Below, piece by piece: positions 1 to 38,734 of a stretch of 38,734 nt of DNA. Each line of letters begins with the position of its first letter. The stretch's first letter is position 1. Under the pieces are notes generated by a model, which saw only the letters and a list, made by a program, of their open reading frames with translations, made no database searches and was not told the origin of the DNA. The stretch is from Candidatus Saccharimonadota bacterium. Its GTDB lineage: Bacteria; Patescibacteriota; Saccharimonadia; Saccharimonadales; Saccharimonadaceae. Both the position numbers and the translations under genes were made by a program. The stretch spans positions 1 to 38,734 of the forward strand of contig JAFWJE010000011.1 in assembly GCA_017511685.1 (NCBI GenBank), in the 5' to 3' direction.

Positions 1-55
1 AGTACCTATCCATAGAGATTTTTTATTAGTAGTTGCTAATAATAGATAGTTATTA

Positions 56-65
56 CCCCCCCCCC
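56..65. repeat. C10 homopolymer tract (G10 on the minus strand)
   Basis: Ten consecutive C residues lie in the 166-base stretch downstream of grpE. On the minus strand the G-run falls at the end of a possible tiny leaderless ORF (TAAAAT-like box near 97-105, ATG at 93-91). No other homopolymer of this kind was noticed in the window. Such tracts slip in replication and in sequencing, so the length may vary or be an assembly artefact. Confidence 0.6.
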
Positions 66-142
66 AGTGCTTTCCTGATTAATCTCATACTATGAATTTT
101 ACACAAGTTGGTGGAAAAGCGCAAGGGTTTTTGTGGAAAATA

Positions 143-161
143 TGTTGTAATTTTTACAACA
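143..161. terminator. Perfect 8-bp hairpin after grpE, possible weak terminator
   Basis: TGTTGTAA and TTACAACA flank a 3-base loop, 6 bases past the grpE stop. On the minus strand it is followed by a short TATTTTCC tract, which is weak for an intrinsic terminator. Part of it recurs at 37479-37494. It may end the hrcA-grpE transcript, which would place dnaK elsewhere; this is an inference. Confidence 0.35.
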
Positions 162-166
162 GTCTG

Positions 167-625
167 TTAGACGTTTTTGACTTTGACCATGGCGGGGCGG
201 AGGATGGAGCCGTTGTAAAGATAGCCGGCGCGAAGCTCCTCGGCGATGACCTGCTTGTCGCCAGCGCCACCTTCCATCATGACAGCGTCGTGGAACTCTG
301 GGTTAAAATCTGTGCCGGGAGTGGCGGCGATTTTGGCAAGGCCGAGGCTGGTGGTGGTTTTTTCTAAATTTTTGGCAAGCGGAGCTAAGTCTGGCGTGGC
401 GGCGATGGCGCGGTCTAAATCATCTAACAGTGGCAGGAACTTTCTGACGGTTTCCTCGGCGGCATAAGCGGCGGCCTGAGATTTTTGCGCGTCCATTTGC
501 TTGCGGTAATTCTCAAAATCGGCGCGGGTGCGCTGTAAATCGTTGGTCAGCTCGGTGATTTTTTGCGTCAATAATGTGTCCGATGTGGCGGACTTGTCTG
601 CAGGTTTTTTGGTTTTGTTAATCAT
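167..625 (-). CDS. grpE: GrpE, nucleotide exchange factor for DnaK
   Basis: GrpE releases ADP from DnaK (Hsp70) in the cytoplasm during protein folding. The 152-aa product has the family layout: a charged N-terminus, a long helix/coiled coil (about residues 18-60), the FLPLLDDLDRAI segment, and a C-terminal beta-wing with FNPEFHDAVMM and GYLYNGSILRPAMVKV, matching the GrpE signature. The length is slightly short for the family. The start is fixed by AGGAGG at 633-638, seven bases upstream. The ATG shares one base with the hrcA stop (TAATG), so the two genes are translationally coupled. dnaK and dnaJ, which usually follow, are not within the 166 bases downstream. Confidence 0.93.
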   Translation of the reverse strand: MINKTKKPADKSATSDTLLTQKITELTNDLQRTRADFENYRKQMDAQKSQAAAYAAEETVRKFLPLLDDLDRAIAATPDLAPLAKNLEKTTTSLGLAKIAATPGTDFNPEFHDAVMMEGGAGDKQVIAEELRAGYLYNGSILRPAMVKVKNV

Positions 626-1407
626 TATAATACCTCCTCTAACATATTGCCGGCGCGACGAACAAGCGACATTACGCGGCTGTAATTTTGGCGGGTAGGG
701 CCAAGCACGCCAATGTAACTATTGTCTGAATACGGCGAACGGAACTTGCTGATAATCAGCGAGACGCCGGAGGTCTTGCCGATAGGGTTCTCATTGCCAA
801 TGAAAATATTGAGCGGCTCGCCGGGGGCGGCCTCTTTTAGCCACGGCTCCAAATTGTCTAAGAGCTTAGCAACGGACTGGACGCGGGCATTATCCATAAA
901 CTCTGGCTGGGCAAACAGCCGCGAGACACCGGCGAGGTAAAGCTGGTCGCCAATGGTGGCAAGACCTAAGTTGCCAGTGAGCTCCACGAGGCTATCAACA
1001 GCACCGCGGATGGCAAAATCGGCGCGTTCCTGAGAGTGAATGCGGAGTTCCAAAGCACGGAAATTGCGGCCGGAAGTCTTGTCTTCTAGGAGCCTGGCTG
1101 GGTGGAACTCGCGGCCAGCGTGGCTGGTGGTGGCAGTGGTGTCCGTAGTATTGTCAGGAGTTTCTGGGGTTTCTGTCAGAGCATTAACATAAAGACGGTA
1201 GCCGGCGTCCGTAGGGATGCGGCCAGCGGAAGTGTGCGGCTGGGTGATAAGGCCGGCTTCCTCTAACTTGCTCATCTCCGCACGGATGGTGGCACTGGAA
1301 ACGTCAAAAAGTTTGGCTAAAGTAACGGAGCCAACTGGCGTGGCAACTTCAGCATATTCCTCAATGATGGCGAATAAAATTTCTCTTTGGCGCTTAGTGA
1401 TGTTCAT
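625..1407 (-). CDS. hrcA: HrcA, heat-inducible transcription repressor
   Basis: HrcA binds CIRCE operators and represses chaperone genes, with GroEL helping it fold. The N-terminal winged helix (about 1-75) is well conserved: SSATIRAEMSKLEEAGLITQ, then HTSAGRIPTDAGYRLYV. The rest resembles the GAF-like effector domain, ending with the FRSPYSDNSYIGVLGPTRQNYSRVMSLV stretch. At 260 aa it is well short of the usual roughly 340, the middle being condensed. A CIRCE-like element (1426-1452) lies just upstream, so it should regulate itself and grpE. The -10 box ends 7 bases before the ATG and no Shine-Dalgarno is visible, so the mRNA should be leaderless. Confidence 0.92.
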   Translation of the reverse strand: MNITKRQREILFAIIEEYAEVATPVGSVTLAKLFDVSSATIRAEMSKLEEAGLITQPHTSAGRIPTDAGYRLYVNALTETPETPDNTTDTTATTSHAGREFHPARLLEDKTSGRNFRALELRIHSQERADFAIRGAVDSLVELTGNLGLATIGDQLYLAGVSRLFAQPEFMDNARVQSVAKLLDNLEPWLKEAAPGEPLNIFIGNENPIGKTSGVSLIISKFRSPYSDNSYIGVLGPTRQNYSRVMSLVRRAGNMLEEVL

Positions 1408-1414
1408 ACTCTAT

Positions 1415-1420
1415 ATTATA
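1415..1420 (-). promoter_or_regulatory. -10 box of hrcA-grpE
   Basis: TATAAT on the minus strand, seven bases from the hrcA ATG. The expected transcription start is at or within two bases of the A of ATG, so translation should be leaderless. Confidence 0.75.
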
Positions 1421-1425
1421 GGCAA

Positions 1426-1452
1426 TTAGCAGACTAATGTCAAGAGTGCTAG
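1426..1452. promoter_or_regulatory. CIRCE operator (HrcA binding site)
   Basis: TTAGCAGAC-N9-GAGTGCTAG. The known CIRCE consensus is TTAGCACTC-N9-GAGTGCTAA; the left arm matches 7 of 9 and the right arm 8 of 9 with exact spacing. It sits directly upstream of the hrcA -10 box, covering the -35 region, where a bound repressor would block polymerase. Confidence 0.88.
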
Positions 1453-1513
1453 TTTTTACCTACGGCGCGGGCGGGTGGCGGCGGAATTGATGCTAGCGTG
1501 ATTTAAATCGTGC

Positions 1514-1519
1514 TATAAT
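1514..1519 (+). promoter_or_regulatory. Extended -10 box of the adenylate-kinase-like gene
   Basis: TGC-TATAAT ending 7 bases before the ATG at 1527. The expected transcription start coincides with the start codon. Confidence 0.7.
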
Positions 1520-1526
1520 ATATTAT

Positions 1527-2174
1527 ATGAATATGGACGAACAGTTGAATACAATTCGCGAATGGCTAGGGACTGGTTCTATTGATATTTTTGGGTTACC
1601 GATGAGTGGCAAGGATACAGTGGGGATACGGCTGGCCGAAGCACTTGGTGCTAGGTTTTTATCGTCTGGGATGATTATCCGGGCGATGGAGCAAGAAACT
1701 AACCAGCATTTTACAGATGGTGGCGATTTGGCACCAACGGACATTTTTTATGAATGGGTGCTTCCCTACTTTGCGCGGGAAGATTTAGCAAGTTCGGCGT
1801 TGATATTATCATCCGTCGGCCGGTGGAGCGGCGAGGAAGACCAAGTGATGGAAGCAGCGCGGGCGGCCGGACATGAGATTAAGGCGGCAGTGCTCCTGAA
1901 TGTTTCTGAAGCTGATGTGCAGCTGAGGCATGAAACAGTGCTAGAAGCTGGCGCGCGTGAGAGCGGCCAAGAAACCACGCGGCGTGAGGATGACAAGACG
2001 CGGGAAGTTTTTGAAAAACGCATCCGCGAGTTTAACGAAAAAACTATTCCGGTGATCAAACATTATCAGCAGCTAGATTTGTTAGTACAAGTACGGGCGG
2101 ATATGGACCGCGATGCGGTATTCGCCGAGCTAGTGAATCAACTTTATAATTTTGCGGTGCGGAAAAGCCGCTAG
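1527..2174 (+). CDS. Adenylate-kinase-like nucleoside monophosphate kinase
   Basis: The 215-aa P-loop protein resembles adenylate kinase in fold order. The Walker A variant is GLPMSGKDT (residues 23-31, Lys29), where true adenylate kinases have GxPGxGKGT. RREDDKTREVFEKRIREFNEKTIPVIKHY matches the helix after the LID, and the C-terminal beta strand reads LLVQVRADMDRDAVFAEL. The usual DGFPR motif is replaced by VGRWSGEED, so substrate choice may differ from AMP. An in-frame ATG at 1533 is the alternative start; 1527 is preferred because it coincides with the predicted transcription start. Its stop overlaps the stop of convergent lepA in a CTAG tetranucleotide. Confidence 0.7.
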   Translation: MNMDEQLNTIREWLGTGSIDIFGLPMSGKDTVGIRLAEALGARFLSSGMIIRAMEQETNQHFTDGGDLAPTDIFYEWVLPYFAREDLASSALILSSVGRWSGEEDQVMEAARAAGHEIKAAVLLNVSEADVQLRHETVLEAGARESGQETTRREDDKTREVFEKRIREFNEKTIPVIKHYQQLDLLVQVRADMDRDAVFAELVNQLYNFAVRKSR

Positions 2175-3991
2175 TTATCGTCGCGTTTGAGCATAACGGT
2201 GAAGGCCTCGGATGGGATGTCGATTTTGCCGAAACGTTTCATGCGGGCTTTGCCACGCTTTTGCTTTTCTAGGAGCTTGGCTTTGCGGTCACGGTCGCCG
2301 GTGTGGATTTTGACGGTGACATCTTTTCTGTAGGCGCCGATGGTTTCCCTAGCGATAATGCGGGCGCCGATGGCAGCCTGGATGGCGACTTCGTAGTTTT
2401 GGCGCGGGATGACTTGCTTTAACTTTTTGGTGATTTCGCGACCCAAAGCGTCGGCCTCGGAACGGTGGCACATACAAGCGAGCGCGTCGATTTTTTGGCC
2501 GCCGACTAGAAAGTTAACGCGCACTAAATCCTCGGCGCGGTAATCGGCTAATTCGTAATTAAAACTGGCGTAGCCGGAAGTGGTGGATTTTAATTGGTCG
2601 TAAAAATCGGTGAGGAGGTTAGCCATTGGCGCTTCAAAGTCAATAACGGCGCGGTCTTCAATGTAGCTGAGATTGGTCTGGTGTCCGCGTTTTTCTACGA
2701 TGAGATTTAGCACGCCACCAATCATGTTTTTAGGAACAATGATTTCGCCTCTCACCCACGGCTCGCGGATTTCTGCAACCTCGGACATATCGGGCAAATC
2801 GGCGGCGGATTTGATTTCGATTTCCTCGCCGGTGGCGAGTTTGACTTCATAATTAGTAGAAGGGTTGGTGACGACGAGATCTAAATTATACTCGCGCTCT
2901 AGGCGCTCTTTGATAATATCCATGTGGAGGAGGCCCAAGAAACCAATGCGAAGGCCAAAGCCTAAAACTGGCGAATTTTCTGGCTCGTACTGGAGGGCGG
3001 AGTCGGAAAGGGAGAGTTTTTCGATGGCTTCTTTTAAGGTTTTATAATCTTCGTTGGATACTGGGAAAAAGCCGGCATAGACAAATGGGAGAACATTTTT
3101 ATAGCCGGGAAGCGGCGTGCTGGCGGGCTGCTTTTTTAATGTAACAGTATCGCCAACTTTAGCCTCACGCGTGGTTTTTAAGTTAGTGACGATGTAGCCG
3201 ATTTCGCCTTCTTTTAGCTCGGTTTTTGGCGACATAGTCGGCTTTAAAATGCCGACTTCTAGAGCAAGCCCGGCGGTGTCTGCTGCCATCATTTTAATCT
3301 CGGCGTTCTTTGGCAAGTGGCCGTCCATGATGCGGACGTATAGAACTACACCGCGATAGTCGTCAAAATAGCTGTCAAAGATTAGCGCGCGCAGAGGATT
3401 AGAACGCAAAGTCGCTCCTCGTTCACTCGGAGGACTTTGCGTTTTAGCCCTTGGAGCAGGAGCTTTGTCGACGATGGCGTCTAGGACCTTTTCGACGTTT
3501 TGACCGGTCTTGGCGGAAACGCCAATAATATCCTCGCGCGGGCAACCTAAGAGATTAACAATTTGGTCTTTGACTTTTTCAACGTCAGCGGCGGGGAGGT
3601 CGATTTTATTAATGACGGGGATGATATAGAGGTCTTGTTCCAAAGCAAGGTAGACATTAGCAAGGGTCTGGGCTTGAATACCCTGCGTGGCGTCCACAAC
3701 TAAAATAGCGGTTTCAACAGCTTGGAGACTGCGGGAAACTTCATAAGAAAAATCAACGTGACCGGGAGTGTCGATGAGATTAAGCTCGTAACCTTTATAA
3801 TTCATTTGAACTGGCGTGAGTTTAATGGTAATGCCCTTTTCGCGTTCTAGCTCCATACTATCTAGGAGCTGGGCTTTCATTTCACGTTTTTCAACGGTGT
3901 CGGTCAATTCCATCATGCGGTCGGCAAGAGTGGACTTGCCGTGGTCGATATGGGCGATAATACAAAAATTACGGATTTTATCGGTGTTCAT
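2171..3991 (-). CDS. lepA: LepA / elongation factor 4, translational GTPase
   Basis: EF4 is a ribosome-binding GTPase affecting initiation and back-translocation. All G motifs are visible: AHIDHGKS (13-20), DTPGH (73-77), NKID (127-130) and SAK near 159. The C-terminal LepA-specific domain is complete (VTVKIHTGDRDRKAKLLEKQ, ending near EAFTVMLKRDDN). Length (606 aa) is normal. Between the G domain and the RALIFDSYFDDYRG strand there is an extra segment of about 15 residues encoded by a DNA palindrome (3403-3443). The gene is divergent from tilS with only 18 bases between start codons, and its -10 box ends 8 bases before the ATG. Confidence 0.96.
   Translation of the reverse strand: MNTDKIRNFCIIAHIDHGKSTLADRMMELTDTVEKREMKAQLLDSMELEREKGITIKLTPVQMNYKGYELNLIDTPGHVDFSYEVSRSLQAVETAILVVDATQGIQAQTLANVYLALEQDLYIIPVINKIDLPAADVEKVKDQIVNLLGCPREDIIGVSAKTGQNVEKVLDAIVDKAPAPRAKTQSPPSERGATLRSNPLRALIFDSYFDDYRGVVLYVRIMDGHLPKNAEIKMMAADTAGLALEVGILKPTMSPKTELKEGEIGYIVTNLKTTREAKVGDTVTLKKQPASTPLPGYKNVLPFVYAGFFPVSNEDYKTLKEAIEKLSLSDSALQYEPENSPVLGFGLRIGFLGLLHMDIIKERLEREYNLDLVVTNPSTNYEVKLATGEEIEIKSAADLPDMSEVAEIREPWVRGEIIVPKNMIGGVLNLIVEKRGHQTNLSYIEDRAVIDFEAPMANLLTDFYDQLKSTTSGYASFNYELADYRAEDLVRVNFLVGGQKIDALACMCHRSEADALGREITKKLKQVIPRQNYEVAIQAAIGARIIARETIGAYRKDVTVKIHTGDRDRKAKLLEKQKRGKARMKRFGKIDIPSEAFTVMLKRDDN
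3403..3443. repeat. Palindromic element inserted in frame in lepA
   Basis: AACGCAAAGTC (3403-3413), one unpaired G, CTCC, a 10-base loop, GGAG, then GACTTTGCGTT (3433-3443): 15 base pairs with one bulge. It encodes roughly residues 183-196 of LepA (KTQSPPSERGATLR), a region that other LepA proteins lack at this spot as far as I recall. The frame is kept. Confidence 0.75.
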
Positions 3992-3995
3992 ATGA

Positions 3996-4005
3996 TATAA
4001 TTATA
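3996..4005. promoter_or_regulatory. Overlapping divergent -10 boxes, lepA/tilS
   Basis: TATAATTATA is a perfect 10-bp palindrome. Read forward, TATAAT (3996-4001, with upstream TGA giving an extended -10) ends 8 bases before the tilS ATG. Read backward, TATAAT (4005-4000) ends 8 bases before the lepA ATG. The two start codons are 18 bases apart, so both genes should be leaderless and share one promoter core. Confidence 0.75.
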
Positions 4006-4009
4006 CAAT

Positions 4010-4885
4010 ATGAGTAAGGTTTTGGCAATTTCTGGCGGGGTGGACTCGATGCTGATGATGCAAATTTTGCCGGAGTTTGAAGACTGTGTGGTGGCGCATT
4101 TTAACCACGGGACGCGGCCGTCGGCAGATGCGGATGAGGCTTTTGTGCGCGCATGGGCTGAGCAGCTGGGGTTGCCATTTTACTGCGGGCGAGCGGAGCT
4201 GGGCGAAAATGTGTCCGAGGCGGTGGCGCGCGAAAAACGCTATGCATTTTTGAATGACGTGACGGAACAAGTGGGCGGCGGCTTGGTAACGGCGCATCAT
4301 TTGAACGATTTGGCGGAAACGGTGGCGATTAATTTTCTGCGCGGGACTGGATGGCGCGGGCTGGCGCCGTTTTCTAATGAGCGGGTGCTGAGGTTTTATA
4401 TTGATAGTGGCAGAAGTAAAAAGGATGTGCTTAGACTGGCGGCGGAGCGGGGCGTGGTGTTTCGGCAAGACCCGACTAATACGCAAGATAATTATTTAAG
4501 GAACCGCGTGCGCGAGAAAACTGCAGAGCTTTCTGAGACTTGTTTAGCGGAAATCCATCAACTTTATGTAGCTCAAAATAAACTGCGGGGGGAAATTGAC
4601 GGATTGGTACAGGCGGTGATTGAAGGACTGGAAACGGTGGGTGATGGCGACGGCAAAAAATATTGGCGGAAATGGTTTTTTGACGGAGGGCCGCTTGGCG
4701 GAGCAAAAAACGAAGTGGTAGCTTTAGAAATTTTGCGAGCAGGCTTAATGCGGGCCGGTGTGTCAGCAACGCGTCCACAAATACTGGATTTTCTGACGGC
4801 GGTTCGGACTTATGCGCCGTCTAAGAAATTTAATCTGCCGGGCGGCAAAATGGTCACGCTCTACAAAGATTATTTTGTGCTATAA
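4010..4885 (+). CDS. tilS: TilS, tRNA(Ile)-lysidine synthetase
   Basis: TilS converts C34 of tRNA-Ile(CAU) to lysidine using ATP and lysine, which switches decoding to AUA. The PP-loop SGGVDS is at residues 8-13, followed by HFNHGTRPSADADEAFVRAWAEQLG, the TAHHLNDLAET motif and RQDPTNTQDNYLRNRVR, all family hallmarks. At 291 aa it is near the short end of the family; the C-terminal substrate domain is reduced to a stub with the KKFNLPGGKMV strand. The start is set by the -10 box 8 bases upstream. Its stop codon TAA lies inside the -10 box of the next gene. Confidence 0.92.
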   Translation: MSKVLAISGGVDSMLMMQILPEFEDCVVAHFNHGTRPSADADEAFVRAWAEQLGLPFYCGRAELGENVSEAVAREKRYAFLNDVTEQVGGGLVTAHHLNDLAETVAINFLRGTGWRGLAPFSNERVLRFYIDSGRSKKDVLRLAAERGVVFRQDPTNTQDNYLRNRVREKTAELSETCLAEIHQLYVAQNKLRGEIDGLVQAVIEGLETVGDGDGKKYWRKWFFDGGPLGGAKNEVVALEILRAGLMRAGVSATRPQILDFLTAVRTYAPSKKFNLPGGKMVTLYKDYFVL

Positions 4886-4886
4886 T
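4881..4886 (+). promoter_or_regulatory. Extended -10 box of the PRC-barrel gene
   Basis: TGC-TATAAT; the box contains the tilS stop codon (TAA, 4883-4885) and ends 6 bases before the ATG at 4893. Confidence 0.7.
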
Positions 4887-4892
4887 GAAATT

Positions 4893-5486
4893 ATGTTAAT
4901 CAACTCGGAAAGTTTTAACCGATTTCCAATCTTGAGCGTCCATATGGGCGGACGAATTGCCGAAGTGACTGGCGTGATAATTGACCCAGATAAATTGAAG
5001 GTGGCGGCTTTTTATGTGGATGGGCCAGAAGTGGGCCGGGAGGCTGGCAATATACTACAGTCAAAAGACATCCGCGAATATTCCAGTATCGGTATGATTG
5101 TAGACTCCAGCGATGAGTTTATAAACGAGGACGACGTAGTAGCACTTCAAAAAATTATCGAGATTGGCTTTTCTCTAGAAGGAAAAACGGTAGAAACTCG
5201 GAAGGGCACGCGGCTGGGGCGTGTTACAGGATACACCGTAGACAGTGAAGGTTTTATAATACAACAGCTAGTGGTGCGGCGGCCGCTCCTAAAATCTTTT
5301 GTGGACCCAGAGCTTTTAATTTCGCGCTCTGAAATAGTAAAAGTGACTGACGATAAAGTAGTGGTGCGCGACGAAGAGTCTAAAATTCGTAAAAAAGCCA
5401 TGACGGAAGATTTTGTGCCAAACTTCGTTAATCCGTTTCGAGAACCAAAGCTTTCGACAGCTGATACGAAAAGCCTTGACGAGTAA
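4893..5486 (+). CDS. PRC-barrel domain protein
   Basis: The 197-aa soluble protein appears to hold two PRC-barrel-type repeats: residues 1-75 (MGGRIAEVTGVIIDPDKLKVAAFYVDGP) and about 88-160 (GKTVETRKGTRLGRVTGYTVDSEGFIIQQLVV). PRC barrels bind RNA-processing or photosynthetic partners; no specific role can be given here. The open frame extends upstream into tilS, but the ATG at 4893 is chosen because a -10 box ends exactly 6 bases before it. The last 59 bases overlap the 3' end of convergent recX, so the charged C-terminal tail is encoded opposite the RecX C-terminus. Confidence 0.7.
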   Translation: MLINSESFNRFPILSVHMGGRIAEVTGVIIDPDKLKVAAFYVDGPEVGREAGNILQSKDIREYSSIGMIVDSSDEFINEDDVVALQKIIEIGFSLEGKTVETRKGTRLGRVTGYTVDSEGFIIQQLVVRRPLLKSFVDPELLISRSEIVKVTDDKVVVRDEESKIRKKAMTEDFVPNFVNPFREPKLSTADTKSLDE

Positions 5487-6120
5487 GGTAGGCGATGAGC
5501 TTGTCGTCATCGGCGTATTGCCGACGTTTTTTGGCGATGATTTTTTTAATTTCTGTTTCGTCAGTGCGACTGGTGGAGGTGAGGACGGTTTCAATGATTT
5601 CTAGACTAATACCTTTTTGCTGAAGTTCTTTTTTAAGACGCATGGCACTAATTCCCTTTTTGACGAAACGATTTTCCACATAGAAAGTCGCGAATTTTTC
5701 ATCATCTAGGTAAGATTTTGCCGTCAGAGTTTCTAGGATTTTTTCGGTGTCTTCTTTTTCGGCGTGCTTTTTAAATAAATAATCTCTAGTTTCTTTGACG
5801 GAGCGCGGTCGCATCAAAATCCATTCCAAGGTCCTTTGATATAACTTGCCATAAGTAGAAGCCTTGTGGTACTTTTTTAAATCTTGTTCTGTGATTTTTT
5901 GGCCGACTTTTATTTTGAAATCTACAAGCTGACTTAAGTCTAAGGAAAAATCGTATTTACCGTTAACGAAAATGTTGACACGATTTTCGTTTTTGACTGC
6001 TTGCTTAATATTGGTGATTTGAAAATCGTGGATGTCGCCTGATGCTACTTGGGATGCCGCGATAGGCTGGTTGGAGGCGACGGCTTCTTCTAAATCGCTT
6101 TTTAGACTAACAATATCCAT
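5428..6120 (-). CDS. recX: RecX, regulator of RecA
   Basis: RecX caps or modulates RecA filaments. The 230-aa protein shows the three-helix RecX repeats: LYQRTLEWILMRPRSVKETRDYLFKK, then SYLDDEKFATFYVENRFVKKGISAMRLKKELQQKGI, then the KIIAKKRRQYADDDKLIAYLTRQGFSY ending. The N-terminal 35 residues are not conserved-looking. The ATG overlaps the end of the NUDIX gene by 14 bases and no strong Shine-Dalgarno is visible, so a later start is possible. It is third in the recA-NUDIX-recX operon, which fits its role. The 3' end overlaps the convergent PRC gene by 59 bases. Confidence 0.87.
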   Translation of the reverse strand: MDIVSLKSDLEEAVASNQPIAASQVASGDIHDFQITNIKQAVKNENRVNIFVNGKYDFSLDLSQLVDFKIKVGQKITEQDLKKYHKASTYGKLYQRTLEWILMRPRSVKETRDYLFKKHAEKEDTEKILETLTAKSYLDDEKFATFYVENRFVKKGISAMRLKKELQQKGISLEIIETVLTSTSRTDETEIKKIIAKKRRQYADDDKLIAYLTRQGFSYQLSKALVLETD

Positions 6121-6655
6121 GGAGGCGCAGCCAACCTTTTAATGCTTCAAAATATAAGGTGTCTTTTGCGACGTGCTCTTTACAGTAGTTTTTGAGGAAT
6201 GTTGGCGTATCCTTATACGGGACCCATTTTACAGCAGAAACTTCTTTGTCATTAAAATTGAAGTCGTCAGCTAAGTCGGAATAATCGTAGATGAAAGTCC
6301 AACAATGCCGGCGAGCGTTCTGCGCAATGGAAAAAGCATAGTATAGGCGCTCGTCTTTTACTTTGAGACCAATTTCTTCTTCCGCTTCACGGTGAGCGGC
6401 TTGTAAAATAGTTTCACCATAATCGACGTGGCCGCCGGCAGATAAATCCCACTTACCAGCATTATCTACATGAGGACTGCGCTCTTGCCATAAGAGCATT
6501 AGACCTTGCTCGGTTTTTTTGACGACAATGACGATAACGATGCCGATGATGCTATCTTCATCATCTTTGGGATTGCCACTAATAACTGGGCGGCCACCGT
6601 TTTTGAGTGGCTCGCCTAGTTGATTATATTCTTGCCAGAATTCGCTATGCGGCAT
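6107..6655 (-). CDS. NUDIX hydrolase
   Basis: NUDIX enzymes cleave nucleoside diphosphates linked to another group. The Nudix box is complete at residues 75-97: G-x5-E then REAEEEIGL, matching GX5EX7REUXEEXGU, so it should be catalytic with Mg2+ or Mn2+. The 182-aa protein has an N-terminal extension of about 35 residues and the KWDLSAGGHVDYGET context seen in Idi-like or general NUDIX proteins; the substrate cannot be told. AAAGGA of its ribosome site overlaps the recA stop codon. The place between recA and recX suggests a link to DNA maintenance or simply operon packing. Confidence 0.85.
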   Translation of the reverse strand: MPHSEFWQEYNQLGEPLKNGGRPVISGNPKDDEDSIIGIVIVIVVKKTEQGLMLLWQERSPHVDNAGKWDLSAGGHVDYGETILQAAHREAEEEIGLKVKDERLYYAFSIAQNARRHCWTFIYDYSDLADDFNFNDKEVSAVKWVPYKDTPTFLKNYCKEHVAKDTLYFEALKGWLRLHGYC

Positions 6656-6665
6656 TTTGTGTCCT

Positions 6666-7715
6666 TTATTTAGATTTTACAACTGGCTCGGCGTCTTTTG
6701 GCAGAGCTTTTTCTCTAACTTGCTTTTCGATCTCGGACATTAATTTCTGATTTTCTCTGAAGAGCTTTTTGACGGCTTCACGACCTTGACCTAAAGTCTC
6801 GCCTTTGTATTTGATAAAGGCGCCGGATTTTTCCAAGATGCCGTATTCTACGCCGAGGTCCAGAATATCGCCAGTTTTACTGATGCCTTCATTATACATG
6901 ATGTCAAACTCGGCAGTGCGGAATGGCGCGGCGATTTTGTTTTTAACAACTTTAATCTTGGTGCGGTTGCCGTTGATATTGTCGCCTTCTTTGATCTGGC
7001 CGATGCGACGGATGTCGATGCGGACGGAGGCGTAGAATTTGAGCGCATTACCACCGGTAGTGGTCTCTGGGTTGCCAAACATGACGCCGATTTTCATGCG
7101 GATTTGGTTGATGAAAATAACGGTAGCCTTGGACTTGCTGATGATGCCGGTGAGCTTACGCATAGCTTGACTCATAAGACGGGCTTGAAGGCCCATCTGG
7201 GCGTCACCCATGTCGCCGTCGATTTCGGCCTGAGGAACGAGAGCAGCGACAGAATCAACCACGATGAGGTCAACTGCGCCGGAGCGAACTAAAGTTTCAC
7301 AAATTTCAAGAGCTTGTTCGCCGTTATCTGGTTGAGAAATGAGCAAATCGCCAGTATTTACGCCGATTTTGCGAGCATAAGCCGGATCCAAAGCATGCTC
7401 AGCGTCAATGAATGCCGCTTGCCCGCCTTGTTTTTGAATCTCAGCAATAGCATGAAGAGCCAAGGTGGTCTTGCCGGATGACTCTGGGCCGTAAATCTCA
7501 ATGATGCGGCCTTTTGGATAACCGCCACCTAAGGCCAAATCTAATGCTAGTGAACCAGAAGGAAGTAACTCGACATCGATTTTCTGAGTATCGCCTAATT
7601 TCATAATGGAACCGTCACCGAATTGTTTAGTGATTTGGTCAATTGCTAATTTGAGAGCCTGACTTTTGCCGTCATTTTTAGTAGCGACGGCTGGCTCGTC
7701 GGATTTTTTTGCCAT
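6666..7715 (-). CDS. recA: RecA recombinase
   Basis: RecA polymerises on single-stranded DNA and catalyses strand exchange. The 349-aa protein is full length. Walker [10 protein letters not shown] is at about 76-84, Walker [13 protein letters not shown] near 150, then the L1/L2 regions with [10 protein letters not shown] and [31 protein letters not shown], the strongest RecA signature. The start has AAAGGAG at 7722-7728 with 6-base spacing. Unlike most first genes here it has a leader of about 42 bases. No SOS (LexA) box was found upstream and no lexA is in the window. Confidence 0.98.
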
Positions 7716-7764
7716 ATAAAACTCCTTTACTTATGATTTCTGCTACAAAATATTACCTAAATAC

Positions 7765-7794
7765 ATTATAGCACCTTGAGAGCTCCTTGGGCAA
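7765..7794 (-). promoter_or_regulatory. recA promoter
   Basis: On the minus strand: TTGCCC (-35, 7794-7789), 18-base spacer, TGC-TATAAT (-10, 7770-7765). The transcription start is expected near 7758, giving a leader of about 42 bases with a strong ribosome site. Confidence 0.65.
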
Positions 7795-7860
7795 AATCGT
7801 GTGAGGATTTCGGCCTAGTGCTTACGCAAAAGGCGAAGCTTAATTTCATAGTAGCAAAGA

Positions 7861-9243
7861 TCAAGGTGGGGTGCAAGCATAAGCAGGAGATTTTGATTTT
7901 TGGCGACGGACGATGAGGGCGATAAATGGCACAACGATGAGTGGCGCATAAAGCAGAAAAACTAGCGGATTGTATGGATCTGTAGCGATGAGAAAAACTT
8001 TAGTGGAGGCGAAAAAATTGGCGACGGACATTTGATAATCTAAGAGGAGTAAATCTAATTTGGAAATAATGGTAGCAAGCGGTGTGAGATTAGTGGCGGC
8101 GGCGAGGCCGGTGAGTAGCGTCAGCCCCATAATAATAGAAACCGTGGGAAGGATGAGGAGATTGGCAATAATGGAGATAAGCGAGATTTGACCAAAAAAG
8201 AATAATAAAAGTGGTGAGCAAGTGAGTGTGGAGGCAGCGGAAGTAAGTAAGGTGCTGGCTAAAAGCCCCGGCCGTTTGTCTTTGCCGTAGAAAAATCTGG
8301 CAAGGGCGGGGGCGACAACAAGGATGCCGGTAAACGCGGCAAAGGACAGGAGCCAAGCAGGGTCCGTGAGATAATTTGGATTGTAAATTAAAGTGGCGGC
8401 GGCCACAATAACGATGAGGCGGACCGGCCGGACGTCACGACCAAAATACCAAGCTAGAAGTGTTAGAAAAGTCACCAGCCCAGCGCGGAGCATACTGGCG
8501 GAAAGGCCGGTGATGCTGATAAAGCCGATAGCAAGAAGGGCGGAAAGCAAGAGCGCCGCAAAACGCGAGAGGTGCTTGCCTAACTTTTTGGCGAGGCCGG
8601 TGAGGATGCCGAGGTGCGTGCCGGAGGCAACGATGATATGCGTGAGGCCGACCGTCCTTAAGGCGTCTTGGAGGTTTTGGCTGACACCGGATTTTTGGCC
8701 GAGCAGATAGCCGATGGCGAGACCGGACTGTGGCTCCGGCAAGTAATTTCTGATGTGCTCCGCGAAAAAATCGCGGAAGGCCAAGAAAGGATCTGGCGGA
8801 TCCTGACGCTTAATTTCTTTGGTGGTAGAGCGATAGATAGCGGCGGCATAATTACCAAAACCGTTTTGCAATTCCCCTTCAACAGTGATAATGTCGGTGC
8901 GCTTTAGGTCTTTATCAGCTGTTTGAGCAAAAATCTGGATGCCATCCGGAAGCGTATCGGCCGCCAGTGCGACGTGGCTAAGCGTTAAATTATACTTGCC
9001 GTCGCCGGAACTACTTTCGGCGGGGTCTTTTATAATGGTACCGGTAAGTGTGATGGTCTGGCCGAATAATTCTAGAGGAAAAATATCGCTAGAATTTTGC
9101 CCGTTTCTAGTGATTGCTATAAAGATGTTGGCGATAATGACACTGATGGCAAGCAATAAAAAAGCCCAAGAGGGGTGTGGTAAATGATGGTGTTTTTTGG
9201 CGCACTTTTTGGCAAGGGATGGGCGGCGCGCCCGTACTGGCAT
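7861..9243 (-). CDS. comEC: ComEC/Rec2-family DNA uptake channel, short form
   Basis: ComEC carries transforming DNA across the cytoplasmic membrane. Residues 27-48 form a membrane segment, 55-150 a DUF4131-like OB domain (TITLTGTIIKDPAES), and from about 170 the competence channel: SGLAIGYLLGQKSGVSQNLQDAL then GLTHIIVASGTHLGIL, the family signature. About eight further membrane helices follow. The 460-aa protein ends after the channel; the C-terminal metallo-beta-lactamase domain found in longer ComEC proteins is absent. It is transcribed in the same direction as recA but behind its own -10 box. With pilB further on it implies natural competence. Confidence 0.88.
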   Translation of the reverse strand: MPVRARRPSLAKKCAKKHHHLPHPSWAFLLLAISVIIANIFIAITRNGQNSSDIFPLELFGQTITLTGTIIKDPAESSSGDGKYNLTLSHVALAADTLPDGIQIFAQTADKDLKRTDIITVEGELQNGFGNYAAAIYRSTTKEIKRQDPPDPFLAFRDFFAEHIRNYLPEPQSGLAIGYLLGQKSGVSQNLQDALRTVGLTHIIVASGTHLGILTGLAKKLGKHLSRFAALLLSALLAIGFISITGLSASMLRAGLVTFLTLLAWYFGRDVRPVRLIVIVAAATLIYNPNYLTDPAWLLSFAAFTGILVVAPALARFFYGKDKRPGLLASTLLTSAASTLTCSPLLLFFFGQISLISIIANLLILPTVSIIMGLTLLTGLAAATNLTPLATIISKLDLLLLDYQMSVANFFASTKVFLIATDPYNPLVFLLYAPLIVVPFIALIVRRQKSKSPAYACTPP

Positions 9244-9247
9244 ATAT

Positions 9248-9257
9248 ATTATATATA
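9248..9257 (-). promoter_or_regulatory. -10 region of comEC
   Basis: Overlapping candidates TATATA (9257-9252) and TATAAT (9253-9248) lie 8 and 4 bases before the ATG. TTGCCT at 9278-9273 could be a -35. Either way the leader is absent or a few bases. Confidence 0.5.
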
Positions 9258-9316
9258 CCTATTGGTATCATAAGGCAAGCATAGGTATTTTAATCGCCGT
9301 GAAAGGTACGATGTAC

Positions 9317-9769
9317 TTAATCACTGCTGCGGTAGAATAAGATGTCAATGTAGGCGGAAATGATGCCAACCAGCACGAGCGGACCTTCAATGTTGGCGAT
9401 AAAGGTGGCAATTTGGCCAGAAAGCGTGTCAAATGGGAGATATTTCGCAAGCGGAGCGGCTAGGAGCGCCGTCATAATGGCGGCAAAGATTGCCGCCTCG
9501 GCGATGCGCAAAATGCCGCCAAGCCCGCCACGGCGTGAACGCAAATACATCAGTAGAGGAAAAACCGTAATGAGCGCTAAATAAAGAATTGTCTTAATGA
9601 GATCTGGCGGAACGTTTTGGATGTTCTGATGGAGCCAATCGGCAAATTGGACGCCAAACATATTATAAACGGAAAGTCCAGCGATCATGGCCAAATGAGC
9701 TGGTCCAGCATGATGCTTTAGCAAGAAAAAGATAAGGAATAAGATAACTAGAGTGGCGATAACTACCAT
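9317..9769 (-). CDS. Small integral membrane protein, function unknown
   Basis: The family was not recognised. The 150-aa protein is nearly all hydrophobic, with four likely helices at about 2-17, 27-44, 58-75 and 86-107 and a fifth near 125-145. The topology is loosely reminiscent of CvpA-like proteins, but no motif proves that. A basic SRRGG loop follows helix 3. TATAAT ends 6 bases before the ATG and there is no Shine-Dalgarno, so it should be a leaderless single-gene unit between comEC and rimK. Confidence 0.7.
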   Translation of the reverse strand: MVVIATLVILFLIFFLLKHHAGPAHLAMIAGLSVYNMFGVQFADWLHQNIQNVPPDLIKTILYLALITVFPLLMYLRSRRGGLGGILRIAEAAIFAAIMTALLAAPLAKYLPFDTLSGQIATFIANIEGPLVLVGIISAYIDILFYRSSD

Positions 9770-9775
9770 AAGCTA

Positions 9776-9781
9776 ATTATA
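9776..9781 (-). promoter_or_regulatory. Extended -10 box of the 150-aa membrane protein
   Basis: TGA-TATAAT on the minus strand, 6 bases before the ATG at 9769. Confidence 0.65.
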
Positions 9782-9784
9782 TCA

Positions 9785-10693
9785 CTAAGCGCCGATTTTG
9801 TCTTTGGCGTTTTTACGAGTAGCGTTGTGCTCAATATATTCGATGATTTTTTCGGCGACATTTCTGCCGGTGATTTTTTCAATACCAAAACCTGGAGAGG
9901 CGTTAACTTCTAGGATAAGTGGACCACGGTTGGAACGCATCAAATCGACACCAGCGATATGAAGGCCCATGGCTTTGGCGGCGCTGATGGCGAGTTTTTT
10001 CTCCTCATCGGTGAGTTTGATGCTAGTTCCCTCGCCGCCTTTGTGAAGGTTCGAACGGAAATCATCATCTAGCGACTGGCGCTTCATGCTGGCGACCACG
10101 CGGGAGCCGACGACGAAGGCACGAATGTCGCTGCCGGCCGATTCTTCAATGTATTCTTGGAGTAAAATGTTGGTACCGTCCTCGTTGTAAAGATAGAAAG
10201 CTTGAAGAGCGGATTTAGCAGCTTTTTTAGTATCAGCTAAGACGACGCCGTTGCCATGAGTGCCAGTAGCTAACTTAATGATGACCGGCAGACCAATTTG
10301 GTCGATAAGGTCGTCGATATCAGCAGAGTTTCTGGAAACGAGAGTTTTTGGCGTATCAACGCCAGCCTTAGTTAAAATCTGGGCAGAACGCAATTTGTCA
10401 CGAGCGCGAGTAATAGCGATAGAACTGGAAGCCGTCCAAACGCCTTGCATTTCAAACTGACGGACAATAGCGCAACCGTAGCGAGTCATGTTGTTGGAAA
10501 TGCGCGGCAAAATCGCATCATAACCTTCGATTTTTTTACCATGGTAATAGACGTCTGGGTGTTTTTCATCCAAAGAAAGATAGCAGTTTTTATATTTAAT
10601 AACCTTAACTTCATGGCCTTTTTTCTCAGCTTCTTCGACAAGACGCTGTGTGGAATAATTGGCGTTGCCGTTTGATAGAATTGCGATTTTCAT
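9785..10693 (-). CDS. rimK: RimK-family ATP-grasp glutamate ligase
   Basis: RimK adds glutamates to the C-terminus of ribosomal protein S6 in Escherichia coli, and relatives make other gamma- or alpha-linked amides. The 302-aa protein is full length. It has RDKLRSAQILTKAGVDTPKT, PVIIKLATGTHGNGV (ATP-binding loop), SDIRAFVVGSRVVASMKRQS, DFRSNLHKGGEG, and ILEVNASPGFGIEKITG with the metal-binding E and N. It starts one base after the RimB-like gene, with AAAGGAG inside that gene's end. Pairing with a retropepsin-like RimB and a second ATP-grasp gene suggests a modification pathway; whether the substrate is S6 is not known. Confidence 0.88.
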   Translation of the reverse strand: MKIAILSNGNANYSTQRLVEEAEKKGHEVKVIKYKNCYLSLDEKHPDVYYHGKKIEGYDAILPRISNNMTRYGCAIVRQFEMQGVWTASSSIAITRARDKLRSAQILTKAGVDTPKTLVSRNSADIDDLIDQIGLPVIIKLATGTHGNGVVLADTKKAAKSALQAFYLYNEDGTNILLQEYIEESAGSDIRAFVVGSRVVASMKRQSLDDDFRSNLHKGGEGTSIKLTDEEKKLAISAAKAMGLHIAGVDLMRSNRGPLILEVNASPGFGIEKITGRNVAEKIIEYIEHNATRKNAKDKIGA

Positions 10694-10694
10694 T

Positions 10695-11210
10695 TTAACT
10701 TTCTCCTTTCTTTACGTATTTTTGATGAAATTCGTGGGGGTTTTCTTTGAAACTTTTGAGGTCGATTTTCTGCTTAGGTTTTATCTCATATTCAACGTCT
10801 GGCAATGATACGTCTACGAGAAATTTGCCGCTGAGTGTGCGTTTGCCGATTAAAATCGGAAAACTATTTCTGCTCCTGTCGGCGAGTGAGAATAGTACTC
10901 TAATTTTACGGCCAGCAATTTTGACTGGAAAATGAACGCGATAACGGATTTCTTCCTGACCCATAGCGGAACGCACTGCAATAACTTTATAATCAGTACG
11001 TTTGTAAACTTTGCCGGTATAGAGCGGGCTACTTTTACCAAAAAGGCAAAATGACAAAACGCCGTCTTGACCGATAGTGATATTGCTAGCCCATATTGCA
11101 GAAGCTCCAGCACCAGTGTCAATCTTGGCTGGAACACCATCAATATCGTCAACTGAAATGATGGCGGACGGTCCAATGACTGGTAGATTTTGCTTGTCGC
11201 TCTTGTTCAT
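10695..11210 (-). CDS. RimB-like retropepsin-fold protease (PF05618 family)
   Basis: The 171-aa protein matches the family named putative ATP-dependent zinc protease. RimB, a member of it, is an aspartic peptidase-like protein that acts with RimK and RimA in Pseudomonas. The active-site-like motif is KIDTGAGASAIWAS with Asp31, followed by the typical FPILIGKRTLSGKFLVDV strand (about 123-140). One retropepsin domain is present, so it would act as a dimer. The last 30 residues are basic. It heads an operon with rimK and may trim or counteract the added residues. The ATG lies 28 bases from the predicted transcription start and no good Shine-Dalgarno is visible. Confidence 0.78.
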   Translation of the reverse strand: MNKSDKQNLPVIGPSAIISVDDIDGVPAKIDTGAGASAIWASNITIGQDGVLSFCLFGKSSPLYTGKVYKRTDYKVIAVRSAMGQEEIRYRVHFPVKIAGRKIRVLFSLADRSRNSFPILIGKRTLSGKFLVDVSLPDVEYEIKPKQKIDLKSFKENPHEFHQKYVKKGES

Positions 11211-11244
11211 AGGAAAAAATCCAATCTTTAATTGGTATGGTTAC

Positions 11245-11273
11245 ATTGTATCATATACCTGTTGATAAGTCAA
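11245..11273 (-). promoter_or_regulatory. Promoter of the rimB-like/rimK operon
   Basis: Minus strand TTGACT (11273-11268), 17-base spacer, TACAAT (11250-11245): the clearest -35/-10 pair in the window. The -35 overlaps the last codons of the upstream ATP-grasp gene. The leader of about 28 bases contains a 5-bp hairpin (CCAAT/ATTGG) followed by TTTTTT just before the ATG, which could attenuate. Confidence 0.68.
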
Positions 11274-12253
11274 GATGGTAATGGTAAATCCAGTTGCTCT
11301 AGATACTCAAGCCATTTCATAACGCAGAGACTAGAACTCTCATCGCCAGTAGGGTAATAAAGGGACGGGGTGCTATTGACTTCTAGTACATAGTCCCCAA
11401 GAAAATCTATACCAATAATGGGAAGCTGGAAAGCTCTAGCGATTTTTTCGGCAATGGCGCGTTTTGCGGAGTCAAAATTGGCGGAGACGTCTTCGACTGT
11501 GCCGCCACGACCAATGTTGCACATGCCCACGACTTGAACTTTTTCGTCAGCTGCTGGGACGTAGTCCTTTTTGTAATGTTTCTCAATGTAGTCTTTAGAC
11601 ATTTCTTTGTCGATGAAGGCGAGATTTGATTGGTATGGAGCGGTGCGGATAGTGGAATTTTCAAGGTCGATTAGCTCTGAGACCGTATGCTCACCATCGC
11701 CAGTAACACGGGCTGGGATGCGAGCGAGGGCGACGACAAAATGATAGTCAATACAAATGACACGGAGTTCTGGGGTGTCATTCGCCAATTGTTGCTGGGC
11801 TAAAATAGCAGATCCTGGATTTCTGGAACGAACGTCGCCGACGATAGCGGCTGCTTTTTCGGCATCGGTAATACCGACAAAAACATCATTACCATGACCA
11901 CCATCGGATGGCTTGATAACAATACTGCCATGTTGCTTTAAGAGCCTAGCGATTTCATCGGACTGATTTTCTGACGTGAGCACAACAGTGTCTGGCTGGG
12001 GAATGCCGAGATCTTTGAAAATATAAAACGAGGCAAGTTTGTCATCGGCTAAAATACCAGAAAAGTAGGATGTACCGGGAGCGGCTCCAGACAAAAATCT
12101 GAGTTTTTTACCATCTGGACGAGTAGCAAAAATGTAAGATTCTTTGCCACGGATTAATGATGCGGATTGCCAACCGCGACTTTTGGCGATTTTCTGAAAT
12201 GACTTTAGAGTCATCGGAAGTTTGTCGGGGCTTATTTCAAATAGATTTTCCAT
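11270..12253 (-). CDS. ATP-grasp ligase, cyanophycin/glutathione-synthetase-like
   Basis: ATP-grasp ligases couple ATP hydrolysis to amide-bond formation through an acylphosphate. In this 327-aa protein the lid and ATP site read GSIVIKPSDGGHGNDVFVGI (about 110-129), followed by ELRVICIDYHFVVALARIPARVTGDGEHTVSELI, the stretch typical of cyanophycin-synthetase-like members. NIGRGGTVEDV comes next, and IIGIDFLGDYVLEVNSTPSLYYP carries the Mg-binding D, E and N. The N-terminal 75 residues are a separate pre-grasp domain. It is leaderless (TATAAT 6 bases before the ATG), just behind a 44-aa ORF and ahead of the rimB-like/rimK operon. The substrate is unknown. Confidence 0.82.
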   Translation of the reverse strand: MENLFEISPDKLPMTLKSFQKIAKSRGWQSASLIRGKESYIFATRPDGKKLRFLSGAAPGTSYFSGILADDKLASFYIFKDLGIPQPDTVVLTSENQSDEIARLLKQHGSIVIKPSDGGHGNDVFVGITDAEKAAAIVGDVRSRNPGSAILAQQQLANDTPELRVICIDYHFVVALARIPARVTGDGEHTVSELIDLENSTIRTAPYQSNLAFIDKEMSKDYIEKHYKKDYVPAADEKVQVVGMCNIGRGGTVEDVSANFDSAKRAIAEKIARAFQLPIIGIDFLGDYVLEVNSTPSLYYPTGDESSSLCVMKWLEYLEQLDLPLPS

Positions 12254-12259
12254 ACATAT

Positions 12260-12265
12260 ATTATA
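12260..12265 (-). promoter_or_regulatory. Extended -10 box of the ATP-grasp gene
   Basis: TGG-TATAAT on the minus strand, 6 bases before the ATG at 12253 and just after the stop of the 44-aa ORF. Confidence 0.68.
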
Positions 12266-12269
12266 CCAC

Positions 12270-12404
12270 CTACAAAGCGCCGCCTACAATGCGGTCCTCG
12301 ACAAAACCGGTGGAAAGATTGACAACGACGAGATCGACGCCGTTGGCGGCACGCTCAATGCGGTGCGTGGCCCAGCCTGATGTGTTTCTGACAACTAATG
12401 ACAT
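12270..12404 (-). CDS. Small ORF, 44 aa, upstream of the ATP-grasp ligase
   Basis: An ATG at 12404 preceded by GAGGT (12412-12408) opens a 44-codon frame beginning MSLVVRNTSGWATH and ending EDRIVGGAL. TAAAAT (12435-12430) or TATATT (12429-12424) could serve as a -10. The frame fills the gap between two genes on the same strand. No family was recognised and no membrane segment is present. It could be a conserved small protein or a substrate of the neighbouring ligases; the second idea is speculation from position. Confidence 0.55.
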   Translation of the reverse strand: MSLVVRNTSGWATHRIERAANGVDLVVVNLSTGFVEDRIVGGAL

Positions 12405-12483
12405 TTTACCTCGCTTTCTATTGAATATAATTTTAGCGCGGCAAAAATGAAAAGTAAATTGCTTATGCGGGACTTTTTGAAAA

Positions 12484-12891
12484 TTATTCGGCGGATTCGG
12501 CTGGGCCCTCTGCTGGAGCGGCCGGAATGCCGAGGGATTCATCAGAAAGTGGAGTCTCGGAAAACGGCGAATGGAGATCGTCGATGATTTCGATAGCTTC
12601 TTCAAAGTGCAAAATATAATCGTCGAGGACGCCATCTGTAAGCGTGCCGGAAGATGGAAAGCTATAGGTAGTTTCTGGCTTAGTGGTAACTTCTTCCTCA
12701 TCCGGTAAAAAGCCGGGACGAGAACGGTCTAGGTAAATATCGCCAGATTTGTGATAAATGATGAGACTGACGACTGTAGTGACGATGGCGATGACGATGG
12801 AGATAATACCAAGTATAAAAAGATTGTGGTCGCCGCGATGAGCCTCAGCTGGTTTTTCTGCTGGTTTTTCTGCTGGCTTTTCGTCACTCAT
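12484..12891 (-). CDS. Single-pass membrane protein with EKPA repeats
   Basis: Not recognised. The 135-aa protein starts with a short EKPA-type repeat (residues 4-16), has one membrane segment (about 24-45), then an outside tail rich in Asp, Glu, Pro and Ser, ending PAAPAEGPAESAE. The lack of a cleavage motif suggests an anchored surface protein. It overlaps the upstream gene (12884-13441) by 8 bases, so the two are co-translated. AGGAG lies about 7 bases upstream of the ATG. Confidence 0.7.
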   Translation of the reverse strand: MSDEKPAEKPAEKPAEAHRGDHNLFILGIISIVIAIVTTVVSLIIYHKSGDIYLDRSRPGFLPDEEEVTTKPETTYSFPSSGTLTDGVLDDYILHFEEAIEIIDDLHSPFSETPLSDESLGIPAAPAEGPAESAE

Positions 12892-13441
12892 TTTTATCTC
12901 CTCCTAGACTACTTTTTAGGCGGCGCACGGCGGTAAGATGTTCAGAAAAAAGGTTGCGAATATTAGTAGTGGTAGATGAAAGTTCTGCGCGCTTTTGCCT
13001 GGTCTCTACTAATTTGTTGTAAAATTCATCGGGATGGTTGTAACAGTCAATACTAAGAAGCTCCTCTAGACTCTGGCTGTAAGTGGTGTATTCCGCAACG
13101 AAACGTTGGCGAGTAGTGATGATGTTGGAGTGGATAGTGGTGAGATTAGCGTTAGGTTGGCCGGCGTTAATTAGACGTAAATCTAGCGGTGTGATGTAAT
13201 TGACAAGCAAGCCTTCATAGGCGGAGCCTAGGTAAGAACGGGTGCGAGCGTCAGTCTTCTGGAGCTGTTTTAGAGATTGTTTAGTGGTGGCACAATTTTG
13301 TTCAATGGCACCGCGCTGGTCATCGGAAAGAGCAGTGACTTTTTCGGAAAAAAGTGGGCTAGCCGCCGCTGATAAAATGGCTGTTAAAAAAATCATCGTA
13401 ATAAAAACTGAGCGACCAAAATATGTGTGATTTTTCACCAT
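12884..13441 (-). CDS. Exported coiled-coil protein, function unknown
   Basis: Not recognised. The 185-aa product has a signal peptide or N-terminal anchor (about 10-32, ending ILSAAASPLFS), then an almost all-helical body with two cysteines (C49, C132). Helices such as QNCATTKQSLKQLQKTDARTR and YNKLVETRQKRAELSSTTTN suggest coiled coils. It would be secreted or attached at the cell surface. The -10 box ends 6 bases before the ATG, so it is leaderless and first in a two-gene unit. Confidence 0.7.
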   Translation of the reverse strand: MVKNHTYFGRSVFITMIFLTAILSAAASPLFSEKVTALSDDQRGAIEQNCATTKQSLKQLQKTDARTRSYLGSAYEGLLVNYITPLDLRLINAGQPNANLTTIHSNIITTRQRFVAEYTTYSQSLEELLSIDCYNHPDEFYNKLVETRQKRAELSSTTTNIRNLFSEHLTAVRRLKSSLGGDKNE

Positions 13442-13447
13442 ATATAT

Positions 13448-13453
13448 ATTATA
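13448..13453 (-). promoter_or_regulatory. Extended -10 box of the exported coiled-coil gene
   Basis: TGC-TATAAT on the minus strand, 6 bases before the ATG at 13441. Confidence 0.68.
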
Positions 13454-13458
13454 GCATG

Positions 13459-13947
13459 TTAGAAGTTAATTTTGGATTTTAGCCAGGATTCTAGTGCGGC
13501 GCTATCATTGTAGTATTTGGCATCTTCGTCCGAGTCGGCGCGGAGATAATATTTGACTTTACCTTTTTCAACGACGACGATAGATGGGAAATATTTGACA
13601 TAGCTGGCTAAGTCGGTATCTTTGGCTTCGGGCCAGAGAATGCGGTAGTAAGTAAACTTTTCCGGTAAGTCTTTCATCATATCGCGCATTTTAGCGGTGG
13701 TAGTGCAGCCAGCATTATCAACCATGACGACAAAAGATTTTTTGTCTTTTAACATAGTTTCGTAATCGGTCTTACTAATATCGATGACTTCGGTGTTGCC
13801 ATAATACTGCGGGTCCAAAGTGACTGGTAAATTATTGGTCCAAAAAATAGCGAGAAGCACCGACGATACAATAATCAAAGTTATGGCGCAACTAACAATG
13901 ACTAAATAAAGTCTTTTAGATTTTTTCGTGGTTCTTTTTTGGTTCAT
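13459..13947 (-). CDS. Membrane-anchored thioredoxin-like protein with one cysteine
   Basis: The 162-aa protein has a basic N-terminus, one membrane segment (about 13-35) and an outside thioredoxin-like domain: SFVVMVDNAGCTTTAKMRDM, then a strand and KYFPSIVVVEKGKVKYYL with the conserved cis-proline. The usual CxxC is reduced to C81-T-T-T, so dithiol redox cycling is unlikely. Monothiol chemistry, binding only, or partnership with the rhodanese are possible. It overlaps the rhodanese gene by 4 bases (ATGA), which signals a functional pair. Confidence 0.75.
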   Translation of the reverse strand: MNQKRTTKKSKRLYLVIVSCAITLIIVSSVLLAIFWTNNLPVTLDPQYYGNTEVIDISKTDYETMLKDKKSFVVMVDNAGCTTTAKMRDMMKDLPEKFTYYRILWPEAKDTDLASYVKYFPSIVVVEKGKVKYYLRADSDEDAKYYNDSAALESWLKSKINF

Positions 13948-14684
13948 TTTTTAGTTAAGTTATTAAAATTAATGTTGTGGTATGGAACTTTCCAAAACGA
14001 GTAGGTGCCGTCGTCGTTTTTAACTTTGACGTTGTGAGCACCATTGTAGAACCAGTAACCACCAACGACGTAGATTTTGTCTTTGTCCCAACCATTTTTA
14101 ATCAGAAGGTCTTTAGTCATGCCAGCATAGCCGCCACCACCGCACATTAAGAAAATATACTTGTCTTTTGGAAAAATATCGCTGAGGATTGTTTCGGACT
14201 CTTGGTAGTTGGCGGTGTAGGTGCCGTCGTCGTTTTTGGTGAATAAAGTTTCACCGGTATAGCCCTCGCCGACGGCTGCTGGCAGGCCCTTAACGGAGGC
14301 GAGATACGGATACGGAACGATCTCAAAACCATCAACAAAACCGGAGAGATACCTATCTCCACCAATGGATTCATAGGCGGCTGGGTCTTCTAGCATACGC
14401 ATATCGTAATAAACACTATCACTACGGCCGAGGTACTGGTCAATATTCCCTTCGTTGATGTTCTTATCGATGCCGAGTTCGCCGCGTTGACCTTCGGAAA
14501 GCTCTGGAGCGGGGAGAGGCTTCAGCTGACTACTTTCGGAACGAGCAATAATACTACTTACAATCATCACTACACAAAGGACGATGGCGACAATTACGAT
14601 GAGAATATCACTAGATTTAAAACCAGATTTAGTTTCAGGCTTAATGCTAGGTTTTGTTGTTTTTGCTGGATTCGCTGACGTCAT
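13944..14684 (-). CDS. Membrane-anchored rhodanese-like protein
   Basis: Rhodaneses move sulfane sulfur through a catalytic cysteine. The 246-aa protein has a basic cytoplasmic tail, one membrane segment (about 26-47) and an outside rhodanese-like domain. YYDMRMLEDPAAY corresponds to the D-x-R entry motif, and IFLMCGGGGYAGMTKDLLIKNGW holds the active-site loop with Cys181, ending with VYVVGGYWFYNG-like strands. The loop is glycine-rich, unlike the classic CxxGxR. AGGAG lies 8 bases before the ATG and the leader is about 20 bases. It forms an operon with the thioredoxin-like protein. Confidence 0.77.
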   Translation of the reverse strand: MTSANPAKTTKPSIKPETKSGFKSSDILIVIVAIVLCVVMIVSSIIARSESSQLKPLPAPELSEGQRGELGIDKNINEGNIDQYLGRSDSVYYDMRMLEDPAAYESIGGDRYLSGFVDGFEIVPYPYLASVKGLPAAVGEGYTGETLFTKNDDGTYTANYQESETILSDIFPKDKYIFLMCGGGGYAGMTKDLLIKNGWDKDKIYVVGGYWFYNGAHNVKVKNDDGTYSFWKVPYHNINFNNLTKK

Positions 14685-14711
14685 AAATCGTTCTCCTAAT
14701 ATGTTGGGTAT

Positions 14712-14717
14712 ATTATA
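14712..14717 (-). promoter_or_regulatory. Extended -10 box of the rhodanese operon
   Basis: TGC-TATAAT on the minus strand, immediately after the terminator of tRNA-Pro(CGG). The transcription start is expected near 14705 and the leader contains AGGAG. Confidence 0.65.
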
Positions 14718-14721
14718 GCAT

Positions 14722-14742
14722 AAAAAAGCCGCTCCATGGCGG
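14722..14742 (-). terminator. Intrinsic terminator of tRNA-Pro(CGG)
   Basis: On the minus strand CCGC-CATGGA-GCGG followed by C and six T residues, 6 bases past the tRNA CCA end. Confidence 0.65.
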
Positions 14743-14747
14743 TATGA

Positions 14748-14823
14748 TGGTCAGGGTGATCGGACTTGAACCGACGACCTCAGCGTCCCGAACGCTGCGC
14801 GCTACCAACTGCGCCACACCCTG
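14748..14823 (-). tRNA. tRNA-Pro (anticodon CGG)
   Basis: A full cloverleaf: acceptor CAGGGTG/CACCCTG, D stem GCGC/GCGC, anticodon stem CAGCG/CGCTG with loop TTCGGGA, T stem GTCGG/CCGAT, discriminator A and an encoded CCA. The anticodon CGG reads CCG proline codons. Confidence 0.95.
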
Positions 14824-14835
14824 AACTTTACCTAA

Positions 14836-14863
14836 ATATTATACCAGAAAATTGGTATAATAT
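14836..14863. promoter_or_regulatory. Symmetrical divergent promoters, tRNA-Pro(CGG) and PMT-like gene
   Basis: ATATTATACCA and TGGTATAATAT are perfect 11-bp inverted arms around a 6-base loop. Each arm holds an extended -10 (TGG-TATAAT). The forward box ends 6 bases before the ATG at 14868; the reverse box serves tRNA-Pro, whose 5' end is 15 bases away. Confidence 0.7.
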
Positions 14864-14867
14864 CTAT

Positions 14868-15722
14868 ATGACAAGCGTAGGAAAATCGGCGGGTAGAAAA
14901 CATCAAAAATCCGTAGTTTTTTGTACGTTGGTGCCGCTTTTATGCTGTTTTATTTATGCGTTTCTTTGTATGTCCAATCTACACAGCCCCGTTTCATCCA
15001 GCGAAGCCTACGCCGCCTATTTAGCACGCAACGGAGATTTTTTCACAAACGCCCACCCGCCATTTTATTATTTTGCGTTAAAAATTTGGTCTGGTATTTT
15101 TGGCTACACGGACATTTCCATGCGTTTTTTGTCCGTTTTTTTTGGTGCGCTTGCTATCATCTTTTTGTTCCATTTGCTAAAACGCAAACTAGATATAAAA
15201 CTCGCCGCGTTGTTCATACTACTATTTTCAGTCGCCCCGGCCTTTGTTTATTGTGGCCAAAAAATCAGCGTATACACGTTATTTTTTCTCACCATCGTTC
15301 TGATGACCTATGCCTTGATGGTGGCTTTTGAGACTAGAAAAGTCAGATTTTATATTCTAGCCGTGCTACTTTTCATCCCGTGGGTGCCAGATATTTTTAA
15401 TGTTCTCATGCGCGGAACCATCGGCTCCGCCAACACTACCGGCAACGTCCAAGAAATCGTCTATGACATCCATGCCCTTGCGGAAGAAGGCGAGCCAATC
15501 GTTGTGTCCGATGAACAACTTTATTACAGCGCCTTGTTTTACGATTCTGCTACTACTTACCAGACTGATGCCGCCAAGTTTTGGTACATCACTGACTACC
15601 AAAGCGAGGCTAGAACGCTTAGCGATTACCACTTGCCGACAGCGGTGTTGGATGGCTACCGCGTAGTGTCAGAGGTAAATAGCGATGATTATATCGCCTT
15701 TGAGCTAGAAAGAGAAAACTAA
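14868..15722 (+). CDS. Truncated PMT/GT39-like membrane protein
   Basis: The N-terminal part resembles polyprenol-dependent mannosyl/ArnT-type glycosyltransferases: a membrane helix (about 15-36), then SSSEAYAAYLARNGDFFTNAHPPFYYFALKIW, FGYTDISMRFLSVFFGALAIIFLFHLLKR and further helices to about 186. The HPP motif is there, but the catalytic Asp-Glu near the first loop reads SE, and the family is usually 400-600 aa against 284 here. A soluble C-terminal domain follows. It may be a compact relative or internally deleted. The ATG at 14868 is set by TATAAT 6 bases before. Codons are C-rich, unlike the G-rich coding strands of most neighbours. Confidence 0.6.
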   Translation: MTSVGKSAGRKHQKSVVFCTLVPLLCCFIYAFLCMSNLHSPVSSSEAYAAYLARNGDFFTNAHPPFYYFALKIWSGIFGYTDISMRFLSVFFGALAIIFLFHLLKRKLDIKLAALFILLFSVAPAFVYCGQKISVYTLFFLTIVLMTYALMVAFETRKVRFYILAVLLFIPWVPDIFNVLMRGTIGSANTTGNVQEIVYDIHALAEEGEPIVVSDEQLYYSALFYDSATTYQTDAAKFWYITDYQSEARTLSDYHLPTAVLDGYRVVSEVNSDDYIAFELEREN

Positions 15723-15752
15723 GATTAGTCCCTAGCCAGAAAATACAAACTG

Positions 15753-15761
15753 TGGTATAAT
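15753..15761 (+). promoter_or_regulatory. Extended -10 box of tRNA-Pro(TGG)
   Basis: TGG-TATAAT ending 10 bases before the 5' end of the tRNA. Confidence 0.7.
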
Positions 15762-15771
15762 TGGATTAGTT

Positions 15772-15847
15772 CGGGGCGTAGCACAGTTGGTAGCGCACGC
15801 GGTTTGGGACCGTGAGGTCGCAGGTTCGAGTCCTGTCGCCCCGACCA
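15772..15847 (+). tRNA. tRNA-Pro (anticodon TGG)
   Basis: Acceptor CGGGGCG/CGCCCCG, D stem GCAC/GCGC, anticodon stem CGCGG/CCGTG with loop TTTGGGA, T stem GCAGG/CCTGT, discriminator A and encoded CCA. The anticodon UGG reads most proline codons. Confidence 0.95.
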
Positions 15848-15877
15848 TTGTGCTATAAATGTGCTTGGACGCGGAAT

Positions 15878-15900
15878 AGTAGGCTCTAGCCTACTTTATT
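15878..15900 (+). terminator. Intrinsic terminator after tRNA-Pro(TGG)
   Basis: AGTAGGCT and AGCCTACT form a stem with a very tight loop, followed by TTTATT. It starts 30 bases after the tRNA and overlaps the stop codon of the convergent histidine phosphatase gene, so it may serve both strands. Confidence 0.55.
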
Positions 15901-16433
15901 TTGTAGATAATAACTTCGTCGTTTTGGTGGTGGAACTTAGTATAGTCCAAATCATCTTTGACACCCTGCTCTATGGCCCATAGGCAGCGCGAAATAAAAC
16001 TGTGCGTGATAAGTAAAATCGTCGGTTCATGATGTGGGAACTGTTTTTTAATATCGCTCAAAAAGTCTTGAACGCGCATGAGGCCAGAGCCAAAAGTCTC
16101 GGCACCCTCTAGCGTGCGTTTTTCTGTCAATGAATTCCAAAGCGGATTTTGCCAAAGCTCGTCTATGCTACAATCTTTAAGTCCGGCGAGATCGCGCTCG
16201 GCGAGGCGTTCGTCGATAATATATTGGTATTCTGGGACAATAATTTCGGCGGTTTCTATGGCGCGACGCATTGGAGAAACATAAACTGCGTCAAATTTAG
16301 TGTCGGCGATTTCAAGGTTGATTTTTTGAGCCTGGGCAATCCCCTTGCTGCTGAGACCCTCGTCGGAGCGACCAGAAACAATGCCCTTTAGATTACTGTC
16401 GGTCTCGCCGTGCCTTACGCAATAAATAATCAC
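15891..16433 (-). CDS. Histidine phosphatase (phosphoglycerate-mutase-like)
   Basis: Members use a phosphohistidine to move or hydrolyse phosphate esters. The 180-aa protein has VRHGETDSN (RHG, catalytic His8), YVSPMRRAIETAEI, ERDLAGLKD with the acid, and LLITHSFISR with the second His. The length is that of small broad-specificity phosphatases rather than glycolytic dPGM (about 230-250), so glycolysis is unlikely to be its task. It overlaps the flippase-like gene by 4 bases, pointing to co-translation and perhaps a lipid-linked substrate. Confidence 0.85.
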   Translation of the reverse strand: MIIYCVRHGETDSNLKGIVSGRSDEGLSSKGIAQAQKINLEIADTKFDAVYVSPMRRAIETAEIIVPEYQYIIDERLAERDLAGLKDCSIDELWQNPLWNSLTEKRTLEGAETFGSGLMRVQDFLSDIKKQFPHHEPTILLITHSFISRCLWAIEQGVKDDLDYTKFHHQNDEVIIYKIK

Positions 16434-17521
16434 TGGGTATCTTTCTTAAGTTCATTTTCAGCATCTTTTCTAGCTTCTTTGATTTTTCTTAGACGGACAA
16501 TATTGACGAACACGACCACCATAGTGACGATGACAAACCAGTAAAAACTAATGCTACGGTTTAGTAAGACGGCGCCGCCGAGCATGTCTTCGCCGAAAGC
16601 TAAACCATAAAGACTGAGGAAGGCAGCTTCACTGGCGCCAATAGCACCCGGAAGAGGCAAGCCGGAAGTGGCCATAAATAATACCGCCTGTAAGAAAAAG
16701 AGCTGGAGGAAACTGGTGCCACTTAGACCCAGCGCTTTATAAACGCAGAATGGGATAAAGAAATATACTACCATTTGGAGAAAAGTGCGACCAATGCAAA
16801 GCCAAAACTCTTTCTGGTGAGTCTTGATGTATTTGGCACTATTGGAATATTGTTCAAGGGAGGCGTTGATGGATTTTCGTTTTTCTTCAACTTTATCGCG
16901 TTTAAAAAACGCAAAGACATAAAGGAAAAAATCAACAAATTTTTTAGTAATCTTCTTGGAAAAGACACCAATTAAAAGCGCTGCTAAGGCAACACCATTA
17001 ATAATGAGGCCGATGATGGTGAGCCAGATAATAGAAGACTCCATAATACTAAGAGAAACCAAAAGACCGATGATGCCGAGCATAAGTACGCTAATCTGGA
17101 CGCCGCAAAGCTGGATAAGTAAAGCTAGCGTAGCATGTGCACCAGAAATTTTTTCTTTAGTCATGTAATAGATTTCTAGCGGCTGGCCGCCACTGGCGCC
17201 CGGTGTAACGGAGCAGAAAAAGAAGCCAATGAGGGTAAACTTATAGGCTTGCCAGAAGGTGATTTTTTCGCCAAATGATTTTAGAATACTGTAAATGTTC
17301 CAAGCCTCAATGGCAAAGTAGCCGAGCATCAGGGCTAGGCCCAACGTAACAAAACCAAACTTGGCGTTACTATAAACATCTAGCGCCTCGCCTAAGTCTT
17401 GGTCTTTAAATACTAGGAAAAAGGTGAGCCCGATGAGACCGACAAAAATCAGTATGTAGATAAAAATACGCTTGAAAGTCTTTTGAATATTGTCTGGCTG
17501 TTTCTTTTTATCAGGTTCCAT
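16430..17521 (-). CDS. LPG-synthase transmembrane-domain / flippase-like protein (UPF0104)
   Basis: The 363-aa polytopic protein belongs to the YbhN/LPG_synthase_TM family, with about eight membrane helices. Conserved stretches are TLIGFFFCSVTPGASGGQPLEIYYMTKE (about 91-118) and FMATSGLPLPGAIGASEAAFLSLYGLAFG (about 283-311). Related domains move lysyl-phosphatidylglycerol or other polyprenyl or phospholipids; there is no MprF synthase domain here. Charged termini (KKKQ at the start, KDTQ at the end) flank the membrane part. The -10 box ends 8 bases before the ATG, so it is probably leaderless. Confidence 0.82.
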   Translation of the reverse strand: MEPDKKKQPDNIQKTFKRIFIYILIFVGLIGLTFFLVFKDQDLGEALDVYSNAKFGFVTLGLALMLGYFAIEAWNIYSILKSFGEKITFWQAYKFTLIGFFFCSVTPGASGGQPLEIYYMTKEKISGAHATLALLIQLCGVQISVLMLGIIGLLVSLSIMESSIIWLTIIGLIINGVALAALLIGVFSKKITKKFVDFFLYVFAFFKRDKVEEKRKSINASLEQYSNSAKYIKTHQKEFWLCIGRTFLQMVVYFFIPFCVYKALGLSGTSFLQLFFLQAVLFMATSGLPLPGAIGASEAAFLSLYGLAFGEDMLGGAVLLNRSISFYWFVIVTMVVVFVNIVRLRKIKEARKDAENELKKDTQ

Positions 17522-17529
17522 GTATATAT

Positions 17530-17535
17530 ATTATA
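17530..17535 (-). promoter_or_regulatory. Extended -10 box of the flippase-like gene
   Basis: TGC-TATAAT on the minus strand, 8 bases before the ATG at 17521. Confidence 0.65.
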
Positions 17536-17552
17536 GCACAAGATTTAAGATA

Positions 17553-18533
17553 TTAACGGTAGCATGGAAAAGACACAATGAATGTAGTTTGGTCTGAGCT
17601 TTCGCAGCGAATAGTCCAACCATTTTGCTCGCAGATAGTTTTAGCAATAGCTAAGCCCAGTCCAGAGCCTTCTTTAGTTTTATCTGCCTGGTAGAACCGA
17701 TCAAATATTTTCTGGGTGTCATTTTTTGAGATTATGACGCCGTCGTTTGAAACAGTGATGCTATTTTTATCTAATATAACTAGCACTTGTTTGTCGCCGT
17801 ATTTCGTGGCATTGTCTAGCAAAATGTCTAGGACCCTTAGGATGTCTTGTTTTGGCAATAACTGAGTAGCGGATTTAGTGTGGTCATTAAAGACAATATC
17901 ACCGTTAGTGAACTTTAGCTTGAACGTTTGGATGCGTTTCTTAATTGCTGTGCTTAAATTGACTTTTTCGAGTGGCTCCTTGCTAGCACCACCAGCATCT
18001 ATTTTAGCAAGTTGCAAAAGCTCTGAAACTAGTTTGTTGGCACTGGAAATTTCATTTTCTATATTATTTTTCCATTTTTCATTGCCTTTATTGACGTCGA
18101 GTGCTTCGACGTTGGCTTGGATGATGGCAAGTGGTGTTTTAAGTTCGTGCGAAGCATTGGCGATGAATAATTTCTGCTTATCGTAAGTATCCTTGACTGG
18201 TTTAATAATATTCTTTGACAAATACCACGTGACGAGAAATACAGCTATTTCAACTGACACACCAACCAAAAATAAGCTACTAAGTAAGCGCGCTGCACCT
18301 TCTCTGCGGTCAATATTGATATACTCTTTAATTTCTTGATTATCGTATTTTTTGACTATGTTCGAGGCGTCGATTTCCTGTTCATTAGCGGTAGCCATCG
18401 GAGTTTGGTGCGGTCTTGGTTCCGGGCGCATGGTAGATGAGAATAGCATGATGAAACTACCGGCCAAGACTAAAACGAACGTGGTTATAGCCATGGTGGC
18501 GATGATGATTCTGGTGCGAAGTTTTTTAAACAT
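17553..18533 (-). CDS. Sensor histidine kinase
   Basis: The 326-aa membrane kinase has helix 1 (about 9-31), a short outside loop of about 50 residues, helix 2 (about 83-104), a very short linker in place of a full HAMP, and HisKA with NASHELKTPL (phospho-acceptor His129). The HATPase_c boxes are VLDILLDNATKYG (N), FDRFYQADKTKEGSGLGLAIAKTI (F and G) and a final strand. All catalytic boxes look intact. It starts one base after the response regulator stop, so they form an operon. Its position behind the VTC cluster suggests it senses a signal tied to that cluster; this is inferred. Confidence 0.92.
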   Translation of the reverse strand: MFKKLRTRIIIATMAITTFVLVLAGSFIMLFSSTMRPEPRPHQTPMATANEQEIDASNIVKKYDNQEIKEYINIDRREGAARLLSSLFLVGVSVEIAVFLVTWYLSKNIIKPVKDTYDKQKLFIANASHELKTPLAIIQANVEALDVNKGNEKWKNNIENEISSANKLVSELLQLAKIDAGGASKEPLEKVNLSTAIKKRIQTFKLKFTNGDIVFNDHTKSATQLLPKQDILRVLDILLDNATKYGDKQVLVILDKNSITVSNDGVIISKNDTQKIFDRFYQADKTKEGSGLGLAIAKTICEQNGWTIRCESSDQTTFIVSFPCYR

Positions 18534-18534
18534 A

Positions 18535-19194
18535 TTATTTACTCGTTAATTTATATCCTAGGTTACGAACGGTGATTATCTTAGTTTTGCTATGCAGCTC
18601 TTTTAACGTTTTGCGAATTCTTGATATGTATGACTCTACGTAATTATCCTCGCCAAGGCCGTCTTCACCCCAAACTTTGGCAAGCAAATGCTCTTTACTG
18701 ATAAGCGCTTCTTTAGACTTCATTAGCTCGGCTATAATTTTGGCTTCTTTGGCAGTAAGTTGCTTGCCATTTAGCGTAGCGTTTCCCTCGTCCAATTTTA
18801 AATCGTCATAGGTAATGTGCGCAATATTGACCTCTTTCGGGCGACGAGTCAATGCCCTAATTCTGGCGGCTAGCTCTATAGTCTTAAATGGTTTGGCAAG
18901 GTAATCGTCTGCGCCTCGGTCCAGGTGACTAATTTTGGTTTCGACTTCCGACAGTGCAGAGAGCATGATAACTGGCGTAGCTATGTTTTTCTCGCGCATC
19001 CGTATTAAAATGTCGGTGCCGGAAAATTTAGGTAGCATAATGTCTAATACTATACAATCGTAAATGTTGCCTATAGCTTTATCTAGGCCGTCTTTGCCGT
19101 CGAATGACAAATCGACTTCAATGCCAGCTTTTTCTAAATTATGTTTGACAGCTTCGGCCAAGAATTGTTCATCTTCTACATATAATATTTTCAT
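18535..19194 (-). CDS. OmpR/PhoB-family response regulator
   Basis: The receiver domain (1-115) has the acidic pair E7-D8, phospho-acceptor Asp51 in VLDIMLPKFSG, a conserved S/T near 80 (MLSALS) and Lys102 (LAKPF). The C-terminal winged helix (about 125-217) has KEHLLAKVWGEDGLGEDNYVESYISRIRKTL and ends ITVRNLGYKLT. The length (219 aa) is typical. AAAGGAG is 5 bases before the ATG. Upstream of the VTC operon there is a 7+4+7 direct repeat like those bound by this family, which makes autoregulation of the cluster plausible. Confidence 0.94.
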   Translation of the reverse strand: MKILYVEDEQFLAEAVKHNLEKAGIEVDLSFDGKDGLDKAIGNIYDCIVLDIMLPKFSGTDILIRMREKNIATPVIMLSALSEVETKISHLDRGADDYLAKPFKTIELAARIRALTRRPKEVNIAHITYDDLKLDEGNATLNGKQLTAKEAKIIAELMKSKEALISKEHLLAKVWGEDGLGEDNYVESYISRIRKTLKELHSKTKIITVRNLGYKLTSK

Positions 19195-19208
19195 AAGTTC
19201 TCCTTTTA

Positions 19209-19214
19209 ATTATA
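19209..19214 (-). promoter_or_regulatory. Possible internal promoter of the two-component genes
   Basis: TGA-TATAAT overlaps the end of the upstream beta-helix gene. A start near 19202 would remove part of the ribosome site, so read-through from the VTC promoter may be the main source. Confidence 0.35.
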
Positions 19215-20225
19215 TCATCGACTGGCCGATTGACGCATTGTCTTTTGGGTTTGTTGTGGCTGACCGTCTGGAGCATTTTGACTGCCTGGAACGCCTGAAG
19301 CACTGCCCATCATGCCTCCACCCATAAATTGGTTAGTAATTTCGGTGGTTTCTTTGCCATTAACAATCATCGTGCCACTAGTGTATTTAGCGGAGCCGTC
19401 ATAATCAAATGGGGATTGAGCGGTGATGTTAAGCGTGCCACCATTAATATAAAGATCGCCGTTGCTATCAATGGCGTCAGTATCGCCTTGACCCATATTG
19501 ATAGTAATGTCACCACCGTTAATTTCGATGGTGATGGCATAGTTGTCTGATTTGCGAGAAGCATTAATGCCATCATCGGATGCGGTGATGTTGAGTGTGC
19601 CGCCATTAATTTTGACATAGGTTGCCTCTAAGCCTTCACTGGCTATAATTGTATAGGTGCCGTTGTCGATTATTAATATTCCATCAGCATGGATTCCATC
19701 ACCATTACTGGTGATTTTGGCAGAACCGGTGCCGGTCAAGGTTAAGTCACCATCGGATGAAATGGCACCAGCTGGGCTATCATCGGCACTACCCTCATCA
19801 GTGGATGAAATATCATTATCGCCAACCAGTTCTATAGTGACATTACTGCCTTCTCCGCATTTAATGGCAGCGCCGTCGGGGTTTTCAATAGTAACGCTGT
19901 TTAAAATAATTTTTACTTGTTCGGTAGTGTCAACCACGATTTTGCCATTTGTGGTCGCGCCTGTAAACGTATAAGTACCGCCGGCAGCGATTTTATTCTT
20001 GCCGTTTTGAAGCATGATACTACCATCAGCATTCTCGCCAGCGATGGCTGTTTCTTGAGGCGTAGTTTCTTGTTCATCAGCGTTATGGCGTGTCAATAAA
20101 TACACACCGCCGATGGCGATACCGGCTGCTAAGATGCAGGCGCCAACGATTGCAATAATTTTCTTGGTGCGGAACTTGTCATTTTCGACGTTCACGACAT
20201 CTGTGGTTTTTGTGGGCTCAACCAT
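19215..20225 (-). CDS. Cthe_2159-like beta-helix carbohydrate-binding protein, anchored
   Basis: The 336-aa protein has a cytoplasmic tail, one membrane helix (about 24-45), and an outside beta-helix made of repeated turns such as ISSDGDLTLTGTGSAKITSNGDGIHADG, INGGTLNITASDDGINASRKSD and ITINMGQGDTDAIDSNGDLYINGG. That pattern is characteristic of the Cthe_2159 family, whose founder binds acidic polysaccharide and Ca2+. The C-terminus is Gly/Met/Gln-rich and disordered. It follows DUF4956 by one base with GAGGAGG ahead of the ATG, so it belongs to the VTC operon. It is likely an outside polymer- or metal-binding part of that system. Confidence 0.8.
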   Translation of the reverse strand: MVEPTKTTDVVNVENDKFRTKKIIAIVGACILAAGIAIGGVYLLTRHNADEQETTPQETAIAGENADGSIMLQNGKNKIAAGGTYTFTGATTNGKIVVDTTEQVKIILNSVTIENPDGAAIKCGEGSNVTIELVGDNDISSTDEGSADDSPAGAISSDGDLTLTGTGSAKITSNGDGIHADGILIIDNGTYTIIASEGLEATYVKINGGTLNITASDDGINASRKSDNYAITIEINGGDITINMGQGDTDAIDSNGDLYINGGTLNITAQSPFDYDGSAKYTSGTMIVNGKETTEITNQFMGGGMMGSASGVPGSQNAPDGQPQQTQKTMRQSASR

Positions 20226-20226
20226 T

Positions 20227-20889
20227 TTATAATTCCTCCTCGATTAGCGGATGCGACAAAGCAACTTTGAGATTGCCATTCTTGACCCTAATTTTATCAA
20301 TAAACTCTTTTTCGTTGACCTTTTTCTTAAGGCTGATACGATAGGTCAGCTCATACATACTACCCATATTGGTAGTTTTAGATTTTTCCAAAGTATGCGA
20401 GGCGGTATAATGCGCAAAAATGTCATCGAAAATGTCTGTATAGTCGATGTCCTCTGGGATAAGTACTACCAGTTTTTTGTCCTCGTGAGAAGTTTCACCA
20501 AAATTGATGAATTTAAGAAAGGCAATGATGGCGGAAACCGCAATAGTAAACAGTGCGGCGAAAGCAATATAGCCGACACCGACAGCAAGGCCTATAGCCA
20601 TTGCAAAAAATACGCTAAGGATGCTCCGAGAATTGCCGGCGATGGAACGGAAACGGACGAGCGAGAAAACGCCAACAGTCGCAACTCCAGCGCCGAGATT
20701 ACCATTGACCAACATGATGGCCATGGCTACCAACATTGGCAAAACTGCCAATGTAGTGATGAAGTTGCTGGAGCTTCTGGTGGTTTTTTGATGGGTGATG
20801 GCAACAACGATGCCGAGTGCCAAAGCAACGCCAAGACAAATGGCGAAACTGATCGGGGTTAAAGTGTCGCCGATAATACTATTAAACAT
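20227..20889 (-). CDS. DUF4956 membrane protein
   Basis: The 220-aa protein has four membrane helices in the first 130 residues, with the conserved GAGVATVGVFSLVRFRSIAGNSRSILSVFFAMAIGLAVGVGYI region (about 66-108). A cytoplasmic C-terminal domain of about 90 residues follows (KKLVVLIPEDIDYTDIFDDIF). That organisation is the DUF4956 family, which often sits next to VTC-domain polymerases. A role as membrane partner or exporter of the product is inferred only. It overlaps the VTC gene by 8 bases and has AAAGGA as a ribosome site. Confidence 0.82.
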   Translation of the reverse strand: MFNSIIGDTLTPISFAICLGVALALGIVVAITHQKTTRSSSNFITTLAVLPMLVAMAIMLVNGNLGAGVATVGVFSLVRFRSIAGNSRSILSVFFAMAIGLAVGVGYIAFAALFTIAVSAIIAFLKFINFGETSHEDKKLVVLIPEDIDYTDIFDDIFAHYTASHTLEKSKTTNMGSMYELTYRISLKKKVNEKEFIDKIRVKNGNLKVALSHPLIEEEL

Positions 20890-21589
20890 TTTTTATAATT
20901 CCTTTCTGATAGATTACTTTTTGGGTGACGCGCCCGTATTTTGAAAATGAGGCGGGATAGATTTTAAACTTTGACAATGCTCGCACAAAGTAAAGTGGGT
21001 AGTGAGTTCCGGCTTTTACTTCCATAACGATTTCGCCGTTTTTGAAAAACTTGGTGCCGCTATCGCCAGCTTCTAGCCTTAAGTTGTCGTTGCGGCTCCT
21101 GATGTTTTCATCAAACGTAATGCGGAAGGTAGGGTCGGTCCTGTCGCAATAGGAAGTACGGTCGTAGGCTAAGAACATCGTCGGTTTCAAATGATAGCGG
21201 TTAAAACATTCGTCTAGCTCCTGCCTAATGATGTCGTTTTTGGCTTCTAACTTTCCGGTTTTCTCGTAGTTATAAAAATCGGAAAGTTTGATGGGGACAC
21301 GCCGTTTGCTACCAATGCCGTTGACTTTTTTCTTGATTTCCAAGAAAACGGTGTCAGTAAGTTTTGGCACGCCGTAGCTTCTAATGCGAACTTTTTCTTT
21401 ATAGGTCGGTTTTTCCAGAGAATGAATTGCGAGGTACCTGTTTTCGTCATCATAATATACACTACAATTTGTTCCTTTAAAATACCGATCCTTTTTGATA
21501 TATGGCTCAACCAGCCATAATAGTTGTTGAACCTGTTCTTTAGAAACAAGATATTTAATCTCGGTTCTTTTAAATACTTTTTGGGCCAT
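20882..21589 (-). CDS. VTC-domain (polyphosphate-polymerase-like) protein
   Basis: VTC domains are triphosphate-tunnel enzymes; yeast Vtc4 makes polyphosphate from ATP. The 235-aa protein is a single VTC domain with the tunnel residues in place: R8-x-E10-x-K12 (KRTEIKYLV), R68-x-R70 (EKVRIRSYG), E84-x-K86 (FLEIKKK), SKRRV, and an E-x-K strand near the end (IVMEVKAGTHYPLYFVRAL). It is first in an operon with DUF4956, a beta-helix protein and a two-component system. Polyphosphate synthesis is plausible, but bacterial VTC proteins are poorly tested and another anionic product is possible. Confidence 0.85.
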   Translation of the reverse strand: MAQKVFKRTEIKYLVSKEQVQQLLWLVEPYIKKDRYFKGTNCSVYYDDENRYLAIHSLEKPTYKEKVRIRSYGVPKLTDTVFLEIKKKVNGIGSKRRVPIKLSDFYNYEKTGKLEAKNDIIRQELDECFNRYHLKPTMFLAYDRTSYCDRTDPTFRITFDENIRSRNDNLRLEAGDSGTKFFKNGEIVMEVKAGTHYPLYFVRALSKFKIYPASFSKYGRVTQKVIYQKGIIKNV

Positions 21590-21630
21590 ATGTAATCCTT
21601 TCTCAAAACCTTATTGATTTTGATGGTCTC

Positions 21631-21663
21631 ATTATAGAATTGGAAGCTGAAATAAAACTGAAA
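21631..21663 (-). promoter_or_regulatory. VTC operon promoter with PhoB-box-like direct repeat
   Basis: The minus-strand -10 TATAAT is at 21636-21631. Ten bases upstream of it lies CTGAAAT-AAAA-CTGAAAA (plus-strand reading, 21647-21664), a 7+4+7 direct repeat with 11-bp period. That is the layout of PhoB boxes (CTGTCAT-N4-CTGTCAT), which sit about 10 bases upstream of a -10, though here the repeat reads opposite to transcription. No good -35 exists, which fits activator dependence. Confidence 0.55.
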
Positions 21664-21710
21664 ATACTAGCTTTCTGGTTTTTTAGTTTTACTACTAGTC
21701 CTGCTTATGC

Positions 21711-21738
21711 TTGCGTTTTATTTTATGTTTGGTACAAT
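21711..21738 (+). promoter_or_regulatory. Promoter of the 39-aa ORF
   Basis: TTGCGT (21711-21716), 16-base spacer, extended -10 TGG-TACAAT (ending 21738), then exactly 6 bases to the ATG at 21745. Confidence 0.58.
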
Positions 21739-21744
21739 GGGTGA

Positions 21745-21864
21745 ATGCGTATCGGATTTAGACGTACGAAAAGAAATCACAGTAAGAGAGACCTAAAGAA
21801 TAATAAATCGCATATATCTCATGCCGCTCCGTGGCAAGAGTTTATTGAAACGAAGATAGATTAA
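21745..21864 (+). CDS. Small basic protein, 39 aa
   Basis: A leaderless-type ORF (-35, extended -10, 6 bases, ATG) in the gap between the VTC operon and dsbA. The product is 39 aa, starts MRIGFRRTKRNHSKRD, is strongly basic in its first 25 residues and ends with an aromatic/acidic tail (PWQEFIETKID). Its stop overlaps the convergent dsbA-like stop in a TTAA. No family was recognised. The basic half suggests nucleic-acid or ribosome binding, which is a guess from composition. Confidence 0.6.
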   Translation: MRIGFRRTKRNHSKRDLKNNKSHISHAAPWQEFIETKID

Positions 21865-22601
21865 TTTTCTGCTAATTTTGCGTCGATTTTTTCGCGGAGT
21901 AGCTTCAAAAACCCATCTTCGCCAGATATCTCCGACATGTCGATTCTTTCGCCATCAATATAGAATGACGGCGTGCCTGGAATATCTAGTGACTGACCTA
22001 GCCCCATATCGAAGTTAATCTTTTTCTTAACCTCGCTGCTGTTCATGTCGGATTTAAATTTTGCTACGTCGCCTGCTCCGTCTGATGCGGCGTTAAATAA
22101 ATCTACGAACAAATCAGTCCGTGTATCCCCGGATGCGCTGGCCCAGACTGATTGGTTGGCGAATAGTAAATCAGCGTATTCTTTCCAATAGCCTTGTAAG
22201 CCAGCTGCTTCAGCGGCGCTAGCTGCCGCGGTACCGTTTTGATGGTATGATAGTAAGAAGTTGCGATAAACCACTGCTAGTTTACCATCGTATTCTTCTA
22301 CGAGTTTGTTCACCCGCGGATTAGCCGTCGCACATCCAGAACACTGGTAGTCGGCATATTCAAACATCACTACTGGCGCATCGGCAGGGCCTTTGACATG
22401 GTCACCAATTCCGCCATTGTCTTCATTGGCTGGGATAATCGTGTCAATCAGCGCTACTTCACCGCCGGATGACTTGACGTATTTCTTAAAATCAATGCTA
22501 TCAAATAGCTTCCAAAACACAGCGGCACTAATCGTACCAAGCACAATTACGCCCACCACAATCGCGGTGATAATCGCTCCCCAGTTTCTCTCTTTACGCA
22601 T
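21861..22601 (-). CDS. DsbA-like thiol-disulfide protein, membrane-anchored
   Basis: The 246-aa protein has a signal-anchor (about 8-30) and an outside DsbA fold: VVMFEYADYQCSGCATANPRV with the redox pair C87-S-G-C90, a helical insertion (about 125-185), and DIPGTPSFYIDGERI with the cis-proline. The layout is that of Gram-positive BdbD-type oxidases that put disulfides into exported proteins. Exported proteins nearby with paired cysteines (12884-13441, 30224-31192) are possible clients. GGAGG lies 9 bases before the ATG. Confidence 0.88.
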   Translation of the reverse strand: MRKERNWGAIITAIVVGVIVLGTISAAVFWKLFDSIDFKKYVKSSGGEVALIDTIIPANEDNGGIGDHVKGPADAPVVMFEYADYQCSGCATANPRVNKLVEEYDGKLAVVYRNFLLSYHQNGTAAASAAEAAGLQGYWKEYADLLFANQSVWASASGDTRTDLFVDLFNAASDGAGDVAKFKSDMNSSEVKKKINFDMGLGQSLDIPGTPSFYIDGERIDMSEISGEDGFLKLLREKIDAKLAEN

Positions 22602-22633
22602 AGCTAAAATCCTCCAAAAATTAACAAATATGG

Positions 22634-22658
22634 TATAATATATATAATATCATACAAT
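22634..22658 (+). promoter_or_regulatory. AT-rich promoter region between dsbA-like and CBS genes
   Basis: Several plus-strand -10 candidates occur: TGG-TATAAT (to 22639), TATAAT (22643-22648) and TACAAT (22653-22658). On the minus strand TATTAT/TATATT boxes face the dsbA-like gene. Which is used cannot be told from sequence. Confidence 0.4.
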
Positions 22659-22671
22659 TTGGACAAAGACC

Positions 22672-23313
22672 ATGAGTAATTTCATGAAAAAGTTTACAAA
22701 GTGGGTGGATCCAAAATTAGAAAAATATCGCGAACCTAAGCCGCCAGTAAAGCAACCTCCTTATGTTCCAAAAAATCTAGAGGATTTTATCGGCGTGATG
22801 CGACGTGCACCTAAGGATGTTTTGACGGGTAAAGACCGTGCTCTTATTGCTGCTTGTATGAGTTTTTCTGATCGCACAGTCAGAGAAATTATGATGCCAC
22901 GTTCTGAAATTACTTTTGTTTACGAGCATGATTTTCTGGGACCTTTGATGCTGGATAGGCTTTACAAATCTGGCTCGTCACATTTTCCGGTTTTGTCCTC
23001 CGACGGCCACCAAGTACTTGGTCTCATCAGTACTGAAAAGCTGAATAGCCTGGAAATTAAAAACACCGATCGCGCCGCTCAATATATTGATAAAAAAGTC
23101 TATTATCTCCGGGCCGATTACACTTTGGAGCAAGCGATGGCTGCATTTCTTCGCACCAATTGTTTCTTTTTCATTGTCATTGACGAACGAGGTTTATTAG
23201 TCGGGCTTTTGACCTATAAGATGCTCGTTGCTAATCTTCTAGGTTATCTTCCACATGATGATTTCTACGACGATAGTAGTATCTCTGCCGTCATTAAACG
23301 CGCTAAGTCTTAA
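22672..23313 (+). CDS. CBS-pair protein, HlyC/CorC-like without membrane domain
   Basis: CBS pairs bind adenosine ligands and regulate attached domains. The 213-aa protein has a basic, proline-rich N-terminus (KPPVKQPPYVPK), then FSDRTVREIMMPRSEITFVYE, the exact entry of CBS domains in HlyC/CorC-type transport regulators, two CBS motifs (about 70-125 and 135-190) and a short tail. The DUF21 membrane domain and the C-terminal CorC_HlyC domain are missing. The start has no good Shine-Dalgarno. Codons are rich in C and T, as in aspS next door, unlike most of the window. Confidence 0.78.
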   Translation: MSNFMKKFTKWVDPKLEKYREPKPPVKQPPYVPKNLEDFIGVMRRAPKDVLTGKDRALIAACMSFSDRTVREIMMPRSEITFVYEHDFLGPLMLDRLYKSGSSHFPVLSSDGHQVLGLISTEKLNSLEIKNTDRAAQYIDKKVYYLRADYTLEQAMAAFLRTNCFFFIVIDERGLLVGLLTYKMLVANLLGYLPHDDFYDDSSISAVIKRAKS

Positions 23314-23321
23314 CTAAAGTA

Positions 23322-23330
23322 TGGTATAAT
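23322..23330 (+). promoter_or_regulatory. Extended -10 box of aspS
   Basis: TGG-TATAAT, 7 bases before the ATG at 23338 and shortly after the CBS gene stop. Confidence 0.7.
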
Positions 23331-23337
23331 ATAAGGT

Positions 23338-25104
23338 ATGCGAATTTTATCTACAGATGCTAAAAACTACTTAAAAAAATCCATTACCGTTTCTGGTTGG
23401 GTTAATTCTCGTCGCGACCATGGCGGTTTGATTTTTATTGATTTGAGAGATCACCAGGGTATTTTGCAGCTAGTCATCACTCCGGACACCAAAGATGCTT
23501 TTGGCTTAGCTGAGACTTTGCGCGATGAGTTTGTAATCACTGCTACAGGTACGATGCGTGAACGTGCGCCTGAGCTAAAGAACCCTAACATCGAGACTGG
23601 CGACGTTGAGCTGGTTGTAGAGAGTTTGACACTTCTGAATAAATCTGACCCGCTACCGGTCAACACGCACGATGATGGTCCGGAGTCCGGAGAAGATTTG
23701 CGTCTGAAATATCGCTACCTTGACCTCCGTCGTCCATCAATGCAGCATCTTTTAAAGCGCCGCTCCGATTTTTACCAGTATCTCCGCGCCTACATGACTC
23801 GCAATGATTTTACCGAAATCACCACGCCGATTCTGGCGAACTCCTCGCCGGAAGGTGCCCGCGATTTCTTAGTGCCGTCTCGCCTTCATCCTGGCAGATT
23901 CTACGCTCTTCCGCAGGCCCCGCAGCAGTTCAAGCAGCTTTTGATGGTTGGTGGCGTTCCGCGCTATTTCCAGATTGCTCCATGCTTCCGCGATGAGGAC
24001 CCACGGGCTGATCGGCTTTATGGCGATTTTTACCAGCTGGATCTTGAGATGGCCTTTGTCGATGACGGCGAAACTATCCGGACTACTATGGAACCGCTGA
24101 TTAAAAATCTCGTGACTGACTTTGCTGGCAAGACTTTGCAGCAAGAGACTATCCCGCGCATTACATTTGATGAAGCTATGAATACTTATGGTACCGACAA
24201 GCCAGATTTACGTTACGACATGAGACTAGTTGAACTTACCGACGCGCTGAAGGATACTGATTTTAAGGTGTTTAAGGCTCCTTGCGTGAAGGCTATTTGC
24301 GTGAAGGGCGGCGCCAGTTTATCGCGCTCCCAGATTGACAACTTTACCGATTTGGCTCGCAAAAATGGTGCTGGTGGTCTCGCCTACATTTTGTACGAAA
24401 ACAATGAGGCTAAATCGCCAATTGCTAAGTTTTTGAAACCGTCCGAGCTGGATGCTATTAAGAAAGAAACTAAGGCGGAGGATGGCGATGCTGTATTCTT
24501 TGGCGCCGACACTAGGGAGAAAGTCAACAAGGTCCTAGGGGTGCTCCGTATTGCCTTTGCCGACCATTTTGGCCTAAAGGACGATTCTAAAGTCGCGCTG
24601 TGTTGGGTCGTGGACTTTCCGTTCTACGAATGGGACGAGAATAACAATAAATTGGACTTTTGCCACAACCCGTTTTCTATGCCGAAGGGTGGCCTAGAGG
24701 CGTTGAATGCCGCTAAGACCGATGCAGAAAAGTTGGCCATTTCTGCCGACCAATACGATATGGTGATGAACGGCTACGAAATTTGTTCTGGTGCTGTCCG
24801 CAACCACAGCCCAGAAATTATGTACAAAGCCTTTGAGATTTTAGGCTATGATAAGTCCGAAGTGGAAAAACGTTTTGGCGGTATGCTCACCGCATTTAAA
24901 TTTGGTGCGCCTCCACATGCAGGTTGCGCTTTTGGCCTAGAGAGAATTTTCATGGTCTTGACGGATGCTAAAAATATCCGCGATATCGTGGCTTTTCCTA
25001 AGAATGGATCTGGCATTGATCTAATGATGGATTCTCCATCCATGGTAGACGACATCCAACTCGAAGAATCACATATCACCGTGATTGACGATGACACTGA
25101 TTAG
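23338..25104 (+). CDS. aspS: Aspartyl-tRNA synthetase
   Basis: This class II synthetase charges tRNA-Asp. The 588-aa protein is bacterial type: an N-terminal OB anticodon domain (VSGWVNSRRDHGGLIFIDLRDHQG), motif 2 (YFQIAPCFRDEDPRADR), a GAD insertion (about 285-415, with SLSRSQIDNFTDLARKNGAGGLAYI), and motif 3 GAPPHAGCAFGLERI near the end. Whether it also charges tRNA-Asn cannot be told without gatCAB and asnS context. It is leaderless by the -10 position. Third codon positions are pyrimidine-rich compared with neighbours such as uppP, suggesting a different history. Confidence 0.97.
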   Translation: MRILSTDAKNYLKKSITVSGWVNSRRDHGGLIFIDLRDHQGILQLVITPDTKDAFGLAETLRDEFVITATGTMRERAPELKNPNIETGDVELVVESLTLLNKSDPLPVNTHDDGPESGEDLRLKYRYLDLRRPSMQHLLKRRSDFYQYLRAYMTRNDFTEITTPILANSSPEGARDFLVPSRLHPGRFYALPQAPQQFKQLLMVGGVPRYFQIAPCFRDEDPRADRLYGDFYQLDLEMAFVDDGETIRTTMEPLIKNLVTDFAGKTLQQETIPRITFDEAMNTYGTDKPDLRYDMRLVELTDALKDTDFKVFKAPCVKAICVKGGASLSRSQIDNFTDLARKNGAGGLAYILYENNEAKSPIAKFLKPSELDAIKKETKAEDGDAVFFGADTREKVNKVLGVLRIAFADHFGLKDDSKVALCWVVDFPFYEWDENNNKLDFCHNPFSMPKGGLEALNAAKTDAEKLAISADQYDMVMNGYEICSGAVRNHSPEIMYKAFEILGYDKSEVEKRFGGMLTAFKFGAPPHAGCAFGLERIFMVLTDAKNIRDIVAFPKNGSGIDLMMDSPSMVDDIQLEESHITVIDDDTD

Positions 25105-25106
25105 TG

Positions 25107-25112
25107 TATAAT
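25107..25112 (+). promoter_or_regulatory. -10 box of uppP
   Basis: TATAAT two bases after the aspS stop and 6 bases before the ATG at 25119. Confidence 0.65.
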
Positions 25113-25118
25113 GATATT

Positions 25119-25922
25119 ATGGTTTTATGGATTGCTATTATTCTGGGCCTAATACAAGGTTTGACGGAGTTTATTCCGGTTTCTTCGTCGGGGCATCTGG
25201 AGATTTTTCAGCAACTTTTAGGGTCGCGCCCGGAAGATTTTCACTATTTCTTAGAGCTAATTAATTTCGGAACACTACTGGCGCTTTTAATTTATTACCG
25301 CAAGCGGATTGCGAAAATTATTGGCGATGTGTTTGTGCGGAAAAATTATCGGCTGTTTGTCAATGTAGTGATTACTTGTATTCCGGCTGGAGTGGCTGGA
25401 CTTTTACTGTCTGACTTTATTGAAGGAAATGGTTTTTTCTCTTCCCTTTATACCATCGCTATAGCGATGGGCGTGGTGGGGCTTTTGATGATTTTCTCAG
25501 ATTTCCTACCAAAAAAATCTGAGCTTAAGGACGAAAACTCTTTGACGCCGGGGCGGGCGCTAGGTATTGGCTTAGCGCAAGTTTTGGCGTTGATACCGGG
25601 AGTATCACGCTCTGGTTCGACTATCTTGGCGGGTCGGGCCGTGGGTCTTAATGCCAAATCGGCAGCAGATTATTCATTCTTAGTGTCAATACCTTTAATG
25701 TTGGCGGTATGCGGCAAGACTTTATTATCGTCATCAACGCGTGCATATTTAGTTTCTAATATCGGCACGTTGGCAATAGCAAACTTAGTGGCATTTGTAT
25801 CTGGCCTAGCCGCGATTTACTTTGTGATGAAGTACTTGAAAAAGTCCGAGTCACTTAAGGCGTTTGGTTTTTACCGCGTGATTGTGGCGCTGGTAGTATT
25901 AATTGTAATGTTGGTACAATAA
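25119..25922 (+). CDS. uppP: Undecaprenyl-diphosphatase UppP (BacA)
   Basis: UppP recycles the undecaprenyl carrier used for peptidoglycan and other envelope polymers and confers bacitracin tolerance. The 267-aa membrane protein has both active-site regions: GLTEFIPVSSSGHLEIF (Glu17, Ser22-24, His26) and LIPGVSRSGSTILAGRAVGL (about 160-180), with seven to eight helices. An ATG 15 bases upstream is in frame, but 25119 is preferred because TATAAT ends 6 bases before it. A strong bidirectional terminator follows. Confidence 0.93.
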   Translation: MVLWIAIILGLIQGLTEFIPVSSSGHLEIFQQLLGSRPEDFHYFLELINFGTLLALLIYYRKRIAKIIGDVFVRKNYRLFVNVVITCIPAGVAGLLLSDFIEGNGFFSSLYTIAIAMGVVGLLMIFSDFLPKKSELKDENSLTPGRALGIGLAQVLALIPGVSRSGSTILAGRAVGLNAKSAADYSFLVSIPLMLAVCGKTLLSSSTRAYLVSNIGTLAIANLVAFVSGLAAIYFVMKYLKKSESLKAFGFYRVIVALVVLIVMLVQ

Positions 25923-25937
25923 TAAATATCTCCAAGA

Positions 25938-25976
25938 AATTATAAATACCGCCACTTTGGCGCGGTATTTATAATT
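25938..25976. terminator. Bidirectional terminator between uppP and yebC
   Basis: AATTATAAATACCGC (25938-25952) pairs perfectly over 15 bp with GCGGTATTTATAATT (25962-25976) around a 9-base loop. The A/T-rich outer arms supply U-runs on both strands, fitting the convergent genes. Confidence 0.8.
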
Positions 25977-26002
25977 AGATTGTGGCTGGCGTAGCGGTAT
26001 GC

Positions 26003-26704
26003 CTAGCCGAGGTTGGTGTGGACGGCGGTAACATCATCGAGATCATCAATGGCGTCAAGGAGTTTTTCGGCTTTTTCTAGATCTTCACCGTCAAGCTCAA
26101 TAGTGGTAGTAGGAACATATTTTAGCTCAGCGGAAGTGACATTCATGCCGGCATCGACCAGGGCGGTGCGGATTTTCATTAAATCGGATGGAGCGGTGGT
26201 GATTTCCGTGCCATCATCTTCTTCGATAACGTCCTCAGCTCCAGCATCAAGAGCAATCATCATAGGATCGTCGCCTTTATCGGTAATGAAAATGACGCCT
26301 TTTCGTTCAAATTGGAACATAACACTGCCAGGGTCAGCCATACGACCGCCGTTTTTAGTAAGAGCATTCCTGACATCAGGCATAGTACGGTTTTTATTAT
26401 CGGTAGCAACCTCAATGATGATGCCGATGCCGCCGGGACCATAGGCTTCATAAACCTCCTCCACTAAGGCCGCGGCTTCTTTAGATTGAACACGAGCAAT
26501 AGCGCGCTCAATGTTGGCTTTTGGCATATTGGCAAGACGAGCTTTTTCTAGAACCATAGCAAGAGATGGGTTCATGGCAGGGTCGGTGCCACTCCTTGCG
26601 GCGATAGCGATTTGATTGCCTATTTTGGTGAACAAGGCGCCGCGTTTTGCATCAACGACGGCTTTTTGGCGCTTAGTGGTGGCCCATTTGCTATGTCCTG
26701 ACAT
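26003..26704 (-). CDS. yebC: YebC/PmpR-family protein
   Basis: Members act as transcription regulators, or, as shown more recently for some, ease ribosome stalling at proline stretches. The 233-aa protein has the complete signature: SGHSKWATTKRQKAVVDAKRGALFTKI at the start, YEAYGPGGIGIIIEVATDNKNRT, and NGGRMADPGSVMFQFERKG. The length is slightly below 240. AGGAG lies 6 bases before the ATG and an extended -10 (TGG-TATAAT) at 26740-26732 gives a leader of about 20 bases. Confidence 0.94.
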   Translation of the reverse strand: MSGHSKWATTKRQKAVVDAKRGALFTKIGNQIAIAARSGTDPAMNPSLAMVLEKARLANMPKANIERAIARVQSKEAAALVEEVYEAYGPGGIGIIIEVATDNKNRTMPDVRNALTKNGGRMADPGSVMFQFERKGVIFITDKGDDPMMIALDAGAEDVIEEDDGTEITTAPSDLMKIRTALVDAGMNVTSAELKYVPTTTIELDGEDLEKAEKLLDAIDDLDDVTAVHTNLG

Positions 26705-26731
26705 AATATTCTCCTGATAATACTTTGCTAC

Positions 26732-26740
26732 ATTATACCA
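26732..26740 (-). promoter_or_regulatory. Extended -10 box of yebC
   Basis: TGG-TATAAT on the minus strand. The start is expected near 26725, with AGGAG in the leader. Confidence 0.65.
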
Positions 26741-26826
26741 GAAAATCTGTAATAAAACAAGAAAGCGAACCGTCTGTGGCCGGATTGTTTTGTATTATAG
26801 CACAGATGCGCCTGAAAGTCAATATG

Positions 26827-27747
26827 CTAATGCTTTTTGGCGGAAGCATGGTGGCGGAAAATGAGGTAGGCGGCGAGACCGACGATAAAGACGCCAACTG
26901 CGGCGAAAATGACGATGACGCTGGTGGTGAGAGAATCTTTAGAAATAGAAATCGCACCGAGACGAGAAAGACTAATAATGTTAGCGTCTGGGGCTTCGGA
27001 GAGAGCTCCAAGTGGCTGAGTATATTCACCGGATTCATCAGTGTCTGTAGCTGAATCTTGAGCAAGGCCAAGGCCTTTGGCTAGAGCGAGGTCTTCTTCG
27101 GCCGTAGAAGTAACAGTGCCTAGTGGATTATATTCTGTAGTGGTTGAACTGGTGGTGATACTAGTGTCGCCACTTTTAGTCTCAGTAACGTAAGCAACCA
27201 CATCGTCGACTAGGCCATCGTCGGTAGTCATATCAACATTATAGCGGAAATAAATAGTATCAGTGTTAGAGCCGGCGGTGCCAACATAGAGATTATTTTC
27301 GAGCTTGGAGCCTTCATTACTATTGCTACTTGGCTCGGAAATATCAACCGGAGTCCAAGAATTAATATCATCTGGATTATAAGTATATTCTAGAGAATCA
27401 GAATCTAGCGGGATGAAGCCGTTGTTTTCATTGCCGTTAATATAAGAAGCAAGATGAGTGACAGAAAGTGATTCTGTCTCGGAATTGTTTTTAAGAGAAG
27501 TGACATATTCAACATAATCATCGTTAATGGTATGAGAGGAGACTTCGCTTTGGACTGAAGATTTTTCACTATAATTGTTCCAGGCCTCGGGAACACCGTT
27601 TTTATTGGCAAGGATATTGGCTTCGACTACAGAAGCAATATTAGTAATAGAAAAAGTCGTAACGCCAGCAACGGCGACGAAAACCACTAGCAAAATGGCG
27701 GTAAATATACCAGTAATCTTGCTAGCTTTTGATTTAGTAGCACTCAT
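26827..27747 (-). CDS. Two-helix surface protein with Ser/Thr/Asp-rich ectodomain
   Basis: Not recognised. The 306-aa protein has an N-terminal anchor (about 12-34), a 240-residue outside domain rich in Ser, Thr, Asp and Asn (for example ETKSGDTSITTSSTTTEYN), and a C-terminal membrane helix (about 276-298) followed by a basic HHASAKKH tail. The ectodomain would be tethered at both ends. The first 130 residues look folded (alternating strands), the rest like a stalk. TAAAAT ends 6 bases before the ATG. Confidence 0.7.
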   Translation of the reverse strand: MSATKSKASKITGIFTAILLVVFVAVAGVTTFSITNIASVVEANILANKNGVPEAWNNYSEKSSVQSEVSSHTINDDYVEYVTSLKNNSETESLSVTHLASYINGNENNGFIPLDSDSLEYTYNPDDINSWTPVDISEPSSNSNEGSKLENNLYVGTAGSNTDTIYFRYNVDMTTDDGLVDDVVAYVTETKSGDTSITTSSTTTEYNPLGTVTSTAEEDLALAKGLGLAQDSATDTDESGEYTQPLGALSEAPDANIISLSRLGAISISKDSLTTSVIVIFAAVGVFIVGLAAYLIFRHHASAKKH

Positions 27748-27753
27748 ACTTAT

Positions 27754-27759
27754 ATTTTA
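27754..27759 (-). promoter_or_regulatory. -10 box of the two-helix surface protein
   Basis: TAAAAT on the minus strand, overlapping the stop codon of the upstream TVP38-family gene and ending 6 bases before the ATG. Confidence 0.55.
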
Positions 27760-28581
27760 AAGCTTTTTCTGTTTTTTAGCAATAGAGTTATCGAGTTTAC
27801 CATTATCTTTTAAGTCTTTTCGCATATTTTCATGGATTTTATGGCGGTTTTTAGTGCGATATTCACGACTTAAAAGGTGCATAATGTTTTCCTGTTGCCA
27901 GTAAATGACGCCGAGAAGCGCAACCGTGACGGCAACGATGACGAATACGAGCGTGAGGTTGCCGTCAGATAACCCCATGCCGACGTAATTGTTGACAACG
28001 ACGGCCGGAAGGCGGCCAAGGGCGAAAATGATGATGAGTTTTTTTAGCGGTACGTCGGTGAGGCCGGCGATGTAGCAGACAGCATCATCTGGCAATCCGG
28101 GGATGAGGAATATTAAGAAAAGCAGCGGGCCGGCGCGACGATTAGCGATAAAGTCTAGCTTATCAAGCTGGTCTTTTTTGATAACTTTCTCGACAAGGCG
28201 GCGACCAAACTTGCGTGAGAGCCAGAACACGCCGGTGGCACCGATGGTGGCACCGATGGTGGTATAGAGTATGCCCCACCAGCCGAATAGGAAACCGCCA
28301 ATACCGCCAACGAGATTGCCAGGAATCGGAGCAACGACGGTCTGGAGGATTTGGAGCAAAATGAAAGCTAGCGGGCCAAAGACGCCGAGGCTGTTTACAA
28401 ACTCTATCATCTGGTCACGATTATCAAAAAGGCTGGTAAGCGGGCCATGGGCGGCGATATCCCAAACAATGTAGCCGATTAGCACAGCGATGATGAAAAG
28501 CACAAGCGCAATTTCTAGCTTGGTTTTTAAGCTGAGATTTTTTAGAAACTTTCGCGGTTTGTCGGCTTTTATTTTTGACAT
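27757..28581 (-). CDS. TVP38/TMEM64-family (VTT domain) membrane protein
   Basis: VTT-domain proteins (DedA and TMEM64 relatives) include lipid scramblases and polyprenyl-phosphate flippases. The 274-aa protein has a basic cytoplasmic start, a first helix (about 25-46), and the VTT core: FILLQILQTVVAPIPGNLVGGIGGFLFGWWG, then ATGVFWLSRKFGRR, then FLIFLIPGLPDDAVCYIAGLTDVPLKKLII, the family hallmark with re-entrant prolines. A long basic tail (about 235-274) follows. It could recycle lipid carriers together with uppP. Confidence 0.85.
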   Translation of the reverse strand: MSKIKADKPRKFLKNLSLKTKLEIALVLFIIAVLIGYIVWDIAAHGPLTSLFDNRDQMIEFVNSLGVFGPLAFILLQILQTVVAPIPGNLVGGIGGFLFGWWGILYTTIGATIGATGVFWLSRKFGRRLVEKVIKKDQLDKLDFIANRRAGPLLFLIFLIPGLPDDAVCYIAGLTDVPLKKLIIIFALGRLPAVVVNNYVGMGLSDGNLTLVFVIVAVTVALLGVIYWQQENIMHLLSREYRTKNRHKIHENMRKDLKDNGKLDNSIAKKQKKL

Positions 28582-28591
28582 ACTATTACAT

Positions 28592-28597
28592 ATTATA
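28592..28597 (-). promoter_or_regulatory. -10 box of the TVP38-family gene
   Basis: TATAAT on the minus strand, 10 bases before the ATG, leaving a leader of at most 3 or 4 bases. It lies just past the rny stop. Confidence 0.55.
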
Positions 28598-28604
28598 TGT
28601 GGCG

Positions 28605-30122
28605 TTATTTAGCATATTCAATGGCGCGGGTTTCTCTGATGACGTTGACCTTGATGACGCCAGGATAGCTCATGGTAGCCTCAATCTTATTAGCGATATC
28701 GCGAGCAAGTTTCAAGGCGGTGAGATCGTCAATCTGCTTTGGCTCGACAATCACACGGACTTCGCGACCAGCGGAAATAGCATAAGCCTTGTCGATGCCT
28801 GGGAAGGAGGTGGCGATGTTTTCAAGGTCGCGCATACGTTCAGCGAAGTTCTCGGCGGAAATGTTGCGTGCGCCCGGACGAGCAGCGGAGATAGCGTCGC
28901 AGATTTTGACAATGACGGCTTCTGGAGTGGTAGGCTCGATGTCGTCGTGGTGAGCAGCGATAGCATGAACGATTTCGTCAGACATACCGTATTTTTTGGC
29001 GAGCTCGGCGCCGATGTCGGCGTGCTTGCCTTCAATTTTGTGAGTAACGGCCTTGCCAATGTCGTGCATCAAAGTAGCAGTCTTGGCGATGCGTTTGTCG
29101 GCGCCAATTTCCTCGGCAATCATGCCAGCCATGTGGGCCATTTCGACGGAATGTAGTAAGACATTTTGGCCGTAGCTAGTACGGAACTTTAATTCACCTA
29201 AAAGATGAACTAGCTCACGCGGAATACCAACAAGACCAACTTCACGGACGGCGTCCTCACCGGCGCGAACGACTTCTTTTTCGATTTCCTTTTCACCCTT
29301 GGCGACGGCTTCTTCGATGCTGGAAGGATTGATGCGGCCGTCTTTCATCAAGCGCTCCAAAGCATAGCGAGCGACTTGGCGGCGGATAGGGTCAAAGCTA
29401 GAAAGAACCACCATGCCTGGGGTATCGTCAACCATAATATCAACACCAGTGGCGCGTTGGAGAGCCTGAATATTGCGGCCCTCTTTGCCGATAATGCGAC
29501 CTTTCATTTCGTCGTCTGGGAGTTTAAGTGCAGTGATGGTGCGGTCAGCGGTGACCTCAGAACTCATGCGCTCCATAGCGGTGAGGAGGATAGCTTGTGC
29601 AGTCTCATCAACGTCGTGCTTGATTTCCTTTTGCTCTTTGGCGACTAAATTAGTGAGGTCTTGCTTAATGTCGTTTTCGGTCATTTTCATGAGCTTTTCT
29701 TTAGCGTCTTGCTTAGAGAGACCGGCGATTTTTTCCAGCTTTTCGTGTTGTTTGTCACGAATTTCACGGATTTCGCCCTTTAAGCCTTCAATTTCTTTTT
29801 CCTGCTTGGCGAGGCGCTCAGTCTTTTTCTCGATTTGGTCGAGCTTGCCGTCTAAGACAGTTTCACGCTCAGCAAGGCGGTTTTCGGTGCGCTTCCATTC
29901 TTTGCGACGTTCGTTTTCCTCTTCTTTGGACTGCTCGGCGATGTCAGCAGCTTCTTTTCTGGCTTTAGAAACGATGTCTGAAGCTTCGTTTTTGGCTTTT
30001 CTGACTAAATCATCGGCTTTGTTTTTGCCGCCTTTTTCATTCTTTTTGTTATATGCAAAAACCGAACCAGCACCGGCACCTAGGCCTAGCACTGCGGCTA
30101 TTACAATTATGGCTATTTCCAT
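28605..30122 (-). CDS. rny: Ribonuclease Y
   Basis: RNase Y is the membrane-bound endonuclease that starts mRNA decay. The 505-aa protein has an N-terminal membrane anchor (about 2-23), a long charged coiled coil (about 30-190), a KH domain (GRIIGKEGRNIQALQRATGVDIMVDD), and the HD domain with HSVEMAHMAG and TATLMHDIGKAV. The C-terminus ends MSYPGVIKVNVIRETRAIEYAK as in the family. AAAGG precedes the ATG. The predicted leader of about 75 bases holds a stable hairpin (30141-30163), unusual in this window of leaderless genes and suggestive of autoregulation. Confidence 0.96.
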   Translation of the reverse strand: MEIAIIVIAAVLGLGAGAGSVFAYNKKNEKGGKNKADDLVRKAKNEASDIVSKARKEAADIAEQSKEEENERRKEWKRTENRLAERETVLDGKLDQIEKKTERLAKQEKEIEGLKGEIREIRDKQHEKLEKIAGLSKQDAKEKLMKMTENDIKQDLTNLVAKEQKEIKHDVDETAQAILLTAMERMSSEVTADRTITALKLPDDEMKGRIIGKEGRNIQALQRATGVDIMVDDTPGMVVLSSFDPIRRQVARYALERLMKDGRINPSSIEEAVAKGEKEIEKEVVRAGEDAVREVGLVGIPRELVHLLGELKFRTSYGQNVLLHSVEMAHMAGMIAEEIGADKRIAKTATLMHDIGKAVTHKIEGKHADIGAELAKKYGMSDEIVHAIAAHHDDIEPTTPEAVIVKICDAISAARPGARNISAENFAERMRDLENIATSFPGIDKAYAISAGREVRVIVEPKQIDDLTALKLARDIANKIEATMSYPGVIKVNVIRETRAIEYAK

Positions 30123-30140
30123 AATATACCTTTCTGTTTT

Positions 30141-30163
30141 GCTAGTATTTTCCTGATACTAGC
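30141..30163 (-). promoter_or_regulatory. Hairpin in the rny 5' leader
   Basis: GCTAGTAT and ATACTAGC form a perfect 8-bp stem with a 7-base loop, 18 bases upstream of the ATG and just before the ribosome site. No U-run follows on the minus strand, so it is not a terminator. Confidence 0.6.
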
Positions 30164-30203
30164 GGGTTAACATGATAATATAAATTAATAAATTTCCGTC
30201 TTT

Positions 30204-30209
30204 ATTATA
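30204..30209 (-). promoter_or_regulatory. Extended -10 box of rny
   Basis: TGC-TATAAT on the minus strand. The start is expected near 30197. Confidence 0.6.
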
Positions 30210-30223
30210 GCACAAAAGTGGCT

Positions 30224-31192
30224 TTATTCATAGTGGGAAATGTTGTTTGCAACCATGTTCTTGATGATCTGAACTGCGGTGTCTTCTAGGCCTTGTTCGG
30301 CGGCGTCTTGAGAGAAATGACCCTCAGGGGCATTGTAGAAATAGTTGTAATCGCCGTAGGAATAAATTGGCTGTCCGAAGGAAGCGCCGGTGTCTTTGTC
30401 GGAATCGCCTTCGTAACTCTGGACACGAGTGACGCAACCGAGACCTTTAGTGTTCTGATCAATGTCGGCAAAGGCTGGGAAGTATTTCATGCCGGTCTTG
30501 TATCCAGTAAAGCAGACTTGTGGGCGGTATTTAGCGTCTAGCGTATAGGAGACATCGGAGATGTCATCTGGGATTTTGAATCTAATTCCCCACTGATCTA
30601 AGTAAATATAACCGGTGACCGGGGTGTAGGCTGGGACGTTGTCTGGCGAATTAATGACGGCGCCGGTTTCTTCCTCAACTTTAGCAATGATAGCATTAGC
30701 ATTTTTAAGGCTGTCTTGAGTAGACTTCAACGTGTTTGAAGTGCTAATGTTGGAAACTAGGCTCCAAATACCTAAAATAATGCCGATGAAAGCAAGCGCA
30801 CCAAAGACGATAGAAAGTGTCATGTAGAGTTTAGCCTTCTGCTCTGGAGTCTGCGGAGCGACGGCTGGCTGTGGGGATTGTTGCATTGGGTTCATGTTAG
30901 GATTTTTGAGATTGTCAAAATGGGTAGGGGCAAGAATCGGACTTTCTAGTTTTACACCGGTATTGTTTAGGACTGGGTTAGACGAGAGCGGAGCTGTAGG
31001 AGCTGTAGGAGCTGCTGGTTGAGACGGCTGGCTGTTTGGGTCTTGGTCCATAGCTGGCGGAAGACCTGGGTTTGTAACCGATTGTTGCCCGACGACACTA
31101 GGAGCAGCTTGCTCGGCAGGATTGCCAGACGGAGGTACGGCGTCTGGACGACTACTTGGTTGCGGAGCGAAAGGGTTCATGTTATTATCCAT
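30224..31192 (-). CDS. Proline-rich single-pass surface protein
   Basis: Not recognised. The 322-aa protein has a long cytoplasmic part (1-118) rich in Pro, Gln, Ala and Asn (NPFAPQPSSRPDAVPPSG, TAPTAPLSS), one membrane helix (about 125-147), a short coiled coil (NTLKSTQDSLKNANAIIAKVEEE) and an outside domain (about 190-322) with two cysteines (in PQVCFTG and GLGCVTR) that could form a disulfide. It may be pilus- or envelope-associated. AAGGA precedes the ATG; another ATG five codons in (MNPF) is an alternative start. Confidence 0.72.
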   Translation of the reverse strand: MDNNMNPFAPQPSSRPDAVPPSGNPAEQAAPSVVGQQSVTNPGLPPAMDQDPNSQPSQPAAPTAPTAPLSSNPVLNNTGVKLESPILAPTHFDNLKNPNMNPMQQSPQPAVAPQTPEQKAKLYMTLSIVFGALAFIGIILGIWSLVSNISTSNTLKSTQDSLKNANAIIAKVEEETGAVINSPDNVPAYTPVTGYIYLDQWGIRFKIPDDISDVSYTLDAKYRPQVCFTGYKTGMKYFPAFADIDQNTKGLGCVTRVQSYEGDSDKDTGASFGQPIYSYGDYNYFYNAPEGHFSQDAAEQGLEDTAVQIIKNMVANNISHYE

Positions 31193-31219
31193 TAAAATAA
31201 GTCCTTATTTACTGTATAT

Positions 31220-31225
31220 ATTATA
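31220..31225 (-). promoter_or_regulatory. Extended -10 box of the proline-rich surface protein
   Basis: TGC-TATAAT on the minus strand. The start is expected near 31213, giving a leader of about 20 bases. Confidence 0.6.
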
Positions 31226-31260
31226 GCACAATATATACATAAGCGTATATAATTTGCGTA

Positions 31261-31593
31261 TTATTTTTTAGGTTTGCTGATATTAGCGGGACGGCCGTAG
31301 TCTGGGATAATGATTTGGTGACGGATGCCGTGGTGATCAGTTAGCGGAATGCCGAGCTGGTCAGCCAGAGTATTGACAATAGTGGCGCCAATTCTAAGCC
31401 CGGTAAAACTGCCTGGGCCAGACATAAACTCAATCTCTGTAATATCTTGCCAGGTTTTGTGATTTTCATCTAGTTTGGATTTGATAAATTGTAGGAGTTT
31501 TTCAGCCATATCGTGACCAAAAGTCGCTTGATATTCTTTGTCGTCTAGCTTTAAGATTGCAGTTTCAGTGGAAGTGTCAAGATAGAGCTTCAT
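31261..31593 (-). CDS. tsaB: TsaB-like protein, N-terminal half only
   Basis: TsaB supports TsaD and TsaE in making the t6A modification of ANN-reading tRNAs. The product begins MKLYLDTSTETAIL and has the TsaB hallmark MSGPGSFTGLRIGATIVNTLAD. At 110 aa it covers only the first of the two actin-like lobes (usual length about 220), ending soon after the TsaD-contacting region. The frame is open 12 codons further upstream, but 31593 is chosen because it begins with the conserved strand and lies one base past the tsaE stop. It is either a minimal form or a truncation. tsaD is not in the window. Confidence 0.8.
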   Translation of the reverse strand: MKLYLDTSTETAILKLDDKEYQATFGHDMAEKLLQFIKSKLDENHKTWQDITEIEFMSGPGSFTGLRIGATIVNTLADQLGIPLTDHHGIRHQIIIPDYGRPANISKPKK

Positions 31594-31594
31594 T

Positions 31595-32008
31595 TTACTC
31601 AGTCCCCTCCTCGATGGTGCGAGTACCATCGGAGTTAAACGTAATAGTGAAAATCAGATGGCTTGGAGGTAAAAGATTTTCGACTGATTTACCCCATTCA
31701 ATGACGGTGATGGTGTTTTCATCATTGATGGATTCGGCCAAATCTTCGCTCATAAGTCCAGGATCTTTCAAGCGATAAAAATCATAGTGGGCGAGATAGC
31801 CGCCGTTCTTAGTAGTATAAGTTTTTTTGATAGTAAAGCTGGGCGAGGTGACCGGTTCTTCTACGCCGAGGCCTTCAGCGAGGCCTCTTGTAAAAGTGGT
31901 TTTACCGGCGCCGACGTCGCCTACAAGTTCAATAATTTTTGGCGCAGACAAATTTTGGCCGATTTCTCGACCAAAATCAATCAACTCAGCTTCAGTTTTT
32001 ACAATCAT
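31595..32008 (-). CDS. tsaE: TsaE, tRNA t6A synthesis ATPase
   Basis: TsaE is the small P-loop ATPase that resets the TsaBD complex. The 137-aa protein has Walker A VGDVGAGKTTFTRGLAEGLG (about 29-48), the family stretch VTSPSFTIKKTYTTKNGGYLAHYDFYRL with the HxDxYR motif (HYDFYRL), and VIEWGKSVENLLP with the conserved ExxW-like element. The length is normal. The ATG follows the stop of a 26-aa leader ORF by 4 bases with no good Shine-Dalgarno, so translation probably depends on that ORF. It is coupled to tsaB. Confidence 0.92.
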   Translation of the reverse strand: MIVKTEAELIDFGREIGQNLSAPKIIELVGDVGAGKTTFTRGLAEGLGVEEPVTSPSFTIKKTYTTKNGGYLAHYDFYRLKDPGLMSEDLAESINDENTITVIEWGKSVENLLPPSHLIFTITFNSDGTRTIEEGTE

Positions 32009-32012
32009 CTTT

Positions 32013-32093
32013 TTAGTCTAAATGCTTGCGTTTTTCGCTGTGCTTGTGATTATTGTTGCGATTTAGTTTCGCGATACGTACTTTCTTGGACAT
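32013..32093 (-). CDS. Very basic 26-aa leader ORF ahead of tsaE
   Basis: An ATG at 32093 lies 8 bases after TATAAT (32107-32102), as in other leaderless genes here. The frame encodes 26 residues starting MSKKVRIAKLNRNNNH, with 12 Lys, Arg or His, and ends 4 bases before the tsaE ATG. The composition resembles tiny ribosome-associated proteins or a leader peptide. It seems needed to bring ribosomes to tsaE, which lacks a Shine-Dalgarno. No homologue is recognised. Confidence 0.62.
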   Translation of the reverse strand: MSKKVRIAKLNRNNNHKHSEKRKHLD

Positions 32094-32101
32094 ACATATA
32101 T

Positions 32102-32107
32102 ATTATA
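32102..32107 (-). promoter_or_regulatory. Extended -10 box of the 26-aa ORF/tsaE/tsaB operon
   Basis: TGA-TATAAT on the minus strand. The pilB stop codon (TAA, 32105-32103) is inside the box. Confidence 0.65.
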
Positions 32108-33731
32108 TCACACGGGAGACTTCGTCAAGAGTAGTGCGGCCTTCGAGGGCAGCGATAACACCTTTTTGCTCCAAGGTGAGCATACCGGATTTTTTAGCGG
32201 CTTTTTCAATAGCGTCAGTATTAACATCGGAGACATCGCCTCTGATGAATTTCTGGATTTCTTCAGTGACGACGAGTTGTTCCATAATGACATCGCGGCC
32301 TTTATAGCCAAATGGAATTTCCTCGGAGGCGACTGGTTTGTACAATGTAACATCGTCCAGATTGATGTTGTGGCTGGCTAAGACTTCCGGCGGAACGCCT
32401 TCAAAAACGCGGCGGATGTATTTCATAGTAGCTTCGTCTGGTTTATAGGCCTCCTTATTGTCAGCAAGTTTTCGGACGAGGCGCTGGGCGATAACGAGGC
32501 GGACGGAGCTGGAGAAAATCGGATTAGTGCCAATCATGTCAATCATGCGAGAGAAGGCGGCGGAAGTAGAATTAGCATGGAAAGAACTTAGGACGAGGTG
32601 ACCAGTAATAGAAGCCTGAATGGCGGTACGGGCAGTGTCAGCATCACGAATCTCGCCAACCATCACAACGTCCGGATCTAGACGGAGGACGGAGCGGAGA
32701 CCGTCAGCAAAACTACCACCTTCTGTAGTATTAATTGGAATCTGCGAGATACCAGTAATGCCATATTCGATTGGATCCTCCAATGTGATAATTTTACGAT
32801 CCGTGGTATTTAAGGCATTGATAATTGAATAGAGCGTAGTGGATTTACCGGAACCAGTCGGGCCTACCATCAAAACTAGACCGCGTGGATGAGAAATGAC
32901 CTCATTGATTTCTGCGCGCTCTTCCTTGCCGAGGCCGAGAAGATCTAGATTGAGGAGAGATTCATCAAAATTGAACAAGCGGAGCACAGCGTCTTGGCCG
33001 TACATAGTCGGAATCATTTCGACGCGGATGTTTAGAAGGTGGCTACTGCCGTTTGCGAAAATGTCTTTCTGCATGTGGCCAGACTGCGGGGTGGTGGCAG
33101 CAGTAGAAATCCCAGCACGGCTGGAAAGTTCACCCATGAAAACGCGGTAGCGGTCACGGCTGATTTTGGCGACTGGGTGGAGCAAGCCATCAACGCGCAT
33201 ACGGAGCCTAATTTCGTCGCGGAGATTTTCGATGTGGATGTCGGATGCGCCGAGTTTATCGGCCTGATCTAGTAGGTAATCAAAGACCTTATCGGTAGAA
33301 ACTTCATTTAGGACTTTAGAAACGCTGGCGATAGTTTCAGAATCGCCTTCGCCGGCGATGGTAATATCGTCATAGTGAGTTTCTTGTGGCGGATCATAAC
33401 GAAGAATGAAAACTTTGTAAGCAGAATCAGTAATGAGGAAAAAGTCGGCATGCTCGCCGCGATCATTGTAATATTTGCGCTTCTGATCAATAACACTGCG
33501 TGGAGTCTGACTAGTAACCATGAATTGAAAATGCTCACCCTCGCCGCCTTTTTGGAGTGGCAAGATGAAATCATTGTGCATTTCTTGTTTAGTGAGAAGG
33601 CCATGAACTAGCGGAATGTTTTCTTCGAATTGGCGAGTATCTAAATACGGCAGGCTCAAAATACGGGCGCGCTGCGCGGTGGCTTGTTCCTCATTCTCTC
33701 GACGCTTTTTCTGGATTTCTTGTTCGTCCAT
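32103..33731 (-). CDS. pilB: Type IV pilus extension ATPase PilB/GspE
   Basis: PilB powers pilus assembly at the inner membrane. The 542-aa protein has a shortened N-terminal domain, then DKLGASDIHIENLRDEIRLRMRVDG, Walker A GPTGSGKST (290-298), the Asp box LEDPIEYGI, Walker B LDPDVVMVGEIRD and the His box ITGHLVLSSFHAN. The Zn-binding tetracysteine motif usual in the C-terminal third is missing: RLVRKLADNKEAYKPDE has no cysteine. No pilin or pilC lies nearby, so pilus genes are scattered. The leader is about 75 bases and carries A-rich repeats. Confidence 0.93.
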   Translation of the reverse strand: MDEQEIQKKRRENEEQATAQRARILSLPYLDTRQFEENIPLVHGLLTKQEMHNDFILPLQKGGEGEHFQFMVTSQTPRSVIDQKRKYYNDRGEHADFFLITDSAYKVFILRYDPPQETHYDDITIAGEGDSETIASVSKVLNEVSTDKVFDYLLDQADKLGASDIHIENLRDEIRLRMRVDGLLHPVAKISRDRYRVFMGELSSRAGISTAATTPQSGHMQKDIFANGSSHLLNIRVEMIPTMYGQDAVLRLFNFDESLLNLDLLGLGKEERAEINEVISHPRGLVLMVGPTGSGKSTTLYSIINALNTTDRKIITLEDPIEYGITGISQIPINTTEGGSFADGLRSVLRLDPDVVMVGEIRDADTARTAIQASITGHLVLSSFHANSTSAAFSRMIDMIGTNPIFSSSVRLVIAQRLVRKLADNKEAYKPDEATMKYIRRVFEGVPPEVLASHNINLDDVTLYKPVASEEIPFGYKGRDVIMEQLVVTEEIQKFIRGDVSDVNTDAIEKAAKKSGMLTLEQKGVIAALEGRTTLDEVSRVI

Positions 33732-33812
33732 TAGTAATTGATGCCCTTTTTGCTTATTTTTAGCATAAGGATTTTGTTGCTTATGCTTTTTGCTATTGTT
33801 TTTATGCTAATA

Positions 33813-33818
33813 ATTATA
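33813..33818 (-). promoter_or_regulatory. -10 box of pilB
   Basis: TATAAT on the minus strand, with a start expected near 33806. The leader contains repeated AGCATAA-type words and an AGCATAAG/CTTATGCT hairpin (33756-33781 region). Confidence 0.5.
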
Positions 33819-33822
33819 GCTC

Positions 33823-34389
33823 TTATACTAATCTAGTGCAAGCAGTTTTGGTAAGTTTGGCAAGTTTAATTGCGTAGTAGTCAATCTCGTCTTGACTGAA
33901 TTTACCTTTGGTTCCCCAGTGACAGATGACTCCACAAAATTCCCATGCAAAAATTTGGAAAATCTGCTCATTTAAATTTTCGCTATAATTTGACCATTGT
34001 TGACATAATACTGGCCTAAAAATTTCTACAATTTGTAGAAACGGAGTAGCATCTTTTCTAGTAAGAATTGCGTCGTAATACTTTTGATTTTTGAAAATAA
34101 AAAAGAGAATTTTACGATAAGTATTTTCTAGGCTTAAGTTGGTCGACTCTTTCTTAAGAGCCTTTAGGTCCGGCCCCATTTGACGCTCAAATTTGTTGAA
34201 GGCGTCATCTAGGTGCTTATAATGATCATAAAAAGTGGAAGGATAAACATTGATATCGTTACTAATTTTTGAGGCTTGGAGACTAGCGAGTTTACCGCGT
34301 TTAAAGAATTTGCCGATGGACGATTGGAAGCGTTGTTCGATTTTTAAATATCTAGCGTCTTTACGATTTTTGATATTATGAAATCTCAT
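33823..34389 (-). CDS. TetR-like transcription regulator
   Basis: The 188-aa protein has an N-terminal helix-turn-helix that fits TetR (about 22-66): RFQSSIGKFFKRGKLASLQASKISNDINVYPSTFYDHYKHLDDAFNKF. The recognition helix is followed by the typical TFYxHY. The C-terminal all-helical ligand domain is not similar to anything recognised. It lies upstream of pilB on the same strand and diverges from the Clp operon about 120 bases away, so either could be its target. TATAAT ends 7 bases before the ATG. Confidence 0.75.
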   Translation of the reverse strand: MRFHNIKNRKDARYLKIEQRFQSSIGKFFKRGKLASLQASKISNDINVYPSTFYDHYKHLDDAFNKFERQMGPDLKALKKESTNLSLENTYRKILFFIFKNQKYYDAILTRKDATPFLQIVEIFRPVLCQQWSNYSENLNEQIFQIFAWEFCGVICHWGTKGKFSQDEIDYYAIKLAKLTKTACTRLV

Positions 34390-34396
34390 ACTACAA

Positions 34397-34402
34397 ATTA
34401 TA
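34397..34402 (-). promoter_or_regulatory. Extended -10 box of the TetR-like gene
   Basis: TGC-TATAAT on the minus strand, 7 bases before the ATG at 34389. Confidence 0.65.
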
Positions 34403-34497
34403 GCATAGGCATTGTCGTCGAAAGGCGGCTTCTAATAATTTTTACAGTAAATGCAGTGATGCTTATGGTAAATATAGTAGCGGAAAAAAACTTTTTA

Positions 34498-34506
34498 TGG
34501 TAAAAT
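34498..34506 (+). promoter_or_regulatory. Extended -10 box of the membrane-protein/Clp operon
   Basis: TGG-TAAAAT, ending 6 bases before the ATG at 34513. Confidence 0.6.
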
Positions 34507-34512
34507 CTAGAT

Positions 34513-34875
34513 ATGTTTATGGTCGATATGTTAACCTGGTGGTATTCCCGTGGATGGGGTGTATTTGTTAGCGGGCTAAAAACTCGACTGCGGGATTCCG
34601 CAGACTTCTTTTCTATTGGACAATTACTGCGCACACTGTTTAAACCGTACCGGCAGATTTCTGCAGGAACGAGTGGCGGAGGGATGTCGGGATTTTTGGA
34701 TAGGTTAGTATCTAGGATAGTGGGATTTTTTGTAAGGTTTTTCATCATTATTTTTGGAGCGATAGCGCTTTTTGTTGAAGTACTGGTGGGCGTGATAATG
34801 ATTGTGCTATGGCCGACAGCGCCGGTATTAATAATAGCTGGCGTAGTGATGACTGTGATGGGAGTAAAACTATGA
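34513..34875 (+). CDS. Small membrane protein, partner of the membrane Clp ATPase
   Basis: Not recognised by name. The 120-aa protein begins with a conserved-looking amphipathic part (LTWWYSRGWGVFVSGLKTRLRDSADFFSIGQLLRTLFKPYRQIS), then a Gly/Ser hinge, and two membrane helices (about 66-88 and 91-115). It overlaps the Clp-like gene by 4 bases (ATGA), so the two are translated together and probably form a complex. The first 45 residues would lie on the cytoplasmic face and may dock the ATPase or recruit clients. It is leaderless by the -10 position. Confidence 0.75.
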   Translation: MFMVDMLTWWYSRGWGVFVSGLKTRLRDSADFFSIGQLLRTLFKPYRQISAGTSGGGMSGFLDRLVSRIVGFFVRFFIIIFGAIALFVEVLVGVIMIVLWPTAPVLIIAGVVMTVMGVKL

Positions 34876-37295
34876 TGTTTGATTATGGCGGGATTCGCGC
34901 GCGAGAGGCGAGGCTGGGTAAAAAATTGGGCGCCAAGCCAGTGATGTTGTTATTTATAGTGCTGATAGTAGCGTTTTTGATAATGGGCGGATGCCTAATC
35001 TTTGTACATAACTCGTTGTGCTGGGTGTGCTTTAGCTTGGCGATATTATTCGGAATGATTGTTTATTGGACTAAACAAGAATTAGTACCAGTGCCAGTGG
35101 GCAAAGGCGGCGGTTTAAACGATGTGTTATCTAATGATTTGTTAGCGGCAATGCCGCGCAATCCGCGACCAGCAGATTTGCCGGCTGTGATACTTAAAAC
35201 TAACAGCGGGCAATTTATGGCAGTGCGGTATGGCATATCTGGGCAACTTTTAGATGCATTGGTGCGTGATTTGCCGGAAAATGTTGGCCCGATATTTGAA
35301 GCAGCGCTAAAAATCCGGGAGGGGACAGATTCTGAGGAACTGGATGGCGCGGTGCTAGCGGCGGCGATTATCGCTTCGCATCCAAACCACGAGGCGGTGC
35401 TCCGGCAAATGCGGCTAGAAATGAAAGATGTGCTAGACGGCGTGGTGTGGTTTAACTATTTGAACGGCTTAGTGCGGAGTGTGGGCAAGCGCGAGCATAG
35501 CGGCGGCATTGCGCGTGATTTGTCATTTGGTTATATTCCAACTTTGCAACGTTTTGGGCAGAACATTTCTATGGAACAAGGCGGTGGTCCAAAGACACAA
35601 ATTCACCAAAGCGCACACAAAGAAATTGTGGAGCAGATGATTTCGATATTTTCAGGCGGGGGCCGGCAAAATGTGGCACTAGTTGGAGCTGAGGGGAGTG
35701 GACGCTCGACAATAGTAAAGGCATTTGCAGAAATTTTATTGAACGCGGATTCAAAGTTGCCTTCTGATTTACAATTCCGGCAGATATTTAAGTTGGATGC
35801 GGCGGCGATGATTTCTTCGGCGCCGGAGCGCGGACAAATTGAGGGCTTAGTAATGCATATTCTGGGTGAAGCGTTTGCAGCGAAAAACATTATTATCTGG
35901 CTTGATAATGCGCAGCTATTCTTTGAGGATGGAGTAGGGTCGGTAGATATTTCTAACGTGCTGCTGCCAGTGATTGAAGCAGGGCGGCTACGCGTGATTA
36001 TGACGATGGACCAACAAAAGTTCTTGGAGATTTCCGCGCGAAATTCGCAGCTTGCTAATGCGTTAAATAAAATTCAGGTGCCACCAGCAAACGAGGAAGA
36101 AACGATGAAAGTTTTACAAGATCAAGTGCCGGTGCTGGAATATCAGCACAAAGTTTCTTATACAATTTGGGCACTGAAAGAAGCATACCGGCTGAGTGCT
36201 AAATATATTCATGATTTGGAAATGCCGGGCAAGGCACTGTCGTTACTTGATACCGCGGGGGAATACGCTTCCCCGTCGCGGTTAGTGACGGCAGAAAGCG
36301 TGCAGGAGGCGGTGGAAAAAACTGCTGGTGTGAAGGTGTCTGGTGGAGTGACTTCGGACGATGATAAATCGCGGCTACTGAATATGGAGGAGCTAATTCA
36401 CCAGCGGATGATTGATCAAGTGGATGCGGTGAAAACGGTTTCCGATGCGATGCGTCGGTCGGCGGCGGGGGTGCGAAATGAATCGCGGCCGATAGGAACG
36501 TTCTTGTTCCTAGGCCCAACGGGCGTAGGTAAAACAGAATTGGCAAAAGCGCTGTCTGAAGTGTACTTTAATGGTGAATCGCACATTGTGAGGGTGGATT
36601 TGAACGAGTTTGTATCCGGTAACGATGTGTCGCGTTTAATCGCAGACGCAACGGAAGATGAAATGAGTTTGACGGCGCAGGTTTTGAAACAGCCATTCTC
36701 CGTAGTTTTACTAGACGAAATTGAAAAAGCACATCCACAGGTTTTGACGACTTTGCTACAAATGCTGGATGAGGGCGTACTGCGCGATGTGCGTGGACGT
36801 GAAGTTTCTTTCCGTGACACAATTGTGATTGCAACATCCAACGCGGGTGCCGAGCGGATTCGTGAATACGTTGCCGCTGGCAAATCACTTGCTGACGTAC
36901 GCGAAGAATTTTTGAATTACTTATTGTCACCAGAATATGCTTCTAGTGCTGCGGCGGCTGGCATGGCGGCGTTTAGACCAGAATTCTTGAACCGGTTTGA
37001 TGAAGTCTGTTTATTCAAACCATTATCGCCGGAAGATTGTTTGAAGGTGCTGGATTTGATAATCAAAGGCGTTAATAAAACTCTAGAGCCGCAAAAAATT
37101 GCAGTGGAAGTGACTGATGATGCGCGCGAGTTATTAGTATCGGCTGGATATGATCCACAGCTGGGTGCACGGCCGATGAAACGGATTGTGTCTAAGACGG
37201 TAGAAAATCTGGTGGCAAAGGCGGTATTGTCTGGAGCGGCTTCGTCTGGTGCGACTATTACCGTGACGCGCGAGATGGTAGAGGCAGAATTATAA
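34872..37295 (+). CDS. Membrane-anchored ClpC/ClpB-like AAA+ ATPase with degenerate D1
   Basis: The 807-aa protein has two N-terminal membrane helices (about 24-45 and 49-66), a Clp_N-like helical domain (about 95-200), and two AAA+ modules. In D1 the Walker A reads GAEGSGRST (272-280), with Arg278 in place of the catalytic Lys, and the Walker B ends in D345-N346 instead of DE. In D2 GPTGVGKT (548-555), LLDEIEKAH (D615-E616), sensor ATSNAG, the Arg-finger region FRPEFLNRFDE and sensor-2 GARPMKR are intact. No [LIV]-G-[FL] ClpP-binding tripeptide is visible, so it may remodel rather than degrade. The open frame runs 21 codons further upstream, but 34872 (ATGA overlap) is preferred. Confidence 0.88.
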   Translation: MMFDYGGIRAREARLGKKLGAKPVMLLFIVLIVAFLIMGGCLIFVHNSLCWVCFSLAILFGMIVYWTKQELVPVPVGKGGGLNDVLSNDLLAAMPRNPRPADLPAVILKTNSGQFMAVRYGISGQLLDALVRDLPENVGPIFEAALKIREGTDSEELDGAVLAAAIIASHPNHEAVLRQMRLEMKDVLDGVVWFNYLNGLVRSVGKREHSGGIARDLSFGYIPTLQRFGQNISMEQGGGPKTQIHQSAHKEIVEQMISIFSGGGRQNVALVGAEGSGRSTIVKAFAEILLNADSKLPSDLQFRQIFKLDAAAMISSAPERGQIEGLVMHILGEAFAAKNIIIWLDNAQLFFEDGVGSVDISNVLLPVIEAGRLRVIMTMDQQKFLEISARNSQLANALNKIQVPPANEEETMKVLQDQVPVLEYQHKVSYTIWALKEAYRLSAKYIHDLEMPGKALSLLDTAGEYASPSRLVTAESVQEAVEKTAGVKVSGGVTSDDDKSRLLNMEELIHQRMIDQVDAVKTVSDAMRRSAAGVRNESRPIGTFLFLGPTGVGKTELAKALSEVYFNGESHIVRVDLNEFVSGNDVSRLIADATEDEMSLTAQVLKQPFSVVLLDEIEKAHPQVLTTLLQMLDEGVLRDVRGREVSFRDTIVIATSNAGAERIREYVAAGKSLADVREEFLNYLLSPEYASSAAAAGMAAFRPEFLNRFDEVCLFKPLSPEDCLKVLDLIIKGVNKTLEPQKIAVEVTDDARELLVSAGYDPQLGARPMKRIVSKTVENLVAKAVLSGAASSGATITVTREMVEAEL

Positions 37296-37312
37296 TTTAT
37301 CGCAAATAAAAA

Positions 37313-37389
37313 TGGTATCTCCGGCGTGATTCGAACACGCGACCTTTTGGTTCGAAGCCAAACGCTCTAATCCACTGAGCTACGGAGAC
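37313..37389 (-). tRNA. tRNA-Arg (anticodon TCG)
   Basis: Acceptor GTCTCCG/CGGAGAT (one G-U pair), D stem GCTC/GAGC, anticodon stem TTTGG/CCAAA with loop CTTCGAA, T stem GCGTG/CACGC, discriminator A and encoded CCA. The anticodon UCG reads CGA and probably other CGN codons. Confidence 0.95.
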
Positions 37390-37399
37390 ACTTGGATAT

Positions 37400-37405
37400 A
37401 TTATA
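37400..37405 (-). promoter_or_regulatory. Extended -10 box of tRNA-Arg
   Basis: TGC-TATAAT on the minus strand, 10 bases from the tRNA 5' end and 5 bases from an inverted-repeat arm. Confidence 0.68.
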
Positions 37406-37410
37406 GCATA

Positions 37411-37553
37411 GAAACTGAATGAACACCCTTTCCTAGCCAGCAGGACTTGTTCGTAGATAAAAATTACAACACTAGATGTGTTGTAATTTTTACACTCACA
37501 AATCTGGTCTAAATCTCATTATGCTGGCTAGGAAAGAGTATTCATTCAGTTTC
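37411..37553. repeat. Long inverted repeat between divergent tRNA-Arg and queH promoters
   Basis: Arms 37411-37442 and 37522-37553 are 32 bases each with 30 matches. Each arm ends 5 bases from a TATAAT box facing outward, so the promoter upstream region is duplicated in inverted form. The two mismatches become G-U pairs in a minus-strand RNA. The centre holds another hairpin (37458-37492). Confidence 0.85.
37458..37492. terminator. Central 15-bp hairpin, possible bidirectional terminator
   Basis: TAAAAATTACAACAC pairs with GTGTTGTAATTTTTA around TAGAT. U-runs occur on both strands but the stem is A/T-rich. It could stop transcription coming from either side or form a cruciform with the outer arms. 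Confidence 0.5.
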
Positions 37554-37555
37554 CG

Positions 37556-37564
37556 TGATATAAT
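37556..37564 (+). promoter_or_regulatory. Extended -10 box of queH
   Basis: TGA-TATAAT ending 7 bases before the ATG at 37572. Confidence 0.7.
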
Positions 37565-37571
37565 TATCGTA

Positions 37572-38276
37572 ATGAAATTGTTGCTTCATACTTGCTGTGC
37601 GCCGTGCAGCGTATATTGCATTAAGAGCTTGCGGGCAGAAGGGATTGAACCGACGCTTTTTTGGTATAATCCAAATATCCATCCGTATGCGGAGTATAAG
37701 GCGCGGAGAGATTGTTTGAAAGAATATGCCGCTTTAGTGGGGGTGGATTTGATTTTGGAAGATTTTTACGGGCTGGATAAGTTTGTGTGCGAGGTGGCGA
37801 AGCTAGTGGCGGAGGGTGGCGCCGATGCTACTGATGCTGCCGGTGTGTTTTCTGCGCGGTGCGCGGAGTATTGTTATCCGCGGCGGCTAAGGAAAGTTTT
37901 TGAATATGCTGCGGAAAATGGCTATGATGCGGTGTCAACGACTTTGCTGTATAGTATTTACCAGCAGCATGATGTGATACGAGAATTGTGCTCTGCTCTA
38001 GCGCGCGAATTTGGCGTGGAATTTATGTACCGAGATTTTCGCAAAGGCTGGGCCGAGGGGCAGACAGAAGCGCGAGCCGCTGGGCTGTATATGCAAAAAT
38101 ATTGTGGGTGTGTATTCTCGGAAGAAGAGTCGTTTATCGGACGGGAAATTTCTAGGGATTTGCGCCGAACCGGCGTGTCACCGACAAATGCGGAGGTGAG
38201 GAAAGTCTTGGAAAAGGCAAAGGCTGAGGGGGAAGTTGAGTTGGGGGAAGTTAAGAAAGTTGCTAAAAAGAGCTAA
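37572..38276 (+). CDS. queH: QueH-type epoxyqueuosine reductase
   Basis: QueH carries out the last step of queuosine formation, reducing epoxyqueuosine in tRNA with an iron-sulfur cluster. The 234-aa protein has the N-terminal HTCCAPCSVY motif (C8, C9, C12), then PTLFWYNPNIHPYAEYKARRD, DFYGLDKFV, AARCAEYCYPRRL-like SARCAEYCYPRRL, STTLLYSIYQQHD, and the C-terminal YCGCVFSEEES that completes the cysteine set. The frame is open upstream across the inverted repeat, but 37572 starts right at the conserved strand and 7 bases after the -10 box. A basic tail (KKVAKKS) extends it slightly. Confidence 0.9.
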   Translation: MKLLLHTCCAPCSVYCIKSLRAEGIEPTLFWYNPNIHPYAEYKARRDCLKEYAALVGVDLILEDFYGLDKFVCEVAKLVAEGGADATDAAGVFSARCAEYCYPRRLRKVFEYAAENGYDAVSTTLLYSIYQQHDVIRELCSALAREFGVEFMYRDFRKGWAEGQTEARAAGLYMQKYCGCVFSEEESFIGREISRDLRRTGVSPTNAEVRKVLEKAKAEGEVELGEVKKVAKKS

Positions 38277-38293
38277 GTTAAGCTACACTTAGC
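38272..38293 (+). terminator. Hairpin at the end of queH
   Basis: GCTAAGT and ACTTAGC form a 7-bp stem with an 8-base loop at the stop codon. No U-run follows, so termination here is doubtful. Confidence 0.3.
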
Positions 38294-38406
38294 CTGATTA
38301 TCCCCTACTTTAGTTTCTTAATTTGTGAGTTTTCTGTGATTTTATAGTTGCTTTCCAGTGTTTAAATGAAGCATAAGCATCTTGTCTTTCTATTGATAAT
38401 TTGATA

Positions 38407-38412
38407 TATTAT
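38407..38412 (+). promoter_or_regulatory. -10 box of the last gene
   Basis: TATTAT, with TATATT overlapping it. The start is expected near 38419, leaving a 26-base leader that contains AAGGAG. Confidence 0.45.
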
Positions 38413-38444
38413 AGGTAATAAGTGTTTAACCAAAGGAGTAATAA

Positions 38445-38734
38445 ATGTCAAAAAGAACTTCGTATGAAACAATAAAATCATTTAGTTGGATTTATATTAT
38501 TGTTGCTGCATTTTACACTATCGGTACAATTATTTGTTTCGCCATGCCAGAACTTCGCAACGGTTTGGAAGAAAGTCTAGGTGGCAATGAAGGAATGATA
38601 AAATTTGGCATTACAGCCGGAGTTACCGTTCTGCTTAACTTGTGGTATTTCTGGCTTGCAAGAAGAGTTGCAGCTAAGAAAAGCGACGGTGTACTTTATG
38701 GAGTTTTGTTGATTTTGGGTATTGTCGGCGCTAT
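38445..38734 (+). CDS. Multi-pass membrane protein, cut by the window edge
   Basis: The frame starts at an ATG with AAGGAG (38433-38438) 6 bases upstream and is still open at the end of the window, 96 codons in. The visible part begins MSKRTSYETIKSFSWIYII and has three membrane segments (about 14-34, 52-72 and 84-96). A charged loop ELRNGLEESLGGNEGM lies between the first two. No family was recognised. Base composition is more A/T-rich than most of the window. Confidence 0.7.
   Translation, partial: MSKRTSYETIKSFSWIYIIVAAFYTIGTIICFAMPELRNGLEESLGGNEGMIKFGITAGVTVLLNLWYFWLARRVAAKKSDGVLYGVLLILGIVGA

Follow-up and report, generated by a model that had tools for sequence, protein, structure and literature searches.

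Inverted repeat between tRNA-Arg and queH

The window analyzed here, that is, the whole stretch of 38,734 nucleotides, contains divergently oriented genes for tRNA-Arg and QueH, so named in the earlier note and confirmed in our analysis (anticodon TCG for the tRNA), with a long inverted repeat between them (Table 1). The two 32-bp arms are complementary at 30 of the 32 positions and stop 5 bases short of TATAAT boxes, one at 37400-37405 (minus strand) and the other at 37559-37564 (plus strand); enclosed by the arms is a second, perfect hairpin of 15 bp (37458-37472 paired with 37478-37492). At the two mismatched arm positions, the plus strand has C opposite A, so that G-U pairs can form only on the minus strand. 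This geometry, first described in the earlier note, was reproduced in full, and the repeat extends to 43 nt on each side (37400-37442 and 37522-37564, 88%). The palindrome scores 28; none of 30 Markov-simulated windows exceeded 13, and the remainder of the window gave 15, which excludes chance. Its score is also the highest among the five long palindromes in the approximately 437 kb of the same genome that were read. The folding z-scores of the element are -12 and -14 for the plus and minus strands, respectively.

Table 1 Features of the tRNA-Arg/queH intergenic region (positions in the window).
Feature	Position	Strand	Remarks
tRNA-Arg (TCG), neighbour	37313..37389	-	
Native extended -10 promoter of tRNA-Arg, TATGCTATAAT	37400..37410	-	Matches an over-represented promoter 11-mer of the genome
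Left locus-specific arm	37411..37442	.	Differs in the G049 orthologue, where the other arm is changed to match
Conserved core, short form, 79 nt	37443..37521	+	Covariance model match, E 4.1e-18; aligned with 24-28 other short copies
GGACTT, 5' end of short core	37443..37448	+	Invariant in 28/28 aligned short copies
Apical 15-bp hairpin P3	37458..37492	.	Formed by two incomplete copies of the palindromic box TGTTGTAANNNTTACAACA that face each other
AAATCTGGTCTAAATCTCATTA, invariant 3' end of short core	37500..37521	+	Last 17 bases are the search tag
Right locus-specific arm	37522..37553	.	30/32 complementary to left arm
Native extended -10 promoter of queH, TGATATAAT	37556..37564	+	7 nt before ATG
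queH (epoxyqueuosine reductase), neighbour, probably leaderless	37572..38276	+	Pfam E 1.3e-54

A family of dispersed hairpin elements in one genus

With the region as the query, the sequence enclosed by the arms was found again in relatives, more than 10 times in genome G021. The 17-mer tag TGGTCTAAATCTCATTA is present in 31 of the 80 genomes of the genus (the reversed control, in none), and a covariance model of the core matched 32 of the 294 genomes of the class, all from a single genus of the 127, one that takes in contigs labelled Candidatus Nanosyncoccus alces. We gathered 94 distinct copies, with a median arm of 29 nt and a core that comes in a short form (70-87 nt) and a long form (about 119-139 nt); short copies do not vary in GGACTT and AAATCTGGTCTAAATCTCATTA, and long copies likewise keep the parts GACTT and TGG-T-AATCTCATTA. 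Positions 37411-37553 are one copy of this genus-restricted, dispersed element, which consists of a conserved core hairpin flanked by locus-specific, complementary arms. It is well supported that the element belongs to a previously undescribed family of DNA repeats that form hairpins and occur in a single genus of tiny Saccharibacteria. Among the three explanations put forward in the earlier note, a repeat element came closest: the many copies unrelated to promoters that the note took as a sign of such an element do occur in relatives. It is not an ordinary MITE, because in some genomes the arms are not common to the copies.

Exact matches to the 17-mer in Pelagibacter, Shewanella, viral contigs and other sequences are due to chance, the core being absent there. 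Arrays in G018 and G021 in which the 17-mer and the right arm are repeated look superficially like CRISPR; in G021, the second spacer turned out to be the same arm in degraded form, and the arrays are thus tandem duplications. Within the genome stretches that were read (the rRNA genes possibly lie outside them), the tag, examined as a 16-mer, was complementary to nothing beyond the element itself. One contig labelled Methanobrevibacter (L144, JAFRFB010000086.1) bears a Saccharibacteria khpB gene along with the element and is probably mis-binned.

Locus-specific arms that change in concert

In a sister species (G049), the core, GGACTTGTTCGTAG...CACTCACAAATCTGG, is near-identical at six loci and is enclosed at these loci by six unrelated, near-perfect arm pairs; the core stems are 0.80 identical within genomes compared with 0.65 between genomes. 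The same species is the nearest relative found (QueH 89% identical) and the sole one that shares the tRNA/queH locus, where the window has the inner arms CTTTCCTAGCCAGCA/TGCTGGCTAGGAAAG and G049 has CCATGCCGGACGGCA/TGCCGTCGGCATGG: most inner-arm pairs are altered on both sides, and the flanks are about 80% identical. Two-sided changes were detected in all 15 aligned P1 arm pairs (40 long copies), and over the whole structure, two-sided cells number 377, whereas shuffles gave 108 and slid controls no more than 124. Such changes could also come from purifying selection on pairing.

Unlike in G049 and G021, arms are common to several copies in the G087 and JAFRAU genomes and, hence, can travel with the core. 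Copies also have in common an arm composition profile, TGCT..AAAA..TTTT, which suggests that some of the arm has been inherited or is under selection as a terminator. The same site in L166 and L171 has matching flanks and homologous arms with the core pointing the opposite way, which represents either inversion of the spacer or, alternatively, replacement of the core, given that the two cores belong to different sub-types. Tandem duplications of the right half (tag and right arm) in G018, G021 and G049 suggest replication slippage at the hairpin. Taken together, the element shows matched arm changes lacking G-U intermediates, as well as probable spacer inversion, as expected of inverted repeats that are maintained by template switching.

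Location at gene ends and transcription termination

By simple ORF calls, 41 copies lie between convergent genes, 41 between tandem genes (20 in one orientation and 21 in the other), and 5 between divergent genes. Most copies are located 15-40 nt from stop codons; the flanking stop codons are usually contained within the arms, and an arm may even contain the last codons of the gene (for example, at L098). At positions 16-20 of the right arms, T makes up 51-69% on average, so that the combination of a hairpin and a U-tract following a gene is found on average over the copies, whereas the window copy has no clear U-tract and follows no gene. Considering the location at gene 3' ends and the T-rich tracts in the arms, many copies probably act as two-way transcription terminators or barriers.

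It is possible, albeit doubtful, that the elements are nothing but bidirectional intrinsic terminators, in which the core rides, as a passenger or an enhancer, in the loop of ordinary terminator stems formed by the arms. Apart from the stop codon distances, the 41 convergent contexts and the T content, this interpretation is favoured by the finding that the tsf and khpB ends that bear the element in some species carry plain terminators or palindromes of other families in others. However, many arms, including those in the window, have no U-tract, and five copies are divergent; moreover, examined orthologous sites that are free of the element lack the palindrome. Specifically, in the window's genome, there is none at L140 and L129, and a palindrome of a different family is present at L117; these sites do not polarise insertion versus loss.

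Pairing at the DNA or RNA level

The arms contain 41 G-U compared with 66 A-C cells among about 2,860-3,000 pairable cells, and in the A1 core stems, the two are about equally frequent (19 G-U and 22 A-C). In tRNA stems of the same organisms, there are 81 G-U among 1,120 pairs, a set for which A-C is not comparable because ARAGORN reports paired cells only. With respect to tandem genes, the orientation of the element is unbiased, and downstream of tsf, both orientations occur. The paucity of G-U pairs and the lack of orientation bias fit arms that are kept identical at the DNA level.

These observations weaken the suggestion of the earlier note that the repeat might be a structured RNA. A cis-acting or small RNA with stems under selection for RNA pairing would account for the strong covariation, the invariance of the loop-like AAATCTCATTA, and the GGACT/GGTCT helix, which has fixed plus-strand G-U pairs and three G-to-A changes that preserve pairing. 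Nevertheless, G-U in the variable stems is not commoner than A-C and has roughly one-fifth of the frequency seen in tRNA stems, the 20 to 21 split among tandem genes persists as an objection, neither neighbour of the window copy transcribes the element, and Rfam searches of the window and relatives yielded no match to it above the gathering score. We therefore view an RNA function as unlikely.

Native promoters of the flanking genes

The commonest over-represented words in the window's genome are 11-mers of the TATGCTATAAT type, which implies that the two -10 boxes at this locus are promoters of the ordinary extended -10 type. Across most genomes in the genus (queH loci L042-L070), TGNTATAAT is kept 6-8 nt ahead of the queH ATG, so the queH box is native and the mRNA is probably leaderless; relatives likewise have their own -10 boxes at tRNA-Arg (TCG). 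The arm sequence TTCATTCAGTTTC was not found upstream of either gene in relatives, among which only G049 has the locus. The statement in the earlier note that one promoter-upstream region exists twice holds as a description of the sequence but not as a duplication, and the proposal that a promoter was copied fails: both boxes are orthologous to those of relatives and conserved in place, and neither derives from the other. A regulator site common to the two genes, also suggested in the note, has indirect support, in that the palindromic box in the core occurs on its own as well, mostly just past gene stops. Altogether, an inverted promoter duplication or a shared operator is highly improbable, even though the arms stop at equal distances from both boxes and P3 resembles a stand-alone 19-bp palindrome with 8 perfect occurrences in 437 kb, because the boxes are native, relatives lack the arm, the stand-alone palindrome lies mostly directly after stop codons or within ORFs rather than at promoters, and the element elsewhere lies away from promoters. 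The window copy, probably an insertion between two pre-existing divergent extended -10 promoters, is atypical in this location and, at most, would insulate them from each other.

Candidate movers and a template-switching model

No transposase, reverse transcriptase or other gene was found to track the element across the genomes of the genus. The Y1 transposase (PF01797) is encoded in 2 of the 80 genomes (G040 and G057), neither of which is a carrier by the tag, and reverse transcriptase is present in 22 of the 31 carriers versus 29 of the 49 non-carriers, with none in G049, a genome with nine matches. Overall, reverse-transcriptase domains were detected in 51 of the 80 genomes of this genus, all of which are very small. 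Among the copies collected, there was no long, autonomous one containing an ORF, and the empty sites are too diverged for target site duplications (TSD) to be read.

Based on the comparison of copies, we consider it reasonably probable that the family consists of a mobile or recurrently inserted core hairpin with arms that are written and corrected by template switching, residing mostly at gene 3' ends, where many copies would probably serve as two-way terminators. Under this model, the core would be the mobile or recurrently inserted part; its stems would let single-stranded DNA fold back during replication; template switching of the polymerase between the flanks would rewrite one flank so that it becomes the reverse complement of its partner; and the same process would afterwards keep correcting the arms. 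According to published work (PMC8604942, PMC8794818), template switching between inverted repeats homogenises their arms, inverts spacers and gives rise to hairpins. The writing of the arms by replicative template switching is likely, and this process would account for arms reaching into coding ends, matched changes of several bases, inversion of the core, and tandem duplication of the right half. More doubtful is the possibility that this is a new kind of mobile DNA, in which only the core moves and, on arrival, writes its own site-specific inverted arms from the flank of the target. If the template-switching model is right, a conserved dispersed repeat would be tied to a mutational process that is usually regarded as sporadic, and the constant core with its varied arms would provide natural replicates for the study of palindrome growth, correction and gene-end rewriting in very small genomes. 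Strong two-sided covariation, then, need not imply an RNA structure under selection.

Relationship to known repeats

REP, BIME and REPIN sequences, which are mobilised by RAYT (Y1) transposases, are, like the element described here, short, dispersed, intergenic and hairpin-forming, and lie near gene ends. The arms of the present element are, unlike those of REP and REPIN, locus-specific, and the rare Y1 transposases of the genus occur outside the carriers. With MITEs, the element has in common the non-coding, multi-copy character and inverted ends; however, the same core is associated with different arms in G049 and G021, so that terminal repeats are not common to the copies there (they are in G087 and JAFRAU), and no autonomous partner was found. 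Intrinsic terminators similarly have a stem at gene ends and a T-rich tract but not a conserved core of 70-139 nt, and the element does not require a gene end, as the window copy demonstrates. Mitochondrial repetitive hairpin-forming, or double-hairpin, elements also come as lineage-specific bursts of ORF-less intergenic hairpins, with a mover that is unknown (PMC2800124), whereas here, a long invariant core lies within arms that are unique to each site. Quasipalindrome correction and template-switch mutations (PMC8794818, PMC8604942, PMC7202029) likewise yield perfect arms, matched changes of several bases and inverted spacers, but they are known as sporadic mutations rather than as a trait of a conserved repeat family.

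Other palindromes and repeats

The TGTTGTAANNNTTACAACA palindrome also exists as a stand-alone box, in many cases 4-15 nt past a stop codon and in some cases within an ORF; a putative protein that binds it is possible. The pattern GTTGTA-N5-TACAAC has 13 sites in 437 kb (positions 143-161 of the window and 12 others), about half of them just after stops and three in ORFs. Three other contigs of this genome (L039, L232, L312) have at their ends the first approximately 142 bases of the window, each copy running up to TGTTGTAANNNTTACAACA, which has a mismatch in one of them; the segment 1-161 is a repeat with multiple copies, at which the assembly breaks.

Several other families coexist with the core-hairpin element. 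A second palindrome family, TGCTCACGTCA...AATCAGTCTG, has several copies in the window's genome (L239:2050-2252; L308, about 8000-8229), including one at a site where the sister species bears the core-hairpin element. A third repeat, about 130 bp long, is present at L346, L347, L348 and L349 of G021; its arms are nearly identical, and it shares the GTAAAAATTACAAC hairpin. At least two further families of long palindromes, one ending in TTGGGCTCGTTCAATGC and one with CTTTTCGGGGACGGGTC, occupy gene ends; loci of such further families are L276, L285, L290, L296, L297 and L298 (downstream of tsf), along with L247, L256, L262, L266, L270 and L275.
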